A model generated the notes under the pieces. It ran no database searches and was not told where the DNA came from. It worked only from the letters and a program-made list of their open reading frames with translations. Shown piece after piece: positions 1-64,000 of a stretch of 64,000 bases of DNA. The translations under genes and the position numbers were made by a program. Source of the DNA: Burkholderia stagnalis (GTDB taxonomy: Bacteria; Pseudomonadota; Gammaproteobacteria; Burkholderiales; Burkholderiaceae). The stretch covers positions 186,001 to 250,000 of the forward strand of contig NZ_CADESW010000009.1 of assembly GCF_902830275.1 (NCBI RefSeq), read 5' to 3'. Within the stretch, counting starts at the first letter, position 1; each line of letters opens with the position of its first letter.

Positions 1-530
1 AATGCGTCGGCCAGGTCGTCGAACTTGCGCTGCACGCCGGCCGGCGCGACCGGCGCCGCCGCCACCACGCGGGCCGGGCGGCGCTCGCGCAGCGCGAGCA
101 GCGCGACGCGCATCGATGCGCCGGTCGCGATGCCGTCATCGACGACGATCGCGATGCGCCCTTCGACCGGCGCCGCCGGCCACGCGCCGCGATACAGCGC
201 CTCGCGGCGCTGCAACTCGACGGTTTCGCGCGCGATCACGTCGGCGAGCTGCGCGTCCGACACGCCCATCGACTGGATCACCGAGCGCTGCAGGTAGATC
301 GCGCCGCCGGTCGCGATCGCGCCCATCGCGAGTTCGGGGTCGTACGGCACGCCGAGCTTGCGCACCACCAGCACGTCGAGCGGCGCGCCGAGCGCGCGGG
401 CGACCGGATAGCCCACCGGCACGCCGCCGCGCGGCAGCGCCAGCACCACGACGTCGGTGCGCCCCGCGTACGCCTGCAGCGCATCGGCGAGCTGGCGGCC
501 CGCGTCCGCGCGATCGACGAAACGATCCAT
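1..530 (-). CDS. Phosphoribosyltransferase-family protein (C-terminus cut by window edge)
   Basis: The reading frame starts with ATG at 530 and runs off the left edge, so about 176 residues are visible. The type I phosphoribosyltransferase PRPP loop is clear near residues 127-138 (IVVDDGIATGAS, the two acidic residues being Asp131 and Asp132), and an upstream LPRGGVPVG loop near residue 32 is typical of the family. These cytosolic proteins bind PRPP or a related sugar phosphate, but stand-alone members of this kind usually have no assigned substrate. No neighbour hints at a nucleotide pathway. Family placement is firm; the precise reaction is unknown. Confidence 0.8.
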   Translation of the reverse strand, partial: MDRFVDRADAGRQLADALQAYAGRTDVVVLALPRGGVPVGYPVARALGAPLDVLVVRKLGVPYDPELAMGAIATGGAIYLQRSVIQSMGVSDAQLADVIARETVELQRREALYRGAWPAAPVEGRIAIVVDDGIATGASMRVALLALRERRPARVVAAAPVAPAGVQRKFDDLADA

Positions 531-682
531 CACGATCCGCCCCTTCCGTTCGCCGGCGCCCGGTCGCGCAGGCGCCGCGATCACGCCGGCGTTACGTCAA
601 TGAGCATGGTGCATGCGTTGCGCCAATTCAAGCGCGGTAAACGGGGCGCGCGCACGGCCGGCGCGCATGATTCGGGGAGGCG

Positions 683-1204
683 TCAGAGCCCGCTTGCCTG
701 CCGATACAGCCGCCAGAACGACTGCGCATAGGATTGCGCGAGTTCCGGCGCGCGCTGGAACACGTTCACCGTCTCGGCGTGCGCCGGTGCGCCGTCGGCG
801 AGCGTCGTCAGCGCGACGTCGTCATCGACGATCACGAAGCGCGACGCGCCGGCGCCCTGCCGCGTGTCGATCGCGACGTCGATGCCCGCTTCCTTCAGGT
901 AGCCCGCGCCGCTGTACTTGCCGGCGCGCGCCGGGCGCGCCAGCACGACCCGCACCTCGACGCCGCGCGAGCGCGCGTCGCGCAGCGCGGCGGCCACCGC
1001 CGGCGGCACGTGCGTGTACCCGGCCAGCAGCACGCGGCGGCCCGCCTGCCGGATCAGGTCGACGGTCGTGTCGGCCGCTGCGTTGTCATACGAAAAGTAC
1101 GTGCCGACCGACGCGGCGTCGGACGGAATCGGGGTGGCGTGGGCGCTTGCCGCGCAGCACAGCGCGGCGAACAGGAAGGCGGCAGGTCTCATGGCGGGCG
1201 CCAT
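683..1204 (-). CDS. Secreted phospholipase D-fold protein with degenerate active site
   Basis: This 173-residue protein starts at ATG 1204 or, equally plausibly, at ATG 1192, which opens directly into a Sec signal peptide (MRPAAFLFAALCCAASAHA). The rest has the single-domain PLD (Nuc-like) layout: an early strand (RRVLLAGYTHV), a central VRVVLARP strand and the motif segment before FVIVDDDVALTT. In active PLD enzymes that segment reads HxKxxxxD; here the His and Lys positions are Ala and Arg, so catalysis by the usual phosphohistidine route is unlikely. It could be a periplasmic pseudoenzyme or a ligand-binding protein. It stands alone between its neighbours. Confidence 0.6.
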   Translation of the reverse strand: MAPAMRPAAFLFAALCCAASAHATPIPSDAASVGTYFSYDNAAADTTVDLIRQAGRRVLLAGYTHVPPAVAAALRDARSRGVEVRVVLARPARAGKYSGAGYLKEAGIDVAIDTRQGAGASRFVIVDDDVALTTLADGAPAHAETVNVFQRAPELAQSYAQSFWRLYRQASGL

Positions 1205-1297
1205 TGTAGCGACGCCAATTCGCGTGGCAAGCGTACGTTTCAAGGCTGCTGCGCCGACGCAACACGGCACGCCGGCGGCCTGCCGAAACGGGCCCGG

Positions 1298-2230
1298 TCA
1301 GCTCGCCGCGACGCGCGCGAGCCAGCCCGTCACGCCATCGATCGAGCGGAAGTCGGCAAGGCTGCGCGCGGGCAGCGCCGGGTACGCGCCGGCCGCCATC
1401 TCGGCGAGCGCGCGGCCGGGGCCGAGTTCGAGAAAGGCCGTCGCGCCGGCCTCCACACAGCCGGCGAGGCACGCCGCCCATTCGACCGGCTCGGCGATCT
1501 GGCGCGCGAGCCTGTCGAGCCCGTCGGCCGCGTCGAGCACCGACCCGCCGTCGATCCCCGCGAACAGCCGCACGCCCGGCAGCGGCCGCCGCACGCGCAC
1601 CGCGGCCAGCGACGCGCGAAACGCCGGCACCGCCGCCGCGAGCCGCGGCGTATGCGATGCGATCCGCACGCAGACCGGCGCGACGCGCAGCGCGCCGTCG
1701 CGCGCTGCCTCCTCGGCGGCGGCCTCGACATCGTCGCGCCGGCCGGCGATCACGTACGCGTCGCCGGGGTTCGCGATCGCGATCGCCGCGCCATGCGCCG
1801 CGCACAGCCGCGCAAGATGATCGCGCGACAGGCCGCGCACGAACGCCATCCGCTCGCCGCCGCCGCTCGCCGCGTCCATCGCGCGGGCGCGCGCATCGGC
1901 CAGGTCGAGCGCATCGCCCGGATCGAGCAGGCCCGCGACGCTCCACGACGCGATCTCGCCGACGCTGTAGCCCGCGACGCAGCGCCGGCGCGGCCAGGCC
2001 GCGTCGAGCAGCGCGGCGGCGGCGAGCGCCTGCAGCGTGCACAGGATCTGCGCCGCGCGGTTCTCGCGCAGCGCGTCCGGCGCGGCCCGGCGCACCCAGC
2101 TGCGCGGATCCTCGCCGAGCAGCCGCCCCGCGTGCGCGAACAACGCATCGGCCTGCGGCGCGGCGCCGGTCAGGTCGAACATGTCGGCGCGCTGGCCGCC
2201 CTGCCCGGAACACAGGATCGCGAGCGTCAT
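1298..2230 (-). CDS. mdcH: Malonate decarboxylase epsilon subunit (malonyl-CoA:ACP transacylase)
   Basis: MdcH charges the acyl carrier subunit MdcC with malonate by transacylation, the priming step of biotin-independent malonate decarboxylase. The 310-residue protein has the FabD-like fold signatures: LCSGQGGQ near the N-terminus, the nucleophile elbow GYSVGE with Ser89, and a SHTPRL segment holding the catalytic His. ATG 2230 overlaps the mdcB stop codon (ATGA), showing translational coupling. It is the last gene of the minus-strand mdc operon. Length and motifs match the family; nothing is missing. Confidence 0.93.
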   Translation of the reverse strand: MTLAILCSGQGGQRADMFDLTGAAPQADALFAHAGRLLGEDPRSWVRRAAPDALRENRAAQILCTLQALAAAALLDAAWPRRRCVAGYSVGEIASWSVAGLLDPGDALDLADARARAMDAASGGGERMAFVRGLSRDHLARLCAAHGAAIAIANPGDAYVIAGRRDDVEAAAEEAARDGALRVAPVCVRIASHTPRLAAAVPAFRASLAAVRVRRPLPGVRLFAGIDGGSVLDAADGLDRLARQIAEPVEWAACLAGCVEAGATAFLELGPGRALAEMAAGAYPALPARSLADFRSIDGVTGWLARVAAS

Positions 2231-3096
2231 CCCCAGGCCTCGGCGGGTTCCAGCGCGTCGACGAACACGCTCATCGCGAGCAGGTCGGCCGCGCCGCCCG
2301 GGCTCAGCCGCCGCGCGACGAACGCGCGATGCACGGCCGCCGCGCGGTTGCGCCAGCCGGGCACGCGCACGCCGCCGCGCGCGACGAACGCACGGGCGCT
2401 CGCCCGCGCGAAGTCGAGGCCGGCCTGCCCGCCCCGGTGCAGCAGGTTCGTATCGTCGAGCGCGGCGATCAGCGCGAAGCACGCATCGACGCGCGCGGCC
2501 TCCGGATCGCCCGGCACGTCGCGCGCCGCGCGGCGCAGCGCCGGCAGCCCGACGCGGTACACCGTGACGAAGCCGCCGGCCGCCTCGCCGCGCGCGCCGC
2601 CGACGCCGTAGCGGCGGCTCGCGCGCTCGCCGTGGCTGTCGGGCAGCCGTGGCCCGCCGAGTATGTCGGCGCCCCAGCGGCGCGCGACGACCGTGCCGAG
2701 CGACAGGCCCGGCGCCGCGCCCGGCATGCCGCGCCGGCCCGCGGCCGCGCACAGCAGCCCGAGCCCGAAGATCGCGCCGCGATGGGTGTTCACGCCGCCC
2801 GTCGCGGCGAGCATCGCGTGCTCGGCGCGCAGGCCGATCTTGCGCAGCGCGGCCATCTCCGCGTCGCGCGCGCCCGCATCGGCCAGCTCCGCGAAATACG
2901 GCGCCAGCACCGCCGCGCTGCGTGCGAACGTCGACGCGTCCATGTCCGCATGGCTGCCCGTATCGACCTGGCTGACGAGCCCGGGCTTCGGATAGGTGCC
3001 GATCTCGAGCAGCAGGCTGCGCTCGGCGAGCGCCCCGATGCGCTCGGCGCGCGATGGTGCGGCCGGCGGCGCGTGCAGGATCGCCAGCGCGCTCAT
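2227..3096 (-). CDS. mdcB: Triphosphoribosyl-dephospho-CoA synthase
   Basis: MdcB condenses ATP with dephospho-CoA to give the precursor of the 2'-(5''-phosphoribosyl)-3'-dephospho-CoA prosthetic group of MdcC; it is related to CitG. The 289-residue protein shows the CitG/MdcB hallmarks: YPKPGLVS near residue 37, SHADMDASTF and GVNTHRGAIF, then DDTNLLHRGG towards the C-terminus. The start at ATG 3096 overlaps the mdcG stop by a few bases, and the stop overlaps the mdcH start. Position between mdcG and mdcH is the same as in the Acinetobacter-type operon. Confidence 0.93.
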   Translation of the reverse strand: MSALAILHAPPAAPSRAERIGALAERSLLLEIGTYPKPGLVSQVDTGSHADMDASTFARSAAVLAPYFAELADAGARDAEMAALRKIGLRAEHAMLAATGGVNTHRGAIFGLGLLCAAAGRRGMPGAAPGLSLGTVVARRWGADILGGPRLPDSHGERASRRYGVGGARGEAAGGFVTVYRVGLPALRRAARDVPGDPEAARVDACFALIAALDDTNLLHRGGQAGLDFARASARAFVARGGVRVPGWRNRAAAVHRAFVARRLSPGGAADLLAMSVFVDALEPAEAWG

Positions 3097-3767
3097 TGCG
3101 CGACTCCGGCGATGAATTCGGCCGCCGCGCCGAGCGCGACGCCGCCTGCCGTCTTGATCGCGACCTCGGTCAGCCCGGCGTGCAGCTCGCGCCAGTTGAC
3201 GCCCGCGCCGTCGTCGCGCAACAGCTCGCCGTCGATGCGCATCGGCGCGGCCGCGTCGAGCGCCGTGAGGCCGTCGAGCAGCGTCGCGGCCTGCGCGGCA
3301 TCCGGCAGCGGAAACAGCACGTCGAGATCCGACGTGCCGGTCACATAGCGTTCGCCCGTCAGCGCCTGCCATGCGAGGCTGCCGAACACGCGGCCCTGCA
3401 CGCCGCAGCGTGCGCCGAGCGCATCCAGCGCGCGCAGCGTCGGGCGCCATCCAGCGGGCGCGGCGTCGAGCACATCGGCGAACGCGGGCGGCAAGGCCAC
3501 CGCCGCGAGCGCATCGGCGTCGACGCAAATCGCCACGCGCCGCTTGCCCGCCGACGGCGGCAGCGGCATGCCGAGCGGCACGCCGGCTTCGTCCGGCAGC
3601 GCGCGGCGCACCACGAGCGGCCAGCCGCGCGCCGCCCACGCGCGCACCCGCGCATCGCCGGCGAGCGCGGCGTCGCGCGCGAGCAGCGCCGCCCACCCCG
3701 CCGCCGTCAGCGTGACGAGCGCGTGGCGCCGCAGCGGCGCGTCAGTGCGCGGCACGCGCGAGTTCAT
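3093..3767 (-). CDS. mdcG: Malonate decarboxylase holo-ACP synthase (phosphoribosyl-dephospho-CoA transferase)
   Basis: MdcG transfers the phosphoribosyl-dephospho-CoA group from the MdcB product to the acceptor serine of MdcC. It has 224 residues from ATG 3767. A nucleotidyltransferase signature is visible: VFGSLAWQALTG followed by SDLDVLF, giving the Gly-Ser and Asp-x-Asp elements expected for this family. ATG 3767 lies inside the end of mdcE (26-base overlap), so the operon is tightly coupled here. The family usually has about 200-230 residues, so length is normal. Confidence 0.9.
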   Translation of the reverse strand: MNSRVPRTDAPLRRHALVTLTAAGWAALLARDAALAGDARVRAWAARGWPLVVRRALPDEAGVPLGMPLPPSAGKRRVAICVDADALAAVALPPAFADVLDAAPAGWRPTLRALDALGARCGVQGRVFGSLAWQALTGERYVTGTSDLDVLFPLPDAAQAATLLDGLTALDAAAPMRIDGELLRDDGAGVNWRELHAGLTEVAIKTAGGVALGAAAEFIAGVAQ

Positions 3768-4449
3768 ACACGCGCTGCGCGACGTCGGCCGCGACCGGAC
3801 GGCCGCGCGCCGCGCGCCGGTCGACGCGGTCGGCCGGCTTGTCGAGCCATTCGGCCACCTGCGCGTCGAGCCCGCGGGCCGGATCGAGCACCGCATCGAC
3901 GGCGCCCATCTTCACGAGGTTGTCGAGCCCCGGCGCGAACACCGGCGTCGAGCGCGCCTTCTCCTTCAGCACGTCGAGCGGCAGCTTCGTCACGCGCGCC
4001 ATCGACGGCAGGTCCATCACTTCCGGCTCGGCGCCCGGCACCGCGAGCAGCGCGCGGGTCGCGAGCGCGGTCGCGATGAATGCGCCGGCCGCCGTGTGCC
4101 CGTACAGCAGGCCGATCGTCCGGTGGCCGGCGAGGTCGGCCTGCATCAGGCACTTCGCGAGATGCGACAGGCCCTCGTTCAGGCCGAGCAGTTCGTCGCG
4201 CTTGCTCATCCGCTGGCTGTCGCTGTCGACCAGCACGAGGATCGGCGTCGCGCCGCCGCGTTCGAGCGTGGCGAGCACGTGCGACGCGAGCCGCAGCGCC
4301 TCGTCGATGCCGAACGGCAGCCGGTCGGCGACGCCGATCACGTCGATGCGCGTGCCGGCCAGTTCGGCCTGGCCGGACAGCAGGCCACCGTCGCGGACGA
4401 TTGCATGACCTTGGGGAAACAGCGAGGCTAAAACGTCATCGAGCGTCAT
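3742..4449 (-). CDS. mdcE: Malonate decarboxylase gamma subunit
   Basis: MdcE forms with MdcD the carboxytransferase-fold pair that decarboxylates malonyl-S-ACP to acetyl-S-ACP. The 235-residue protein begins at ATG 4449 (MTLDDVLASLF), which overlaps the end of mdcD by 14 bases. Segments GHTAAGAFIA (oxyanion-type glycine turn) and PSMARVTKLPLDVL are characteristic of the gamma subunit and its crotonase-like fold. Its cytosolic location and partner MdcD follow from established knowledge of the enzyme. No irregularities. Confidence 0.92.
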   Translation of the reverse strand: MTLDDVLASLFPQGHAIVRDGGLLSGQAELAGTRIDVIGVADRLPFGIDEALRLASHVLATLERGGATPILVLVDSDSQRMSKRDELLGLNEGLSHLAKCLMQADLAGHRTIGLLYGHTAAGAFIATALATRALLAVPGAEPEVMDLPSMARVTKLPLDVLKEKARSTPVFAPGLDNLVKMGAVDAVLDPARGLDAQVAEWLDKPADRVDRRAARGRPVAADVAQRVYELARAAH

Positions 4450-5437
4450 GCGGCGGCTCCTGGAGTTGGTCGGCCAGCGCGGCGAATGCGTCGTCGGGCA
4501 TGCCGGGAATCGCGGCGGGCTCGGCCGCGCCAAGCGCGCGCCACACGTCGAGCGCGTCCGCGCACGCGCCGAACCGGTCGATGCGCGCTTCGAGCCGCGC
4601 CTGCTCAGCGCGCAGCATCGCCGCGTCGAACGCCGGCGCGCGGGCGATCAGATCGAGCGCCGCCGCACGGAATGCGTCCGGCGTATCCGCAACGTAGCGG
4701 TCCGCGCCGCCGATCAGCCGCCGGTGCTTGCCGCCCATCGTGCGCCAGATCAGCGCGCGGTCCTTCGCGTCGAATTCCTCGACGCCGCGATTGGTCTCGA
4801 TCACCTCGGGCCCGGACACGCTGATGCGGCCCTGCTCCGACACCGCGAGCGCCGAGCAGCACGCGGCGAGCAGCCCGCCGCCGCCGTAGCAGCCCGCGCG
4901 CCCGCCGATCAGGCCGATCACCGGCACGCCGGCCGCGCGCGCGTCGACGAGCGCACGCATGATCTCGGCGACCGCCAGCTCGCCCGCGTTCGCTTCCTGC
5001 AGCCGCACGCCGCCCGTGTCGAACAGGATCAGCACCGGCACCGTGCCGAGCTCGCGCGCGGCGCGCAGCAGGCCCGTGAGCTTCGCGCCATGCACCTCGC
5101 CGAACGCGCCGCCCATGAAGCGGCCCTCCTGCGCGGCGACCAGCACCGGCTTGCCGTCGAGCCGGCCGCGCCCGACGACCATCCCGTCGTCGAACTGCTG
5201 CGGCAGGTCGAACAGCGGCAGGTGCGGGCTCGTCACGCGCTCGGCCGGGCCGAGGAATTCGGCGAAGCTGCCCGCGTCGAGCAGGCCGTCGATGCGCTGC
5301 CGCGCGGACGCCTCGTACCAGCTCGACGCGTTCGCGACGAACGCGGGGGCGTCGTGGGTCGCTTCCGTCGCCGCCTCCCGCCGGGCCGCTCCCTCAGCGG
5401 GCAGCGAACGAATGTGAGCGCGGGGGTCGTTCATCAT
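4436..5437 (-). CDS. mdcD: Malonate decarboxylase beta subunit
   Basis: MdcD is the other half of the carboxytransferase-like decarboxylase. The 333-residue frame opens with two adjacent ATG codons (5437 and 5434); the first sits in the ATGATGA overlap with the end of mdcC. Family signatures include FDTGGVRLQEANAGE, IGGRAGCYGGGG and SEQGRISVSGPEVIE, which build the acyl-CoA-binding glycine-rich loops of the crotonase-like domain. The N-terminal stretch before residue 40 is rich in charged residues and poorly conserved. Gene order C-D-E agrees with other mdc operons. Confidence 0.92.
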   Translation of the reverse strand: MMNDPRAHIRSLPAEGAARREAATEATHDAPAFVANASSWYEASARQRIDGLLDAGSFAEFLGPAERVTSPHLPLFDLPQQFDDGMVVGRGRLDGKPVLVAAQEGRFMGGAFGEVHGAKLTGLLRAARELGTVPVLILFDTGGVRLQEANAGELAVAEIMRALVDARAAGVPVIGLIGGRAGCYGGGGLLAACCSALAVSEQGRISVSGPEVIETNRGVEEFDAKDRALIWRTMGGKHRRLIGGADRYVADTPDAFRAAALDLIARAPAFDAAMLRAEQARLEARIDRFGACADALDVWRALGAAEPAAIPGMPDDAFAALADQLQEPPHDAR

Positions 5438-5748
5438 GCCTCCCCCTCGATCGCGCGCACCGCCTGCGCGAGCCGCAGCGACACCATGTCGGGCCGCGCG
5501 CCGCCGTCGTTGATCGACAGCTTCAGGCCGCCCGGCGCGCGCCGCTCGACGAAATCGGCCACCACCGCCTGCCAGACTTCGCCGAAGCCGACCGCCGCGG
5601 TGCGGATGTCGATCTCGCACGCATTGCCCGGCAGCACCCGTTCGACCAGCACCTCGAGATTGCCGGACGCGACCACGCCGACGAGCGCCGTGGCCAGCTC
5701 GCCCTTCGCGCGCGCACGCGCGGTGAAGCGATAGCTCAACTGTTCCAT
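5434..5748 (-). CDS. mdcC: Malonate decarboxylase acyl carrier protein (delta subunit)
   Basis: MdcC is the small acyl carrier subunit that bears acetyl or malonyl thioesters on a 2'-(5''-phosphoribosyl)-3'-dephospho-CoA arm. It has 104 residues, the expected size. The attachment serine is Ser28 in the conserved context VVASGNLEVL. ATG 5748 lies 11 bases after the mdcA stop, and the stop overlaps the mdcD start. It needs MdcB and MdcG, both in this operon, to become active. Confidence 0.94.
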   Translation of the reverse strand: MEQLSYRFTARARAKGELATALVGVVASGNLEVLVERVLPGNACEIDIRTAAVGFGEVWQAVVADFVERRAPGGLKLSINDGGARPDMVSLRLAQAVRAIEGEA

Positions 5749-5759
5749 TGCCGTGTTCC

Positions 5760-7406
5760 TTACCAGTTGCGGAACCGCGCCGGCGGCGCGTACAGCCCGC
5801 CCGACCAGTGCACGAGATCCTTGATCGAGCGCGCGGCGAGCCAGCGGCGGTCGGCGTCGAGCGGATCGATGCCGAGATCCTCCGGGCGCCGGATCACGCC
5901 GCGCGCGCGCAGCCGCTCGACCATCTTCCGGTCGCGGCCGCGGCCGACTTCCGTATAGCCCGCGACGCCGCGGATCGCGTGCTCGCGCTCGTCCTTGTCG
6001 CGGCACAGCAGCAGGTTCGCGATGCCTTCCTCGGTGACGATGTGCGTGACGTCGTCGCCGTACACCATGATCGGCGCGAGATCGAGCTGCAGCTTGTCGG
6101 CGAGCTTCAGCGCGTCGAGCTTCTCGACGAACATCGGCACGTTCTTGTCGCCGAACGTCTCGCCGATCTGCACGACCAGCTTGCGGCCGCGCCGCAGCGC
6201 CGCCGGCGTGTCGGGGTCGGCCTCCTCGCCGGCCTTCAGCCACGGCTCGCTCGGATGGCGCCGGCCGCGCGCGTCGCTGCCCATGTTCGGCGCGCCGCCG
6301 AAGCCGGCGATCCGCTCGGCCGTCACCGTCGACGAATGGCCGGACAGGTCGATCTGCAGCGTCGAGCCGATGAACATGTCGCACGCGTAGAGGCCGGCCG
6401 TCTGGCAGAACGCGCGGTTCGAGCGCAGCGAGCCGTCGGGGCCCGTGAACCACACGTCGGAGCGCGCGCGGATGTAGTCGTCCATCCCGACCTCCGAGCC
6501 GAAGCAGTGGATCTGTTCGACCCAGCCCGATTCGATCGCGGGAATCAGCGTCGGGTGCGGATTGAGCGCCCAGTGCGTGCAGACCTGGCCCTTCAGGCCG
6601 AGCTTCTCGCCGTAGGTCGGCAGCAGCAGCTCGATCGCCGCGGTGTTGAAGCCGATCCCGTGATTGAGGCGCTTGATCCCGTACGGCTGGTAGAGGCCCT
6701 TGATCGCGAGCATCGCCGTCAGGATCTGCGTTTCGGTGATCGCGGCCGGATCGCGCGTGAACAGCGGCTCGACGTAGAACGGCCGCCCCGCCTCGACGAC
6801 GAAATGCACGCGGTCGCCCGGGATGTCGACGCGCGGCACCTTGTCGACGATGCGGTCGACCTGCGCGATCACGATGCCGTCCTTGAACGCGGTGGCCTCG
6901 ACGACGGTCGGCGTGTCCTCGGTGTTCGGGCCCGTGTACAGGTTGCCGTCGGCGTCGGCGCTGACGGCGGCGATCAGCGCGACCTGCGGCGTGAGGTCGA
7001 TGAAGTAGCGCGCGAACAGCTCGAGATAGGTATGCACCGCGCCGAGCGCGATCTTGCCGCCGAACAGCAGCTTCGCGATGCGCTGCGACTGCGGGCCCGA
7101 ATACGCGAAGTCGAGGCGCTTCGCGATGCCGCGCTCGAACACGTCGAGGTGCTCGGGCAGCACGACGCCCGATTGCACCATGTGCAGGTCGTGCACCTTC
7201 GTGTGGTCGACGTCGGCGAGCGCCACCGCGAGCAGGTCCGCCTGCTTCTGGTTGTCGCCCTCGAGGCAGACCCGGTCGCCGGGCCGCAGCACGGCTTCCA
7301 GCAATGCCACGGCGTCGCGCGCGTCGACCCGCTTGCCTTGCGCGAACGGCGCGCCGGCCGCGAGGCGTGCATCGCGCGCGCGTCGCGCGTGATTCCATCC
7401 CGTCAT
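5760..7406 (-). CDS. mdcA: Malonate decarboxylase alpha subunit (acetyl-S-ACP:malonate ACP transferase)
   Basis: MdcA swaps acetyl for malonyl on MdcC, regenerating the substrate of the decarboxylase each turn. The protein has 548 residues and the CoA-transferase-type fold; recognisable segments are EGDNQKQADLL, HMVQSGVVLPEHLDVF, GGKIALGAVHTYLELF and GFGGAPNMGSDARGR. An ATG also exists 18 bases upstream at 7424, but the clean ribosome-binding sequence AGGAG lies about eight bases before ATG 7406, so 7406 is chosen. It follows madM after a 173-base gap that contains a long hairpin. Confidence 0.94.
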   Translation of the reverse strand: MTGWNHARRARDARLAAGAPFAQGKRVDARDAVALLEAVLRPGDRVCLEGDNQKQADLLAVALADVDHTKVHDLHMVQSGVVLPEHLDVFERGIAKRLDFAYSGPQSQRIAKLLFGGKIALGAVHTYLELFARYFIDLTPQVALIAAVSADADGNLYTGPNTEDTPTVVEATAFKDGIVIAQVDRIVDKVPRVDIPGDRVHFVVEAGRPFYVEPLFTRDPAAITETQILTAMLAIKGLYQPYGIKRLNHGIGFNTAAIELLLPTYGEKLGLKGQVCTHWALNPHPTLIPAIESGWVEQIHCFGSEVGMDDYIRARSDVWFTGPDGSLRSNRAFCQTAGLYACDMFIGSTLQIDLSGHSSTVTAERIAGFGGAPNMGSDARGRRHPSEPWLKAGEEADPDTPAALRRGRKLVVQIGETFGDKNVPMFVEKLDALKLADKLQLDLAPIMVYGDDVTHIVTEEGIANLLLCRDKDEREHAIRGVAGYTEVGRGRDRKMVERLRARGVIRRPEDLGIDPLDADRRWLAARSIKDLVHWSGGLYAPPARFRNW

Positions 7407-7524
7407 AGCGTTATCTCCTGCCAAGCATGCTCGTGATTCGGTTCAGCGGCATTCTAAGCCGGCCGCCGCCGGCGATTGATGACGATGTCCAATGCGACTC
7501 AGCGGCCCGCGCGATGGATGCGGC

Positions 7525-7583
7525 ATAAGGCCTGTTCCCGCCAATTGCAGGGGCTGGCCGTTATCAGCGGGAACAGGCCCTAT
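7525..7583 (-). promoter_or_regulatory. Long intra-operon hairpin between madM and mdcA
   Basis: Arms at 7525-7541 and 7567-7583 are complementary over 17 bases with one mismatch, with a 25-base loop. The distal arm overlaps the madM stop codon. There is no run of U after the hairpin in the direction of transcription, so a simple intrinsic terminator is unlikely. Its place between the transporter genes and the decarboxylase genes suggests a 3'-end stabiliser, processing site or partial terminator that sets different transcript levels. The structure is seen; its role is inferred. Confidence 0.5.
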
Positions 7584-8347
7584 GCGCCGACCAGCGCGCG
7601 CGTCGCGAAGAACAGCAGCGACGGCCCGAGCAGGCAGCCGACGCCCGTGTGGAACGTGGCGACCAGCGCGCCGTACGGCACGAGCCGGCGATCGGTCGCG
7701 GCAAGGCCCGCGCTCACGCCGCTCACGGTGCCCGCGAGGCCGCCGAAGATCATCGCGGAGCGCGGCGTCTTCAGCCCCATGAAATTGGCCGCGAGCGGCG
7801 TGCCGACCATTACGATGATCGCCTTCACGAGCCCCGTCGCGATGCTGAGCGCGATCACGTCCGAGCTCGCGCCGATCGCGGCGCCCGTGACGGGCCCGAC
7901 GATGTACGTGACCGCGCCCGCGCCGATCGTCGTCATGCTGACCGCGTCGGTATAGCCGAACGCGCGCGCGACGCTCGCGCCGACGATGAACGGCAGCACG
8001 GTGCCGAGCAGCAGCGACAGCACGCCGACCAGACCGGCCTTGCGCGCCTCGGTCGGCTGCACTTCGAACGCGGTCGCGACGATCGCGAAATCGCGCAGCA
8101 TCGCGCCGCCCATCAGGCCGACGCCGGCGAACAGCGGCACGTCGGCGATCCCCTTCTGGCCGCCGGTGAACGCGCCGCCGACGTAGGCGAGCGCGAGGCC
8201 GATCAGGATCGCGATCGCCGATCCGTGCACGCGGCCGAACGTCAGCTTGCGCGACGCGATCGACGACAGCCACATGATCAGGCCGACCAGCGCGAACGAC
8301 GCGACGAGCCCGTTATGGGCGACGGTTTTTTCGAGCATCTGCAGCAT
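7580..8347 (-). CDS. madM: Malonate transporter subunit MadM
   Basis: MadM is the larger inner-membrane subunit of the two-component MadLM malonate carrier (known family, about 255 residues). The protein here has 255 residues and is almost wholly hydrophobic, with six or more predicted membrane segments broken by glycine-rich turns such as GGAFTGGQKG, GGAMLRDFAI and GPVTGAAIGASSD. It starts at ATG 8347, 12 bases after the madL stop. It is followed by mdcA, so import and decarboxylation of malonate are encoded together. Confidence 0.92.
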   Translation of the reverse strand: MLQMLEKTVAHNGLVASFALVGLIMWLSSIASRKLTFGRVHGSAIAILIGLALAYVGGAFTGGQKGIADVPLFAGVGLMGGAMLRDFAIVATAFEVQPTEARKAGLVGVLSLLLGTVLPFIVGASVARAFGYTDAVSMTTIGAGAVTYIVGPVTGAAIGASSDVIALSIATGLVKAIIVMVGTPLAANFMGLKTPRSAMIFGGLAGTVSGVSAGLAATDRRLVPYGALVATFHTGVGCLLGPSLLFFATRALVGA

Positions 8348-8359
8348 GGCCGCCTCCCG

Positions 8360-8755
8360 TCACTGTTGTTCGAACTGGGGAACGACGGCGAACGCCGTGT
8401 CGTCGCGGCCGGTGCGCGCGAGCACCGCGATGCAGCCGGCGCACAGCACGGCCGCGCCGACCGCGGCGAGCAGCGCGACCGGCCCGCCCTTCAGCGCGGC
8501 GACGACGTTCTGGTTCGCGGCCATCGCGACGACCACCGGGATGTACATCGCGCCCCAGAAGCCGACGCCCGCCTCGGTCTCCTTCGGCAGCCAGCCGCGG
8601 CGGTGCAGGTAAAGGCGCAGGCAGATCAGCAGCAGCATCGCGATGCCGACGCCGCCGACATTGGTCTTCACGCCGATCGCGGCGCCCAGCAGGTCGCCGA
8701 GAAACAGCCCGGCCAGATGGCAGAACGCGAGCAGCGCGGTTCCGTAGATGATCAT
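8360..8755 (-). CDS. madL: Malonate transporter subunit MadL
   Basis: MadL is the small partner of MadM. The 131-residue protein starts at ATG 8755 and has about four membrane segments; conserved turns GDLLGAAIGVKTNVGGVG and AANQNVVAALKGGPVA match the family. It is the first gene of the minus-strand operon, so the main promoter must lie in the 251 bases that separate it from divergent mdcR. The short charged C-terminal tail is unremarkable. Confidence 0.92.
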   Translation of the reverse strand: MIIYGTALLAFCHLAGLFLGDLLGAAIGVKTNVGGVGIAMLLLICLRLYLHRRGWLPKETEAGVGFWGAMYIPVVVAMAANQNVVAALKGGPVALLAAVGAAVLCAGCIAVLARTGRDDTAFAVVPQFEQQ

Positions 8756-9006
8756 GAGTCGTCTCCAGTGTCTCCCGCGGCGGTGTGCCGCGGCCCCGGC
8801 GGCTCGTCGTGCGGGCGCGTTCTCGGGCGGTCGATGGGATGATGCGGTTTCGGGCGCGCGCCCGGATGCCGTAGACTGCCCGAAGCAGCCGCCGGCGCGA
8901 TGCGGCGCGCTTCGTGTCGCGCGCCGCACCGGGGCGTGATCCGATACTAGCGCCGCAATATCCGGCCATTTATGAAGTTGTCGAAACCGATTCAGTGGGT
9001 TTAGCA

Positions 9007-9855
9007 ATGCGTCCGTTACCGCCCGAGCTGCTGCGCAGCTTCGTCGCCGTCGCCCAGTCCGGCAGCTTCACCGCCGCGTCGGAGCGCGTGAACCTGTCGC
9101 AGTCCACCGTCAGCCAGCACATCCGCCGCCTCGAAGAGCTGCTCGACCGGCCGCTGTTCGAGCGCGACACCCGCAACGTGCGCCTGTCGCCGCACGGCGA
9201 CGCGCTGTTCCGCTACGCGGTGCGCATCCTCGAGCTGATGGACGAGGCCGTCACGTCGGTATGCGGGCCGCCGCTGTCGGGCAAGGTGCGGCTCGCGATG
9301 TCGGAGGATTTCGCGTCGGCGCACCTGACCGCCGCGCTCGCGAGCTTCGTGCAGCGCAACCCCGACGTCGAGCTCGCGATCGCGACCGGGCTGTCCGGCG
9401 ACCTGTTCGACGCGCTCGACGAAGGCCGGCACGACCTCGTGTTCGCGAAGCGGATCGCCGGCAGCCGGCGCGGCCGCGTGATCCGCAGCGAGCCGCTGTA
9501 CTGGTGCACCGGCCCCGATTCCCGCATCACCGGCCATGAGTCCGTGCTGCCGCTCGCGCTGCATCCGGAGCCGAGCGTGTCGCGCCGCCGCGTGCTCGAA
9601 GCGCTCGAGGCCGCCGGGCGGCCGTACCGGATCGCGGTGGTGAGCAGCAGCGTCGCCGTGCTGCGCGCGGCCGCGAGCGCAGGGCTCGGCATCAGCGCGT
9701 TCGCGGGCTATGTGATCCCGGCCGGGCTCGCGCGGCTCGACGCGGGGCTGCCGGAGCTCGGCGAGCTCGAATACGTGATCGACCGCCCCGCCGCCGCGTC
9801 GCGTTCGACGCTCGCGCTCGAGGCGACGCTGATCACCGCGGCGGCCGAGCTGTAG
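9007..9855 (+). CDS. mdcR: LysR-type regulator of malonate decarboxylase operon
   Basis: This 282-residue LysR protein has an N-terminal winged helix (RSFVAVAQSGSFTAASERVNLSQSTVSQHI, read in parts near residues 9-38) and a periplasmic-binding-like effector domain. It is transcribed divergently from madL, the classical arrangement for a LysR activator that controls the neighbouring operon in response to its substrate, here presumably malonate. ATG 9007 is chosen because the typical LysR N-terminus (MRPLPPELLRSF) begins there. The 8756-9006 interval should hold the operator, but I could not single out one T-N11-A site. Confidence 0.88.
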   Translation: MRPLPPELLRSFVAVAQSGSFTAASERVNLSQSTVSQHIRRLEELLDRPLFERDTRNVRLSPHGDALFRYAVRILELMDEAVTSVCGPPLSGKVRLAMSEDFASAHLTAALASFVQRNPDVELAIATGLSGDLFDALDEGRHDLVFAKRIAGSRRGRVIRSEPLYWCTGPDSRITGHESVLPLALHPEPSVSRRRVLEALEAAGRPYRIAVVSSSVAVLRAAASAGLGISAFAGYVIPAGLARLDAGLPELGELEYVIDRPAAASRSTLALEATLITAAAEL

Positions 9856-10018
9856 CCCGCATTCGGGCCGCCCGCTCCGGCCCCGTCGGCTGCGTCTGAC
9901 AATCCTGCCCGGATCGCGTCAGCGTCCGCGCAGCACCCGATCGCGACAATGGGCCCCATCGGCTGGCACGGCACGACGCCGCGCTGCCGTTCCCCTGTTC
10001 ACGCTTTCGGAGCCCACC

Positions 10019-10288
10019 ATGAACGTCATGCGATTCGCCGTCGCGGCCGCCGCCGCCGTGCTGCTGTCCCCCGCCTTCGCGCAGACCGATGCGACGCCGC
10101 CCGCGCCGGGCAAGACCCGCGCGGAAGTCCTCGCCGAACTGAAGCAGGCCTACCTGGAAGGCGACCTGCCGACCAGCGACGCCGACTACCCGCCGAGCGA
10201 CGCCACCCGCGCGCGCAACCGCGAGCTGCTCGACGCGGTGCGGCCCGCGTGGGCGATGCAGGCGCAGCAGCCGGCGTCGCAGCAATAG
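10019..10288 (+). CDS. DUF4148-family small secreted protein
   Basis: An 89-residue protein with a Sec signal peptide (cleavage expected after AFAQ near residue 21) followed by the segment TRAEVLAELKQAYLEGDLP, characteristic of the DUF4148 family that is abundant in Burkholderia and relatives. GGAG lies about seven bases before ATG 10019. Members are small periplasmic proteins of unknown function, often linked to stress responses by context only. No operon partner is evident; the next gene is convergent. Confidence 0.8.
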   Translation: MNVMRFAVAAAAAVLLSPAFAQTDATPPAPGKTRAEVLAELKQAYLEGDLPTSDADYPPSDATRARNRELLDAVRPAWAMQAQQPASQQ

Positions 10289-10310
10289 GCGCCGCGCGCG
10301 CTGCCGCCGC

Positions 10311-11234
10311 TCAGGGCAGGAAGCTGCGCCGCCGCGCGTCGATCAACTCGACGAGCAGCCGGTCGCGCTCGGCGGCGAGTTCCTGCATCGAGCGCTCGCC
10401 CTGGATCGCGCGGAGTTCGTCGATCAGCTTGCGGTCGACGTCTGCGTCGAACGACGGCGTGCCGAGGTCGTCCCACCAGCTCGTCATCGGGCCGGACAGA
10501 TGTTCGAGGAAGTGCGCGATCCCGCCCGCGCCGCCGCCGAGGTGATAGGTCAGGCACTGTCCCATCAGCGCCCAGCGCAGCCCGGGGCCCCACGCGACCG
10601 CCTTGTCCGCGTCGGCAACGCTGACGACGCCCTCGCCGACGAGGTGGTACACCTCGCGGAACAGCGCCGCCGCGAGCCGGTTCGCGACGTGGCCGGCCAT
10701 CTCCTTGTTGAGAACGATCGTCTCCTTGCCGAGCGCGTCGTAGAAGGCCTTCACGCGGGCGATCACGTCCTGGCCGGTGGCCGCGCCGCCGACCAGCTCG
10801 ACGAGCGGGATCAGGTGCGGCGGGTTGAACGGATGCGCGATCAGGCAGCGCTCCGGGTGATGCGCGCAGGCCGTCTGGATCTCGGACATCTTGAGGCCCG
10901 ACGAGCTCGACGCGATCGGCACGCGCGCCGGCAGCACGTCGTCCATCCGGCGATACAGCGCGCGCTTCAGGTCGAGCCGCTCGGGGCCGTTCTCCTGCAC
11001 GAAATCGACGCCGTCGAGCGCGCGGGCGAGATCGGCGTCGAACGCGAGCCGCTGCGTCAGCGCGTCGGCCTCGCCGCCGAGGAAGGCGCCGAGCGCGTCG
11101 CGCAGCCGCGTTTCGGCGTCCGGCGCCGGGTCGGTCGCGACCACGTCGAAGCCTTTCGACAGATAGAAAGCCGCCCAGCTCGCGCCGATCACGCCGGCGC
11201 CGACGATGGCGATGCGTCTGATGTCCGTGTCCAT
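10311..11234 (-). CDS. 3-hydroxyacyl-CoA dehydrogenase-family oxidoreductase (carnitine dehydrogenase-like)
   Basis: A 307-residue cytosolic NAD-dependent dehydrogenase. The Rossmann motif AIVGAGVIGASWAA lies at residues 8-21 and the acidic residue that selects NAD is in DVVATDPAP. The catalytic region is visible as SSSSGLKMS and CLIAHPFNPPHLIPLVE, and the C-terminal helical domain begins near VANRLAAALFREV. The segment WGPGLRWALMGQ resembles L-carnitine dehydrogenase more than the fatty-acid enzymes. Start ATG 11234 is supported by the immediate start of the Rossmann strand. Substrate is inferred, not shown. Confidence 0.8.
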   Translation of the reverse strand: MDTDIRRIAIVGAGVIGASWAAFYLSKGFDVVATDPAPDAETRLRDALGAFLGGEADALTQRLAFDADLARALDGVDFVQENGPERLDLKRALYRRMDDVLPARVPIASSSSGLKMSEIQTACAHHPERCLIAHPFNPPHLIPLVELVGGAATGQDVIARVKAFYDALGKETIVLNKEMAGHVANRLAAALFREVYHLVGEGVVSVADADKAVAWGPGLRWALMGQCLTYHLGGGAGGIAHFLEHLSGPMTSWWDDLGTPSFDADVDRKLIDELRAIQGERSMQELAAERDRLLVELIDARRRSFLP

Positions 11235-11313
11235 ACCGGTTGGGTCTCCGTTGATGTCGCGGCGATTGTCGCATCGAATCAGCGGCGCGCGCGCCGGGCG
11301 CGCCAATGCGACG

Positions 11314-11348
11314 CGCCCCGCCGGGTACGCAGCCCGACGGGGCGTTTT
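11314..11348. terminator. Rho-independent-type hairpin with T run
   Basis: CGCCCCG (11314-11320) pairs with CGGGGCG (11338-11344), an inner CGGG pairs with CCCG, and TTTT follows on the plus strand. It sits between the 3' end of the zinc-ribbon gene and the 5' end of the dehydrogenase gene, both on the minus strand, so it may end the terC-zinc ribbon transcript although the T run faces the other way. Confidence 0.45.
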
Positions 11349-11378
11349 CATGATTTCACGGCTTCGGGGCCGGCGCGC

Positions 11379-11681
11379 TCAATCGAAGTCGAAGATGTCG
11401 AACACCGATTTCTTGCGGCGATACGGCTCGTGGCGGCGATCGTCGTCGCGCGGCACGCGCGCGCGGCCCCACGCGTCGTCGTGGCCGCGCTGTACCGGTG
11501 CATCACGGTACGCGGGTGCGTCGGGGCGGCGCCCGGATGCGTCGTCGGCGCCGCGCGCGATCAGCTTGTCCAGCTCGCCGCGATCGAGCCACACCCCGCG
11601 GCATTCGGGGCAGTAGTCGATCTCGATCGACTGGCGCTCGGCGAGCAACAGGTCGGGTGTCTTGCAGACCGGGCATTTCAT
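11379..11681 (-). CDS. Zinc-ribbon (zf-TFIIB) domain protein
   Basis: A 100-residue protein with an N-terminal zinc ribbon: CPVC at residues 3-6 and CPEC at residues 24-27, followed by RGVWLDRGELDKL, the standard signature of this family. The C-terminal half is highly charged and low in complexity and ends FDIFDFD. No enzymatic function is known for these proteins. It lies 49 bases downstream of the TerC-family gene on the same strand and may be cotranscribed. Confidence 0.8.
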   Translation of the reverse strand: MKCPVCKTPDLLLAERQSIEIDYCPECRGVWLDRGELDKLIARGADDASGRRPDAPAYRDAPVQRGHDDAWGRARVPRDDDRRHEPYRRKKSVFDIFDFD

Positions 11682-11730
11682 CGTGAAGCTCCTTGAGATT
11701 GACGGAGGAAATCGCGACGCGGGGCCGCGC

Positions 11731-12486
11731 TCAGTGGCCGGACGCCTGCGCCGCGCGCTTCGCCTTCGCGCGCCGCGCCAGCATGTTCATGCCCTCGACG
11801 AACGCCGAGAACGCCATCGCCGCGTAGATATAGCCCTTCGGCACGTGCGAGCCGAAGCCTTCCGCGATCAGCGTCATGCCGATCACGACGAGGAACGCGA
11901 GCGCGAGCATCACGATCGTCGGGTTGCGGTCGATGAAGCGCGCGAGCGGCTGCGCGGCGAACATCATCACGGTCACGGCGACGATCACGGCGACGAACAT
12001 GATCGGGATGTGCTCGGTCATGCCGATCGCGGTGACGATGCTGTCGATCGAGAACACGATGTCGAGCATCAGGATCTGGCCGACCGCCGCCCACATCGTC
12101 AGGCCGCCCGCGCCGCCCGACGCGCCGGCGTCGCCACCGTCGTGCGACACGTGGTGATGCATTTCGGTGGTCGCCTTCCAGACCAGGAACAGGCCGCCCG
12201 CGAGCAGGATCATGTCGCGCCACGAGAACGCGTGCTCGAACAGCGTGAACACCGACTCGGTCAGGCGCGCGATCCACGCGACGGTGCCGAGCAGCGCGAG
12301 CCGCATCACGAGCGCGAGGCCGATGCCGAGCCGCTGCGTGCGGGCGCGCTGCGCTTCCGGCAGCTTGTTGCTGAGGATCGAGATGAAGATCAGGTTGTCG
12401 ATGCCGAGCACGACTTCCATCACGACGAGCGTCAGGAGCGCCGCCCAGACGGCGGGATCGGCGGCAAGCGTCAGCAGGTAGTCCAT
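11731..12486 (-). CDS. TerC/YkoY-family integral membrane protein
   Basis: The 251-residue protein has about seven membrane segments. TerC hallmarks are the acidic motifs [12 protein letters not shown] (about residues 22-33) and [16 protein letters not shown] further on, in which conserved Asp residues sit in membrane helices. Members are linked to metal (often manganese) export or tellurite resistance. The first in-frame ATG of the membrane region (12486) is taken as start. It is divergent from a NhaR-like LysR gene, which may regulate it. Confidence 0.87.
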
Positions 12487-12593
12487 GGGGTTCGGGAAAC
12501 GAAAGTGGAAAGCCCGATTATCGCCGCCCGCTGGCTTCGAAAAAATCAGCGACAATCTTATCTTTGATTCGGTTTTTCCGAAGTCAGGCTCCG

Positions 12594-13487
12594 ATGCTGA
12601 ATTTTCGACATCTGTATTACTTCTGGGTCGTCGTGAAGGAAGGCGGCTTCGCTCGCGCGGCCGAGCGGCTCGACATGGCGGTGCAGACCATCAGCGCGCA
12701 GGTGCGCGAGCTGGAGAAGGCGCTCGGCCACCAGCTGCTCGGGCCGGCGGGGCGCGGCGTCGCGCTGACCGACGCCGGCCAGGCCGCGTTCGCGCGCGCC
12801 GAGGCGATCTTCGAGCTCGGCCGGCGAATTCCCGACGAGGTGCGCGCCGCCGCGAGCCGGCCGACGGTGCGGCTCGCGGTCGGCCTGTCGGACGGCATCT
12901 CGAAGCTGGCCGCGCACGCGATCCTCGCGCCGGTGCTCGACACGCCCGCGCTGCGCCTGCTGTGCCACGAGGGCGAGCACGACGCGCTGCTCGCGGAACT
13001 CGCGCTGCATCATCTCGACCTGGTGCTCGCGGGCCAGGCCGCGCCGCCCAACGCGAACCTGCGCGTGACGAGCGAGCGGCTCGTCGCGTCGCCGGTCGAC
13101 TGGTACGGGCCCGCCGCGCTCGTCACGCCGGCCGCGCGCCAGCGCTATCCGCAGTGCCTCGCCGAGCTGCCGCTGCTGCTGCCGACTGCCCATTCCGCGC
13201 TGCGCGAGCGCCTCGACCGCTGGCTGGAGACGGCGCGCGTCACGCCGCGCATCGTCGGCGAATTCGAGGACAGCGCGCTGATGGCGGTGTTCGCGGCGCG
13301 CGGCCTCGGCGTGTTTCCGTTGAGCGAACTGGGGGCGAACGATGCGTCGATGCTGAGGGGGTTGCGGCGGCTCGGGCGCGCCGGCGACGTGACCGAGGAG
13401 ATCCACGCGATCCGTTCGCGGCGCGGCGAACATCATCCGCTGACCGCGCAATTGCTGGCGGTGGCGCGCGATGCGTCACGCACGTAA
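12594..13487 (+). CDS. NhaR-like LysR-type transcriptional regulator
   Basis: The 297-residue protein opens with [20 protein letters not shown], close to the N-terminus typical of NhaR (HLYYFW then an extended HTH with [16 protein letters not shown]). The [10 protein letters not shown] turn and the effector domain follow. NhaR responds to sodium and pH in enterobacteria; here the divergent partner is a TerC-family membrane protein, so an ion-related role is plausible but inferred. An ATG 30 bases upstream (12564) is less likely since it adds no conserved residues. Confidence 0.85.
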
Positions 13488-13511
13488 CACGAGCGCGCCG
13501 GCAAACGAAAC

Positions 13512-13517
13512 TATAAT
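13512..13517 (+). promoter_or_regulatory. Consensus -10 hexamer TATAAT
   Basis: A perfect TATAAT lies 25 bases after the LysR stop and about 130 bases before the DUF2242 lipoprotein start, in an otherwise GC-rich stretch. No good -35 hexamer is present at 16-18 bases, so this is a partial promoter call for the downstream gene. Confidence 0.4.
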
Positions 13518-13647
13518 AGCGCCCCGGCCCTGCGAGTTTGCCTCGCGCCTTCCGCCGGCCGCGCCCGTGCGCGGCGGCGTCCATCCGACCTTCGCGCGAT
13601 GCGCGCGCAGCCCGGCGCGGCACTGGGCCGCGCCTTTTGAAAGAGCC

Positions 13648-15000
13648 ATGCACAACCGAATTCGCCTGTTCCCCGTTTCGTGCGCGCTCGCGGCCGCGGC
13701 CGTGCTGGCGGCGTGCTCGTCGCCGCCGAAGCCGATCTACCAGCAGGAGCAGTTCGACGCGACCACCAGCCCGTACTCCCGCGCGTTCCACGCGAAATCC
13801 GACGCGACCTGCGAAGCGGCGCGCCGCGCGCTGCTGAGCCAGGGCTACGTCGCGGTGTCGCCCCGCGCCGATTCGGTCGACGGCAGCAAGAATTTCCAGC
13901 CGAGCAACGACATGCACGTGGTGATCGAATTCCACGTCGTGTGCGCGGACGCGAACGCGGACGGCACGTCGAGCATCGCGTACGTGAACGCGGTGCAGGA
14001 CCGCTACACGCTGAAGAAGTCGAACACGTCGGCAAGCGTCGGCCTCAGCGTGTTCGGCTCGCTGTCGCTGCCGATCGGCTCGAGCGACGACGCGCTCGTG
14101 AAGACCGCGAGCGAGACGATTCCGGCCGGGGTGTTCTACGAGCGCTATTTCAACCTCGTCGACCATTTCCTGAAGGTCGACCCGGCCCGCCGCGACCGCG
14201 CGACCGTCAAGGCTGCCGAGAAGGAGCCCGTCGCGCCGCTGCCGGAGCCCGCGCCGACGCCGCAGGGCGAGCCGATCAAGATGACGACGCCGGTCGTGCC
14301 GACGCCGGCCGCGCCGCCGGTGCCGGCCTCCGCCGTGGCGCCGGCTTCGGGCACGGCGGTGCCGCCGGGTTCGGCCGCGCCTGCGGTGACGGTGCCCGCC
14401 GCGCGGGCCGCGGTTGCGCCGGCGGCTTCCGTGGCCGTGACGGCGTCCGCGCCTGTTGCGGCGTCTACGCCGGCCGTCTCCGCGTCGGCTCCGGTTACTG
14501 CATCCGCTGCCGCGTCCGTGTCGGCCACCGCACCGGCATCCGCTGCCGTCTCCGCATCGGCTGCTGCGCCCGCATCCGCGCCGGCCTCGACATCGGCGAC
14601 TGCGCCGACCTCCGCATCGACCTCGACATCGGCGACTGCGCCGGCATCCGCATCGGCCTCGACATCGGTGACTGCACCGACCTCCGCACCGGCCTCGACA
14701 TCGGTGACTACGCCGGCCTCCGCACCGGCCTCGACACGGGCGACTACTGCGCCGGCCTCGACATCAGCGACTGCGCCGACCTCCGCACCGGCCCCGGCAT
14801 CGGCGACCGCACCGGCCGCCGCACCGCATACCGCATCGGCGCCGCCCGCCGCCGCCCCGACGCCCGCTTCCGCACCCGCTCGCACGCCGACCGCCGCGCC
14901 GGTGTCGACCACGCCGGCCGACAAGGCGCCGGCACCCGCCGCCATCACGACCATCGAGGCTGCCGCCCCCGCACCGTCGGGCCCGCGCCGCGCAGGCTGA
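13648..15000 (+). CDS. DUF2242 lipoprotein with long Ala/Pro/Ser/Thr-rich tail
   Basis: A 450-residue predicted lipoprotein. The lipobox LAAC ends at Cys23 after a hydrophobic signal. Residues about 30-175 form the DUF2242 domain (YQQEQFD, CEAARRALLSQGY, FNLVDHFLKVDP). From about residue 200 to the end the protein is a low-complexity tail of Ala, Pro, Ser and Thr made in part by a 36-bp tandem repeat. Such tails often act as flexible spacers across the periplasm or cell wall. ATG 13648 is chosen because it begins the signal peptide; frames upstream lack conserved features. Confidence 0.82.
   Translation: MHNRIRLFPVSCALAAAAVLAACSSPPKPIYQQEQFDATTSPYSRAFHAKSDATCEAARRALLSQGYVAVSPRADSVDGSKNFQPSNDMHVVIEFHVVCADANADGTSSIAYVNAVQDRYTLKKSNTSASVGLSVFGSLSLPIGSSDDALVKTASETIPAGVFYERYFNLVDHFLKVDPARRDRATVKAAEKEPVAPLPEPAPTPQGEPIKMTTPVVPTPAAPPVPASAVAPASGTAVPPGSAAPAVTVPAARAAVAPAASVAVTASAPVAASTPAVSASAPVTASAAASVSATAPASAAVSASAAAPASAPASTSATAPTSASTSTSATAPASASASTSVTAPTSAPASTSVTTPASAPASTRATTAPASTSATAPTSAPAPASATAPAAAPHTASAPPAAAPTPASAPARTPTAAPVSTTPADKAPAPAAITTIEAAAPAPSGPRRAG
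14585..14827 (+). repeat. 36-bp imperfect tandem repeat inside the DUF2242 gene
   Basis: The start of the unit (CCTCGACATCGG or a close variant) recurs at 14585, 14621, 14657, 14693 and 14729, then at 14756 after a 27-bp unit and at 14792. The unit length keeps the frame and encodes 12-residue blocks of Ala, Ser, Thr and Pro. Copy number is a likely site of strain variation. Confidence 0.8.
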
Positions 15001-15024
15001 GCGCCGCTCGGCCGGCGGCCCGCG

Positions 15025-15951
15025 TTACCGCGTCCGGCCGGCCAGCGCGTGCAGCGTGTCGACGGTCGCCGTCACCCCGCCGCAGACGATCACCGCGATG
15101 CGTGACGCGGCGGCCAGCGCGGGCGCCAGCACCGGCGCATCGAGCGCGGCCAGTGCGGCCCCGCAAGCCGGTTCCACGACGATCCGCTGCTCATCGACGA
15201 ACCGCAGCGATGCGGCCACCGCCGCCGCATCGGACACGACGACCGTGTCGATCCGGTACCGCTTCGCCCATTCGAGCGCCGCGTCGCACGGCCGCTTCGC
15301 GCCGAGCGACGTCGCGATACTGGTGATCTCCGCCAATTCGACGGGCCGCCCCTGCGCGACCGAGCGCGCATAGGAATCCGCGCCGTCGGTTTCCACCGCG
15401 ACCACCGGCACGTCGCGCCAGCCGTTGCGCGCGAGCCCTTCGAGCACCCCGCACAGCAGCCCGCCGCCGCCCACCGCAACCACCACCGCATCGGGCTTCG
15501 GGCCGGCCGCCGCCATCTCGTCGATCATCGTCGCGTGGCCCTGCCACAGCACCGGATCGTCGAACGGATGCACGAACGCGTCGTGCGGGCCGATCCCGGC
15601 CTGCGCGAACGCATGGGCCTCTGCCCAGGACGCACCGTGCACGACCAGCTCCGCGCCTTCGAGACGGATCAGCTCGCGGGCCCGCGCGGACGCGCTTTCC
15701 GGCACCACGACGCGCACCGGCACGCCGAGCTCGCGGCCCGCATACGCGACCGCGATGCCCGCGTTGCCGCCCGACGACGACACGAAGCGGCGCGCGCCGG
15801 CCGCGCGCTGCGCCTCGCAGACGGCGCCGACGCCGCGCAGCTTGAACGAACCGGACGGCTGCAAGGCTTCGAGCTTCAGCAGGACATCCTTGCCGAGGCG
15901 GCGGGACGCGGCCTGCGAACGGAGATACGGGGTCGGGATATGGAGCGGCAT
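15025..15951 (-). CDS. PLP-dependent serine/threonine dehydratase-like enzyme
   Basis: A 308-residue fold type II PLP enzyme. The Schiff-base lysine is Lys37 in PSGSFKLRG, SSSGGNAGIAVA follows as the substrate and phosphate loop, and GGGGLLCGVLEG binds the cofactor phosphate. No C-terminal ACT domain is present, so it resembles catabolic L-serine/threonine dehydratases rather than IlvA. It deaminates hydroxy-amino acids to 2-oxo acids in the cytosol (family knowledge). It is divergent from a LysR gene that carries a nonsense mutation, so its control may have been lost. Confidence 0.85.
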   Translation of the reverse strand: MPLHIPTPYLRSQAASRRLGKDVLLKLEALQPSGSFKLRGVGAVCEAQRAAGARRFVSSSGGNAGIAVAYAGRELGVPVRVVVPESASARARELIRLEGAELVVHGASWAEAHAFAQAGIGPHDAFVHPFDDPVLWQGHATMIDEMAAAGPKPDAVVVAVGGGGLLCGVLEGLARNGWRDVPVVAVETDGADSYARSVAQGRPVELAEITSIATSLGAKRPCDAALEWAKRYRIDTVVVSDAAAVAASLRFVDEQRIVVEPACGAALAALDAPVLAPALAAASRIAVIVCGGVTATVDTLHALAGRTR

Positions 15952-16107
15952 GGAACGAGACTCGATGAAGCGGAAGAAGACCGCGCGGCGCGCGCACAGA
16001 GGAGACGACGCCGCCCATCGTACGTCACGCCAGCCATGCCTCCCAATACCATCGAATGTAGTTTGCTATGCTCATCAGGCATATCCAACCACCGGACGGG
16101 AAATCGC

Positions 16108-17007
16108 ATGCGACAAGTCGAATTGCGCCATCTCCGCTACTTCGTGGCGGTCGCCGAAGCCGGCAGCGTGATGGCGGGCGCCCGCGCGGTCGGGATCGTG
16201 CAGCCCGCGCTGTCCCGCCAGATCCGCGAACTCGAGGAGGCGATCGGCACCCCGCTGCTGATCCGCCGCGCGACCGGCGTCGCGCTCACGGCCGCCGGCG
16301 CGAGCTTCCTGCGCGATGCGACGCGCCTGCTCGCCGACCTGCGCGACAGCCGCGAGCGCGCGCTGCGCAGCGCGGCCGGCGAGCTCGGCGAGCTGCGGCT
16401 CGGCGTGCTGCCGAACTATCTGCCGCTGCCGGTGGTGTCGAACGTGCTGAAGGCGTTCCGCGACGCCTGCCCGCAGGTGAAGCTGTCGATCGCGCCGATG
16501 CTGTCGGCCGACCAGGCGGGCGCGATCGCGCGCGGCGAACTCGACGGCGGCATCATGGCGTAGCGCCGGGACGAGGCGCCGCAGCTCGCGGGGGTGCGGC
16601 TGCTGAGCGACCGGTTCGTGCTCGCGATGCCGGCCGAGCCGGGCAGCCCCATCGACGCGCCGCGCGCGCTGGCCGACCTTGCGGACATGCCGTTCGTCTG
16701 GTTCGACCCGCAGCGCTCCGCCGCGCATCATCGCTTCGTGATCGACCAGTGCCGGCAAGCCGGCTTCACGCCGCGCATCGCGCAGGTCGGCAGCGACATC
16801 CCGACGTTGATCGGGCTCGTCGCGGCCGGTATGGGCTGCGCATTCGTGCCGGAAAGCGCGTCGGCGTCGTGCCCGCGCACGGTGCGGCTGGTCGCGCTCG
16901 ACGCGCTCGCCGGCCGCTTCGACGTCGAGTTCGTGTACGACGGCCACGCGCCGTCGCCGGTCGTGCGGCAATTCCTCGCGGCGCTGCGCGCGGCGGGCGT
17001 CAGCTGA
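16108..17007 (+). pseudogene. LysR-type regulator interrupted by an in-frame amber codon
   Basis: Reading from ATG 16108 gives a normal LysR N-terminus (MRQVELRHLRYFVAVAEAGS) and the first part of the effector domain up to GGIMA. Codon 152 at 16561-16563 is TAG, and the same frame then continues with RRDEAPQLAGVRLLSDRF to a normal C-terminus at 17007, about 300 codons in all. TGG (Trp) to TAG would explain it, as a Trp before RRDE fits related proteins. The DNA-binding half could still be made alone. The gene faces away from the dehydratase gene it probably regulated. Confidence 0.85.
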
Positions 17008-17137
17008 AGAACATCGCCACCAGACTGCGCAGCAGGTCCGGAATCTCCGAGACGACATGCCGGACGTCGACATCCGACAGGTAAAGCAGCACCGACAGGG
17101 GGCCAATCCACAGCGCTGCGACCACGAACTCCCTCAT
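17000..17137 (-). CDS. Possible 45-residue single-span membrane protein
   Basis: ATG 17137 is preceded by GGGAG at a suitable distance. The product has an N-terminal hydrophobic segment (FVVAALWIGPLSVLLYL) and a short polar tail ending RSLVAMFFS. Its stop overlaps the end of the LysR pseudogene on the opposite strand by a few bases. I recognise no family. The ribosome-binding site and hydrophobicity make it plausible, but codon bias alone cannot prove a gene of this size. Confidence 0.4.
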   Translation of the reverse strand: MREFVVAALWIGPLSVLLYLSDVDVRHVVSEIPDLLRSLVAMFFS

Positions 17138-17807
17138 TGCCGTTCTCCCATCGGCCGGGCGGCGCATTGCCCGCGATCGCGCCGCCGCCGAATCTGCCCC
17201 GAATGCTGGAAATCCGCGATGCCTGCTCGCCTGCCGCCGACCGGCATCCGCCTTCTTCCGGGCGGACTGCCGTCCCGACGGCGCCTCGTGTGCATCTACC
17301 GGTTCGTCGACCGGTATCCCCGTATGCCTCCTCGCACTGTGTTTGCGTTGCGCTACATTTTTTCATTTCGCTTAATGGCATGCAGGTTCCATGCCATCGG
17401 CACGGCGGCCGCGCCCCGCACGCAACGGCGCGGCCGCGCGCAGCGCGCGGCGCCGGCGGCGCACGCGATCCGTTTCCCGGATGAAACAGGCGGCCCGACA
17501 AGCACCGGGGGCGGCACGGCGCGCCATCGGACATGTGCGCGGCATTCATGCATGCAGGCGGAACGGCACGCGCGATCGCCGGTTCCGACATTTTCCTGAC
17601 AGAAAGACCGCCTGTTCCCGGTTCGCCCTGTGGCGCCGAATGTTTCAAGATTGAAACGCGTGCCGGTGAATCCGCTCACGAAAACCCCTGCTGCGCCCGC
17701 GCGAAATTTTGCGTTTTTATGACGACTCCTCGCGAAATCGTCAGGAATTTGAAATTTTCCTCGAAATACAAACGTTTAACACTATTTAAAATTGTTACAA
17801 CTCCAAA

Positions 17808-17893
17808 TATACTGCGGTCGCATCCATTCCTCGTGCCTATGAGAGGATGCCTTCGCGCCTCGCTCACGGTCCACCCGTGATCGAGGCTTTTTT
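17808..17893 (+). ncRNA. Candidate small RNA with own promoter and terminator
   Basis: A TATACT hexamer (17808-17813) at the end of an AT-rich block could be a -10 element. A stem of GCATCC (about 17819-17824) with GGATGC (17845-17850) follows, and then a strong terminator hairpin. The predicted transcript is about 75 nt with two stem-loops and a U tail, the usual plan of a bacterial sRNA. It could instead be a terminated leader of the MFS gene that starts 150 bases later. No -35 consensus was found. Confidence 0.4.
17857..17893 (+). terminator. Strong rho-independent terminator
   Basis: Arms 17857-17869 and 17875-17887 pair over 13 positions with one mismatch around a 5-base loop, followed by six T residues (17888-17893). 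It is one of the clearest intrinsic terminators in the window and has no annotated plus-strand gene upstream other than the LysR pseudogene ending 850 bases earlier. Confidence 0.75.
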
Positions 17894-17938
17894 ATGCGCG
17901 GCGCCGGGCCGGGCGTCCGTCGCGCGCGGCATCGATTG

Positions 17939-17953
17939 TTGATTTCGAATCAA
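17939..17953. promoter_or_regulatory. Inverted repeat TTGATT-3-AATCAA before MFS gene
   Basis: A perfect 6-base inverted repeat with a 3-base spacer, about 93 bases upstream of the MFS start codon, in a locally AT-rich patch. The size suits a dimeric repressor operator (TetR or MarR type). No regulator gene of that type is adjacent. Confidence 0.3.
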
Positions 17954-18045
17954 GATTATTTCGCCCCTGGGCCGCTTTTTCGGCAACAACAAGCCCGGCA
18001 CACTCCGTCCTGCCATCAACCGTCAGCCGCACCAGGACCCGACTC

Positions 18046-19251
18046 TTGAACCCTCCGACCTCCCCCACCTCACGCCCGAACGGCGGCGCCGCGCTGCCGC
18101 TGCTCGCGCTCGCCGCCGGCGCGTTCGGCATCGGCACCACCGAGTTCTCGCCGATGGGCCTGCTGCCCGTGATCGCCGACGGCCTCCGCGTGTCGATCCC
18201 CACCGCCGGCATGCTGATCAGCGCGTACGCGATCGGCGTGATGGCCGGCGCGCCGCTGATGACGCTGCTGCTCGCGCGCTGGCCGCGCCGCGCGGCGCTG
18301 ATCGCGCTGATGGCGATCTTCACGCTGGGCAACCTGCTGTCGGCAATCGCGCCGAACTACACGACGCTGCTGCTCGCGCGGCTCGTCACGAGCCTCAACC
18401 ATGGCGCGTTCTTCGGGCTCGGCTCGGTGGTCGCGGCGAGCCTCGTGCCGCGCGAACGCCAGGCGAGCGCGGTCGCGACGATGTTCATGGGCCTCACGAT
18501 CGCCAACGTCGGCGGCGTGCCGGCGGCGACCTGGCTCGGTCAGGCGATCGGCTGGCGGATGTCGTTCGCGGCGACCGCGGGCCTCGGCCTGATCGCGATC
18601 GCGGGCCTGTTCGCCGCGCTGCCGAAGGGCGACGCGGGCCGCATGCCGAACCTGCGGGCCGAGCTCGCGGTGCTGACGCGCCCGGTCGTGCTCGGCGCGC
18701 TCGCGACGACCGTGCTCGGCGCCGGCGCGATGTTCACGCTCTATACGTACGTCGCGCCGACCCTCGCGCACCTGACCGGCGCGACGCCGGGCTTCGTGAC
18801 CGCGATGCTGGTGCTGATCGGCATCGGATTCTCGATCGGCAACGTCGCGGGCGGCCGTCTCGCCGACCGCTCGCTCGACGGCAGCCTGATCGGCTTCCTG
18901 CTGTTGCTGATCGCCGTGATGCTCGCGTTCCCGGCGCTCGCCGCGACGCATGCGGGCGCGGCCATCGCGCTGCTCGTATGGGGTGTCGCGACGTTCGCGG
19001 TGGTGCCGCCGCTGCAGATGCGCGTGATGCGCGCCGCGTCCGATGCGCCGGGGCTCGCGTCGTCGGTCAACGTCGGCGCGTTCAACCTCGGCAATGCGCT
19101 CGGCGCGGCGGCCGGCGGCGCGGCGATCTCGGCCGGCTTCAGCTACGCGGCGGTGCCGGTGGCCGGCGCGCTGATCGCGGCGGCCGGGCTCGCGCTGGTC
19201 GTGTTCCAGCTCGTGCAGCGCCGCCGCGCGCCGGCTGCGGTGAACGTGTGA
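18046..19251 (+). CDS. MFS transporter (AraJ/drug efflux-like, 12 TM)
   Basis: A 401-residue major facilitator with about 12 membrane spans. GTTEFSPMGLLPVIADGL in TM1 and the SLNHGAFFGLGSVVA segment are typical of the AraJ/YdhP-like efflux branch (DHA1). The start codon appears to be TTG at 18046, preceded by AGGA; the next in-frame ATG is inside TM1, so TTG is preferred. Substrate unknown; sugars, arabinose-like compounds or drugs are possible in this branch. It is convergent with the amidohydrolase gene downstream. Confidence 0.82.
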   Translation: MNPPTSPTSRPNGGAALPLLALAAGAFGIGTTEFSPMGLLPVIADGLRVSIPTAGMLISAYAIGVMAGAPLMTLLLARWPRRAALIALMAIFTLGNLLSAIAPNYTTLLLARLVTSLNHGAFFGLGSVVAASLVPRERQASAVATMFMGLTIANVGGVPAATWLGQAIGWRMSFAATAGLGLIAIAGLFAALPKGDAGRMPNLRAELAVLTRPVVLGALATTVLGAGAMFTLYTYVAPTLAHLTGATPGFVTAMLVLIGIGFSIGNVAGGRLADRSLDGSLIGFLLLLIAVMLAFPALAATHAGAAIALLVWGVATFAVVPPLQMRVMRAASDAPGLASSVNVGAFNLGNALGAAAGGAAISAGFSYAAVPVAGALIAAAGLALVVFQLVQRRRAPAAVNV

Positions 19252-19311
19252 TCGTGTAATGCGGCGCCCGGCTTCGACCCGGCAGGACGCCAACCCGCTC
19301 GTGCCGATCGC

Positions 19312-19333
19312 GGGCCGCCTCACGGGGCGGCCC
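19312..19333. terminator. Hairpin between convergent genes
   Basis: GGGCCGCC (19312-19319) and GGCGGCCC (19326-19333) form a perfect 8-bp stem with a 6-base loop in the gap between the convergent MFS and deacetylase genes. A bidirectional terminator is likely, though the T run is poor. Confidence 0.5.
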
Positions 19334-19342
19334 GTCGTTCGT

Positions 19343-20377
19343 TTACCGCCCCGCTCCGCGCGCGCCGCCGAAGCCGCCGAAGAACGCGCGCGCATTCGCG
19401 TCGAGACTCTCGAGGTGATAGCCGCCCTCCTGCACGATCACCGTCGGCAGCCCGAGCGCGCCGAGCGCGTCGCCGAGCCGCCGGAACCCGTCGGTCGTCA
19501 CCGCGACCTGCGATTGCGGATCGTGCTGGTAGATGTCGAAGCCGAGCGCGAGCACAAGCGCATCGGGCTGATACCGAGCGAGTGCGCGCAGCGCGTCGTC
19601 GAGCCGCGCGAAGAACGCCGATTCCGGCGCGCCGTGCGGCATCGGCAGGTTCAGGTTGAAGCCGTCGCCCGCGCCCGTGCCGGTTTCCTCCTCGTAGCCC
19701 GCGACGACCGGATAGAAGTTGGTCGGATCGCCGTGGATCGACACGTACAGCACGTCGTCGCGGCCGTAGAAGATCTCCTGCACGCCCTGGCCGTGATGCA
19801 TGTCGGTGTCGAGGATCGCCACCCGGCGATGGCGGCCGCGCAGCGCCTGCGCGGCGATCGCCGCGTTGTTCAGGTAGCAGAAGCCGCCCGCCGCGTCGCG
19901 CCGCGCGTGATGGCCGGGCGGGCGGCACAGCGCGTAGGCGTCGCGCTCGCCGTCGTTGACGGCGGCGGCCGCCGCCAGCGCGCTCTGCGCCGACCAGTAC
20001 GCGGCCCGCCACGTCTGCGCGCCGACCGGGCAGCTGCCGTCGGCGAGATAGCGCGCGGCCTTCGCGAGCACGCCGCGCAGCGGGTTCGGCTCGCGCACGT
20101 AGATGTTCGACATCACCTCGTCGCCCCAGTCGTCGGGCATCTGCTTCCAGTCGCGGTGCGCGTCCTCGAGAAAGCACAGGTAGTTCATGTCGTGCACGGC
20201 CGCCAGCGGCGCGGTGCCGAAGTCGGCCGGCTCGCGCACGTCGAAGTCCAGCGCGCGCACCGCCGCGACGAGCCGCGCCGCGCGCTCGGGCACTTCCTGC
20301 GGCGCGCGCATCCGGCCGCGCGACAGGTAGGTGCGCGGATGATGCAGCAGTTGTTCGGGGTGGAAGTAGGTTTTCAT
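19343..20377 (-). CDS. Acetylpolyamine amidohydrolase / histone deacetylase-family enzyme
   Basis: A 344-residue zinc amidohydrolase of the class II HDAC-like family. Catalytic elements are CRPPGHHARRD (tandem His), the zinc ligands in LDTDMHHGQGVQE, and the later ALGFDIYQHDPQS aspartate; EGGYH near the C-terminus supplies the glycine-rich turn. Bacterial relatives deacetylate acetylated polyamines such as acetylputrescine. ATG 20377 gives the usual N-terminus MKTYFHPEQ. It follows the M20 amidohydrolase and MHS transporter on the same strand, which suggests a small catabolic operon for an acylated amine or amino acid. Confidence 0.87.
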   Translation of the reverse strand: MKTYFHPEQLLHHPRTYLSRGRMRAPQEVPERAARLVAAVRALDFDVREPADFGTAPLAAVHDMNYLCFLEDAHRDWKQMPDDWGDEVMSNIYVREPNPLRGVLAKAARYLADGSCPVGAQTWRAAYWSAQSALAAAAAVNDGERDAYALCRPPGHHARRDAAGGFCYLNNAAIAAQALRGRHRRVAILDTDMHHGQGVQEIFYGRDDVLYVSIHGDPTNFYPVVAGYEEETGTGAGDGFNLNLPMPHGAPESAFFARLDDALRALARYQPDALVLALGFDIYQHDPQSQVAVTTDGFRRLGDALGALGLPTVIVQEGGYHLESLDANARAFFGGFGGARGAGR

Positions 20378-20402
20378 CGGTCGTCCTCGGTCGTTCTTTG
20401 CG

Positions 20403-21674
20403 TCATGCATCGTGCGCGGTCGGCGCCGCATCGGCCGTCGCCGCGACGCCCGCGCGCGCGAGTACCGCGTGGAGCAGCACGTTGGCGCCGCGCGTCACGT
20501 CGTCGGGCAGCGCGTCCTCGGCTTCGTTGTGCGACAGGCCGTCGACGCACGGGATGAACACCATCGCCGTCGGGCAATGGCGCGCGAGCACGATCGCGTC
20601 GTGGCCCGCGCCGCTGACGATCCGTTCGTGCGTGTAGCCGAACGCGGCGGCCGCCTGCGCGACATGGTCGACGCAATCGGCATTGAACGGCGTCGCCGGG
20701 CTGCGCCAGCAGGCGTCGACCGCGACCCGCACGCCGCGCGCGGCGGCCACGCGCGCGCACGCGTCGCGCAGGTCGCGCTCCATTGCATCGACCTCGCCGT
20801 CGTCGTGATGGCGCAGGTCGACCGTGAAGGTCACGTCGCCCGCGATCGTGTTGCGCGACGCGTTGCGGATGCCGAGCTGCCCGATCGTCGCGAGCCCGCG
20901 CGGCGCGTAGCCCGCGACGATGCGTTCCAGTTCGAGCGCGATCTGCGCGCTCGCGAACAACGCGTCCTTGCGGTACGGCATCGGCGTCGTGCCCGCATGC
21001 GCGGCCACGCCCGCGACCGTCACGTCGAGCCAGCGGATCGCCTGCCCGCCGGTGACGACGCCGATCGTCGTGCCGTTCGCCTCCAGCACGGGCCCCTGTT
21101 CGATGTGCGCCTCGAAATAGGCGTCGACCGCGCCGCCCATGCGGCGCGCGCCGCGATAGCCGCATGCGGCCAGCGCGTCGCCGAGCGTCACGCCGTCGGC
21201 ATCCTGCTTCGCGAGCGCATCCGCGAGCGGCAGCGCGCCGGTGAACACGGCCGAGCCGAGCATCGCCGGCGCAAAGCGCGCGCCTTCCTCGTTGGTCCAC
21301 GACACAATCTCGATCGGCTTCGCCGTCACGATGCCCGCGTCGTTCAGCGTGCGCACGAGTTCGAGCGCGGCGAGCACACCGTACACGCCGTCGAAGCGGC
21401 CGCCCTCCGGCTGCGTGTCGAGATGGCTGCCGATCAGCACGGGCGCCGCGTGCGCGTCCGAGCCGTCGCGCCGCGCGAACAGGTTGCCGATCTCGTCGAC
21501 GCTCACCGTCAGGCCCGCGTCGCGGCACCATTGCGCGAACCGGTCGCGGCCGCGGCGGTCGTCGTCGGTGAGCGCGAGACGGCGCACGCCGCCGCGCGGC
21601 GTCGCGCCGATGCGGGCCATGTCGGCAAGGCTTTGCCACAGGCGCGCGCCATCGATTTCCAATAACTGTTTCAT
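20403..21674 (-). CDS. M20-family Zn amidohydrolase (hydantoinase/carbamoylase type)
   Basis: A 423-residue metallo-amidohydrolase. Metal ligands are visible: His in GSHLDTQPEGGRFDGVYG (residues 84 and 95), the EE pair in TNEEGARFAP, His in EAHIEQGPVLE and the C-terminal His in GLSHNEAED. The lid domain lies between. The family includes N-carbamoyl-L-amino acid hydrolase, allantoate amidohydrolase and beta-ureidopropionase; the sequence alone does not decide. It lies 25 bases upstream of the deacetylase gene and downstream of the MHS transporter. Confidence 0.85.
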   Translation of the reverse strand: MKQLLEIDGARLWQSLADMARIGATPRGGVRRLALTDDDRRGRDRFAQWCRDAGLTVSVDEIGNLFARRDGSDAHAAPVLIGSHLDTQPEGGRFDGVYGVLAALELVRTLNDAGIVTAKPIEIVSWTNEEGARFAPAMLGSAVFTGALPLADALAKQDADGVTLGDALAACGYRGARRMGGAVDAYFEAHIEQGPVLEANGTTIGVVTGGQAIRWLDVTVAGVAAHAGTTPMPYRKDALFASAQIALELERIVAGYAPRGLATIGQLGIRNASRNTIAGDVTFTVDLRHHDDGEVDAMERDLRDACARVAAARGVRVAVDACWRSPATPFNADCVDHVAQAAAAFGYTHERIVSGAGHDAIVLARHCPTAMVFIPCVDGLSHNEAEDALPDDVTRGANVLLHAVLARAGVAATADAAPTAHDA

Positions 21675-21705
21675 CTGGACTCCGGATAAGTTCGTTCGAT
21701 TGACG

Positions 21706-23016
21706 TCAACGCGAGCCGAGCGCTTCGGCGGCCGCGCCGCGCGCTTCGCGCCGTGCGTCGAGCGCGACGATGGAGAGCAGCGAGATGCCCGCGAGACCGG
21801 TGTAGAACACCGCGAGCGGCCACCACTGGCCCGCGAAGCGATGCGCGAGCCAGGTGCCGGCGAGCGGCGTCAGGCCGCCCGCGATCGCGCCGCACACCTG
21901 GTACGCGAGCGAGATCGCCGAATACCGGACGTGCGCGGGAAACACGTCGCTGACGAAGCCCGCGATCACCGAATAGAAGCCCGCCATGCACACCACCGCG
22001 AGCGCGATGCCGATCACGAGCGACACGCCGGTGCCGCCCTGCACGAGCACGAACATCGGGTACGGCGACAGCATCGCGAACAGCGCCGCACGCTTCAGGA
22101 AGCGCGCGCCGCCGATCCGTTCCGCGACCCACGCGGCGATCGGCTGCGCGACGAACTGGATGATCGCGACCGCGAACAGGCTGTCGAGGATCAGCGTGCG
22201 CGACACGCCGACGTACTGCGTCGTGTAAGCGATCATGAACGTGTTGGTGAAATACACGCCCGCGATCCCGATCGTGTTCGCGCCGATGCACAGCAGCACG
22301 AGCGGCCACGCGGAGCGCAGCACCTCGGCCACCGGCAGCTTCACGGTGCGGTTCGCCTCCTTCACGCGCGCGAATTCCGGCGACTCGTTCACGCCGAGCC
22401 GGATCAGGATGCCGACCACCAGCAGCACCGAACTCGCGAGGAACGGCAGGCGCCAGCCCCATGCGAGAAAGTCGGCCTTGTCCATCGACGCGACTGCGCG
22501 GAACGCGACCAGCGACAGGATCAGCCCGGCCGGGCTGCCGAGCTGCGCGAACGACGCGAAGAACGTGCGGCGGCCCTGCGGCGCATGCTCGCCCGCCATC
22601 AGCACCGCGCCGCCCCACTCGCCGCCCACCGCGATCCCCTGCACGATGCGCAGCAGCACGAGCAGCACCGGCGCGAGCATGCCGACCCGCGCGTAGTCGG
22701 GCAGCAGCCCGACGCAGACGGTTGCCGCGCCCATCATCATCAGCGTCGTCATCAGCGCCTTCTTGCGGCCGATGCGGTCGCCGAGGTGGCCGAAGATCAC
22801 GCCGCCGAGCGGCCGCGCGAAGAAGCCGACCGCGAAGGTCGCGAACGACGCCATCGTGCTGACGAAACGGTCGTGCGACGGGAAGTACAGCTCGCCGAAC
22901 ACGAGCGCGGCGGCGGTCGCGTAGATGTAGAAGTCGTACCACTCGATCATCGTGCCGATGAACGCGGCCGTCGCGGCGCGGCCCGGCTGGCGGGCGGTAG
23001 GAAGGGACTGGGTCAT
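21706..23016 (-). CDS. MFS transporter, metabolite:H+ symporter family
   Basis: A 436-residue MHS-type major facilitator with about 12 spans. The N-terminal EWYDFYIYATAAALVFGELYF segment (read in parts) and the loop GVIFGHLGDRIGRKKAL are diagnostic of the MHS branch, whose members import organic acids, betaines or shikimate. ATG 23016 gives MTQSLPTARQPGRA before TM1. As first gene of the minus-strand operon it probably imports the compound handled by the two hydrolases that follow. The divergent LysR is the likely regulator. Confidence 0.87.
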   Translation of the reverse strand: MTQSLPTARQPGRAATAAFIGTMIEWYDFYIYATAAALVFGELYFPSHDRFVSTMASFATFAVGFFARPLGGVIFGHLGDRIGRKKALMTTLMMMGAATVCVGLLPDYARVGMLAPVLLVLLRIVQGIAVGGEWGGAVLMAGEHAPQGRRTFFASFAQLGSPAGLILSLVAFRAVASMDKADFLAWGWRLPFLASSVLLVVGILIRLGVNESPEFARVKEANRTVKLPVAEVLRSAWPLVLLCIGANTIGIAGVYFTNTFMIAYTTQYVGVSRTLILDSLFAVAIIQFVAQPIAAWVAERIGGARFLKRAALFAMLSPYPMFVLVQGGTGVSLVIGIALAVVCMAGFYSVIAGFVSDVFPAHVRYSAISLAYQVCGAIAGGLTPLAGTWLAHRFAGQWWPLAVFYTGLAGISLLSIVALDARREARGAAAEALGSR

Positions 23017-23220
23017 GCTGGCTCCTGAGGCACGGTGCGGCGCGGACGGCCCGGCGCCGGCGTGCAATGTCGTGACGATCGGCCGTCTCGCGCGGCCTTG
23101 CGCCGCACGATGCGGCGCCCCTCCTTTATCGGCGACCGCAAATCATTAGTCAAATTTCAAGTTATTATTCGCCGTATAAATTCAGCTAATGTTCCGATCG
23201 CTGCCTTGCCCGGAGACCCG

Positions 23221-24177
23221 ATGCGCGCCGACCTCGCCCCGTTCCTGAACGACCGTCTCGACTGGAACCTGCTGCGCACCTACCTCGTGATCATGCAGGA
23301 GCGCAGCGTGAGCCGCGCGGCCGCGCGCCTGCACGTGACGCAGCCGGCGGTCAGCCAGGCGCTGCGCCGGCTCGAGGAAGCACTCGAACGCCGGCTGATC
23401 GAGCGCCGCGGCCCGCACTTCGCGCCGACCCCGGCGGGCGAGGCCGTCTACCGGATCGCGAGCGACATCTACGGCGGCATCTCGCGCCTCGAAACCGAGC
23501 TCGACGACCGCAGCGCCGACCTCACCGGCTCGATCCGCCTGCTGACGGTGAGCCGCATCGAGTCGCCGGTCTACGACGAATTCCTCGCCGATTTTCATAG
23601 TGCGTATCCGCGCATCGACCTGCAGATCGAGGTGATGCGCTCGTCCGACATCCTGTCGTCGCTGCTGCAGAAGACCGCGACGGCCGGCCTCGGCCTGTGC
23701 CGCACGCCGCACGACAAGCTGGAGATGCGCTGCTTCCTGCGCCAGCGCTATGCGATCTACTGCGGCCGCCATCACCGGCTGTTCGGGCAGACCCAGCTGC
23801 GGATGGACGACCTGCTCGCGGAGAACTTCGTGTCGTTCACGAGCGACCAGATCGGCGACAGCCTGTCGCCGCTGACCGTGTTTCGCGACCAGAAAGGCTT
23901 CACCGGACGGATCGTCGCGTCGTCGCCGAGCCTCGACGAAGTGCGGCGGCTGATCTTCGCCGGCTACGGGATCGGCTGCCTGCCCGAGCACATCGTGCGC
24001 GACGACATCGCGCAGCAGCGGCTGTGGCGCCTGCCGCCGGACGACGGGCTCGTCGATGTCGACGTGTTCCTGCTGTGGCACCGCGAGAGGAAGATGAATG
24101 CGGCCGAGCACGCGTTTCTCGATGCGATGGAGCGCTGCATGCAGCGCTATTCGCTTGCGGAGCGGCTCGGCAAATAG
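23221..24177 (+). CDS. LysR-type transcriptional regulator
   Basis: A 318-residue LysR protein; HTH near residues 20-60 (MQERSVSRAAARLHVTQPAVSQAL in parts) and effector domain containing GYGIGCLPEHIV. It is divergent from the MHS transporter-hydrolase operon, across an AT-richer 204-base region (23017-23220) that should contain the operator. ATG 23221 is the first in-frame start close to the HTH. The ligand is probably the substrate of the operon, by analogy with LysR practice. Confidence 0.87.
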   Translation: MRADLAPFLNDRLDWNLLRTYLVIMQERSVSRAAARLHVTQPAVSQALRRLEEALERRLIERRGPHFAPTPAGEAVYRIASDIYGGISRLETELDDRSADLTGSIRLLTVSRIESPVYDEFLADFHSAYPRIDLQIEVMRSSDILSSLLQKTATAGLGLCRTPHDKLEMRCFLRQRYAIYCGRHHRLFGQTQLRMDDLLAENFVSFTSDQIGDSLSPLTVFRDQKGFTGRIVASSPSLDEVRRLIFAGYGIGCLPEHIVRDDIAQQRLWRLPPDDGLVDVDVFLLWHRERKMNAAEHAFLDAMERCMQRYSLAERLGK

Positions 24178-24188
24178 CCCGTTCGGGC

Positions 24189-24211
24189 GCGCCGGGCGCA
24201 GCGCCCGGCGC
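24189..24211. terminator. GC-rich hairpin between convergent LysR and porin genes
   Basis: GCGCCGGG (24189-24196) pairs with CCCGGCGC (24204-24211) around a 7-base loop. It lies directly after the LysR stop and before the porin stop, so it may terminate both transcripts; no T run. Confidence 0.45.
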
Positions 24212-24221
24212 CTTGGCGCCG

Positions 24222-25292
24222 TCAGAAGCGATGCACGATGCCCAGTTGCACGCCGCGCGCATTCGCGCCCGGATACGCGAGCGGCAGGCCCGGGTTCGCC
24301 GCGCCGGCCAGCGTGTAGCCGGCCTGGTTGCGGTTGCGCAGGTACGAGAGCGCGCCGTAGAAGCTGGTGCGCTTCGACAGATCGTATTCGTACATCAGGC
24401 CGACCTGGTCCGCGTGGTTGCCCTGCGAGGTCTGGTCGTGCGCGTATGCGTAGCCGAGCGCGAGAAAGTTCGACGGGCTCAACGCGTACTTGACCGACAG
24501 CCCGTAGACGCGCGCATCGATGCCGAGATCGTCCCATTTCACCGCGGAAAAGCCGCCGTACACCGTCGCCTTGCCGAGCTCGTACGACGCGCCGGCCATC
24601 AGGGTGCGATCGGTGGTCGTCGCGGCCGCGTTCTTCAGCCACTGGCCCGCGACGAACGCGGCGAACGGCCCGTGCGTGTAGGTCACGTCGAACTGCTGGC
24701 TCGAGCCCGCCGAGCGCGCGCCGCCCGCATCGCCGAAGCCGACGTAGACGCCCGCCCGGAACCCGGCGAACTCGGGGCTCATGTACGACAGCGTGTTGCT
24801 GGTCCGGATCGCGAACGGCGTCAGGTTGTCCATGCCGGACGCCTGCGTGACGCCGCCGAACGCGTCCTGCCCGCCCTGGTCGAGAAACAGCGGCGAATTC
24901 TGCCGGCCGGCGCGCACCTTGCCCCATGCCCCCGCGATGCCGACCCATGCCTGCCGGCTGAACATGCTGCCGGCGTTCGCGGACGCGCCGTCGTTCGGTT
25001 TGAAGCCGTTTTCGAGCGCGAACTCGATCTTCTGCCCGCCGCCGATGTCCTCGCTCCCCTTCACGCCGAACCGGCTGCCCCACTGGCCGCTCGAGCCGAT
25101 CGCGGCCGTGTAGCCGTTGCCGGTATTCACGTACTGCGCGAATTCGTCGATCACGCCGTACAGCGTGACGCCGTCCTGGGCCCGCGCCGCCGTGGCGCCG
25201 GCGAGCGATGCGGCCACGCACACCGCGTGCAGGCCGGTGCGTGCGGATGTCGCGCGGTGCAAGGCGCCGCGCCGCTTGTTCACGTTAGTCAT
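24222..25292 (-). CDS. Gram-negative general porin (OmpC-like, Porin_4)
   Basis: A 356-residue outer-membrane beta-barrel. A signal peptide ends about residue 38 (GATAARAQDG), followed by VTLYGVIDEFAQYV, SRFGVKGSEDIGGGQKIEFALENGF and FSRQAWVGIAG, the standard betaproteobacterial porin segments, and the C-terminus ends in Phe (GIVHRF) as required for barrel assembly. It allows diffusion of small solutes. It lies downstream of the NCS1 permease on the same strand with a 156-base gap, so joint transcription is possible but unproven. Confidence 0.9.
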   Translation of the reverse strand: MTNVNKRRGALHRATSARTGLHAVCVAASLAGATAARAQDGVTLYGVIDEFAQYVNTGNGYTAAIGSSGQWGSRFGVKGSEDIGGGQKIEFALENGFKPNDGASANAGSMFSRQAWVGIAGAWGKVRAGRQNSPLFLDQGGQDAFGGVTQASGMDNLTPFAIRTSNTLSYMSPEFAGFRAGVYVGFGDAGGARSAGSSQQFDVTYTHGPFAAFVAGQWLKNAAATTTDRTLMAGASYELGKATVYGGFSAVKWDDLGIDARVYGLSVKYALSPSNFLALGYAYAHDQTSQGNHADQVGLMYEYDLSKRTSFYGALSYLRNRNQAGYTLAGAANPGLPLAYPGANARGVQLGIVHRF

Positions 25293-25448
25293 ACTGATTT
25301 ATTTCGAGAAACGTGCAAGGACGCGGCACGCGTTCGGCGTGCCGTCCTGCGGTCAGTCATCGGGAAGGTTCCGGCCGATGCGTTGCGCACCGCGGCACGG
25401 TGCGGCCGGAGCGGAAGGCGCGCGCCGGCAAGCGGCGCGGGCCGGTGG

Positions 25449-26882
25449 TCAGTTGCGGATCTCGCCGCGCTCGAACGGGAGGATCAGCCGTTCGGGAATC
25501 TCGCGGCGCGACGCGCGCGCGCCGACGTAGTACAGCACGGCGGGCACGACGAGGCCGAGGATCCACGAGATGTCGGTGCCGCCCAGCGCGTCGACCAGCG
25601 GCCCCGTGTAGATGTGCGTCGACATGAACGGCAGCTGCACGAGGATGCCGACGACGTAGATCGAGATCGCCATCACGTTCCAGCGCCCGTAGCGGCCGTC
25701 GGGATCGGACAGCGCGGGCACGTCGTAGCGCGACTTCGTGAAGCAGTAGTAGTCGACGAGGTTGATCGCGCTCCACGGCGTGAAGAACGCGAGCAGGAAC
25801 AGGATGAACGCGGTGAATTCCTTCAGGAACGAATGCCGGCCGGCGAGTGCGACCATCGTCGAGATGAAGATCATCCCGAAGATGTACGCGAGGCGGCTGC
25901 GCGACGACACGGCGCCCTTGCCGCGGAAGCCGCTGATGATGGTCGCCATCGACATGAAGCTGCCGTATGCGTTGAGCGCCGTGACCGTCACCTTGCCGAA
26001 TGCGATGCTGAAGTACAGCAGCGCGGCGACGGCGCCCGTCGAGCCGAGCCCGACGATATACGCGACCTCGTGATGCGCGAACTGGCTGCCCGCCAGCGCG
26101 GCCGCGAACACGCCGAACACCATCGCGGCCTGCGCGCCGATCACCGAGCCTGCGCCCACCGCGAGGAAGGTGCCGACCGACGACGTCGAGCGCGGCAGAT
26201 AGCGCGAATAGTCGGCCACGTACGGCCCGAACGCGATCTGCCACGACGCCGACAGCGACATCGACAGCAGGAAGCTCGCGAGCGAGAAGTGCCGGTTCGC
26301 GAGCAGCGCGCCGATGTCATGGTTCGCGAACAGCTGCGCGAACATGTAGACGAACGCGGCGATGCCGATCACGCTCGCCACGCGCCCCACCGCGTGGATC
26401 GCGCGATAGCCGAACACGGTCAGCACGACGATCACGGCGGCGAACAGCAGGATGCCCGTGGCGTCGTCGACGTGCAGCAGCTGCGCGACCGCCTGCCCCG
26501 CCAGCACCGAGCCGCTCGCGGAGAAGCCGATGTACATCAGGCACACGAGCACGATCGGGATCATCGCGCCGTACACGCCGAACTGCACGCGGCTCGAGAT
26601 CATCTGCGGCAGGCCGAGCTGCGGGCCCTGCGCGCCATGCAGCGCCATCACCGCGCCGCCGACCAGCTGGCCGAGCAGCAGCGCGACCAGCGACCAGAAC
26701 ACGTCGCCGCCGAGCACGACCGCGAGCGCGCCCGTCACGATGGCCGTGATCTGCAGGTTGGCCGACAGCCACAGCGTGAACTGGCTGAACAGGCCGCCAT
26801 GACGCTCGGCCTCGGGAATGAAATCGATCGAGCGGACTTCGATCAGCCCGCTGCCGGCATTTCCACTGGAATTCGTTGACAC
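25449..26882 (-). CDS. NCS1-family purine/cytosine-type permease
   Basis: A 477-residue transporter with about 12 spans (LWLSANLQITAIVTGAL, GPQLGLPQMISSRVQFG, FYPYVADYSRYLPRST-type segment at SWQIAFGPYVADYSRYLP), diagnostic of the CodB-like NCS1 family. The start is GTG 26882, chosen because GGAG lies eight bases before it and the product begins MSTNSSGNAGSG; longer frames upstream lack conservation. NCS1 members carry nucleobases, hydantoins, thiamine precursors or, in some hut loci, urocanate. A HutC-type palindrome 183 bases upstream favours histidine or urocanate-linked control. Confidence 0.87.
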   Translation of the reverse strand: MSTNSSGNAGSGLIEVRSIDFIPEAERHGGLFSQFTLWLSANLQITAIVTGALAVVLGGDVFWSLVALLLGQLVGGAVMALHGAQGPQLGLPQMISSRVQFGVYGAMIPIVLVCLMYIGFSASGSVLAGQAVAQLLHVDDATGILLFAAVIVVLTVFGYRAIHAVGRVASVIGIAAFVYMFAQLFANHDIGALLANRHFSLASFLLSMSLSASWQIAFGPYVADYSRYLPRSTSSVGTFLAVGAGSVIGAQAAMVFGVFAAALAGSQFAHHEVAYIVGLGSTGAVAALLYFSIAFGKVTVTALNAYGSFMSMATIISGFRGKGAVSSRSRLAYIFGMIFISTMVALAGRHSFLKEFTAFILFLLAFFTPWSAINLVDYYCFTKSRYDVPALSDPDGRYGRWNVMAISIYVVGILVQLPFMSTHIYTGPLVDALGGTDISWILGLVVPAVLYYVGARASRREIPERLILPFERGEIRN

Positions 26883-27064
26883 GGATGGTTCTCCAAATGA
26901 CTCAGGATGCGCGACGCATCCACCGATGCTGGGAAGCGTACCGAGCCGCATGGTGTGACTCGTGAGGGGGAGCGCCGTGGATCGCCGGCATGCGCCGGAC
27001 ATGCACGATCAGCAGGCCGGCGCGCAGTCGGCACGGCTCGCGCCGACAGTGCCAGCGGATAATC

Positions 27065-27076
27065 TTGTATATACAA
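27065..27076. promoter_or_regulatory. Perfect palindrome TTGTATATACAA, HutC/GntR-type operator candidate
   Basis: The 12-base perfect palindrome lies 183 bases upstream of the NCS1 permease start. It equals the known operator type of HutC, the GntR-family urocanate-responsive repressor of histidine utilisation. It stands out in high-GC DNA. The regulator itself is not in this window. Confidence 0.6.
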
Positions 27077-27160
27077 CTATGACGAAATCGGTAATTACCC
27101 GGCTTCGGCGCAGTTTCTAACTTGTCCGATACGGCGCGCGACGCAGCGGGCCCGCTTCGG

Positions 27161-27823
27161 TCATTTCGGGTTCGGTTCGGCCGCCATCTCGTCGGCCGGC
27201 AGCAGCTGGAGCATCACGCGCGCAGCCTCGACGCGGGGCGTGTGCAGCCATTCGTCGTAGTCGCCGCGGCGCACGATCACGACGCCCCGCTTCTCGTCGC
27301 CGGGCCGGTGCATCCGCGCGAACACGGGGTGCGCGTCCGCGTTGACCGTGAGCATCGCCATGCCGATCAGTTGCCGGCCGTCGTCGCCTTCATAGCGCCG
27401 CCAGATGCCGGCCACGCAGTACGCGCCCCACCCGGCCAGGCCGATCCGGTGCCACACGTTGCGCCCCGTCTCGTAGCACGGCTCGCAGATCCAGCGCGCC
27501 GGAATCAGGCAGCGCTGGCCGTCGCGCCACGCCTTGGCGTACAGGCGCGAGCTGCCGACCGTCTCGGCGCGCGCGTTCATCGTGTCGAGTTTTTTCTTTT
27601 TCCGGCCGGCGTCGTCGACGCGCTCAGGCTGCATGAACTTCGGCCAGAAGCCGAACACGGCCTTCACGACCGCCAGGCCGTCGCCGTCCGCGCGGGCGAT
27701 CGGCGCCGCATAGTCCGGATACACGTCCGGCGCCCACGGATCGCGGCGAAACAGGTCGCCGATCCCGAGCTTCAGCTCGCTGATGCCCGGATCTTCGTCC
27801 GGCGCGCGATAGTTGGTGCACAC
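27161..27823 (-). CDS. SOS response-associated peptidase (SRAP, HMCES/YedK family)
   Basis: SRAP proteins crosslink to abasic sites in single-stranded DNA through Cys2. The product here starts at GTG 27823 to give M-C-T-N-Y, so the catalytic Cys is exposed after Met removal; any longer start would bury it. It has 220 residues. NARAET replaces the usual NARSET, the active-site glutamate is probably in CLIPARWICEPCYE, and HPVFARMHRPGDEKR carries the conserved His. The polylysine stretch GRKKKKLD is a loop. It is not in an obvious operon; GNAT downstream of it is on the same strand. Confidence 0.85.
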   Translation of the reverse strand: MCTNYRAPDEDPGISELKLGIGDLFRRDPWAPDVYPDYAAPIARADGDGLAVVKAVFGFWPKFMQPERVDDAGRKKKKLDTMNARAETVGSSRLYAKAWRDGQRCLIPARWICEPCYETGRNVWHRIGLAGWGAYCVAGIWRRYEGDDGRQLIGMAMLTVNADAHPVFARMHRPGDEKRGVVIVRRGDYDEWLHTPRVEAARVMLQLLPADEMAAEPNPK

Positions 27824-27917
27824 GGCGGAGGCCTTTCGCAGGGAAGGATCTCTCCATCGTAGGGCATCGCGCGCGCGGCGGCGGCCGCGATGTTTCGCGC
27901 GACGGGAAGCCGGGGGC

Positions 27918-28373
27918 TCAGCCGAGCCGAAGCGCGAGGATTTCGTCGCCGGCGGCGTCGCGTTCGCCGGTCGGCGTCCAGCCGAGATGCCGGTAGAAAC
28001 CGTGGGAGCGCACGGCCGGATCATCGGAGCAGCCAAGAAACAGATTGGTGAACCCGCGCGCCCTGAAATCATCGACGACGCGCCGCAGCAATGCCTTGCC
28101 GATGCCCTCGCCCTCGTACGCCGGCAGCAGCGCGAGCACGACGATCTCGCCGCTGTCGCGATCGCCGAAGCAATAGCCGATCACCGTGCCGTCCACGCAG
28201 CACACGTAGCCGGGAAACGCGCCGTTCGCGATCCCGTCGCGCCAGGTGTCGGCGGTGATGCCCAGCGCCCGCAGCTCGGCTGCGGAAAACGCGTTCTCGC
28301 GCGTGCGCCCGCGAATCTCGATGCACCGTGACGCATCCTCCGGCACGGCCTTGCGATAGGTTCTGTCGTTCAT
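27918..28373 (-). CDS. GNAT-family N-acetyltransferase
   Basis: A 151-residue single GNAT domain. The acetyl-CoA pyrophosphate loop is in LPAYEGEGIGKALLRRV (Q/RxxGxG-like, EGEGIGK), preceded by strand GEIVVLALLP and followed by NLFLGCSDDPAVRSHGFYRHLGW, the usual C-terminal strands with FYRHLGW. ATG 28373 gives MNDRTYRKAVPEDA, a typical start. Substrate unknown; neighbours do not help. Confidence 0.87.
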   Translation of the reverse strand: MNDRTYRKAVPEDASRCIEIRGRTRENAFSAAELRALGITADTWRDGIANGAFPGYVCCVDGTVIGYCFGDRDSGEIVVLALLPAYEGEGIGKALLRRVVDDFRARGFTNLFLGCSDDPAVRSHGFYRHLGWTPTGERDAAGDEILALRLG

Positions 28374-28413
28374 GTCCTCGTTCCTGATGGTCGGGCGGCC
28401 GCGCGCGCCGCCG

Positions 28414-29364
28414 TTACCGCATGCACCGATGCCGCCACGCGTAGAGGCACACCAGCTCCATCGCGATCGTCGCGCCCGCGAGCGACGTGATTTCCGCGTG
28501 GTCGTACGGCGGCGACACCTCGACCACGTCCATGCCGACCAGGTTGATGCCCCTGAGGCCGCGCAGGATCTCGAGCGCCTGGTAGCTCGACAGCCCGCCC
28601 GCCACCGGCGTGCCCGTGCCCGGCGCGAAGGCCGGGTCGAGACAGTCGATGTCGAACGTCAGGTACACGGGATGATCGCCGACCCGTTCACGGATGCGCG
28701 CGGCGATCGCGTCGGGCGTCGCGCGATGCACCTGCCGCGCGTCGACGATGTCGAACCCCATCGGCGCGTCGTTGGTCGTGCGGATGCCGACCTGCACGGA
28801 CCGCCCGGGCACCACCGAGCCCTCGTTGGCCGCGTGGAAGAACATCGTGCCGTGATCGATCCGCTTCGCGTCGTGATCGGGCCAGGTATCGGTGTGCGCG
28901 TCGAAATGCACGAGCGACAGCGGCCCGTGGCGCTTCGCATGCGCCTTCAGCAGCGGATAGGTGATGAAGTGGTCGCCGCCGAGCGTCAGCATCGCGCAGC
29001 CCTGCTTCAGGATCTCGTCCGCGTGCCGCTCGATCGCCGCCGGCACCGAGTCGGGCTGCCCCGCGTCGAACGCGCAATCGCCGTAATCGACCGTCGCGAG
29101 CACGTCGAACGGATCGAACTCCCACGGCCACGGCCGCTCCCACGCGATGCCCGTCGACGCGATGCGCAGCCCGCGCGGCCCGAAGCGCGTGCCGGGACGG
29201 TGCGTGACGGCCGCGTCGAACGGCACGCCGGTGACGGCCAGGTCGACGCCGGCGAGATCGCGGCTGAAGCGCCGGCGCATGAAGCTGGTCGCGCCGGCGA
29301 ACGTCGGCTCGGCCTGGGTGCCGTACAGGCTCGAACGGGTGAAGGCAAAGTCGTTCTGGCTCAT
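28414..29364 (-). CDS. speB: Agmatinase-family ureohydrolase (agmatinase or guanidinobutyrase)
   Basis: A 316-residue Mn-dependent ureohydrolase. Metal ligands are visible in GGDHFITYP, HFDAHTDTW and FDIDCLDPAFAPGTG, in the order expected for the arginase family; GMDVVEVSPPYDHAEIT follows. The enzyme releases urea from agmatine or 4-guanidinobutyrate. Length fits both. It is divergent from a LysR gene, a pattern seen for guanidinobutyrase, so gbuA is an alternative name. ATG 29364 is chosen since it gives MSQNDFAFTRSSLYG. Confidence 0.87.
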   Translation of the reverse strand: MSQNDFAFTRSSLYGTQAEPTFAGATSFMRRRFSRDLAGVDLAVTGVPFDAAVTHRPGTRFGPRGLRIASTGIAWERPWPWEFDPFDVLATVDYGDCAFDAGQPDSVPAAIERHADEILKQGCAMLTLGGDHFITYPLLKAHAKRHGPLSLVHFDAHTDTWPDHDAKRIDHGTMFFHAANEGSVVPGRSVQVGIRTTNDAPMGFDIVDARQVHRATPDAIAARIRERVGDHPVYLTFDIDCLDPAFAPGTGTPVAGGLSSYQALEILRGLRGINLVGMDVVEVSPPYDHAEITSLAGATIAMELVCLYAWRHRCMR

Positions 29365-29513
29365 CGAGCGGATTCCTTTACGAGGGGACGGACGGTCGCG
29401 AGTGCGACGCCTGCCCGGATTCTGCAACGCCGCCATGCAACGATAAACATGAACTAACATAAGCTGACTTCAACCAGACGCGATGTATCGCCATGCTCAC
29501 CACATTGAGGGAC

Positions 29514-30425
29514 ATGGATCTGCAATTGCTCCGCCTGTTCGTGACGATCGTCGAGAGCGGCGGGTTCAGCGCGGCGCAGGGCCGGCTCGGGATGGCGCAG
29601 TCCACGATCAGCACGCAGATGGCCAAGCTCGAGACGCGCCTGGGGTTCCGGCTGTGCGAACGCGGCAAGCGCGGGTTCCGGCTGACGCCCAAGGGCGAGC
29701 GCGTGCTGCAGTCCACGCGCCGACTGCTGCACGCGCTCGACGCGTTTACGCGCGACACGCAGGACGTGTCCGGCACGCTGCTCGGCGAGCTGCGCGTGGG
29801 CATGTCCGAGCTGCTGGCCCCGGCGGTTGCCGAGTCGATCGCGCGGGCCGTCGGCCGCTTCCGCACGCGCGCGCCCGACGTGCTGATCGAGATCCTCGCG
29901 GTGCCGCCCGACGAGCTCGAACGCAGGCTGCTCAACGGCGGGCTCCAGCTCGCGATCGGCTACTTCTCGGGGCGCCAGGCCGGGTTGAACTACACGCCGC
30001 TGTTCGTCGAGCAGCAGGCGCTCTACTGCGGCGCCGCGCATCCGCTGTTCGCGAAGCAGGCCGTCACCGTCGACGACGTCGCGCAGTCGAACGCCGTCGC
30101 GCGCCTGTACAAGACCGGCACATCGGGCGCGCGGCTGCGCGGCCGGCAGCCGACCGCGTTCTCCGAGAACGTCGACGCCGACGTGATCTTCATCCTGTCG
30201 GGCGCGCATCTCGGCTTTCTGCCGGAGCATGTCGCGGCGCCGTGGGTGGCGGCCGGGAAGATGCGCAGGCTGCTCGCGAACCGGCTCGGGCATGCAGTCG
30301 AGTTCCAGCTCGCGACGTCGAAGAACGCGGACGACGACGAGGTGCTGGACGTGTTCCGGCGCGCGCTGGTCGAGCAGTTCGACGCGCCCGAACCTGTCGA
30401 CAGGCTTTCACCGAAAATCCTATGA
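29514..30425 (+). CDS. LysR-type transcriptional regulator
   Basis: A 303-residue LysR protein beginning MDLQLLRLFVTIVESGGFSA; an ATG 21 bases upstream (29493) is also possible and would add seven residues. The HTH (GMAQSTISTQMAKLETRLG) and effector domain are intact. It is divergent from the ureohydrolase gene and probably regulates it, with the operator in the intervening 150 bases. A GNAT gene follows 34 bases later. Confidence 0.86.
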   Translation: MDLQLLRLFVTIVESGGFSAAQGRLGMAQSTISTQMAKLETRLGFRLCERGKRGFRLTPKGERVLQSTRRLLHALDAFTRDTQDVSGTLLGELRVGMSELLAPAVAESIARAVGRFRTRAPDVLIEILAVPPDELERRLLNGGLQLAIGYFSGRQAGLNYTPLFVEQQALYCGAAHPLFAKQAVTVDDVAQSNAVARLYKTGTSGARLRGRQPTAFSENVDADVIFILSGAHLGFLPEHVAAPWVAAGKMRRLLANRLGHAVEFQLATSKNADDDEVLDVFRRALVEQFDAPEPVDRLSPKIL

Positions 30426-30459
30426 TGACGGCTCCACGGACAGCGCAGAGCCCATCCGC

Positions 30460-31188
30460 ATGACCCGTTTCTCGCGAACCATCGCCGATTACTGGCACGC
30501 GCCGTTTTCACGCGGCGACATCCTCCACCGCGACAGCCGCTTCACCGTCACCGTCAATCCGGACCTCGACGAGGACGCCCGCGTCATGGTGCTGCAGCAC
30601 GCCGACCGGCGCTGCGAGGCGGTCCTGACGCCGGCCCTCGCCGAGCGCCTCGGCCTGCGCCAGGAGCCGCGCCTGTCGGAGCCCGGCTTTCGCCGGCGGC
30701 TGCGGGAGGCGAACGTCACGCTGCACGGCGCGGACCATCTGTTCTACTTCTCGGCAGCCGGCAAGGATGCGTTGCTGCGCGACGGCGACGATCCGTCCGT
30801 GCGCCGGCTGACCGAGGTCGACGCGGCGGCGTTCGCGGCCTTCGAATCCGCTGCGTCGGGGCAGGACCGCGACGCCGCCTACGTCGCGCTCGATCACGCG
30901 GCCGCCTTCGGCGCGTTCGAGCAGGGCCGCCTCGTCACCGCCGCCAGCATGTATGCGTGGGACGACACGCGCCTGATGGATCTCGGCGTGCTCACGCTGC
31001 CGGCTTTCCGCGGCAAGGGCCATGCGCGCGGCGTGGTGCGCGCGATCGGCCGCCACGCTTATGCGCACGACTACGAGCCGCAGTACCGCTGCCAGCTCGA
31101 CAACCGCGCGTCCGCGGTGCTCGCCGTGGCGGCCGGCCTGACGCTGTTCGGCACATGGGAAGTGGTGTCGCCCGATTCCGCGCACTGA
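30460..31188 (+). CDS. GNAT-family N-acetyltransferase (C-terminal GNAT domain)
   Basis: A 242-residue protein. The C-terminal half is a GNAT domain with LGVLTLPAFRGKGHARGVVRAIGRHA (acetyl-CoA loop FRGKGHA) and a closing CQLDNRASAVLAVAAGLTLFGTWE. The N-terminal half (residues 1-110) lacks a family I can name; it includes RMVLQHADRRCEAVL-like sequence and may form a second, degenerate GNAT half. Closely follows the LysR gene and may be cotranscribed. Substrate unknown. Confidence 0.78.
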   Translation: MTRFSRTIADYWHAPFSRGDILHRDSRFTVTVNPDLDEDARVMVLQHADRRCEAVLTPALAERLGLRQEPRLSEPGFRRRLREANVTLHGADHLFYFSAAGKDALLRDGDDPSVRRLTEVDAAAFAAFESAASGQDRDAAYVALDHAAAFGAFEQGRLVTAASMYAWDDTRLMDLGVLTLPAFRGKGHARGVVRAIGRHAYAHDYEPQYRCQLDNRASAVLAVAAGLTLFGTWEVVSPDSAH

Positions 31189-31199
31189 CCCTGCGCGAG

Positions 31200-31934
31200 C
31201 TAGCGCTCGCGCGCCGGCTGAGCGACCGGCCGAGCGACCGGCTGCGCGGCCGCCCGCTTGCCGCGCAGCAGGAACGCGCTCGCCGTGCACGCGAGCATCG
31301 CGATGCCGGCGATCAGGAACGTGTCGCTGTACGCCATCAGCAGCGCCTCGCGCATCACGCGCTGGTTCACCACCGCGAGCGCGAGCTCGTGCACGCCGCC
31401 GAACGCGCCGCGCGGCAGCGCATCCGGCCGGTCGAGATGGCGGCCCGACAGCAGCCGCGCCAGCAGCGCCATGCGTTCCTGGAACGCGGCCGAATACTGC
31501 GTGACCGCTTCACCGATCCGCATCGCGTGCAGCTTGTTGCGCTCGACGACGAGCTGGCTCGCGAGCGCGATGCCGATCGCGCCGCCGACGTTGCGGACCA
31601 TGTTGAACACGCCCGATGCGGAGCCGAGCTGCGCCTTCTCGATGCCGTCGACCGCCATCACCGACAGCGCGATCACGACGAGCGACGGCACGATCACGTT
31701 CGACGCGGCATCCGCGCTCAGGTGGATGTTCATCAGGCAGCCGGCCGCGACCAGCGCGAACCCGGCGACGATCGCGGCGCGCGGGCCGATGCGGCGCATC
31801 AGCGGCGGCGTCAGGAACGACATCGCGAACTGCACGAGCCCGTACGGAATCATCGCGAGGCCGATGTCGCGCGCGCTGTAGCCGTGCAGCGCCGCGAAAT
31901 AGTTCGGCACGAGGAACACCACGCCGAACGCCAC
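31200..31934 (-). pseudogene. C-terminal half of a DHA2-type (14-TM) MFS drug exporter
   Basis: The readable frame begins abruptly at GTG 31934 with AFGVVFLVPNYFAALHGYSA, a sequence that lies in the middle of complete EmrB/QacA-like exporters. It retains about six membrane spans and the end (QPVARPVAQPARER). About half of a normal exporter of some 500 residues is absent. Upstream in the same orientation the frame runs into the tail of an AraC regulator on the other strand, so a deletion or rearrangement removed the 5' part. Not expected to transport. Confidence 0.8.
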
Positions 31935-31940
31935 CGCGCC

Positions 31941-32009
31941 GGCGCGTTCGCCGCGATGTTCCGCAAGGCGCTCGGCGTGCCGCCGAGCGCGTACTTCGGG
32001 CAGCGGTGA
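31941..32009 (+). pseudogene. Last 22 codons of an AraC-family regulator
   Basis: Read in frame from 31941, the DNA encodes GAFAAMFRKALGVPPSAYFG and ends QR-stop at 32009. This is the diagnostic end of the second AraC HTH (AFxxMFRRxxGxxPxxYF). No other part of an AraC gene is upstream; instead the truncated exporter abuts on the opposite strand at 31934. It is a gene remnant created by the same event. Confidence 0.8.
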
Positions 32010-32033
32010 TGCCGCGCCGGGCGCGCGATGCGC

Positions 32034-33602
32034 TCAGCCGGCGGGCGCGGTCGCGTCGACGCGGAACAGCGACACGGCCGCGTACAGGCTCTCGCTCTGC
32101 ATTTCGAGCGACGCGGCCGCCGTGGAAGCCGTTTCAACGAGCGCGGCATTGTGTTGGGTTGCTGCCTCCATCTGCGTGACGGACGCGTTCACGAGCTCGA
32201 TGCCGGCCGTCTGCTCGCGCGACGCGAGGCTGATGTCGGCCATGATCGCGTTCACGCTGCCCACCGCCTTCAGGATCTCGTCCATCGTCGTGCCCGCGCG
32301 CGCGACCAGCGCGCTGCCGTCGCGCACGTTGCGGCTCGATGCGGCGATCAGCTCCTGGATTTCCTTCGCCGCGGCGGCCGAGCGCTGCGCGAGATGCCGC
32401 ACCTCGCTCGCGACCACCGCGAAGCCGCGCCCCTGCTCGCCCGCGCGGGCCGCTTCCACCGCGGCATTCAACGCGAGGATGTTGGTCTGGAACGCGATGC
32501 TCTCGATCACGCCGACGATGCCGACGATGCGCGTCGAGCTGTCCGAGATCGCGTCCATCGTGCGCACCACCTCGCGCACCACCTCGCCGCCGCGCGACGC
32601 GATGTCGGACGCGCGCGTCGCGAGCGCGCTCGCGTCCTGCGCGTTGTCCGCGTTCTGGCGCACCGTCGCCGTGAGCTGCTCCATGCTCGCGGCCGCCTGT
32701 TGCAGCGACGCGGCCTGCTGGCCGGCGCGCATCGACAGGTCGCGGTTGCCGCCCGCGATCGCGCGCGCATCGTGCATGATCGCGTCGGTGCCGTGCCGCA
32801 CCTGGCGCACGACCGCGACGAGCCCGTCGCGCATCCCGTTCAGCGCGTTCAGCAGGCGATCCATCTCGTTGCCGCGCCCCGACTCGACCGTCCCGGTCAG
32901 GTCGCCGGCCGCGATCCGCGCGAACGAATCGACGGCCGCGTCGATCGGCGTGACGATCGCGCGCGTCAGCGCCCGCTGCGCGAACACGCCCGCGATCAGC
33001 GCCACCAGCCCGGCGATGCCGAACGCCCACAGCGTCATGTGAAAACGCCCGGCGGCCTGCTCGAAGCGCGCGCGCTGGCGCTGCACCTGGAAATCCTCGA
33101 GCGCGGTCAGCGCGCGCTGGTAGTCGTCGAACCACGCGGCCGGCATCTCGCGCTGCGTGCTCAGGAAGTCGACGAAGTTCTCGTCGTCGAGCTGCTTGAG
33201 GCCTTTCGCGAACGCCTGCGACAGCAGCCGGTCGCGCTGGCCGAGCAGCGTGTCGCGCAACGCCTTCTCCGCCGCGTCGGCCTCGTGTAGCGAACGGTAT
33301 GCGTCGAGCTCGCGATTGCTCGCGTCGAGCAGCGCATGCAGCCGCTTGACCTCCGCCACGGCCGGCTTGCCCGCGCTGATCAGCTGTTCGACGTCGCCCA
33401 TGCCCGCCCGGAACATCAGCAGGCGTTCGGAACTCGTCTTCAGATGCACGACGGCGGCCGTGTCGTCGCTGTACATCGCATCGAGCGCGCCGTTGCTCTT
33501 CACGAGCGCAAACACGGCCGCCGCGATGACCAGCATCAGCAGCAGCGTGCAACCGGCGATGGTGGCGGCGAGCCCGCCGCGTATCGTGACGTTTCTGATC
33601 AT
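32034..33602 (-). CDS. Methyl-accepting chemotaxis protein
   Basis: A 522-residue chemoreceptor. TM1 lies near residues 12-34 ([18 protein letters not shown]) and TM2 near 188-210; between them is a four-helix-bundle ligand domain of about 150 residues. HAMP follows, then the signalling domain whose tip is [33 protein letters not shown] (read in parts). The C-terminus ends VDATAPAG, without a CheR-docking pentapeptide. It relays a periplasmic signal to CheA/CheW elsewhere. Start ATG 33602 is just before the TM1 region; longer frames are unlikely. It is divergent from katB. Confidence 0.9.
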
Positions 33603-33922
33603 GGTCGCCCATCGGGCCCGCACGCCGCGTACTCGTGCGCGCCCCTTGCAGAAGGATCGGAACAAACTCGCAGCCGGCCGCGCCGCGGCACGCCGGTGAC
33701 GTAGCTATCGGCCGCGCGCTTGCGCGGCTGCATGGCGGATGCGACGCCGTTCTGATTAATTGCGACTTCGATGCGAATCCGCTGTGTTCGTTACAGGATG
33801 CGCAAAGATGGTGCATTGCCTATCGCGCCCTTAACGAGATTCAATTGGCGAATCGTCTGATGATCCTTTTACATTGGCGGCGTTGCTTCGCAACCCACCT
33901 CACGTCAAGGAACATCAACGAC
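33603..33922. other. Divergent intergenic region, chemoreceptor to katB
   Basis: 320 bases with no convincing gene. The part next to katB (about 33760-33880) is less GC-rich and should carry the katB promoter and, by family precedent, an oxidative-stress regulator site; I could not assign an OxyR site by eye. Confidence 0.4.
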
Positions 33923-35458
33923 ATGTCACACTCCGCGAATCGACTTCTGCACACCGTGATCGCCGCGGCCTGCGTCGCGCTGAGCGCAACGCCCTACGCT
34001 GCCGAACTCACCCGCGACAACGGTTCGCCCGTCGGCGACAACCAGAATTCGCAGACGGCCGGGCCGAGCGGCCCGGTGCTGCTGCAGGACTCGCATCTCA
34101 TCGAAAAACTCCAGCGCTTCGATCGCGAGCGCATCCCCGAGCGCGTCGTGCACGCGCGCGGCACCGGCGCATTCGGCGAATTCGTGCCGAGCGCCGACCT
34201 CAGCGACCTGACGACCGCCAGGCTCTTCACGCCCGGCACGAAGACGCCCGTGTTCGTGCGCTTCTCGACCGTGATGGGCTCGCGCGGCTCGCCCGAGCAG
34301 GCGCGCGACCCGCGCGGCTTCGCGGTGAAGTTCTATACCGAGCAGGGCAACTGGGATCTGGTCGGCATCAACCTGCCGATCTTCTTCATCCGCGACGCGA
34401 TCAAGTTCCCGGACTTCGTCCACGCGAACAAGCCGAGCGCGGTCACCGGCGTGCAGGACCCGAACCTCGCGTTCGACTTCTTCGCGCATGCGCCCGAAGC
34501 GACCAGCATGCTGACCCGGCTGTACACGACCGAAGGCATGCCCGATTCGTACCGGCACATGGACGGCTTCGGCGTGCACGCGTTCAAGTTCGTCAACGCC
34601 GACGGCAAGTTCACGTACGTGAAGTTCCACTGGAAGAGCCAGCAAGGCATGCAGGGGCTCCGTCCGAAGGACATTCCGGGCTCGATCGGCGCGGACTGGA
34701 ACCTGATGACGAACGACCTGTATGGCGCACTGAAGGCCGGCAACGCGCCGAAGTGGGATCTGTATATCCAGGTGCTGAAGCCGTCCGAGCTCGACGCGTT
34801 CGACTTCAACCCGCTCGACGACACGAAGGTGTGGACCGGCGTGCCTGAGCGCAAGGTCGGCACGATGACGCTGAACCGCGTGCCCGACAACTTCTTCGAG
34901 TCGACCGAGGAATCGGCATTCGCACCGTCGCGGATGGTGCCCGGCATCGAGCCGTCGGAAGACCGCATGCTGCAGGGCCGGATGTTCTCGTACGCCGACA
35001 CGCAGATGTATCGCCTCGGCGCGAACTTCAACCAGTTGCCGGTCAACCGCCCGCGCGTGCCCGTCACGAACAACAATCAGGACGGCGCGATGAATTTCGG
35101 CGAGCGCAAGGGCGAAGTGAACTACGAGCCCTCGACGCTGAACGAACTCGCGCAGAACCCGCGCTACAAGTCGGCGCAGACGCCGCTTGCCGGCACGACG
35201 CAGCAGGCCGCGATCCGCAAGACGCTGAACTTCCGGCAGGCGGGCGAGTATTACCGCGCGCTGTCCGCGCAGGAGCGGCAGGATCTGCTGACCGCGCTGT
35301 CGGGCGACCTGAACCAGGTGAAGAACGACGCGAACAAGTACGCGATGCTGTCGTACTTCTACAAGGCCGACGCGGACTACGGCACGCGCCTCGCGCGCGC
35401 GACGCACGCCGACCCCGCCCGCGTGAAATCGCTCGCCGACAAGCTCGCCGAGAACTGA
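33923..35458 (+). CDS. katB: Periplasmic heme catalase KatB (clade 3 small-subunit type)
   Basis: A 511-residue catalase with a Sec signal (MSHSANRLLHTVIAAACVAL then cleavage near TPYAAEL). The catalytic His is in RIPERVVHARGTG, followed by RFSTVMGSRGSPEQARDPRG and the distal Asn region; the heme-ligating Tyr is in FSYADTQMYRLGANF. It destroys hydrogen peroxide in the periplasm. AGGA precedes ATG 33923. An ankyrin-repeat lipoprotein gene follows, as in Pseudomonas katB-ankB, where AnkB is needed for full catalase activity. A hairpin in the gap may lower ankB expression. Confidence 0.92.
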   Translation: MSHSANRLLHTVIAAACVALSATPYAAELTRDNGSPVGDNQNSQTAGPSGPVLLQDSHLIEKLQRFDRERIPERVVHARGTGAFGEFVPSADLSDLTTARLFTPGTKTPVFVRFSTVMGSRGSPEQARDPRGFAVKFYTEQGNWDLVGINLPIFFIRDAIKFPDFVHANKPSAVTGVQDPNLAFDFFAHAPEATSMLTRLYTTEGMPDSYRHMDGFGVHAFKFVNADGKFTYVKFHWKSQQGMQGLRPKDIPGSIGADWNLMTNDLYGALKAGNAPKWDLYIQVLKPSELDAFDFNPLDDTKVWTGVPERKVGTMTLNRVPDNFFESTEESAFAPSRMVPGIEPSEDRMLQGRMFSYADTQMYRLGANFNQLPVNRPRVPVTNNNQDGAMNFGERKGEVNYEPSTLNELAQNPRYKSAQTPLAGTTQQAAIRKTLNFRQAGEYYRALSAQERQDLLTALSGDLNQVKNDANKYAMLSYFYKADADYGTRLARATHADPARVKSLADKLAEN

Positions 35459-35469
35459 TCGCCACGCCC

Positions 35470-35498
35470 GTGCGAAGGCCGCGAAGCGGCTTTCGCAC
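35470..35498 (+). terminator. Hairpin between katB and ankB
   Basis: Arms 35470-35482 and 35486-35498 pair over 13 positions with one G-U type mismatch and a 3-base loop. There is no U run, so it probably attenuates or protects the katB 3' end rather than blocking ankB completely. Confidence 0.5.
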
Positions 35499-35547
35499 AC
35501 CACTCCGCATGGATGCGCCGCGCGGCAACGCGCGGCGCACAGCGCTG

Positions 35548-36186
35548 ATGAACCATCGATTCCGAACCGCCCTCTTCCGCCTGCTCGTGCTCGCGAGCGC
35601 GGCATTCCTGGCCGCATGCGCGCACACCGCGCCGCCCGCGGCCATCCCGCACGACGTCGCGCAAGCCGACCCGCGCCGCTACGACGACGCGTGGTTCGAC
35701 GCCGCGCGCCTGGGCCGCATCGACATCCTGCAGGCGCTCGTCGACGCGCGTTATCCGATCGACGCGCAGACCTCGGCAGGCTATACCGCCGTGATCCTCG
35801 CCACGTATCGCGACCAGCCTCAGGCGCTCGACTACCTGCTGCGCGCCGGCGCGAACCCGTGCGTCGGCGACCGGCACGGCAATACCGCGCTGATGGGTGC
35901 GTTGTTCAAGGGAGAAAGCGCAATCGCGAGGCGGCTGATCGATACGCACTGCCCGATCGACCAGACCAACAATGCAGGCCAGACGGCCTTGGCGTTCGCG
36001 GCGCTGTTCGGCCGGCTCGACATGCTGCCGGCGCTCGTCGCGCACGGCGCGAATCCGGATCACGTCGATGCGCTCGGCCGCACCGCGCTGCAGAACGCGA
36101 TCCTGCAAGGCAACGATGCGGCGGTCGCCGCGCTCGAGAAAGTCGGCGCGACGCAGAACGCCGACGTGACGTTGAAGATGCGGTAG
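35548..36186 (+). CDS. ankB: Ankyrin-repeat lipoprotein, catalase partner AnkB-like
   Basis: A 212-residue protein whose lipobox LAAC places Cys24 at the mature N-terminus. It carries about four ankyrin repeats from residue 45 on (AGYTAVILATYRDQPQALDYLLRAGAN, HGNTALMGALFKG, AGQTALAFAALFGRLDML, GRTALQNAILQGNDAAVAALEKVGA in parts). Ankyrin repeats bind proteins; its place 89 bases after katB gives the likely partner. An earlier ATG at 35509 would hide the signal peptide, so 35548 is preferred. Confidence 0.87.
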   Translation: MNHRFRTALFRLLVLASAAFLAACAHTAPPAAIPHDVAQADPRRYDDAWFDAARLGRIDILQALVDARYPIDAQTSAGYTAVILATYRDQPQALDYLLRAGANPCVGDRHGNTALMGALFKGESAIARRLIDTHCPIDQTNNAGQTALAFAALFGRLDMLPALVAHGANPDHVDALGRTALQNAILQGNDAAVAALEKVGATQNADVTLKMR

Positions 36187-36210
36187 TGACGGCCGCGCAC
36201 CGGTTCCGAC

Positions 36211-36291
36211 GATTCAGGCGATTCAGGCGATTCAGGCGATTCAGGCGATTCAGGCGATTCAGGCGATTCAGGCGATTCAGGCGATTCAGGC
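36211..36291. repeat. Nine perfect 9-bp tandem repeats (GATTCAGGC)
   Basis: Nine exact copies of GATTCAGGC from 36211 to 36291, followed by a partial GATCAGG. The array fills the gap between ankB and the convergent LysR gene, and its last copy holds the LysR stop codon. A 9-bp period keeps reading frame, so it could extend the LysR C-terminus with LNR-type triplets after slippage past the stop. Typical VNTR. Confidence 0.95.
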
Positions 36292-37185
36292 GATCAGGTC
36301 GCGCATCAACTGCATCAACTGCTCGCGCAGCCACTGGTTGGCGTGGTCGCGATCCGCGCTGCGGTGCCAGTAGCAGCAGTATTCGAGATCCGGCAATTCG
36401 AACGGCAGTTCGAGCACGCGCGCCGGGTAGCTGCGCAGCAGCCTGAGCGGCGCGGTCAGCGCGAGATCGCCGCGCATCGCGATCAGCGGCGCGACCATGT
36501 AGTGCTGCACCCGCATCTGGATGTTGCGGCGCTGCCCGAGGCGCGCGAGCTCCGCATCGACGTGGCCGCTGCCCTTGCGGCGGCTCGATACGTGGATATG
36601 CCCCATCGCGAGATAGTCGTCCAGCGTCAGCACGTCGCCCTTGAAAGGATGATCGCGGCGGATCATGCACGCATAGCGGTCGCGCACGAGCAGCGCCTGC
36701 TGCAGGTTCGGATCGCCGATCAGCGCAGAATCGATCGCGATGTCGACGGAGCCGTTCGCGAGCGCGGTCGGCAGCTCCCGGCGGTCCATGTAGTAGCTGC
36801 GCACCTGCATGCGGGGCGCATGCTGCTGCAGCAGTTCGCCGAGCGCCGGCATCAGCAGCGCCTCGGTCAGGTCGCTCATGCTCAGCCGGAACACGCGCTC
36901 GGACGACGCGGGATCGAACACGTCCCCTTCGTGTGCGCTGGCATCGAGCAGTTGCAACGCCTCGCGCACCCGGCCGACGATGTTCTCCGCCATCGGCGTC
37001 GGCACCATTCCCGCCGGCGTGCTCACGAACAGCGGATCGTTCAGCGTCTTGCGCAGCCGCGCGAGCGCGTTGCTGACGGCCGGCTGCGTGATGCTCAGCA
37101 GCTCTGCCGCGCGCGTCAGGTTGCGCTTGTTGTAGATCGCCTCGAATACGACGAACAGATTCAGATCAATCTTCGTTAAGCGCAT
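36286..37185 (-). CDS. LysR-type transcriptional regulator (NodD/LinR-like group)
   Basis: A 299-residue LysR beginning MRLTKIDLNLFVVFEAIYNKRNLT, with HTH SITQPAVSNALARLRKTLNDPLF, the form typical of the NodD-like subgroup. Effector domain intact. It is upstream of the acyl-CoA dehydrogenase operon end, 88 bases from it, and on the same strand, so it may be a read-through passenger or regulate aromatic/acyl catabolism elsewhere. The C-terminus (LMRDLIA) is encoded next to the 9-bp array. Confidence 0.87.
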   Translation of the reverse strand: MRLTKIDLNLFVVFEAIYNKRNLTRAAELLSITQPAVSNALARLRKTLNDPLFVSTPAGMVPTPMAENIVGRVREALQLLDASAHEGDVFDPASSERVFRLSMSDLTEALLMPALGELLQQHAPRMQVRSYYMDRRELPTALANGSVDIAIDSALIGDPNLQQALLVRDRYACMIRRDHPFKGDVLTLDDYLAMGHIHVSSRRKGSGHVDAELARLGQRRNIQMRVQHYMVAPLIAMRGDLALTAPLRLLRSYPARVLELPFELPDLEYCCYWHRSADRDHANQWLREQLMQLMRDLIA

Positions 37186-37272
37186 CGCCGGTCTCCTTGC
37201 CGGCATCTTAAGGCGCGCGCCGCCCGCATGTCCACGGCGGACGGGGGCGGCGCGTGCAGGCATGCACCGGCG

Positions 37273-38535
<1,263 letters not shown>

Positions 38536-38599
38536 GTGGATCTTCCTTGAATGGGATGCAACAGCGGTTGACCGGGCTGCCGGCCGCCGGCGTGCGGGA

Positions 38600-39364
38600 T
38601 CAGATCGTCAGGCCGCCGTCGACGACGATGCATTCGCCGTTCGTGTAGCTCGACGCGTCCGACACGAGATACAACACCGTGCCGGCCATTTCGCGCGGCT
38701 CCGCGTGACGGCGCAGCGGGATCTTCGCCTTCCAGCTCGCGTAGATTTGCTCGTCCTCGAACAGCGCGCCCGCGAACTTGGTCTTCGTGAGGCCCGGCAG
38801 CAGCGCGTTCACGCGAATGCCGAGCGGCCCGCATTCCTTCGCGAACGCGCGCGTCATGTTGACGACCGCGGCCTTCGTGATCGAGTAGATGCCCTGCCGG
38901 TCGCCCGGCTGCAGCGCGTTCACCGACGCCGTGTTGACGATCGCGCCGCCGCCGTGCTCCCGCATCAGCCTGCCGGCCTCGACCGACATGAAGAAATAGC
39001 CGCGGATGTTCACTTCGACCGTCTTGTCGTACGCCTGCAGATCGGTATCGAGGATATGGCCGAAATACGGATTCGCGGCCGCGTTGTTGACGAGGATGTC
39101 GAGGCGCCCGTGCTTGCCGCGGATGTGCTCGAACGCGGCCGCGATGTCCTCCATGCGCCCGACGTGGCATGCGAGCGCCTCGGCCTTGCCGCCCGCCGCG
39201 ACGATCTCGTCGGCCACCGCCTGGCAGTCGCCGATCTTGCGGCTCGACACGATCACGTGCGCGCCCTGCTCCGCGAGCAGCTTCGCGATTTCCTCGCCGA
39301 TGCCGCGGCTCGCGCCGGTCACCAGCGCGATCTTGCCCGTCAGGTCAAACAGATTCGTTGCCAT
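38600..39364 (-). CDS. SDR-family oxidoreductase
   Basis: A 254-residue classical short-chain dehydrogenase. [12 protein letters not shown] near residue 16 binds NAD(P), [12 protein letters not shown] is the NNAG-like element, and the catalytic Ser and YSITK (Tyr-x-x-x-Lys) lie near residues 140-160. C-terminal [12 protein letters not shown] is typical. It lies between the kinase and acyl-CoA dehydrogenase genes, so it probably acts on a hydroxyacyl intermediate in the same pathway. Start ATG 39364 has GGAG nearby on the minus strand. Confidence 0.9.
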
Positions 39365-39411
39365 GCTTCGCTCCTCCATTGAATGTTGTCGGCATGTGCT
39401 GCCGCGCGTGT

Positions 39412-40443
39412 TCAGCGGTGCGCGTCGATCACGCGCACGGCTTCCTCGGCGAGCGGGCCCGCCATGTTGCCGACGCGCAGCGCCGCCGTGTTCGATGCAT
39501 TGCCCTGCAGCGCGCGCGCCTTCACGCCCTGCGCGATCGCGGCGAGCCGGAAGAAGCTGAACGCGAGATAGAAGTGCCAGTCGCGGATCGGTTCGATCCC
39601 GCGCAGCTCGCAATAGCGCGCGACGATCTGCGCTTCGTCCGGCACGCCGAGCGCCGCGCGATCCTGGCCGGCGAGCCCCGGCACGTGGCCGTCGGACGGC
39701 AGGCGCAGGCACATGCAGTAGTACGCAAGATCGGCGAGCGAGTTGCCGAGCGTCGACAGTTCCCAGTCGAGCACGGCCTTCACGCGGAAGCTGTCGCGCT
39801 CGAACATCAGGTTGTCGAGCCGGAAGTCGCCGTGCACGAGCGACGGCCGGCCCGTATCGGGCGGGCACGCTTTCGGCAGCCAGTCGATCAGCGTTTCCAT
39901 CGCGTCGAGCCGCTCGGTTTCGGCCGCGCGGTACTGCTTCGTCCACACGCCGATCTGCCGCTCGAAATAGTTGCCGGGCCGGCCGAAATCGCCGAGGCCC
40001 ACCGCGTCGACGTCGACGTCGTGCAGCGCGGCCATCGTCTGCAGCACCGCGTCGTGGCACGTCGCGCGGTCCGGCTTCGGCAGCTCCGTCAATGCCGGAT
40101 TCCAGAAGATCCGCCCGTCCTCGAAGCTCATCACGTAGAACATGCTGCCGATCACGTCGCGGTCCTCGCACAGGTGGTACGGGCGCGCGACCGGCACCGC
40201 GCTGCCCGACAGCGCGGTCAGCACGCGGAACTCGCGGTCGACCGCGTGCGCGGACTTCAGCAGTTCGCCCGGCGGCTGCCGGCGCAGCACGTAGCGGCCG
40301 CTCTTCGCGTTCAGCAGGAAGGTCGGGTTCGACTGGCCGCCGGCGAATTTCTCCGCGTCGACCGGCCCTTCGAAACCGGGGATGTGCTGTTCCAGATACT
40401 GGGTCAGCCTGGCGATATCGAGTTGCTGGGGTGTGTTCGTCAT
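39412..40443 (-). CDS. APH-like phosphotransferase (ACAD10/11 N-domain or LvaA type)
   Basis: A 343-residue kinase-fold protein. FAGGQSNPTFLL is the nucleotide loop, RYVLRRQPPGELL holds the conserved Lys/Arg, LVHGDFRLDNLMF is the catalytic loop (Asp in HGD) and AVLDWELSTLGNSLADLAYYC provides the metal-binding Asp. In mammalian ACAD10/11 and in the LvaA kinase of Pseudomonas, such domains phosphorylate 4-hydroxyacyl-CoA substrates before elimination. Genes beside it fit that chemistry. Alternative annotation: generic choline/aminoglycoside kinase-like protein. Confidence 0.85.
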   Translation of the reverse strand: MTNTPQQLDIARLTQYLEQHIPGFEGPVDAEKFAGGQSNPTFLLNAKSGRYVLRRQPPGELLKSAHAVDREFRVLTALSGSAVPVARPYHLCEDRDVIGSMFYVMSFEDGRIFWNPALTELPKPDRATCHDAVLQTMAALHDVDVDAVGLGDFGRPGNYFERQIGVWTKQYRAAETERLDAMETLIDWLPKACPPDTGRPSLVHGDFRLDNLMFERDSFRVKAVLDWELSTLGNSLADLAYYCMCLRLPSDGHVPGLAGQDRAALGVPDEAQIVARYCELRGIEPIRDWHFYLAFSFFRLAAIAQGVKARALQGNASNTAALRVGNMAGPLAEEAVRVIDAHR

Positions 40444-40462
40444 CGTCGCGATCGGTCGTGGG

Positions 40463-41137
40463 TCAGCCGTAGGTTCGGTATGCGCGCCGCTCCGGATCCT
40501 CGAGATGCGGGATGCCGTTGAACGACGCCAGATGAAACGCGTCGGCGTTGAAGAAATACTGCGAAATGCTGCTGTTGCGGATCTGCAGGTTCAGCGCGAT
40601 CGCGCTCGATGCCGGCGCCGCCAGCACCTGTTGCGTGGTGACCGCGATCGGGCCGCCCGAGCTCACCACCAGCACGCGCTGCGCGTCGCCCTGCCGGAGC
40701 GCGGCGCGCGCGTCGGCGACGCGCTGCTGGAACTGCGCCCAGGTCTCGGGCACCGCGCCGCTCAGCCGGTCCTCCGACCAGAGCTGCAGCACCTGCCGCA
40801 GCGCGCGGAAGTGCTCCTTCATCGTGCCGGCCGCGAGCCGCGCAATCTCCGGAAATTCGTCGGCGGCCGCGGCGAAGAGCCCGTGGAAGTCGTATTCGTT
40901 CAGGCCCGGATGCCGGTCGCAGCGCACGTCGTCGCGGCCCATGCCGCGCAGGATCGCGTCGACCGTCTGCGCATGCCGGTGCTGCGTGCCGCACGTCACG
41001 CGGTCGAACGCGATGCCCTGCCGCGCGAAGTATTCGCCGAGCCAGACGCCCTGCTGCTCGCCGCGCTCGGAAAGGCGGTCGTAGTCGTCGGTGCCGAACG
41101 ACGCCTGCCCGTGCCGTACCAGATAGAGTTCAGCCAT
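40463..41137 (-). CDS. Histidine phosphatase-superfamily protein
   Basis: A 224-residue branch-1 histidine phosphatase with the catalytic RHG motif in LYLVRHGQASFG at residue 8, the second catalytic region NEYDF and the closing HxxP-like SSGGPIA segment. It is the first gene of the minus-strand operon (phosphatase, kinase, SDR, ACAD); a phosphatase beside a kinase might remove side products. Cytosolic. The start is ATG 41137. Just beyond it the DNA becomes AT-rich. Confidence 0.87.
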   Translation of the reverse strand: MAELYLVRHGQASFGTDDYDRLSERGEQQGVWLGEYFARQGIAFDRVTCGTQHRHAQTVDAILRGMGRDDVRCDRHPGLNEYDFHGLFAAAADEFPEIARLAAGTMKEHFRALRQVLQLWSEDRLSGAVPETWAQFQQRVADARAALRQGDAQRVLVVSSGGPIAVTTQQVLAAPASSAIALNLQIRNSSISQYFFNADAFHLASFNGIPHLEDPERRAYRTYG

Positions 41138-41547
41138 CGCATGCTCGCGGAATCAGATTGATCCAGCATAGCGAGCGCGCAGCCATTTTTGAAATTTATT
41201 TGATGAATCGGATGGTATTCATTTTGTGAATTCCTGGCTGCCCGGTCGAACGAATGCCGGGCGGAACCCGCCGAGCAGGCACGACTTGCGACAACGGGGC
41301 ATAACCGCTCGCGTTGGCCGCAAAGGTATCGACAGCAGCGAGCGACCGGGGCGTCATTGCCGCAATCAATGCAAATTCATTATGTTTTTCCTGATCAAAC
41401 AAAATCAAAACGCCAGATGCGTCTTGATTATCACCAAACACCCACACCCCGAATTAATTTGATCCAATCAAACTTGATCCACTTTAATTGACAGCCCTGT
41501 CATAGTTACCAGTTAAACCAAATATATTAAGACCGTATCGTACCGAC
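41138..41547. other. AT-rich divergent region before the peptide cluster
   Basis: About 410 bases clearly poorer in GC than flanking DNA, between the histidine phosphatase gene and the PqqD-like gene. It holds no convincing gene. TTGACA at 41488-41493 is a good -35 element for the plus strand; at 16-19 bases downstream the DNA is AT-rich (AGTTAAAC) but has no clear -10 consensus, and TATATT at 41523-41528 is too far away to pair with it. This is the likely start of the peptide operon. Confidence 0.5.
41488..41528 (+). promoter_or_regulatory. Candidate promoter of the peptide operon
   Basis: TTGACA (41488-41493) is a consensus -35 element. The AT-rich run GTTAAACCAAATATATT follows, so the -10 element may be a weak match near 41511-41517 or TATATT at 41523-41528 with a different -35. 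It lies 20-60 bases before the first gene of the cluster. Confidence 0.35.
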
Positions 41548-41832
41548 ATGCACCCGCCATTAGATCACGCACGCATGAGATACGAGAAAAACAATGGATT
41601 GAAAGTCAAACCCATAGACAACGGGCTAAGCTGCATTATTTTCAATCGGGACGCAAGAACACTGCACCAGCTCAACACTGCCGCATGGTTTATTCTCGAA
41701 ATTTGCAATCAACGCTCGCCCGACGAAATCGAAAAGCTCGTGCACGATACGGGCCTCACGCTTCAAGCGCATGAAATCCTGGATTGCTTATGCGCATTGA
41801 AGAAAATCGGCGCAATTTCCATTGCACCATAA
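41548..41832 (+). CDS. PqqD-like RiPP recognition element protein
   Basis: A 94-residue PqqD-family protein. The central segment LNTAAWFILEICNQRSPDEIEKLV matches the PqqD helix motif (LNxTAxxIWxLxDGxxTxEEI), with three beta strands before it. Such RRE proteins bind the leader of a precursor peptide and deliver it to tailoring enzymes. It stands 21 bases upstream of a 54-codon candidate precursor gene. The start ATG 41548 lacks a strong ribosome-binding site; ATG 41575 is possible. Part of a nine-gene operon of lower GC content. Confidence 0.85.
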   Translation: MHPPLDHARMRYEKNNGLKVKPIDNGLSCIIFNRDARTLHQLNTAAWFILEICNQRSPDEIEKLVHDTGLTLQAHEILDCLCALKKIGAISIAP

Positions 41833-41853
41833 CCCTTCGAAGGATGATCAAAC

Positions 41854-42018
41854 ATGCAAAACCAGGACGTATTGACGAAGCTGAAGGAAGCACTCCAACA
41901 AGAGGACACCAGCGTAACGCCGTCGATCAAGCTGATCGGGCCGGAAATCGTTCTCCAAACACAATACGCGAACGTGAATGTCGAGAGACCGAGCCTTTCG
42001 GGTAAATCCGGCGCTTAA
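41854..42018 (+). CDS. Candidate RiPP precursor peptide (54 residues)
   Basis: The frame begins at ATG 41854 after AAGGA at a 10-base spacing. The product starts MQNQDVLTKLKEALQQEDTS, an amphipathic leader-like helix, continues VTPSIKLIGPEIVLQTQ, and ends YANVNVERPSLSGKSGA. There is no Cys and no GG cleavage site. Position directly after the PqqD-like gene and before the radical SAM gene is typical of precursors. A competing frame (ATG 41844) has no spacing to the ribosome-binding site and gives an unstructured sequence. The role is inferred; no similarity to a known peptide was recognised. Confidence 0.7.
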   Translation: MQNQDVLTKLKEALQQEDTSVTPSIKLIGPEIVLQTQYANVNVERPSLSGKSGA

Positions 42019-42031
42019 GCAGCAGGCTCAA

Positions 42032-42053
42032 GGAAGGGGGCCACACCCCTTCC
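42032..42053 (+). promoter_or_regulatory. Stem-loop just after the precursor gene
   Basis: GGAAGGGG (42032-42039) pairs perfectly with CCCCTTCC (42046-42053), with a 6-base loop, 13 bases after the precursor stop. There is no U run. Hairpins in this position usually protect the short precursor transcript or act as leaky terminators so that precursor is made in excess of enzymes. Confidence 0.6.
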
Positions 42054-42078
42054 CCAATTCAACGCGGGATATCCGATC

Positions 42079-44526
42079 ATGCAGTCTGGCTTCACTCAAT
42101 CCATCGCATTCGCGCGTGGCCGCGCGCTCGCCAGTGGCCCCGTCGTCTTGCTGATCAATCCGCCGTTGTGGAGTGCGCATGCCCCGTATCTCGCAATACC
42201 GTTGCTTGCCGGTGTGCTGAGAGAGAAAGGAAAACCGGTCAGGTGTCTCGATCTCAATATCGAATTTCTCGATCTGGTCGTGTCTGCACGCGGACTCTCG
42301 GAAATCGGCAAGCTGCTGGAGCGTCGGACGGCAAAGGACATAATCGAGCGTCAAGCGATCGAACAGGCAAAAGTCGTCTGCGAATCCGCCATCGCCAGAG
42401 TCGATTCAGCCCGCGCCATTCTGCGCAGCTTCGATTCCCTGACGAACCATCACGAATTCAATCAAGCAAAAATCACGATGAGAGATGCCTTGCGAGTGAT
42501 TTCCGCGTCTTTCGACGGTTTGCGCTTTGATCTCACCACCGAAGATTTCGACTACCTGGCACCGTCGTCGGCGGCAATCAGGCGTGCCGCAACCAACCCC
42601 CTTTCCCTGTACCGCTGGGCGTTCGAAAAAATCATCCCGGACGCCATTGCCGATCCGGACATCGGCCTGGTCGGAATTTCCATCTCGGCGGAAACCCAGC
42701 TGACGCCGGCGGTGACCGCGGCGACATTGATCAAGGCATTGCGCCCGAATCTAAAAATTGTCGTCGGCGGAAACTATACGACTCGCATGATGAGTGCCTG
42801 GAGCGGCGAACTACATCCGTTCCACGACATTTTCGACTACTGCATCCTGTATGAAGGCGAAGAGGCGCTGCCCGCGCTTTACGAGCGTCTTTTCGAACGG
42901 AGGCTGGGCCCCATTCCGGGTTTGTCAGAGGTCATCGCCGGGAATACTGTCCATACGCCCCCCGTGAAGACGGCGCTGAAGCATGCGGCAAAACCGGCCT
43001 TCGACTTGATTCCTCTCGAAAAATATTTTTCGCCGGGCCCGGTGCTGCCTGTCTTTTCATCGCGAGGTTGTGCATGGAAGTGTGCATTCTGTTCGATCCC
43101 CTATGCGAGCGGCAGCTTTCGTCGGCGAACGGCCAGCGAGGTGGCTGCGGAAATCGCCGAGCTGGCCCGCCTGCATGGCTCGCGGTACTTCATGTTCGTC
43201 GACGAGATCATGACGATCCGTTCGCTCGCGGATGTCAGCCGGGAACTGATTGCGATCGGCAGTCCGATCAAGTGGTATGCGGAAACGAGATTCAGCCAGC
43301 AATGGACGCAGGATATTGCCGACGAACTTTATCGCGCTGGCTGTCGTCGCCTGAATTTCGGGTTGGAGTCGTATAACCAGCGGATCCTCGATTTGATGGA
43401 AAAGGAAGTGCAGGTCGAGTACATCGAAGACAACCTAGAAATCTGCCTGAAGGCGGGCATTGCGGTGCATCTCTTCGCCATCCTGGGGTTTCCGGGTGAA
43501 ACACTGGAAGAAGCCGCCAGAACGGTCGCGTTTTGCGAACGTGTGGTCGAGCGGTCACGCACGGTCTACGGCAACGCGTATTCCTCGTGGGGCGCCAGCC
43601 GGTTTACGGTCGACGTCCATTCCCCCGTCGGAAAAGATCCGGAGCGCTTCGGCGTTCGACTTGTCGAGCCGCCGGAAAATCACGACCTGTCGCTCAGTCG
43701 CGAGATCGACTACGTTCATTCCGGAGGAAGCATATTTGAGCAGGTCGGGGCCGACATGAATCCGCGGGCTCGAAACATGAGCTTCATTTCGCAAGTGTCG
43801 CGTTTTCATCGGTCGTTATCGACGGCAAGCGAAGAAGAAGCATTTCTCAGAACCTGTCTCGGGACAGGATTACCCGGCGTGGCGCGGCGTAGCCTATCCG
43901 TATGGGAGCGTCTGCCGGAAAGAGACATTGCGCTGTCTCCGGAAGTCACGATCTGTCATACGCAGCGATCCGTGCTGAACGCTTCCGTTCACGCTCATAC
44001 GGTGATCTACGATCCGCGGACGGGGTACCTGATCGAACTTCCGATTCCGGACCTGAATCTGGATCCGCTGAGAATCAAACAAAGTCATGAAAGCGTCGTG
44101 CAATGCCTGGCGCCGCACATCGGCGGGCAGGCAGATGAGACGGTTGCCGCACTTTGCCGCTTCGGGATGTTCGACTTGTCCGAGCCATTGGCAGCAGTTG
44201 ACTTCGACTCACCGAATTTCTCGGTCATCGTCGCGGAGGCGCATGTTCATACACAGCCGTCCGGCCCTGGAAATCGGGTGCTTGTCAGCGGCATCACCGG
44301 TGTTGCCTCAGAGCTCGACGGCCCTGGATTGTTGCTGTGGGAGGCAATCGCCAGCCCGGACGGGCTGACGGCCGGGCACTTGAAAAGCCTGATGGACATC
44401 GCCGTGGACAAGGCGAGATTCACTGGCGACGTTCGGACCTTGCTCGAATGCGGCCTTGCCTTCGCACGAGAAGACAGAACACGCGTCGCCGCGGACGCAG
44501 AGAGGCTCATTGCCGCGGCAGGCTGA
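42079..44526 (+). CDS. B12-binding radical SAM enzyme of the peptide cluster
   Basis: An 815-residue protein with three parts. Residues about 10-300 form a cobalamin-binding-type domain (VVLLINPPLW then PLLAGVLREKGKPVRCLDLN; later VGISISAETQLTPAVTAA and VVGGNYTTRM). The radical SAM motif CAWKCAFC places the cluster Cys at 331, 335 and 338, and NFGLESYNQRILDLMEK and LFAILGFPGETLEEA are typical of the TIM-barrel. About 300 further residues follow; the stretch from about 735 (ELDGPGLLLWEAIA) resembles a PqqD-type recognition fold. The B12 class often performs C-methylation or other hard-to-reach carbon chemistry. Target residue unknown. Confidence 0.85.
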   Translation: MQSGFTQSIAFARGRALASGPVVLLINPPLWSAHAPYLAIPLLAGVLREKGKPVRCLDLNIEFLDLVVSARGLSEIGKLLERRTAKDIIERQAIEQAKVVCESAIARVDSARAILRSFDSLTNHHEFNQAKITMRDALRVISASFDGLRFDLTTEDFDYLAPSSAAIRRAATNPLSLYRWAFEKIIPDAIADPDIGLVGISISAETQLTPAVTAATLIKALRPNLKIVVGGNYTTRMMSAWSGELHPFHDIFDYCILYEGEEALPALYERLFERRLGPIPGLSEVIAGNTVHTPPVKTALKHAAKPAFDLIPLEKYFSPGPVLPVFSSRGCAWKCAFCSIPYASGSFRRRTASEVAAEIAELARLHGSRYFMFVDEIMTIRSLADVSRELIAIGSPIKWYAETRFSQQWTQDIADELYRAGCRRLNFGLESYNQRILDLMEKEVQVEYIEDNLEICLKAGIAVHLFAILGFPGETLEEAARTVAFCERVVERSRTVYGNAYSSWGASRFTVDVHSPVGKDPERFGVRLVEPPENHDLSLSREIDYVHSGGSIFEQVGADMNPRARNMSFISQVSRFHRSLSTASEEEAFLRTCLGTGLPGVARRSLSVWERLPERDIALSPEVTICHTQRSVLNASVHAHTVIYDPRTGYLIELPIPDLNLDPLRIKQSHESVVQCLAPHIGGQADETVAALCRFGMFDLSEPLAAVDFDSPNFSVIVAEAHVHTQPSGPGNRVLVSGITGVASELDGPGLLLWEAIASPDGLTAGHLKSLMDIAVDKARFTGDVRTLLECGLAFAREDRTRVAADAERLIAAAG

Positions 44527-44562
44527 CAAACCGGATCACACCTTCTACAGGACATTGCACTC

Positions 44563-45705
44563 GTGGCTGAATCCCATTCCGTCAGCGTCGATCGCCTGCT
44601 TTCCGGCGGCTACTTTGGCGATACAAGACACGTATTGGCGTCGTGCGCCGATCGAGCGGCGGCCTATCTCGACTTTGCCGACGACGATGCGTCAATCGAT
44701 CCGTTGCGCGAAATGCTGAGTTCGTCGAGTGAGACAGGCTCGTGGCAAATCGTTTTGCATCCCATTGCGCGATATGCTGTCCGACGCGCAATGTGGCGGC
44801 TCGTGCACGGCGGGGAGGCAGAAACGACACCGGCAGTGCGGCTGCCGTCTGAAACATGGGCACGGTCGGTGTCTGAAAACCATCCACGAGCACATGCGAG
44901 TATCGGCGAAATAGTCTGGTTGCACCCGAGCAACGCGCCGGAATGCGCAGCCGTAATGTCCCTGCTTTACGAGGCCGAGATTGCCCCACGTGGATTATCC
45001 GCTCGCGTGGCGCTGATCGACGGAACGCCGGCGACCGTCCGGGGTTGCCAGGACGGGCATGCGCTCCTGATGCGCCTGTTGCCGGAAACCGCTCAATCGT
45101 GCATCCAGCATGTGCGACTCATGTGCACCTATTCGGTAGACGGAAAGGCCAGCGCGTCGGAGGCGCCTCAACCTGCGTACTTCGATAGCGTGTCGACCCC
45201 GACGATTCCTGGAGCGATCTTCCTGTTCTCCGGCGCACTGGAGGAGCCCTGGCTGGCAGCCGAGTCGCTGTTGCACGAGGCTACGCATACCAAGCTGTTC
45301 GATCTTTACATGAGTCCGGGTTTGCTCGTGCGCGAGTACGACGCACGGAAGTCCGAGAGCGTGGTCAGTACGTGGAACAAGAATCTGAAATGGCGGCGAA
45401 ATCATTGGCCCTTCGATCAGGGTTTGGGCGCCTACCACGTGTACATTCATCTGATCGCATTCTTCCTGGCCGCGCGTACCGATACGACTTCGGATCACCC
45501 ACGCATTCGCGCGCATGTTACTGACAAGCTGGCGCAGGCTATCAGGCGAGCCGCGCTACTCGAGCCGCAATTGTCCGCACAGGCCGCCACCTGGTTGACC
45601 GACGAGGGTGCTGCATTCCTTGCCTGGTTGAGGGACTGTCGTGCTCAATTGACGGAAATGGCATCCGGGGACTGTCCACGAGAGAGGGAGCCGGGAATCC
45701 AATGA
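44563..45705 (+). CDS. HExxH-motif putative peptide-modifying metalloenzyme
   Basis: A 380-residue protein starting at GTG 44563 (AGGA 10 bases before). The metal motif is HEATH at residues 238-242 in LLHEATHTKLFDLYMSPG, the context known for the HEXXH family of RiPP-associated enzymes, some of which act as 2-oxoglutarate-dependent beta-hydroxylases rather than peptidases. N-terminal residues 1-200 lack recognisable motifs. No signal peptide. Its stop overlaps the start of the MATE gene. Hydroxylation of the precursor is inferred from family and context; a protease role is less likely but not excluded. Confidence 0.78.
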   Translation: MAESHSVSVDRLLSGGYFGDTRHVLASCADRAAAYLDFADDDASIDPLREMLSSSSETGSWQIVLHPIARYAVRRAMWRLVHGGEAETTPAVRLPSETWARSVSENHPRAHASIGEIVWLHPSNAPECAAVMSLLYEAEIAPRGLSARVALIDGTPATVRGCQDGHALLMRLLPETAQSCIQHVRLMCTYSVDGKASASEAPQPAYFDSVSTPTIPGAIFLFSGALEEPWLAAESLLHEATHTKLFDLYMSPGLLVREYDARKSESVVSTWNKNLKWRRNHWPFDQGLGAYHVYIHLIAFFLAARTDTTSDHPRIRAHVTDKLAQAIRRAALLEPQLSAQAATWLTDEGAAFLAWLRDCRAQLTEMASGDCPREREPGIQ

Positions 45706-47081
45706 GCACGACACTGATTCGCACGCCCCTCCTTCGCGAGGAATTCTTCGTGATCGCGCGGCTGGCGGCGACGATGGCCACGACAAGAATGCTTTCATAC
45801 GTGTCCGGGATCATAACGATGTCGATTCTCGGACATTACTCGACGGTCGGAATGGCAAGTCTCACGCTTGCCATGGCGATTCAACAGGTCATGGTGGTCG
45901 CGAGCTTCAGCGGGCTCGTGGGTACGGAGACGGAGGTGGCAAAACGTCACGGCGCGGGAGAGCACGAGCGAGCAACCGCCTTCGTCCTTTCGTCGATTCT
46001 GGTCGCGTTTGGAATGGGTTGCTTGATGTCTGCCCTGTCGGTCATCGTTTCGTGGGTGTTTGCGTCACGGCATGCAGCAGACGGGGTCGACGCCTTTTCG
46101 CCGCTGCAGACGATCGGCTACGGCATGCCGGCGTTTTGTATCTATCTATCGATTTCATTCTATTTCGAGGCGACCCAACGGCCCAGGTTCGTGTTGCTTC
46201 TCGCGATACTCGGTACGTCGGTCACCGCGCTCGCCACTTTCTGGCTCGTCCATGCCTCATCTGCCCTGGGAATCTCCAGTGAGTCGAGTGCCGCGCTGGC
46301 GCTGACGCTTTCACGCTACGTACTGGCGGCCGTGGCGCTGGCAATGGTTCTATGGATGAACCGCCGCGGTTTGTCCGCTGCGATGGGTCAGATCGGGACG
46401 TGCTTGCCGCACGACTGTCTTGCGCTGTTGAAGATTGGCGTTCCGGCGGGATTCGCTGACGCAATGACAACGGTCTCGGTATCGTCGATGACCTGGTTCG
46501 TCGGCAATCTCGGCGTCGTCGCACTGAACGCCTATCAGATTGCTTCCCAGTGGCTTGGCTTGCTGATGCTGATCGGCGCCGGCTGCGCGACGGCAGCAAC
46601 GATCCGTGCGACGCAGGCGATGGGCGCGCTGGATCGAACGCGCGCCGTGAATGCTGCGAGCGCCGGCATCATGCTTCTCCTGATGCTGGACGCCATTGCG
46701 TGGATTGCCTATCTCGCCATACCCGGACTCTGGGCGCATATCTATGGCGCGTCGCCAGAGGTAACACGCTATGCGATTCCGAACCAAAAATGGGCAACGT
46801 TGATTTTTGCAATCGAATGCCCGCTCATACTGTTGATCGGCGTCGGGCGGGCTTACCGATTGACGGTCAGGTTGCCCGTCATCAAGGCGTGCTGCTTCAT
46901 TCTGATTGCCTTGCCCGCGTGCGTCTGTGTCGTCCGATACTTTTCCGATCCGTTGCCTTATCTGCTGTCCGGTATCGCGCCAGCGGTATTGGTCGCGCTT
47001 TTGATCGTCGCATGGAACATGCGGCCGATATTTGATTCCGGGCATGCTGAAACGAAGCTGAATGCCTCTGAGACCAGGTAG
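45702..47081 (+). CDS. MATE-family multidrug/peptide exporter
   Basis: A 459-residue membrane protein with about 12 spans in two related halves; the first half has GHYSTVGMASLTLAMAIQQ and FSGLVGTETEVAKRHGAGEHERA, the second IGVPAGFADAMTTVSVSSM and NLGVVALNAYQIASQWLGL, both MATE signatures. Overlap ATGA with the preceding gene indicates coupling. It is probably the exporter of the finished peptide, driven by a cation gradient. No ABC exporter or peptidase domain is encoded in the cluster, so leader removal would need a host protease. Confidence 0.85.
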   Translation: MSTTLIRTPLLREEFFVIARLAATMATTRMLSYVSGIITMSILGHYSTVGMASLTLAMAIQQVMVVASFSGLVGTETEVAKRHGAGEHERATAFVLSSILVAFGMGCLMSALSVIVSWVFASRHAADGVDAFSPLQTIGYGMPAFCIYLSISFYFEATQRPRFVLLLAILGTSVTALATFWLVHASSALGISSESSAALALTLSRYVLAAVALAMVLWMNRRGLSAAMGQIGTCLPHDCLALLKIGVPAGFADAMTTVSVSSMTWFVGNLGVVALNAYQIASQWLGLLMLIGAGCATAATIRATQAMGALDRTRAVNAASAGIMLLLMLDAIAWIAYLAIPGLWAHIYGASPEVTRYAIPNQKWATLIFAIECPLILLIGVGRAYRLTVRLPVIKACCFILIALPACVCVVRYFSDPLPYLLSGIAPAVLVALLIVAWNMRPIFDSGHAETKLNASETR

Positions 47082-47110
47082 TCGATTTCTCAATTTCACA
47101 CGGGATAGTC

Positions 47111-47383
47111 ATGCCGACGTTGATACTTTCCGCACAACTCGCCGCATTGGCAAACGGCCAACTGCAACTGGAACGAGATGAGCAAAGCATTGATGAAATC
47201 TGTCGCGGCCTGACTGCAGCGTATCCTGCCCTGACGGCAGCCATACTGGATGCGCACGGCCGGATATCGCCCTTCGTCGGCGTGTTCGTCGACGGCGGCC
47301 AGATCGATCCTGCCGCGGATCGTCATATGGCGCTGCCGAGAACGTCGGTCGTTACGTTGATTTCCGCCGTCGCGGGAGGCTGA
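47111..47383 (+). CDS. ThiS/MoaD-like ubiquitin-fold sulfur carrier
   Basis: A 90-residue beta-grasp protein ending AVAGG, the di-glycine terminus that E1 enzymes adenylate and thiolate. GVFVDGGQIDPAADRHMALP fits the MoaD strand pattern (VNGxxxxxDxxLxDGD). It lies 30 bases after the MATE gene and only one base separates its stop from the E1 gene. It is the predicted donor of sulfide as a thiocarboxylate for the YcaO-TfuA pair. The genome will have other ThiS and MoaD proteins; a dedicated copy here is unusual. Confidence 0.8.
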   Translation: MPTLILSAQLAALANGQLQLERDEQSIDEICRGLTAAYPALTAAILDAHGRISPFVGVFVDGGQIDPAADRHMALPRTSVVTLISAVAGG

Positions 47384-47384
47384 C

Positions 47385-48557
47385 ATGTGCGACATGCTCA
47401 CGGTAGAGGAGCACAGCTTCTATTCCAGACAGATCGCCGTGCCCCAGATCGGCGAAACAGGACAATTGGCATTGAAGCGCGCCAGCGTGCTTGTAGCGGG
47501 CGCAGGTGGCCTGGGGTGTCCGATTCTGCTTTATCTCGCCGCTGCCGGCGTCGGGCGAATCGGCATCGCCGACGCCGATCTCGTCTCGCTGAGCAATCTG
47601 CACCGACAGGTCATCTATGGTGTCGCAGATTGCCGCGAAACCAAGGTCCGGACGGCGGCCGCCGCAATGCGTGCACGCAACCCGTTCGTCGAGGTCGTTG
47701 AGCATGCCGTTGCGATCGATGATGAAAACGTGTCGGACATGATTTCGGGCTATGACATCATCGTCGATGGAACGGACAATTTCGCAACCAAGTTCCTGCT
47801 TAACGACGCATGTTGGTTCTTGTCAAAACCGTTGGTATACGGATCGATCCACCGCTTCGAAGGCCAGGTCGCCGTATTCAACCACGCCGGTGCGGATGCG
47901 ACGGAGCGCGGTCCAAACTACCGGGACCTATTCCCGTCGCCGCCGCCGGCGGCCCTTGCGCCCGATTGCTCGACAGCGGGCGTGCTCGGCGTGCTGCCCG
48001 GCATTGTCGGCTGCCTGCAGGCAAACGAAGTGATCAAGTTGATTACAGGAATAGGCGAACCGCTTTCAGGGACATTGCTGCTTGTCGACGCATTGAGCGG
48101 CTCGACGAAAAGCATGAGATTGAAGAAGAATCCGAACAATCCGTTGAGCGGCACCTCTCCTTCCATTCGCAACGTACGGAGCGTGACGACATCGAGCAAC
48201 GTACCGGACATGCCGATTCGGTCGATTTCTGCGAATACCTTGATCGAATGGCACGCGCAAGGCCGGCCGCTAGTACTTGTCGATGTCAGGGAACCGGATG
48301 AACGCAAGCGCGTGTCTCTCGGAGGGGTGCACTGGCCACTGAGCGAATCGGACATCGACGTTCCCGAGATCGATGCAACACGCATAGCCGTCATGTATTG
48401 CCAGTCCGGCGCAAGAAGCAAGCGCGCGGCAGAGAAACTGATCGCACGGGGATACGCAAGAGAACACCTCGTCAGCCTGGACGGCGGCGTTACGGCCTTT
48501 CTTGACGCCGGATACAGGCCGGACGCGCTGGATGACCCGATGGGCGGCGGGCAATGA
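47385..48557 (+). CDS. ThiF/MoeB-like E1 fused to rhodanese domain
   Basis: A 390-residue protein. The E1 domain shows VLVAGAGGLGCPILLYLA (nucleotide loop), DADLVSLSNLHRQVIY, DGTDNFATKFLLND and CSTAGVLGVLPGIVG, with probable catalytic Cys195. The usual zinc Cys pairs are absent: GPNYRDLFP replaces the GPCYRCLFP of MoeB, and NPNNPLSG stands where the second CxxC should be. The C-terminal rhodanese domain (from about residue 285) has Cys339 in YCQSGARS, the persulfide carrier. It should adenylate the adjacent ThiS-like protein and convert it to a thiocarboxylate. The next gene overlaps its stop. Confidence 0.87.
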   Translation: MCDMLTVEEHSFYSRQIAVPQIGETGQLALKRASVLVAGAGGLGCPILLYLAAAGVGRIGIADADLVSLSNLHRQVIYGVADCRETKVRTAAAAMRARNPFVEVVEHAVAIDDENVSDMISGYDIIVDGTDNFATKFLLNDACWFLSKPLVYGSIHRFEGQVAVFNHAGADATERGPNYRDLFPSPPPAALAPDCSTAGVLGVLPGIVGCLQANEVIKLITGIGEPLSGTLLLVDALSGSTKSMRLKKNPNNPLSGTSPSIRNVRSVTTSSNVPDMPIRSISANTLIEWHAQGRPLVLVDVREPDERKRVSLGGVHWPLSESDIDVPEIDATRIAVMYCQSGARSKRAAEKLIARGYAREHLVSLDGGVTAFLDAGYRPDALDDPMGGGQ

Positions 48558-49765
48558 TTCGGTTGAACTCGAGTCTGAGAATGCGCTCGCTCGACGAGTC
48601 GCTGGCGCTGGTGCGCTCGGTTGCAGGCGAATACGGCATTACTCGTGTGACGAACACGACAGCCCTGGACCGGATCGGCATTCCTGTCTTTGCAAGCATC
48701 CGCCCCAATGCGGTGCCTGGTTCGCTCTGCGTGAGTGCCGGCAAAGGCCTGCTGCCGGCGGAAGCAGAGATGGGGGCATTCATGGAAGCGATCGAACTCG
48801 CATCGTGCGAGTTCGGACGATCCGGCATCGGCTTCGCGCCGGTGACGGTTGAACGAATGCTTGATGGTTATGATGCACGGGTGACGATGGCCGATTTCGC
48901 CCCCCTTCTCGGGCAGCGATTCGACAGCAATGAACTCATCGCATGTACGCCTGGAGAAGAGGTGCTGTCCGGAGAGACGGTGCTGGTCCCGTCGGAACTC
49001 GTCTTCTCCCCGTTTGACGACAATCCTTTTGCTACGAAATTCGGCAGCAGTTCGGTGGGACTCGCATCAGGAAACAATCTGCTGGAAGCGTCGGTTCATG
49101 GTCTGGCGGAGTTAATCGAGCACGATATTGCGTCCTTTGGCTTCGTACGTGACGAATCCTGCCTGGTCAGGCTGGACTCCGCTCCAATGCCGATCAAGCG
49201 GCTGCGTCAGCTCTGCGAGGATGCCGGCTTTTCGTTGTATCTACGCCATACGCCGAATGCATTCGGCCTGCCCTATTTTCGCGCGACACTGTTCGACAAC
49301 ACGGATGACGCTCCGCTGGCCGTGTGCGCCGGGTACGGCTTACATCCCATTCGGTCGATTGCGGCGGTGCGCGCCATGACAGAGGCCGCGCAGTCACGCC
49401 TCACCGCCATTCACGGCGGCCGTGACGATCTGACCAAACGCCTCGAACATTGGCCTCAAAGCGCACGCAAACAGGAGATCGAGGCAATTTCCGCCCTGAG
49501 AACCAAGGAATCCAACGCCGACAATGCCGTTGATTTCGCGAACATCGTGGATCATGAGCAGCATGTTACGTCGCTGGAAACGGCGTGGGACTATATGGTC
49601 GACGTGTTGCGGGAACGAAACCTGTCCCAAGTAGTGCGAATTTGCCTGAGCCAGGCATCGGACCCGTTCCAGGTCGTACGAATCATCGTGCCGGGCCTGG
49701 AAGCCTTCTCACCCGAACACATGCGGATAGGACGACGTCTCCATGACTACATCATGTCGTTGTAG
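48554..49765 (+). CDS. YcaO-domain ATP-dependent amide-activating enzyme
   Basis: A 403-residue YcaO protein. ATP-binding elements are visible as SAGKG (about residue 57), EAEMGAFMEAIE, GLASGNNLLEASVHGLAELIEHD (read in parts) and AVRAMTEAAQSR; the C-terminal domain ends IVPGLEAFSPEHMRIGRRLHDYI. YcaO enzymes phosphorylate a backbone amide; with TfuA beside them they form thioamides rather than azolines. No fused E1 (cyclodehydratase) is present, agreeing with a thioamidation role. ATG 48554 overlaps the preceding stop; the 3' end overlaps tfuA by 23 bases. Confidence 0.9.
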   Translation: MIRLNSSLRMRSLDESLALVRSVAGEYGITRVTNTTALDRIGIPVFASIRPNAVPGSLCVSAGKGLLPAEAEMGAFMEAIELASCEFGRSGIGFAPVTVERMLDGYDARVTMADFAPLLGQRFDSNELIACTPGEEVLSGETVLVPSELVFSPFDDNPFATKFGSSSVGLASGNNLLEASVHGLAELIEHDIASFGFVRDESCLVRLDSAPMPIKRLRQLCEDAGFSLYLRHTPNAFGLPYFRATLFDNTDDAPLAVCAGYGLHPIRSIAAVRAMTEAAQSRLTAIHGGRDDLTKRLEHWPQSARKQEIEAISALRTKESNADNAVDFANIVDHEQHVTSLETAWDYMVDVLRERNLSQVVRICLSQASDPFQVVRIIVPGLEAFSPEHMRIGRRLHDYIMSL

Positions 49766-50432
49766 TCAACTTTACATGTTTGTCGGTCCGACAGCGGTGG
49801 GCAGCGTGATAGAAACGAAATCGACTCCGGAGATAACGTTCATGCCCCCTGTCCGACGCGGCGACATCGCGAAACTTATCTCCTCCCGTCAGACTCCTGC
49901 GACCATGGCGATTGTCGACGGGACATATTTCGCCTATCCGGCAGTTGGACATATTGAAATTCGCGATGCGATACAGCGTGGATGGGAGGTCTGGGGACTA
50001 TCGTCGATGGGTGCGATTCGTGCGTTTGAAATGCGCGACCTGGGGATGAGAGGCTTCGGGACGGTGTATGAGGAATTCTTCAAGCAGATCGATTTTCAGG
50101 ATGACGAAGTAGCGCTTATTCATGGCGATGAAGCACCCTATGTTCCGTTGAGTGAACCGCTGATTCATCTTCGCCGGTGCCTCAAGAGCTTCGTTGTTCG
50201 TGGACACATAACCGAAGCCGCGGCGATCGCGATCGCCGCGGCGCTCAAGAGCGTCTGGTTTGGAAAGCGGACCATTGCCCATTTCGGCGCATTGCTCGAA
50301 TCGGTACCCGGCGGAATCAGTCTGACCTATCGCGAACTGGTTTCAGAGGTAGACGCTCATCGAGTCAAGCGAGAAGATCTCGAGCGGTTCATACGCGAAA
50401 GCCCCTGGATGTGCCAAGGCCAGCCCTCTTGA
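49743..50432 (+). CDS. tfuA: TfuA-like thioamidation partner
   Basis: A 229-residue TfuA protein. The core region contains MAIVDGTYFAYPAVGHIEIRDAI, WGLSSMGAIRAFEMRDLGMRGFGTVYEEF (in parts) with the invariant SSMGA, and HGDEAPYVPLSEPLIHLR. ATG 49743 lies inside ycaO (23-base overlap); ATG 49776 (MFVGPTAVG) is an alternative start. TfuA has been shown to release sulfide from thiocarboxylated ThiS and to help YcaO. The presence of both the carrier and its E1 in this operon fits that mechanism. Last gene of the cluster. Confidence 0.87.
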   Translation: MTTSCRCSQLYMFVGPTAVGSVIETKSTPEITFMPPVRRGDIAKLISSRQTPATMAIVDGTYFAYPAVGHIEIRDAIQRGWEVWGLSSMGAIRAFEMRDLGMRGFGTVYEEFFKQIDFQDDEVALIHGDEAPYVPLSEPLIHLRRCLKSFVVRGHITEAAAIAIAAALKSVWFGKRTIAHFGALLESVPGGISLTYRELVSEVDAHRVKREDLERFIRESPWMCQGQPS

Positions 50433-50638
50433 AAGTGTCCGCCGTGCGGCAACCCCTACACCATGACTGCTACGCCGGGCCGGTGACGCGACCATTTCAA
50501 GCGTCGCGCGCTCGGTCAGACCAGGGCCGCTGCTCCGGCACCGCGTGAAGGAGATCAGCTTCGAGGCCGTTGCCGGCGCGAGAATGTGCGAGTTGTCCTA
50601 CGCCTTGTCCAGCGCCGTCGCTTCGACGTTTTCCGCCG

Positions 50639-51313
50639 TTATTTCCCGGCGCCGTTCGACGACTTCCCATACACGATGTAACGGGCGGTCTCCATGAATT
50701 TCGCGTCGAGCGCCGGCGCATGCCGCCCGACGCCGGCCTGAAAGGCCAACCCGTCGGCCATCGAGATCAGCAGCGTGGCGACGTGCTCGCTGTCGGCCTC
50801 ACTGTGTTCCGGATTGACGGTACGCACGAGTTGCGCGAGTTCGCGCGTGAGCGTCGCATACCAATCGTCGACCAGCCGGCGGCACTCTTCGTCGATCGCC
50901 GCGAACGAGAAGAAGTGCGCCCACAACGCCCTGTACTGGGCATCCTTCGCGTCGCGCAGCGCCCGTTCCATGAGCGCGTCGAGCATCTCGCGCGGCGACG
51001 CGTCGCTTTCCAGCGCGCGCGTCAGGTCGTTCAGATACATCCCGATGGCCGGCTCGATCACCGCCCGCAACACGGCCAGCCGCGTCGGGAAGTAGTACTG
51101 GAGATTGCTGACGCTGATCCCCGCCGCAGCGGCGACCGCGCGCTGCGAGAAATCGAGGGCGCCGCCTTCGAGCAGGAGTTTTCGCGCGACGCGGACGATC
51201 TTGTTGCGCGTGCGCAGGCCCTGGGCTCGCAAGCCGTCGGTACCCTCTGCCGCGGGCGCTGCGCTCGACGTGCGCCGTTTCCTGCTGTTGCGCTGCTCAA
51301 TTGGCACTGTCAT
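50639..51313 (-). CDS. TetR-family transcriptional regulator
   Basis: A 224-residue repressor. The HTH is at about residues 35-80 (NKIVRVARKLLLEGGALDFSQRAVAAAAGISVSNLQYYFPTRLAVL in parts), followed by an all-helical ligand domain. The N-terminal 30 residues are charged and probably disordered. It converges with tfuA and is downstream of the amine-oxidising genes on the same strand, so it may regulate either. A long palindrome lies 38 bases before its start. ATG 51313 is the first start with suitable context. Confidence 0.87.
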   Translation of the reverse strand: MTVPIEQRNSRKRRTSSAAPAAEGTDGLRAQGLRTRNKIVRVARKLLLEGGALDFSQRAVAAAAGISVSNLQYYFPTRLAVLRAVIEPAIGMYLNDLTRALESDASPREMLDALMERALRDAKDAQYRALWAHFFSFAAIDEECRRLVDDWYATLTRELAQLVRTVNPEHSEADSEHVATLLISMADGLAFQAGVGRHAPALDAKFMETARYIVYGKSSNGAGK

Positions 51314-51350
51314 CGCTTTCCGTCATCGTGTAGGCGCTACGGCCTCATGG

Positions 51351-51390
51351 TAGTCATCGCACCGGCGCTTCGCCGAAGCGCCGATGACTA
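51351..51390. promoter_or_regulatory. Long palindrome upstream of tetR
   Basis: TAGTCATC (51351-51358) pairs with GATGACTA (51383-51390), and GGCGCTTC (51364-51371) pairs with GAAGCGCC (51375-51382) around a 3-base loop; a 5-base bulge sits on one side. Sixteen paired bases. It could be a terminator for the FAD-oxidase transcript or an operator for the TetR protein. Confidence 0.5.
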
Positions 51391-51445
51391 TACCCGATGC
51401 CTCACGCATTTTCCAACAAACCCCTTACACCCGGCCGGCGTGCCC

Positions 51446-51518
51446 GGGCGCGTACCCGGGCGCGTGATTGGGCGCGTGATTGGGCGCGTGATTGGCCTGC
51501 GTGATTGGCCTGCGTTGG
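51446..51518. repeat. 12-bp tandem repeats after the FAD oxidoreductase gene
   Basis: Units of GGGCGCGTGATT recur at 51446 (variant), 51458, 51470 and 51482, and continue as degenerate copies GGCCTGCGTGATT and GGCCTGCGTTGG to 51518. They lie in the non-coding gap between tetR and the oxidoreductase stop. Confidence 0.75.
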
Positions 51519-51570
51519 ACGCGCCGGGCGGACGCGCCGGGCGCCGGCCCGCAGCACGCTCGCGATCGCG

Positions 51571-52914
51571 TCATCCGCGGCGCGCAGCCGCGTCGCGCAC
51601 CTTGCGGTTCACCCGGCCGTCGAGCATGTTCGCCACGCCCAGCACCCCGTTGATCGCGCACCATCGCAACGGCTCGGGCAGCGTCGCAGGCGTCTTGTGG
51701 CGCAATGCCGCGAGCAGCGGATGCTCGGCGCCCCGGATCCGCTCGGCCAGCAGTTCCCCGACCAGCGACTGGGTCGCGACGCCATGCCCGGAACACCCGG
51801 CGGTGTAGAGGATGTTTCCGTGTGCGCCGGTTTCGCCCACTACCGGCAACGCATCGCCGGCCAGGCTGATATAGCCGCTCCAGCACGCGCGCACCGCCAC
51901 GCTGCCCAGTTCGGGAAAACGGGCGCCGAGCGTATCCTCGAGCGCGCGATACGCGTCGTTGTCGGGCACGTTCGGCGTCTGCGAACCGTAGACGTAGTGG
52001 ATCCGCTTCGTCGTCAGCACGAGCGTGTTGCGCACCGTCAGGCGATGGCTTTCCATCGTCAGGTGCGAGGTCACGATGCCTTCGCGCCCCGGCCAGCCGA
52101 GCGCCGCCAGTTGGGCCGCGGACAGCGGCTCGGTCTCGAGCGCGGACACCCGCATCGGCATCACCTTGTCGCCCAGCAGGCCGAGCTGCGGCGTATACGC
52201 GTTGGTGGCGAACACGAGGAACGGCGCGCTCGCGCTGCCCCGCGCGGTGTGTGCCTTGACGACCGCGCCTTCGGTATACGACAGCAGCGGGGAATGCTCG
52301 TAGATCTTCACGCCCGCGCGCAGCGCCGCGCGCCGCAGCCCCATCACGTACTTGCCGGGGTTGAGCGTGCCGCCGTGCGGCATGTGGAAGCCGAACAGGA
52401 ACGCCGGCGGGATGCCGCGCGCGCGCATCGCGGCGTGATCGAGGAACGTCGCCGGCGAACCGAGTTCGAGGCCGGTCGCCATGCTCGCGCGCAGCCGCTT
52501 CTCCTGCGACGCATGCACGCCGGCGCGGATAATGCCCGTCGCCAGGTAGTCGCACTCGATCCCGTATTCGCCGAGCTTGCGTTCGACGTAGGTGACCCCT
52601 TCGTCGTAGAAGCGGACGATCTGCTTCGCCCGCTCGCGTCCCACGCGCTTGACGAACAGCTCGTATTCGAGCCCCTGCCCGCCGGCAAGGTAACCCGCGT
52701 TGCGCCCGCTCGCGCCGAAGCCCGCGAACTCGCGTTCGAGGACGACCACGCGCGCGCCGCGCGCGGCAAGCTCCAGCGCGGTGGACAGGCCCGCGAAGCC
52801 GGCGCCGACGACGATCGCGTCCGCGTTGACCTCGCCGTCGAGCGGCGGCTGCGGATCGTCCGGCGCTTCCACCCATCCGCCGAGCGGGCGGTACGTTTCC
52901 GGCACTGCACTCAT
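51571..52914 (-). CDS. FAD-dependent amine oxidoreductase (PuuB/DAO-like)
   Basis: A 447-residue flavoprotein starting at ATG 52914. The dinucleotide motif VVGAGFAGLSTALELA lies near residue 36, followed by GRNAGYLAGGQG and later CWSGYISLAGDALPVVGE and GCSGHGVATQSLVGE, characteristic of the D-amino-acid oxidase/PuuB group. It resembles gamma-glutamylputrescine oxidase in length and motifs. Probably oxidises a secondary amine or amino acid in the cytosol. Separated from the cytochrome gene by about 150 bases. Substrate unknown. Confidence 0.83.
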   Translation of the reverse strand: MSAVPETYRPLGGWVEAPDDPQPPLDGEVNADAIVVGAGFAGLSTALELAARGARVVVLEREFAGFGASGRNAGYLAGGQGLEYELFVKRVGRERAKQIVRFYDEGVTYVERKLGEYGIECDYLATGIIRAGVHASQEKRLRASMATGLELGSPATFLDHAAMRARGIPPAFLFGFHMPHGGTLNPGKYVMGLRRAALRAGVKIYEHSPLLSYTEGAVVKAHTARGSASAPFLVFATNAYTPQLGLLGDKVMPMRVSALETEPLSAAQLAALGWPGREGIVTSHLTMESHRLTVRNTLVLTTKRIHYVYGSQTPNVPDNDAYRALEDTLGARFPELGSVAVRACWSGYISLAGDALPVVGETGAHGNILYTAGCSGHGVATQSLVGELLAERIRGAEHPLLAALRHKTPATLPEPLRWCAINGVLGVANMLDGRVNRKVRDAAARRG

Positions 52915-53068
52915 TCTGATGCCCTCCTTCGGGCGAACCCGGAGCGCGGCCGCGCCCGCGGCCGTCGGCGCTCCGGTCGCCATTGCCCCGGCCGCGCGTC
53001 GCGCGCGGCCATGTCCTCCCCGGCGTCCGTATCTTGGCGAACGCGCGCCGGGGGCCTCGGAATTGCCC

Positions 53069-53749
53069 CTAGCGGGCCGCGACGTCACCCTGCCCGGGCG
53101 ACACGCTGGCCAGGTAGTGCGCCACGGCCCGGATGTCGTCGTCCGACAGCGTCGCGGCCACGCCATTCATCGCGCCGGCCGGATCCTTGCGTTCGCCCGT
53201 CTTGAACGTGGCGAGCTGGGTCGCGAGGTAAATCTCCCCCTGGCCCGCAAGGCGCGGCGCCTGATCCCTGCCCATCAGCGTCGCGCCGTGACACGCCTGG
53301 CAGCTCCTCGCCTCGACCAGCGCGTTGCCCCGCTTCGCGAGCGCCGCGTCGGCCGCGACGGCCTCGTTCCGGGTCGGGGTCTGCCGCGCAAAATAAGCGG
53401 CCAGCGTCTTGATCTGCCCGTCGTCGAGATCCCTCGCCAGCGGCCCCATGGTCGCGTTGTGGCGCGCGTCGGCGGCGAACGCGCGCAGCTGGGCCGCGAG
53501 ATACGGCTCGGGCTGGCCGGACAGCGCCGGATACCATGCATTGAGCGACTGGCCGCGTGCGCCGTGACAGAAGAAGCAGGTCTCCTGCGGCCGCGGCCAC
53601 GGGCCGCCGTTGGCCTGCTCCGCTGCGCCGATCTGGCTCATCGCCTTTTCGAAACGCATGCCGTCCAGGATGTCGCGCCCGTGGAGCACGCCCGCGCCGG
53701 CCAATCCCATGATGGCAACGACAGCGCCAATGATCATTGCGCGCTTCAT
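53069..53749 (-). CDS. Diheme cytochrome c (c4-like, periplasmic)
   Basis: A 226-residue protein with a signal anchor (AMIIGAVVAIMGLAGAGVL) and two CxxCH motifs, CFFCH near residue 58 and CQACH near residue 150, each followed by a methionine ligand region. The layout is cytochrome c4-like. It lies one base from the stop of the amine oxidase gene, so the two are probably cotranscribed, and it may accept electrons from the exported amine oxidase. Start ATG 53749. Confidence 0.88.
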   Translation of the reverse strand: MKRAMIIGAVVAIMGLAGAGVLHGRDILDGMRFEKAMSQIGAAEQANGGPWPRPQETCFFCHGARGQSLNAWYPALSGQPEPYLAAQLRAFAADARHNATMGPLARDLDDGQIKTLAAYFARQTPTRNEAVAADAALAKRGNALVEARSCQACHGATLMGRDQAPRLAGQGEIYLATQLATFKTGERKDPAGAMNGVAATLSDDDIRAVAHYLASVSPGQGDVAAR

Positions 53750-55252
53750 TTACACCCCCACGCCGCGTTGTGCCAGCTTGCCGAGCGCCTGCAACGCCGC
53801 GCGATGCCCGGAGCGCACCGCGCCGTCCATCGAGCCGGCCCAGATGTCGGCGGTCTCCGTGCCCGACCAGATCAGGCGGCCCACCTCGGGCTGCAGGAAC
53901 TTGCCCCATTTCGTCCAGAAGCCTGGCGGGATCGGATGGATGCACTGCAGCGTCCACGGATCGACACGGCCCCAGTCGAAGTCGTGGAATTGCGTCGGGC
54001 GCAGCGCCTTGTCGCCAAATGCCTTCGCATAGATCGCCGACAGCGTCCGCTCCGCCGCGTTGCGCTCGCTCGGCAGCGCCCCCGGCGCGACGAACGCGCT
54101 CAGCACGCCGACAGAACCGTCCGGCGGCGAGTTGTCATAGGCGAGGAAGACCGGGCCGCCGACCTGGTAGATCTGTCCGCAGTAGCCGTCGTCGCGCCAG
54201 AACGGCCGCTCGTAGACGTGCACCGTCTTGCGCATCGGCGCATTCGCGGGCCAGCGCTTCTGCAACTGCGAGCGCCCTTCCGGCAGCGGCGGATCGAACG
54301 CGATCTGGTTGCACAGAGCCGGATTCAGCGCGACGATCACGCGGCGCGCGCGCACGACGCCCTGGTCGGTCTGCACCTCGACGACGTCGCGATCCCAGCC
54401 GGAGATCCTGCGCACGGGGCACGACAGCCTGATCTTGCCGCCGAATTCACCCGCCATCCTGGTGCTGAGCACCTGCGAGCCGCCGACGAAGCGCGTTTCC
54501 TGCGCGCCGCCCTTGATCGATTCGAGCTGATCGTAGTTGCAGCCGGCGCTGTTGATCACCGACAGGTAGTGCAGCAGGCCGAGCTGCGCGGGCGCGCCGC
54601 CGAGCGACAGCTGCGCGGCCAGCGCGATGAAGTACCCGTCCTCGTATTTCACGCCCTGCTTCGCCAGCCATTCGCCGTACGTGAGCTTGTCGAGCTCCGC
54701 CGCGCGCTGCGCATTCCACGGCGCGCCGGACGGCACGCCGCGCGCCAGTTCGTCGAGCTTCGCGGCGATCGCGCCGTCGCCGCCCGTGCCGCCGTGCAGA
54801 TCCTGCGCGACCCGCGCGTCGCCTGCCAGGATGACGGACTTGCCCGCGTAGTAGGTCGGAAACGTATCGACCCCGAGTTCGCGGGCCAGGTCGGCGATCG
54901 CCGTCTGGCCCGGGCCGATCCACTGGCCGCCGGCCTCGGACACGACGCCGTGGCCCAGTTCGTGATTGAAGGTTCGCCCGCCGACGCGGTCGCGCGCCTC
55001 CAGCACGACGAACGAATCGCACCCCGCGCGATTCAGGTCGCGCGCGGCCGTCAGCCCCGCCAGTCCCGCGCCGATGATCACGACGTCCAGCACGCCGCGG
55101 CTCGCGAGCGCCGCCGTGTCGCCGGCCGCCAGCGACACCTCGCCCGCGGCCAGCGACACGGCGCCCATGGCCGCGAGACGAAGGACCTGACGCCGGCCCT
55201 GCGTCTCGGGTGTGCGCTTCCGATCCGGCTTCCTTGTTCCAACGATTTTCAT
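53750..55252 (-). CDS. Exported flavin-containing amine oxidase
   Basis: A 500-residue monoamine oxidase-like flavoprotein. The N-terminus contains GRRQVLRLAAMGAVSL, a twin-arginine-type leader, so export folded with FAD is likely. VVIIGAGLAGLTAARDLNRAG (near residue 57, in parts) and DRVGGRTFNHEL are the FAD-binding signatures, and the C-terminal IWSGTETADIWAGSMDGAVRSG completes the cofactor site. It is probably periplasmic, paired with the cytochrome c. Substrate could be putrescine-like or aromatic amines; not decided. Start ATG 55252. Confidence 0.87.
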   Translation of the reverse strand: MKIVGTRKPDRKRTPETQGRRQVLRLAAMGAVSLAAGEVSLAAGDTAALASRGVLDVVIIGAGLAGLTAARDLNRAGCDSFVVLEARDRVGGRTFNHELGHGVVSEAGGQWIGPGQTAIADLARELGVDTFPTYYAGKSVILAGDARVAQDLHGGTGGDGAIAAKLDELARGVPSGAPWNAQRAAELDKLTYGEWLAKQGVKYEDGYFIALAAQLSLGGAPAQLGLLHYLSVINSAGCNYDQLESIKGGAQETRFVGGSQVLSTRMAGEFGGKIRLSCPVRRISGWDRDVVEVQTDQGVVRARRVIVALNPALCNQIAFDPPLPEGRSQLQKRWPANAPMRKTVHVYERPFWRDDGYCGQIYQVGGPVFLAYDNSPPDGSVGVLSAFVAPGALPSERNAAERTLSAIYAKAFGDKALRPTQFHDFDWGRVDPWTLQCIHPIPPGFWTKWGKFLQPEVGRLIWSGTETADIWAGSMDGAVRSGHRAALQALGKLAQRGVGV

Positions 55253-55319
55253 CGTGTCTTTCCTTGCTCTCTTTTTTATCAGGATCACTGATTCATCGAT
55301 GCAGAAACGGCCGCCCCGC

Positions 55320-56285
55320 TCACGGCGATGCGAGCACGCCATCCTGCGAAAACAGCAGCGGCTTGCCGCCCGCATCGACCAGCGCGGCAGTCAGCGTCGC
55401 GCGATCCGCGCGCTGGACGACCTCGATCGACGCGCCGTTCGCGCGCTGCTTCAACACCAGCCCGTCGAGCCCGACCGCAAGCAGCCCGGTCCCCGTCGCG
55501 ACGAGATCGGTGATCGAGCTCTTCGTCTCCGGGTTCAACGGCGCCCAGCTCGCCCCGCCGTCGCTGCTCTGGAACAGGCTGCCGAGCAGCCCGCCCACCA
55601 CGATCCGGCCGTCGGGCAGCGCCACGCCCGTCCACAGCGAGCCTTTGCCGCCCGTCTGCAGGTAGCTCCAGTTCGTGCCGCCGTCGGTCGACTTGAGCAC
55701 GGTCCCCAGCTCCGACACCACGTAGAGCGCGCCCTGGCGATCGGCGAAGATGCGGTACAGGTTACGGTCGGCCTTGCCGCCGCCCGGCGGCTTCGGCAGC
55801 GTCGTCCGCGTCCAGGTCTTGCCGCCGTCGCGGGTCTGCAGTACCAGCGACCACAGGCCGACCGCGATCCCGTCATGCGCGCTGGTGAAGATCACGGAGA
55901 ACAGCGGCTGGTCGACCGACGTGTCGATGTGCTGCTTCTCCCACGTTTCGCCGCCGTCGGCGGTCGCGAGAATCACGCCCCACTGGCCGACCGCCCAGCC
56001 GTGCTGCGCGTCGGCGAAGGTGACGGCCGACAGCGTCGCCGACACGGGCACGCGCCGCGACTGCCGCCAGGTCTTGCCGTCGTCGTCCGACAGCAGAATC
56101 ACGCCGTGCTCGCCCACGGCGACGATGCGCGCGCCCGCGCGCGTCGCGTCCGTCAGCATCATGCGGGCCGGTGCGGCCCACGTGTGCGCGGGCCGCGCGG
56201 CCCAGTCCGCGACCGTTCCGTGGGATTGCGCGAACGCCGCCGCGGCAGCGCAAAGCGCGGTACAGGCAACAAGAATCTTGATCAT
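55320..56285 (-). CDS. Periplasmic beta-propeller protein (YCF48/BNR-like)
   Basis: A 321-residue secreted protein. The signal peptide ends near residue 19 (AAAAAFAQ). The rest has repeated BNR/YCF48-type blades: LLSDDDGKTWRQ, ATADGGETWEKQ, LQTRDGGKTWTRT, LKSTDGGTNWS and FQSSDGGASWAPL, each with the Asp-box (S/T-x-D-G-G-x-T-W). YCF48 homologues of this kind are repeatedly found beside DUF1302, DUF1329 and MMPL genes. It may act as a periplasmic scaffold. A truncated copy precedes it. Confidence 0.85.
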   Translation of the reverse strand: MIKILVACTALCAAAAAFAQSHGTVADWAARPAHTWAAPARMMLTDATRAGARIVAVGEHGVILLSDDDGKTWRQSRRVPVSATLSAVTFADAQHGWAVGQWGVILATADGGETWEKQHIDTSVDQPLFSVIFTSAHDGIAVGLWSLVLQTRDGGKTWTRTTLPKPPGGGKADRNLYRIFADRQGALYVVSELGTVLKSTDGGTNWSYLQTGGKGSLWTGVALPDGRIVVGGLLGSLFQSSDGGASWAPLNPETKSSITDLVATGTGLLAVGLDGLVLKQRANGASIEVVQRADRATLTAALVDAGGKPLLFSQDGVLASP

Positions 56286-56316
56286 GGCTGGGTCTCTGTA
56301 GTGGTGTTCGCGGGCG

Positions 56317-56604
56317 TCAGTGGGTGAACAAGCCGCCCAAGCCCGACCTCGCATCGCCGAATGCAACCGCCGGCAGCGTCGCGGGCACCTGCTCGCGCGG
56401 CGCCCGCTGCCAGGTTTTGCCGTCGTCGTCCGACGCGAGCACGACACCGTGTTCGTCGACGGCGACGATGTGCGTGGCGGCGCGCGGAGCATGTGCGGGC
56501 GTCATGCCGGCCGGCGCGGCCCGGTCCCCGACCGATCCATGGAGGAGCGCGAATGCCGCCGCGGCGGCGCAAAGCGCGGTACAGGTGACAAGTGGCTTGT
56601 TCAT
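56317..56604 (-). pseudogene. Truncated duplicate of the beta-propeller protein
   Basis: A 95-residue frame from ATG 56604 that matches the first 100 residues of the following gene: CTALCAAAAAFA, HIVAVDEHGVVLASDDDGKTW against IVAVGEHGVILLSDDDGKTW, and PATLPAVAFGDARSG. It stops after GGLFTH, so only one blade is left. The two genes lie head to tail 31 bases apart, indicating partial tandem duplication. It keeps a signal peptide and might still be secreted, but function is doubtful. Confidence 0.75.
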
Positions 56605-56636
56605 GGAGGAATCCTCAGTAGCTGTGGGCGGCGACG

Positions 56637-58997
56637 TCAATGGCTGAACAGGCCCGGCGCGCGCGCCGGCTTGCGGCGCGGGAACCAGCGCTCGAGCACC
56701 GAGGCCAGCGCGGGCAATGCCGTCATCGCCATCAGCAGGTTGACGAGAAACATGAATGCCAGCAGCTTGCCCATGTCGGCCTGGAACTTCAGCGCCGAGA
56801 AGCTCCACGTCGCGACACCGATCGCCAGCGTGATCGCCGTGAAGATCGTCGCCACGCCCACTTCGAGCATCGCGTGCTGCACCGCCTTCACGATCGTCTG
56901 CCCGCCCGCGAGGTGCACCTGCAGCCGGTTGTAGATGTAGAACGCGTAATCCACGCCGATGCCCACCGCCAGCACCATCACCGGCAGCGTCGCGACGGTC
57001 AGCCCGATCTGCAGCTCCTTCATGAACCAGTAGCCGATGAAGGTCGCGACCGACAGCGGCAGGCAGCACGCGAGCATCGCGCGCCAGTCGCGATACGCGA
57101 GGAACACGAGGATCAGGATCGCGGCGTACACGTACAGCATCATCGGCAGCTCGCTCTTCTCCACCTCGTCGTTGGTCGCCGCGAGCACGCCGGCGTTGCC
57201 GGCGGCAAGGCGGACCGTGATGCCGGGGAACGGATGCGACGCGCGGTATTGCTTCACGTCGTCGAGGATCCGGTTGATCGTCGTCGCCTTGTGATCGGTC
57301 AGGAACAGGTGCACGGCCGTCATGCTGCAGTCGCTTTTCATGAAGCCCTTGATGCGGCCGGCATCGACCGACACGGCCCCGTAGTTCTCGGGCGCGATCG
57401 GCACGACGTTCATCTTCGGGTAATCCTCGTTGTAGCCCTGGTCGTAGGTGCGCAGCATCCCCGAATACGACTGCACCGACACGACGCCCGGCTCGGTGCG
57501 CATGGCCGCCGCGAAGTCGTCTTCATACAGCCCGACCGCCGGGTTGTCGCACGCCTTGCCGCTCGACTCGATCGCGACCGTGAGCCAGTCGAGGCCCATG
57601 TCGTAATTGCCTGCGATCGACGTCGCGTCGCGGTTGAAGCGCGCGTCCGCGCGCAGCTCCGGCGCCCCCGGCTGCAGCGTGCCGATCACGCGGTCGCGGC
57701 TCTGCCACGCGGCCAGCGCGAAGATCGCCACCGTCAGCGCCACGGTGAGCGCCGCATACTTCGGCTCGGCCACCCGCGCCAGCACGCGCAACGGTTTCGC
57801 GCGCTGCTGCGCGCGCGTCAGCGACTTGTCCGCATAGGCCTTCGAAAAGTTGAAGCAGGACGCGGCGACCGGCAGCAGGATCAGGTTCGTGACGATCTTG
57901 TACGCGACGCCCAGCGACGCGGTGATCGCGAGCTCGCGCACCATCGGAATCGGAATCAGCAGCAGCGTGATGAACGACACGAACGCGGTGATCAGCGCGA
58001 GCACGCCGGGGATCAGCAGGCCGCTGAAGCTGCGCCGCGCCGCTTCGTACGAGCTGTGCCCGTGCGAGATCTCGCGCACGATGAAGTTCACCTGCTGCAC
58101 GCCGTGCGATACGCCGATCGCGAACACGAGGAACGGCACCAGCACCGCGAGCGGATCGAGGCCGAAGCCGAGCAACTTCAGCGTGCCGAACTGCCAGACC
58201 AAAGACGTCAGCGAACAGACGATCAGCAGCACCGTGAAGCGCACCGAATGGCAGTACCAGTAGACCGCGAGCGCGGTGAGCAATAAGGCGATCCCGCAGA
58301 AGCCGAGCACGCCGGTCGCGCCGTCGGCGATGTCGCCGATCTGCTTCGCGAAGCCGATGATCTGGATCTCGTAGCCCGCGTCCTCGAACGGCTGGCGGAT
58401 CTGCTGTTCGAGCAGCCGGTTGAACGCGACGTAGTCGAGCACCTTGCCGGCGCGATCCCGCTCGTTCAGCTCGGCCGTGATCATCGCGCTGTCCTCGCCG
58501 TGCGACACGAGCGTGCCGACGTAGCCGCCGAGCGTCGTCGCACGGCGGATCTGCGCGACGATCTCCGGCGTCAGCTGGTCCGGCGTGATCGTTCCCGAGA
58601 TGATCGGCTCCGCGCGAAACCCTTCGTCGGTGATCTCGTTGACGAACGCGTTCGGCGTCCACAGCGAGCGCACGCCGATCCGGTCGACGTTCGGCAGGTA
58701 CGTCACCGCCTGGGTCACCTTGTACAGGCGCGTCAACCCGTCCTGGGTCCAGATCGGCCCCTTGCGCGCCTTCACGACGACGGTGATCCGGTTCGCGCCG
58801 AGCAGGTCGTTCCGGTATTGCTGGAACGTGCGGATGTACTCGTGGCCGATCGGCATCTGCTTCTCGAAGCCCGCATCCATGCGCAACTGCACCGCGACCA
58901 CGGCCATCGCGGCGGTGAACAGCCCGATCGCCGCGAGCACGATCGCGCGGTGGCCGAAGAAGAATTTTTCCAGACTGCTGACTAAGCGATTAAGCAC
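56637..58997 (-). CDS. MMPL/RND-superfamily transporter
   Basis: A 786-residue membrane protein with 12 spans in the RND pattern: TM1 near residue 17, a large periplasmic loop, five spans from about residue 225, a second loop and five more spans from about 635. AVGIGVDYAFYIYNRL and FAIGVSHGVQQVNFIV are the SSD-like glycine and polar segments in the two halves. It belongs to the MMPL-like branch (lipid or hydrophobic compound exporters). It is in one operon with DUF1302 and DUF1329 proteins, with which it probably forms a trans-envelope system. Confidence 0.88.
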   Translation of the reverse strand: MLNRLVSSLEKFFFGHRAIVLAAIGLFTAAMAVVAVQLRMDAGFEKQMPIGHEYIRTFQQYRNDLLGANRITVVVKARKGPIWTQDGLTRLYKVTQAVTYLPNVDRIGVRSLWTPNAFVNEITDEGFRAEPIISGTITPDQLTPEIVAQIRRATTLGGYVGTLVSHGEDSAMITAELNERDRAGKVLDYVAFNRLLEQQIRQPFEDAGYEIQIIGFAKQIGDIADGATGVLGFCGIALLLTALAVYWYCHSVRFTVLLIVCSLTSLVWQFGTLKLLGFGLDPLAVLVPFLVFAIGVSHGVQQVNFIVREISHGHSSYEAARRSFSGLLIPGVLALITAFVSFITLLLIPIPMVRELAITASLGVAYKIVTNLILLPVAASCFNFSKAYADKSLTRAQQRAKPLRVLARVAEPKYAALTVALTVAIFALAAWQSRDRVIGTLQPGAPELRADARFNRDATSIAGNYDMGLDWLTVAIESSGKACDNPAVGLYEDDFAAAMRTEPGVVSVQSYSGMLRTYDQGYNEDYPKMNVVPIAPENYGAVSVDAGRIKGFMKSDCSMTAVHLFLTDHKATTINRILDDVKQYRASHPFPGITVRLAAGNAGVLAATNDEVEKSELPMMLYVYAAILILVFLAYRDWRAMLACCLPLSVATFIGYWFMKELQIGLTVATLPVMVLAVGIGVDYAFYIYNRLQVHLAGGQTIVKAVQHAMLEVGVATIFTAITLAIGVATWSFSALKFQADMGKLLAFMFLVNLLMAMTALPALASVLERWFPRRKPARAPGLFSH

Positions 58998-59014
58998 GAC
59001 ATGACCCCTTCAAG

Positions 59015-60850
59015 TCAGAAGTTCCGAGTGACGAACACGCCGACGAAATTACGATCCGCATAGGGCTGCCCGACCGTCTGGTGCCCGCCGAAGAACGCCG
59101 CGAAGTTGATGCCCGCCTGCCACTTCGGCGGGTTCTGGTTGAACAGCACGTAGACGTTCACCGATTTCATGCCCTGCATGTAGTTCGCGGTGAACGTCGG
59201 CGTGTAGCCGTAGAGCCCGGTGGTGAAGGTCACGCCGGGCGTCACCTGCCAGCCGTGGATCAGCGTGCCGTCATACGTCCAGTTGAAGTCGATCGTCGCG
59301 CCCACCGAGCTCGACGTGCCCTGCCCCGCCGTGATCGGGTAGCCGAGCCCCGAGTTGTTGTTCAGCCACGGGAAATAGCCGGTCGCCGGCACCTGCGTGA
59401 CCTGCTGGCCGTTGATGTTGCGCGTCACGCTCGAGCCGAGGCCCGGGTAATAGATCCACGTCAGTTCCCAGGTCAGGTTCGCGGAATCCGCGCCGAGCAG
59501 CTTGAGGAACGGATACCCGCTGCGCGTCAGCGCCAGCAGGCCGTTCACGTCGAGCTGGAATTTCTTCTTGTCGACCCATTGCTGGCAGTTCGTCCCCGGC
59601 ACGCCGTTCGTGTTCAGGTCGAGCGGGCCGCCCGCGCCGAAGCAACTCGACAGCGCGACCGCGTCGCGCGGCCGGTACGACAGTTCCGTGCCGATCGCCC
59701 ACGGGCCGATGCCGAAGTTCGCGCTGGCGCCGAACAGCTGACGGTTGCCGAGGTACGACCACTGCGCGGTGCCGTTCGCCAGCGTCGACAGCACCGGGGA
59801 CTTGTCGATGTAGTTGAGGTAGTAGAACGCGAAGTTCGCATCGAACGAGCGCGGCGAGAAGTTGAACTTCACGCCGAACTGCGGCCGGTATTTCGCGGGC
59901 AGCTGCGTCGAAACCGGAATGCCGATGTCGTTGAACGGCGGCCCGGCGTAGGTGCCGTTCACGAGCCCGTTCTTTATGCCGTCGAGTACGCCGGAGTTGC
60001 CCTTGTCGAGCCCCGTCAATCCCGCGATCGTGCCTGCGCTCGGGCCGGCCACGTTGAGGTTGTTGGTGTTGATCGTGAACGGCTCGGCGCCACGGCCGAA
60101 CACGTTCGCCAGCGACCAGTACGAGCCGACCGGCGGATAGCGGTTGCCGTTCCACTGGAACTGGTAGTAGGCCTCGGTGCTGAACCCGTGGGACAGGTCC
60201 GCGGCCACGCTCAGCATCGGCGCGGGCAGCAGCGCCTGCTTGAGCTGCGCGCCCGGGATCAGCAGCTTCTGGGTGTCGAGCGAGTTGGTCGTGTTGATGC
60301 CGCTCTGCGCGAACATGCTCTCGCCCCAGTTGATCACCTGGTTGCCGAGCCGCACGTGCGCGTTGCGCCCGCCGATCGTGAAATCCTTCTGCGCCCACAG
60401 GTCGAGCAGTTGCGCGTTGTAGACGACCTGCGCCGACGCGGTGCTCGACAGCGGCGTCCTGGCCGTATTCCCGGCCAGGAAGTCGTACATCCCCGTGCCG
60501 CGCACCATGAACTTGAGCCCTTCGCTCGGCATTTTCAGCAGCAGTTCGCTGGTCGCGCTGATGTACGTGCTGAACGGCTGCCCTTTCCGGTAGTTCAGGT
60601 TGCCGTTGTCGCCGTAGCCCCACTGGTTGGTATTGGCCGCTGCGCCGCAGCCGTATGCGTTCGGATCGCCGGTAAGCGAGCAGCTCGGGCTCTTGGTGCG
60701 GATGCCCGCGCCTGCGGTGAGATTGGTCACCCACGAACCCTGGACAGCGCCATCCCCCATCGTGAAATCGTATCCGTATGCGCTCGACGTCGCCGCACCC
60801 AGCACGGCAATCGAAATTGTAGTACGCCTAATGACATGCTTCGCTTTCAT
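59015..60850 (-). CDS. DUF1302-family outer-membrane protein
   Basis: A 611-residue protein with signal peptide (ending near AYGYDF at residue 27) and a beta-barrel-like sequence: VQGSWVTNLTAGAGIRTKS, RLGNQVINWGESMFAQSGINTTN and a C-terminal Phe (FVGVFVTRNF). DUF1302 proteins are predicted outer-membrane channels. It follows the DUF1329 gene with a 78-base gap and precedes the MMPL gene by 17 bases, a conserved order in many proteobacteria. Substrate unknown, probably hydrophobic. Confidence 0.88.
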   Translation of the reverse strand: MKAKHVIRRTTISIAVLGAATSSAYGYDFTMGDGAVQGSWVTNLTAGAGIRTKSPSCSLTGDPNAYGCGAAANTNQWGYGDNGNLNYRKGQPFSTYISATSELLLKMPSEGLKFMVRGTGMYDFLAGNTARTPLSSTASAQVVYNAQLLDLWAQKDFTIGGRNAHVRLGNQVINWGESMFAQSGINTTNSLDTQKLLIPGAQLKQALLPAPMLSVAADLSHGFSTEAYYQFQWNGNRYPPVGSYWSLANVFGRGAEPFTINTNNLNVAGPSAGTIAGLTGLDKGNSGVLDGIKNGLVNGTYAGPPFNDIGIPVSTQLPAKYRPQFGVKFNFSPRSFDANFAFYYLNYIDKSPVLSTLANGTAQWSYLGNRQLFGASANFGIGPWAIGTELSYRPRDAVALSSCFGAGGPLDLNTNGVPGTNCQQWVDKKKFQLDVNGLLALTRSGYPFLKLLGADSANLTWELTWIYYPGLGSSVTRNINGQQVTQVPATGYFPWLNNNSGLGYPITAGQGTSSSVGATIDFNWTYDGTLIHGWQVTPGVTFTTGLYGYTPTFTANYMQGMKSVNVYVLFNQNPPKWQAGINFAAFFGGHQTVGQPYADRNFVGVFVTRNF

Positions 60851-60928
60851 CGCCCCACCTCACCCAAACCTGGATGCCGACGGCGCGCTCGCGCACGTCG
60901 GCTCTATTATTTATTTATGCAGCGCCCT

Positions 60929-62296
60929 TCAGCGATCGCTGACCGATCGCAGCGATTCCGCCGTGAAGAAATCGGCCTTGAAGCGCGGATCGTTGATCTG
61001 CTGATACCAGCGCAGGTCCTTGCCCTGGCCGATCGTCGACGAATCGAGCACGTAGCGTCCGTTGATCAGGTCGTATTGCACGAACGGCTCGTTGTCGCAG
61101 GTGCCGCCGAGTTCCCACACCGGGATCGGGTAGCTCTCGCGCACCTTCCACAGCTTGCCCTGCGCGTCGTAGTCCTCGCCGACGAGCGCGAGCCAGCTGT
61201 CCTCGTCGAGGTAGAACACCTTCTTCGACGCGACGTGGCGCGCGCTCGGCTTGACCGTCGCCTCGACCACCCATACGCGGTGCACCTCGTAGCGGCGGTG
61301 GCTGGCGGCGATGCCGTTCGGCGTCGCGACGTCACGCAGCTTCGCGTTGAAGGTGTACATGCCGAACGCGTTGTACGGCACGATCATGTCCTTCTTGCCC
61401 ACCAGCTTCCAGTTGAACCGGTCGATGGGGCCGTTGAACATGTTCGCTTCGTCGATCAGGTACTGGTTCTCGAAACCGATCAGCGGCGCATCGTGCGTAT
61501 AGGCCGGCATGCGCCGCACGCGCCGCTGGCCCGGGAAGTAGTAGTACGTTTCCGAGACCTTGTCGAAATACTGGCGCTGCACGAATGCCTGCCCGGCCAG
61601 CGCGGCCGGCGAGTTCGCCGTGAAGTACGCGGCCAGGCTGAGCTGGTCGACGTCCTGCGGCGAGTTCTTGCCGAGCTTGCCCGCCGGAAAGAAGAACACC
61701 TGCGGGCCGATCCCGTCGATCCATTCGCCGCCGCCCGGCCGGGGCGAAATGGTCGTGACGTCCAGCGGCCATTCGATGCCTTCGCCGCGATACCGCATTT
61801 CGTAGTTCAGGATCGCCTCGGCGCCGCTCTTCGGCTGCGGGAACGGCACGCCGGGCAGGATCGCCGACTGTAACGATTCGCCGTTCGACGCGAGCTTCGC
61901 CGACGTCAGGTTCGCCTTCGAGTTCTGCTCGACGGCCTCCGGGAACTGGCATTCGCGATGGGTCGGATAGACGTCCATCCGATAGCCCTTCTGCTGCTTG
62001 ACGAGCTGGATCTGGCCCGGCGTGAGCTGGCTCGCGTACTTGTCGACGTTCGCGGCGTCGATCGAGTACAGCGGCTTCTCGTTACGATGCTTCCAGAATT
62101 CGCCGCGCACCTTGCCGTACTCCCAGCCGGACGGCGTCGCCTGCCTGCCGGCGAACGCGGGCACGGTGCCGTCCTTGTTCGCGCCGCGCTCCGCGCCGAC
62201 CGGCGTGAGATCGTCCGCCGCCGCGGCTTCTCCGGCCATGAGCAGCAGGGCCGCCGCAATGGCCGTCACGGCTCCGAGTGTGTGCTTCTTCATCAT
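60929..62296 (-). CDS. DUF1329-family secreted outer-membrane lipoprotein-like protein
   Basis: A 455-residue protein with signal peptide (MMKKHTLGAVTAIAAALLLM then AGEAAAADD). Family signatures include GKVRGEFWKHRNEKPLYSID, YPTHRECQFPEAV and YYYFPGQRRVRRMPAYTHD, PIDRFNWKLVGKKDMIVPYN. Related to LolA/LolB-like folds that bind lipids, by family knowledge. First gene of the MMPL-DUF1302 operon; promoter must lie in the 303 bases upstream. Two adjacent ATG codons start the frame; the first is used. Confidence 0.88.
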   Translation of the reverse strand: MMKKHTLGAVTAIAAALLLMAGEAAAADDLTPVGAERGANKDGTVPAFAGRQATPSGWEYGKVRGEFWKHRNEKPLYSIDAANVDKYASQLTPGQIQLVKQQKGYRMDVYPTHRECQFPEAVEQNSKANLTSAKLASNGESLQSAILPGVPFPQPKSGAEAILNYEMRYRGEGIEWPLDVTTISPRPGGGEWIDGIGPQVFFFPAGKLGKNSPQDVDQLSLAAYFTANSPAALAGQAFVQRQYFDKVSETYYYFPGQRRVRRMPAYTHDAPLIGFENQYLIDEANMFNGPIDRFNWKLVGKKDMIVPYNAFGMYTFNAKLRDVATPNGIAASHRRYEVHRVWVVEATVKPSARHVASKKVFYLDEDSWLALVGEDYDAQGKLWKVRESYPIPVWELGGTCDNEPFVQYDLINGRYVLDSSTIGQGKDLRWYQQINDPRFKADFFTAESLRSVSDR

Positions 62297-62599
62297 GAGT
62301 CTCCTTCCGATTCCGCAATCATTCGCCGGTCACGTCATCGACGGACGGTCGGCGTTCGTTTCGAGCCGATTGTTCGGCCAACCGGCCAAGCCACTTTCCG
62401 GCGGCACCGCGCCGCGTTCCGATCGATCGTGAAGCCGTCGGCCGCAGCGCTCGATATCGTTCATATCAACAACTGAGGAGTACGACTTTTATCGATCGCA
62501 CCATTCGATTCTGGTAGAGGGTGCATCTCACGCTGCATCTCACGCCATAGGCACTCCGCTGGATCGCGCCGGGCTTCGACCGCCCCGGCCATCGCCGGC
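62297..62599. other. Intergenic region before DUF1329 operon
   Basis: 303 bases without a gene. A weakly AT-rich patch (about 62445-62500) precedes the RidA stop; it may hold the promoter for DUF1329. A near-direct repeat GCATCTCACGC occurs twice near 62522-62546. Confidence 0.35.
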
Positions 62600-63013
62600 T
62601 CAGGCCGCGCCCGATCCGGCCACCGCCACCGCCCGAATCTCGACGCACAGCCCCGGCAGCGCGAGCTGCGTCACGCCGACCGCGGTCCACGACGGGTAGC
62701 GGTCCGGGAAGTACTCGTCCTTGACGGCCGCGAAGCCCTCGGTTTCGCCCTGAAGATTCGTATGGAAGGTCGTCAGTTCGACGACGTCGGCGAGGCTTGC
62801 CCCCGCTTCCGCGAGGATCGCCTTCAGCGACTCGAAGGCGATCCGGGCTTGGCCCTGCACGCCGTCGGCCGGCTTCATGTCCGCGCCGATGCCGACCTGG
62901 CCCGACACCCAGATCGTGTCGCCCACGCGCGTCGCCGGCGCGAAATGGAAGGCGTCGTACCAGGCCTTGAACCCCGGAGGGATGATCGACTGCCGTTGGT
63001 TGTTCGCTGCCAC
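62600..63013 (-). CDS. RidA/YjgF-family protein
   Basis: A 137-residue RidA-fold protein starting at GTG 63013, which has GGAG eight bases upstream. Segments WVSGQVGIGADMKPADGVQGQARIAFESLKAILAEAGASLADVVELTTF (read in parts) and PSWTAVGVTQLALPGLCVEIRAVA are the family strands, the Arg for imine hydrolysis being in CVEIRAVA. RidA proteins deaminate 2-iminoacids and other reactive imines. Such imines arise from amine and amino acid oxidases, which lie in the same strand set here. Confidence 0.85.
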   Translation of the reverse strand: MAANNQRQSIIPPGFKAWYDAFHFAPATRVGDTIWVSGQVGIGADMKPADGVQGQARIAFESLKAILAEAGASLADVVELTTFHTNLQGETEGFAAVKDEYFPDRYPSWTAVGVTQLALPGLCVEIRAVAVAGSGAA

Positions 63014-63030
63014 GGATTGAACTCCTTTGT

Positions 63031-63864
63031 TCAGACGAGTTGACGGAAACAGGGTGCGCGGAACGGATCGCCTGCCTTGAGCGACGCGAGTTCCTCGGCG
63101 AACAGCACGCCCATCGTCGGGTAGCCCGAGATGCTGTTGTCGGGCAGCGGACTGAACACGGCGTCGTCGCCGAAGAAGCGCAGCACGAGCGTGCTTCGAT
63201 CCGGGAAATCGGCATCGACCACGCCGCCGCCGTGCAGCACGCCGGGATGCAGCAGCAGCACGTCGCCCGGTTTCGTTGCCCACGAGATGACGTCGTACGC
63301 ATTCGGATCGGCGCGGCGCTCGGCCTCGATGTCGGGCATCCGCGGCCACACGCCGCCGCCGTGCAGCGGCTCGGTGGGATCGTCGGGGTTCTGGAACGTC
63401 GTGCCGTCGTGTCGCGTGCCGCGATGCGACCCGCGGACGATCTCCAGCGCATTGCGCTTGGGAACGGCCTCGAAGCTGATCCACGCGTTGCCGAAGTGCA
63501 TCCCCTGCCACGGCAGGTACGACGTGTCCTGGTGCCACAGCGAACGCGCGCCCTTGCCGCCCTTCTTCAGAAAGAGCTCCTCGGCGAAGTACCAGACGTT
63601 CGTGGAGCCCCACAGATCGGCGAACAGCTTGCCGATCGGAAGTTGGCCGACCAGTTCGTCGAGCCGTTCCTTCGCATACGGATTGGCGTTGTCGACGTGC
63701 GACTTGAACTCGCTGCCGTCGAGCAGCGTGGACGCCATCGGCCCGGGGTTTTCGATACCCCAGTCGAATGCCTGCCGGCACAGCGCCAGTTGTTCGTCGT
63801 CGAGCAAGCCTTCGATCAGAACCGCGCCATCCTCTGCGAAAGCCTTGCGTTTGGATTCATCCAT
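63031..63864 (-). CDS. Phytanoyl-CoA dioxygenase (PhyH)-family oxygenase
   Basis: A 277-residue Fe(II)/2-oxoglutarate oxygenase. The metal ligands are in SLWHQDTSYLPWQG (His-x-Asp) and LLHPGVLHGGG (distal His), and an Arg for 2-oxoglutarate occurs in RSTLVLRFFGDD. Hydroxylates an unknown small molecule. ATG 63864. It stands 17 bases upstream of the RidA gene, probably cotranscribed. Upstream DNA to the window end is AT-rich (AAAATCAAAAAAAG), and no gene is visible there. Confidence 0.85.
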   Translation of the reverse strand: MDESKRKAFAEDGAVLIEGLLDDEQLALCRQAFDWGIENPGPMASTLLDGSEFKSHVDNANPYAKERLDELVGQLPIGKLFADLWGSTNVWYFAEELFLKKGGKGARSLWHQDTSYLPWQGMHFGNAWISFEAVPKRNALEIVRGSHRGTRHDGTTFQNPDDPTEPLHGGGVWPRMPDIEAERRADPNAYDVISWATKPGDVLLLHPGVLHGGGVVDADFPDRSTLVLRFFGDDAVFSPLPDNSISGYPTMGVLFAEELASLKAGDPFRAPCFRQLV

Positions 63865-64000
63865 CGGTTGTCTCCTGATGAGTCAAATGAGTGCCTTGTC
63901 ACGGGTGTTTCTGGCTTATCTGTTTTAGAACGTATTGCCAATGTTAGGTCATGATGACAAAAATCAAAAAAAGAAAAAGAGAGGGTATTCCCTGTCCTGC

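What the first reader, a model, noticed from the sequence alone, without database searches (positions are those of the whole stretch)
41488..50432. A nine-gene RiPP cluster joining YcaO-TfuA, a private ThiS-E1-rhodanese sulfur line, B12 radical SAM and HExxH enzymes
The gene families together predict a thioamidated peptide that is also modified by two further unusual enzymes. Seen: gene families, one-strand order, overlaps and short gaps. Known: YcaO with TfuA makes thioamides, and TfuA can release sulfide from thiocarboxylated ThiS. Inferred: the carrier, its E1-rhodanese activator and TfuA-YcaO form a self-contained thioamidation unit, and the product also gets radical SAM and HExxH modifications. 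I do not recognise a characterised cluster of this composition.
Basis: partly seen in the sequence, partly recalled or inferred. Interest (0 to 1): 0.95.

Follow-up and report, generated by a model that had tools for sequence, protein, structure and literature searches.

The report
Rearranged gene cluster for thioamide peptide
Nine neighbouring genes most likely build a small peptide in which a backbone oxygen is swapped for sulfur; the sulfur-swapping half of the set recurs in many bacteria, while this copy has its own peptide and extra enzymes, and the product is still unknown.

Summary
The nine genes are there as described (41548-50432, + strand), on a low-GC stretch (58% against 70%). A self-contained thioamidation unit is the best reading. 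YcaO-TfuA-HExxH recur in that order in 22 of 22 loci found by YcaO similarity (Pseudomonas, other proteobacteria, Streptomyces); 18 of 22 also have ThiS and E1. A precursor HMM hits 21 of 22, all with core H-x-[AS]-N-N. Trees put the window's YcaO, TfuA and E1 among these. The window is thus a rearranged offshoot: unrelated precursor, B12-radical SAM, possible leader-binding protein, MATE exporter, distant HExxH enzyme. Parts are in print: the Pseudomonas gene order stands as an uncharacterised 'YcaO cluster' (PMC8719888), and ThiS, MoeB and B12-radical SAM genes are reported near TfuA (PMC8120280). My searches of an open-licence library found no report of the HExxH link, the core motif or this combination. 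Weak points: no relative of the window's precursor, PqqD label at noise level, unusable structure model, chemistry untested. New variant of a known kind.

The parts
41548..41832 (+). Small protein, PqqD-like, possible stand-alone leader-binding protein (P0001)
   Evidence: PF05402 14.0 bits, below cut-off 23.4 and at noise level genome-wide; two of its 4 weak plasmid hits lie just behind a radical SAM gene (E 2e-3) and in an annotated PqqD chaperone (E 0.7)
41854..42018 (+). Putative 54-aa precursor peptide, C-terminal part ...IVLQTQYANVNVERPSLSGKSGA (P0002)
   Evidence: Position, upstream GAAGGA, coding-like codon-position GC; no homologue found
42079..44526 (+). B12-binding radical SAM protein, 815 aa, CxxxCxxC at 331 (P0003)
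   Evidence: PF04055 74.2 bits; TIGR03975 123.2 bits, under its cut-off 281.85; PF02310 30.2 bits, under 32.1
44563..45705 (+). HExxH protein, HEATH at residue 238 (P0004)
   Evidence: TIGR04267 aKG-HExxH-type peptide beta-hydroxylase 52.5 bits, cut-off 40
45702..47081 (+). MATE family exporter (P0005)
   Evidence: PF01554 98 bits; TIGR00797 93.3 bits, under its cut-off 147.4
47111..47383 (+). ThiS/MoaD-like sulfur carrier ending in AVAGG (P0006)
   Evidence: PF02597 21.0 bits (cut-off 22.5); MoaD-related solved chain at E 0.02
47385..48557 (+). E1 (ThiF/MoeB type) with C-terminal rhodanese domain (P0007)
   Evidence: PF00899 255.2 bits, PF00581 29.3 bits; Cys195 and Cys339 conserved among family E1s; NYRD where other E1s have C-x-x-C
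48554..49765 (+). YcaO (P0008)
   Evidence: PF02624 178.5 bits; best solved match MJ1094, E 6e-31
49743..50432 (+). TfuA (P0009)
   Evidence: PF07812 115.6 bits; best solved match 6xp8, E 2.6e-20

Best explanation
The cluster makes, modifies and exports a thioamide-bearing RiPP. Inferred route: the E1-rhodanese protein activates the C-terminal Gly-Gly of its own ThiS-like carrier and loads it with sulfur as a thiocarboxylate; TfuA hydrolyses this and hands sulfide to YcaO; YcaO uses ATP to exchange a backbone carbonyl oxygen of the 54-aa precursor for sulfur, perhaps at or beside an Asn of ...QTQYANVNVE... The HExxH enzyme, probably iron/2-oxoglutarate dependent, hydroxylates or cleaves at Gln/Asn-type residues of the same core; the B12-radical SAM methylates carbon; the PqqD-like protein presents the leader; MATE exports the product. 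By descent its thioamidation half belongs to a wider family (my label: HxxNN family) whose common unit is precursor, YcaO, TfuA, HExxH, usually ThiS and E1, and usually an MFS exporter. Shown by computation: gene identities (except PqqD), recurrence of the unit, conserved core in the relatives, common descent of YcaO, TfuA and E1. Inferred: every chemical step, target residue and order.
For: YcaO-TfuA-HExxH in order in 22 of 22 loci found by YcaO similarity, ThiS and E1 in 18 of 22, MFS in 20 of 22. Precursor HMM hits in 21 of these 22 (13 of the 21 not in its training set), in L005, L032, L033, and in L120 from an independent TfuA sample, all 25 with H-x-[AS]-N-N. Window YcaO inside the family clade (94/90; outer clade 100/100), TfuA likewise (83/82; outer 100/99), E1 in a 22-row clade (99/98). 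Shared loss of C-x-x-C: 20 of 20 aligned E1s from HExxH loci against 0 of 4 E1s without HExxH. TfuA and HExxH in one uninterrupted frame in L048 and L055. Precedents: TfuA as ThiS-COSH hydrolase (passage in PMC13185837); YcaO-TfuA thioamidating Asn (passages of PMC13174530); HEXXH enzymes hydroxylating Asp, His and Gln and cutting the backbone (PMC12636437, part 1 of 6). M77, H182 and A278 of the window YcaO fit the TfuA-associated preferences Met-84, His-188, Ala-305 of PMC8120280 (my mapping by eye).
Against: The window precursor is not hit by the family HMM and is no more similar to six family precursor sequences than shuffled letters are. PqqD label at noise level. Radical SAM far below the methyltransferase cut-off. 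Window HExxH only 16-21% identical to the family's. Four of 22 family loci do without ThiS and E1, and the host has other ThiS-like genes, 5 over the cut-off, so a private carrier is not proven necessary. The trees warn of long branches, the window TfuA among them, and L006, an HExxH locus, falls outside the E1 clade. The 22 loci were found with YcaO patterns taken from four HExxH clusters, so they are not an unbiased set.
Confidence: 0.65

Rival explanations
1. Two separately acquired modules side by side: a ThiS-E1-YcaO-TfuA thioamidation unit, and a PqqD/precursor/radical SAM/HExxH/MATE RiPP cluster. The 54-aa peptide is the substrate of the second only; the thioamidation substrate was lost or lies elsewhere.
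For: Gene order differs from the family (there HExxH follows TfuA; here it precedes MATE and ThiS); the window HExxH is of another subfamily; the precursor lacks the family core. HExxH enzymes occur with PqqD-type proteins without TfuA: annotated PqqD protein in Streptomyces globosus.
Against: All nine genes lie on one strand with gaps or overlaps of at most 60 bases, share low GC, and only one precursor-like small ORF was recognised among the ORFs of the stretch. HExxH beside YcaO-TfuA is the rule in this branch.
Confidence: 0.14
2. YcaO and TfuA act on a housekeeping protein, as the YcaO-TfuA pair does on McrA in archaea, not on a dedicated peptide.
For: The best NCBIfam matches of YcaO (after scores; both under cut-off) and TfuA are the McrA-glycine thioamidation families. 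In L121 a relative lies beside a long Lys/Ala-rich ORF with two leader-plus-NN copies.
Against: TfuA occurs in 3 of 65 genomes of the genus, own included, on a low-GC stretch, unlike a housekeeping gene; the family has short dedicated precursors in 21 of 22 loci and MFS exporters in 20 of 22.
Confidence: 0.06
3. A thioamide RiPP as in the best explanation, but the HExxH protein is a peptidase or oxidative backbone cutter that releases the core, not a hydroxylase.
For: No dedicated protease gene was recognised among the nine; PflC both hydroxylates and cuts, and is proteolytic without leader (PMC12636437 part 1).
Against: TIGR04267 is named for hydroxylases; the family name alone does not decide, and the structure model was too poor to help.
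Confidence: 0.12

Closest known systems
Unnamed 'YcaO cluster' of Pseudomonas (PMC8719888, passages seen)
   Same: Lists precursor, YcaO, TfuA, unknown protein, ubiquitin-like protein, E1/ThiF, MFS, methyltransferase: the order of my 11 Pseudomonas loci up to MFS, where the third protein is HExxH-like.
   Different: No product, motif or HExxH identity in the passages seen. The window has another order and precursor, MATE, B12-radical SAM and a PqqD-like gene.
TfuA clusters of PMC8120280 (parts 1-4 of 6 read) and PMC6511847 (passages)
   Same: B12-radical SAM genes beside TfuA in Bradyrhizobium and Desulforegula; ThiS and MoeB in figure legends; two radical SAM genes in a Burkholderia thailandensis cluster; ThiS-like proteins in actinobacterial clusters.
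   Different: The parts read do not mention HExxH, nor E1 with ThiS, HExxH and B12-radical SAM in one cluster. Supplements were not readable.
std cluster, StdGH (PMC13174530, passages)
   Same: YcaO-TfuA shown in vitro to thioamidate a backbone Asn of a short precursor.
   Different: Tailoring by MNIO and a carbamoyltransferase fusion; core SNKEWQE.
aKG-HEXXH enzymes PflC/PosC and ChlBH (PMC12636437, part 1 of 6)
   Same: Same TIGR04267/IPR026337-type family as P0004 by name.
   Different: Partners there are MNIO-nitroreductase or radical SAM fusions, not YcaO-TfuA.
ycaO-tfuA of methanogens acting on McrA (PMC5589413, passages)
   Same: YcaO-TfuA pair; thiF, moaD, moeB sometimes nearby.
   Different: Target is a large enzyme subunit, not a RiPP precursor.

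Membership tests
Thioamidated RiPP (YcaO-TfuA) | YcaO and TfuA genes side by side, both over curated cut-off | tested here: met
   PF02624 178.5 bits (25.7) and PF07812 115.6 bits (30), overlapping by 23 bases
Thioamidated RiPP (YcaO-TfuA) | Short precursor conserved in related clusters | tested here: inconclusive
   Relatives have one (21 of 22 loci); the window's P0002 is not of that family and has no found homologue
Thioamidated RiPP (YcaO-TfuA) | Thioamide in the product | not testable with these tools
   Needs mass spectrometry
HxxNN family (my label) | YcaO, TfuA and E1 group with the family | tested here: met
   E1 reads RD as in the 19 other aligned E1s from HExxH loci
HxxNN family (my label) | Precursor with H-x-[AS]-N-N core | tested here: not met
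   No HMM hit; sequence QYANVNV instead. So the window is filed as an offshoot, not a member
aKG-HExxH peptide hydroxylase (TIGR04267) | Profile score over cut-off and HExxH motif | tested here: met
   52.5 bits against 40; HEATH at 238. Fold not confirmed: model pLDDT 48.6
RiPP radical SAM C-methyltransferase (TIGR03975) | Profile score over cut-off | tested here: not met
   123.2 bits against 281.85; CxxxCxxC present. Methylation is by likeness only
PqqD / RiPP recognition element | Profile score over cut-off | tested here: not met
   14.0 bits against 23.4; noise level in own genome
ThiS/MoaD sulfur carrier | ThiS profile over cut-off and C-terminal Gly-Gly | tested here: inconclusive
   21.0 bits against 22.5; ends AVAGG
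MoeZ-type E1-rhodanese | ThiF and rhodanese domains with their Cys residues | tested here: met
   255.2 and 29.3 bits; Cys195 and Cys339
MoeZ-type E1-rhodanese | C-x-x-C pair (recalled as zinc site) | tested here: not met
   NYRD at that place

The most novel reading that the evidence does not exclude
There is a distinct class of thioamidated RiPPs in proteobacteria and Streptomyces whose conserved core H-x-[AS]-N-N is thioamidated at Asn and oxidised by an HExxH enzyme that works physically with TfuA (one frame in two lineages), usually fed by a dedicated ThiS and an E1 that has lost the usual C-x-x-C pair. The window is a chimera of that machinery with a new leader-binding protein, a B12-radical SAM methylase and an unrelated precursor, so that one peptide would carry thioamide, hydroxyl and C-methyl groups.
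Probability: 0.45. Interest if true: 0.72.

Novelty: new variant of a known kind. Interest (0 to 1): 0.58.

Why it matters
It gives a testable substrate motif (H-x-[AS]-N-N) and a candidate dedicated sulfur donor for a branch of YcaO-TfuA systems for which I found no reported product. It identifies the 'unknown' third protein of those clusters as HExxH-like and points to TfuA-HExxH coupling, which would tie a thioamide step to an oxidative step. The window shows precursor, exporter and tailoring enzymes swapped around a kept thioamidation core.

Tried and rejected
Tried without result or against the reading: (1) Other clusters like the window through its radical SAM: 24 of 398 family genomes at E 1e-30 and 2 of 369 class genomes at E 1e-50, own genome counted in both; all are partial matches. 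The other class genome (G637) shows no TfuA hit in the two stretches looked at; one stretch has a Nif11-like ORF by my reading. The neighbours of the 23 family hits were not examined. Plasmids: 166 records, none covering 80% of the query. (2) Window precursor against the family: no HMM hit, no better than shuffles against six family precursor sequences. (3) PqqD profile as proof of a leader binder: noise level. (4) Structure of P0004: mean pLDDT 48.6, not used for a fold search; P0001 could not be submitted, machine busy. (5) Rfam: 0 matches; promoter- and terminator-like sites not above shuffles. (6) Core motif as text: 170 papers hold one of five strings, 10 were listed, unrelated by title.

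Rows dropped. A2 holds 16 of the 21 HExxH proteins (out: L035 partial, L048 fusion, L038, L040, L051). YcaO tree: out L050, L054; 7 of 19 sampled TfuA loci used. E1 tree: out L054. E1 motif table: out L035, L037, L050, L054, L055 (the last has no E1). TfuA tree: out L035, L038, L039, L040, L049, L050, L051, L054; 9 of 19 sampled loci used. One search stopped on a script error and was rerun; one search found no locus files and was redone.
Full report
What is there. Nine ORFs lie on one strand with gaps or overlaps of -23 to +60 bases, in a 58.0% GC stretch inside 69.6% GC surroundings. The two flanking genes (a histidine-phosphatase-like and a TetR-like ORF, names by my reading) were sought in 65 genomes of the genus, own included. 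On one contig they lie 1.7-3.7 kb apart in 13, 11.1-12.5 kb apart in 4 and 9.5 kb apart here; in the rest I found no such pair (the match list was cut, but its full-length matches come first). TfuA is found in 3 of those 65 genomes. The cluster sits at a variable site and is probably acquired.

Identities. YcaO, TfuA, E1-rhodanese, HExxH, MATE and radical SAM are well supported. The ThiS-like carrier is just under the Pfam cut-off, ends in Gly-Gly, and matches a MoaD-related solved chain weakly (E 0.02). The closest solved YcaO is MJ1094 (E 6e-31) and the closest TfuA 6xp8 (E 2.6e-20). The PqqD label is not established by score. Two hints favour it: of 4 weak plasmid hits, the best lies directly behind a radical SAM gene (E 2e-3) and another is an annotated PqqD chaperone (E 0.7).

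The recurring unit. Plasmid and genus searches with TfuA led to Paraburkholderia megapolitana (L032), Pantoea ananatis (L033) and G024 (L005). Each has a short ORF, YcaO, TfuA, an HExxH-like protein of 253-266 residues, ThiS, E1, MFS and one more gene. These HExxH proteins match TIGR04267 at 19.7-39.4 bits, below the cut-off of 40. A pattern scan of the genome collection with a YcaO alignment gave 22 loci: 11 Pseudomonas, and Roseateles, Glaciimonas, Herbaspirillum, Kosakonia, Chitinimonas, Rouxiella, Yersinia similis, Hoeflea, Candidatus Symbiopectobacterium and two Streptomyces. YcaO, TfuA and HExxH are there in that order in 22 of 22; ThiS and E1 in 18 of 22 (not L044, L048, L053, L055); MFS in 20 of 22 (not L048, L053); the window's radical SAM type in 0 of 22. 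tblastn with the window's PqqD-like, precursor and MATE proteins gave no hit at E 1e-4 in these loci. TfuA and HExxH share one uninterrupted frame in L048 and L055. Genes in pieces were seen in L035 (HExxH), L037 (precursor), L049 (TfuA), L050 (YcaO) and L054 (several).

The precursor family. An HMM from 11 precursors hits 21 of the 22 loci (not L055) and L005, L032, L033; 13 of the 21 were not in its training set. It also hits L120, from a TfuA sample drawn without regard to these clusters (E 1.2e-10). All 25 carry H-x-[AS]-N-N near the C-terminus. More distant: L121 has two copies of a similar leader with ESENN (49.7 and 46.0 bits with an HMM that was trained on them, so no independent test), and L006 has an ORF with VQNN before its YcaO, seen by eye and not hit by the HMM. 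The window's precursor is not hit. Its QYANVNV has Asn40 and Asn42; equating this with the NN core is conjecture.

How general is it? Of 398 Pseudomonadota genomes 14 have TfuA, own included. I looked at all 19 TfuA places outside the window: E1 near 3, ThiS near 2, HExxH near 1 (L120), the window's radical SAM type near 0. 13 of the 19 places come from one family (code f237). So most sampled TfuA loci lack this machinery; it marks one branch. These counts use HMMs trained on the branch itself and could miss very different HExxH or ThiS proteins.

Descent. YcaO: the window joins seven family rows at 94/90, inside a 28-row clade at 100/100 that holds every HExxH locus used plus L121, in which no HExxH was found. 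TfuA: 20 HExxH-bearing rows and L121 form one side of a 100/99 branch, with the window beside three enteric rows at 83/82. E1: the window lies in a 22-row clade at 99/98; L006, an HExxH locus, lies outside it, and the root was set on the host's other E1-like gene. The tree tool warned of long branches, the window's TfuA among them. All 20 aligned E1s from HExxH loci read RD where 4 of 4 E1s without HExxH keep C-x-x-C. Together this says that the window's thioamidation half descends from the family. The window's HExxH protein is a distant subfamily: 16-21% identity and a 37-column profile match at 48% probability, E 1.8e-4.

Mechanism. The carrier charged by E1-rhodanese would hand sulfur to TfuA, which releases it to YcaO. 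TfuA as a Ser-Lys hydrolase of ThiS-COSH is from a passage of PMC13185837; the primary paper is not held. S88 and K209 of the window TfuA stand in columns conserved in at least 93% of 27 aligned rows; that they are the catalytic pair is a guess. Asn as a thioamidation site has a precedent in StdGH. HEXXH enzymes hydroxylate Asp, His and Gln and can cut the backbone, which fits the His/Asn core of the relatives and the Gln/Asn stretch of the window. Targets, order and methylation are inferred. Against necessity of the private carrier: four family loci lack it and the host has five other ThiS-like matches over the cut-off.

What is in print. PMC8719888 lists a Pseudomonas 'YcaO cluster' of precursor, YcaO, TfuA, unknown protein, ubiquitin-like protein, E1/ThiF, MFS and methyltransferase (passages). 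PMC8120280 reports B12-radical SAM genes in TfuA clusters and shows MoeB and ThiS in figure legends (parts 1-4 of 6 read). PMC6511847 reports ThiS-like proteins in actinobacterial TfuA clusters (passage), and PMC5589413 thiF, moaD and moeB near archaeal ycaO-tfuA (passages). TfuA with HExxH found 1 paper; in the passages seen its single HEXXH is a reference title. TfuA, precursor peptide and Pseudomonas: 5 papers; three or more of thioamide, radical SAM, TfuA, Burkholderia: 8 papers; four or more of TfuA, Pseudomonas, Burkholderia, YcaO, radical SAM: 12 papers. From titles and abstract openings none reports this combination; most were not opened. The library holds open-licence papers only, and supplements could not be read.

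Verdict. A thioamide RiPP with a dedicated sulfur supply is the best reading, but its core is a recurring and partly catalogued unit. What is new is the HExxH link and NN core of that family, and the window's rearranged, further-tailored form.

Noticed in passing
L121 7932-8540 (-): A Lys/Ala-rich, H1-like ORF directly upstream of a YcaO-TfuA pair ends in two copies of a leader-plus-core like the HxxNN precursors (SGAAIESENN[TS]P); no HExxH, ThiS or E1 hit on this 11-kb contig.
   Followed up: partly
L006 7341-16613: Same-genus genome G033: ORF with HSAAVQNNF, YcaO, TfuA, HExxH (HEHCH), other genes, MFS, E1 and ThiS; a divergent HExxH-type cluster.
   Followed up: partly
L048 11136-12644; L055 10075-12198: TfuA and HExxH in one uninterrupted frame in Chitinimonas viridis and a Streptomyces.
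   Followed up: partly
L032 19817-28640: The Paraburkholderia megapolitana plasmid carries a second, distant MFS-YcaO-TfuA-ThiS-E1 set with JmjC/cupin genes and no HExxH hit, next to the first.
   Followed up: no
L054 9974-16243: In Candidatus Symbiopectobacterium the cassette is split into many frames, as in gene decay.
   Followed up: no
window 36210-36298: Nine-base tandem array CGATTCAGG, 10 copies at 98%.
   Followed up: no
window 14521-14826: 36-base imperfect tandem array, 8.8 copies.
   Followed up: no
window 41138-50638: The site between the two flanking genes varies in length across the genus: 1.7-3.7 kb in 13 genomes, 11.1-12.5 kb in 4; what fills it elsewhere was not examined.
   Followed up: no
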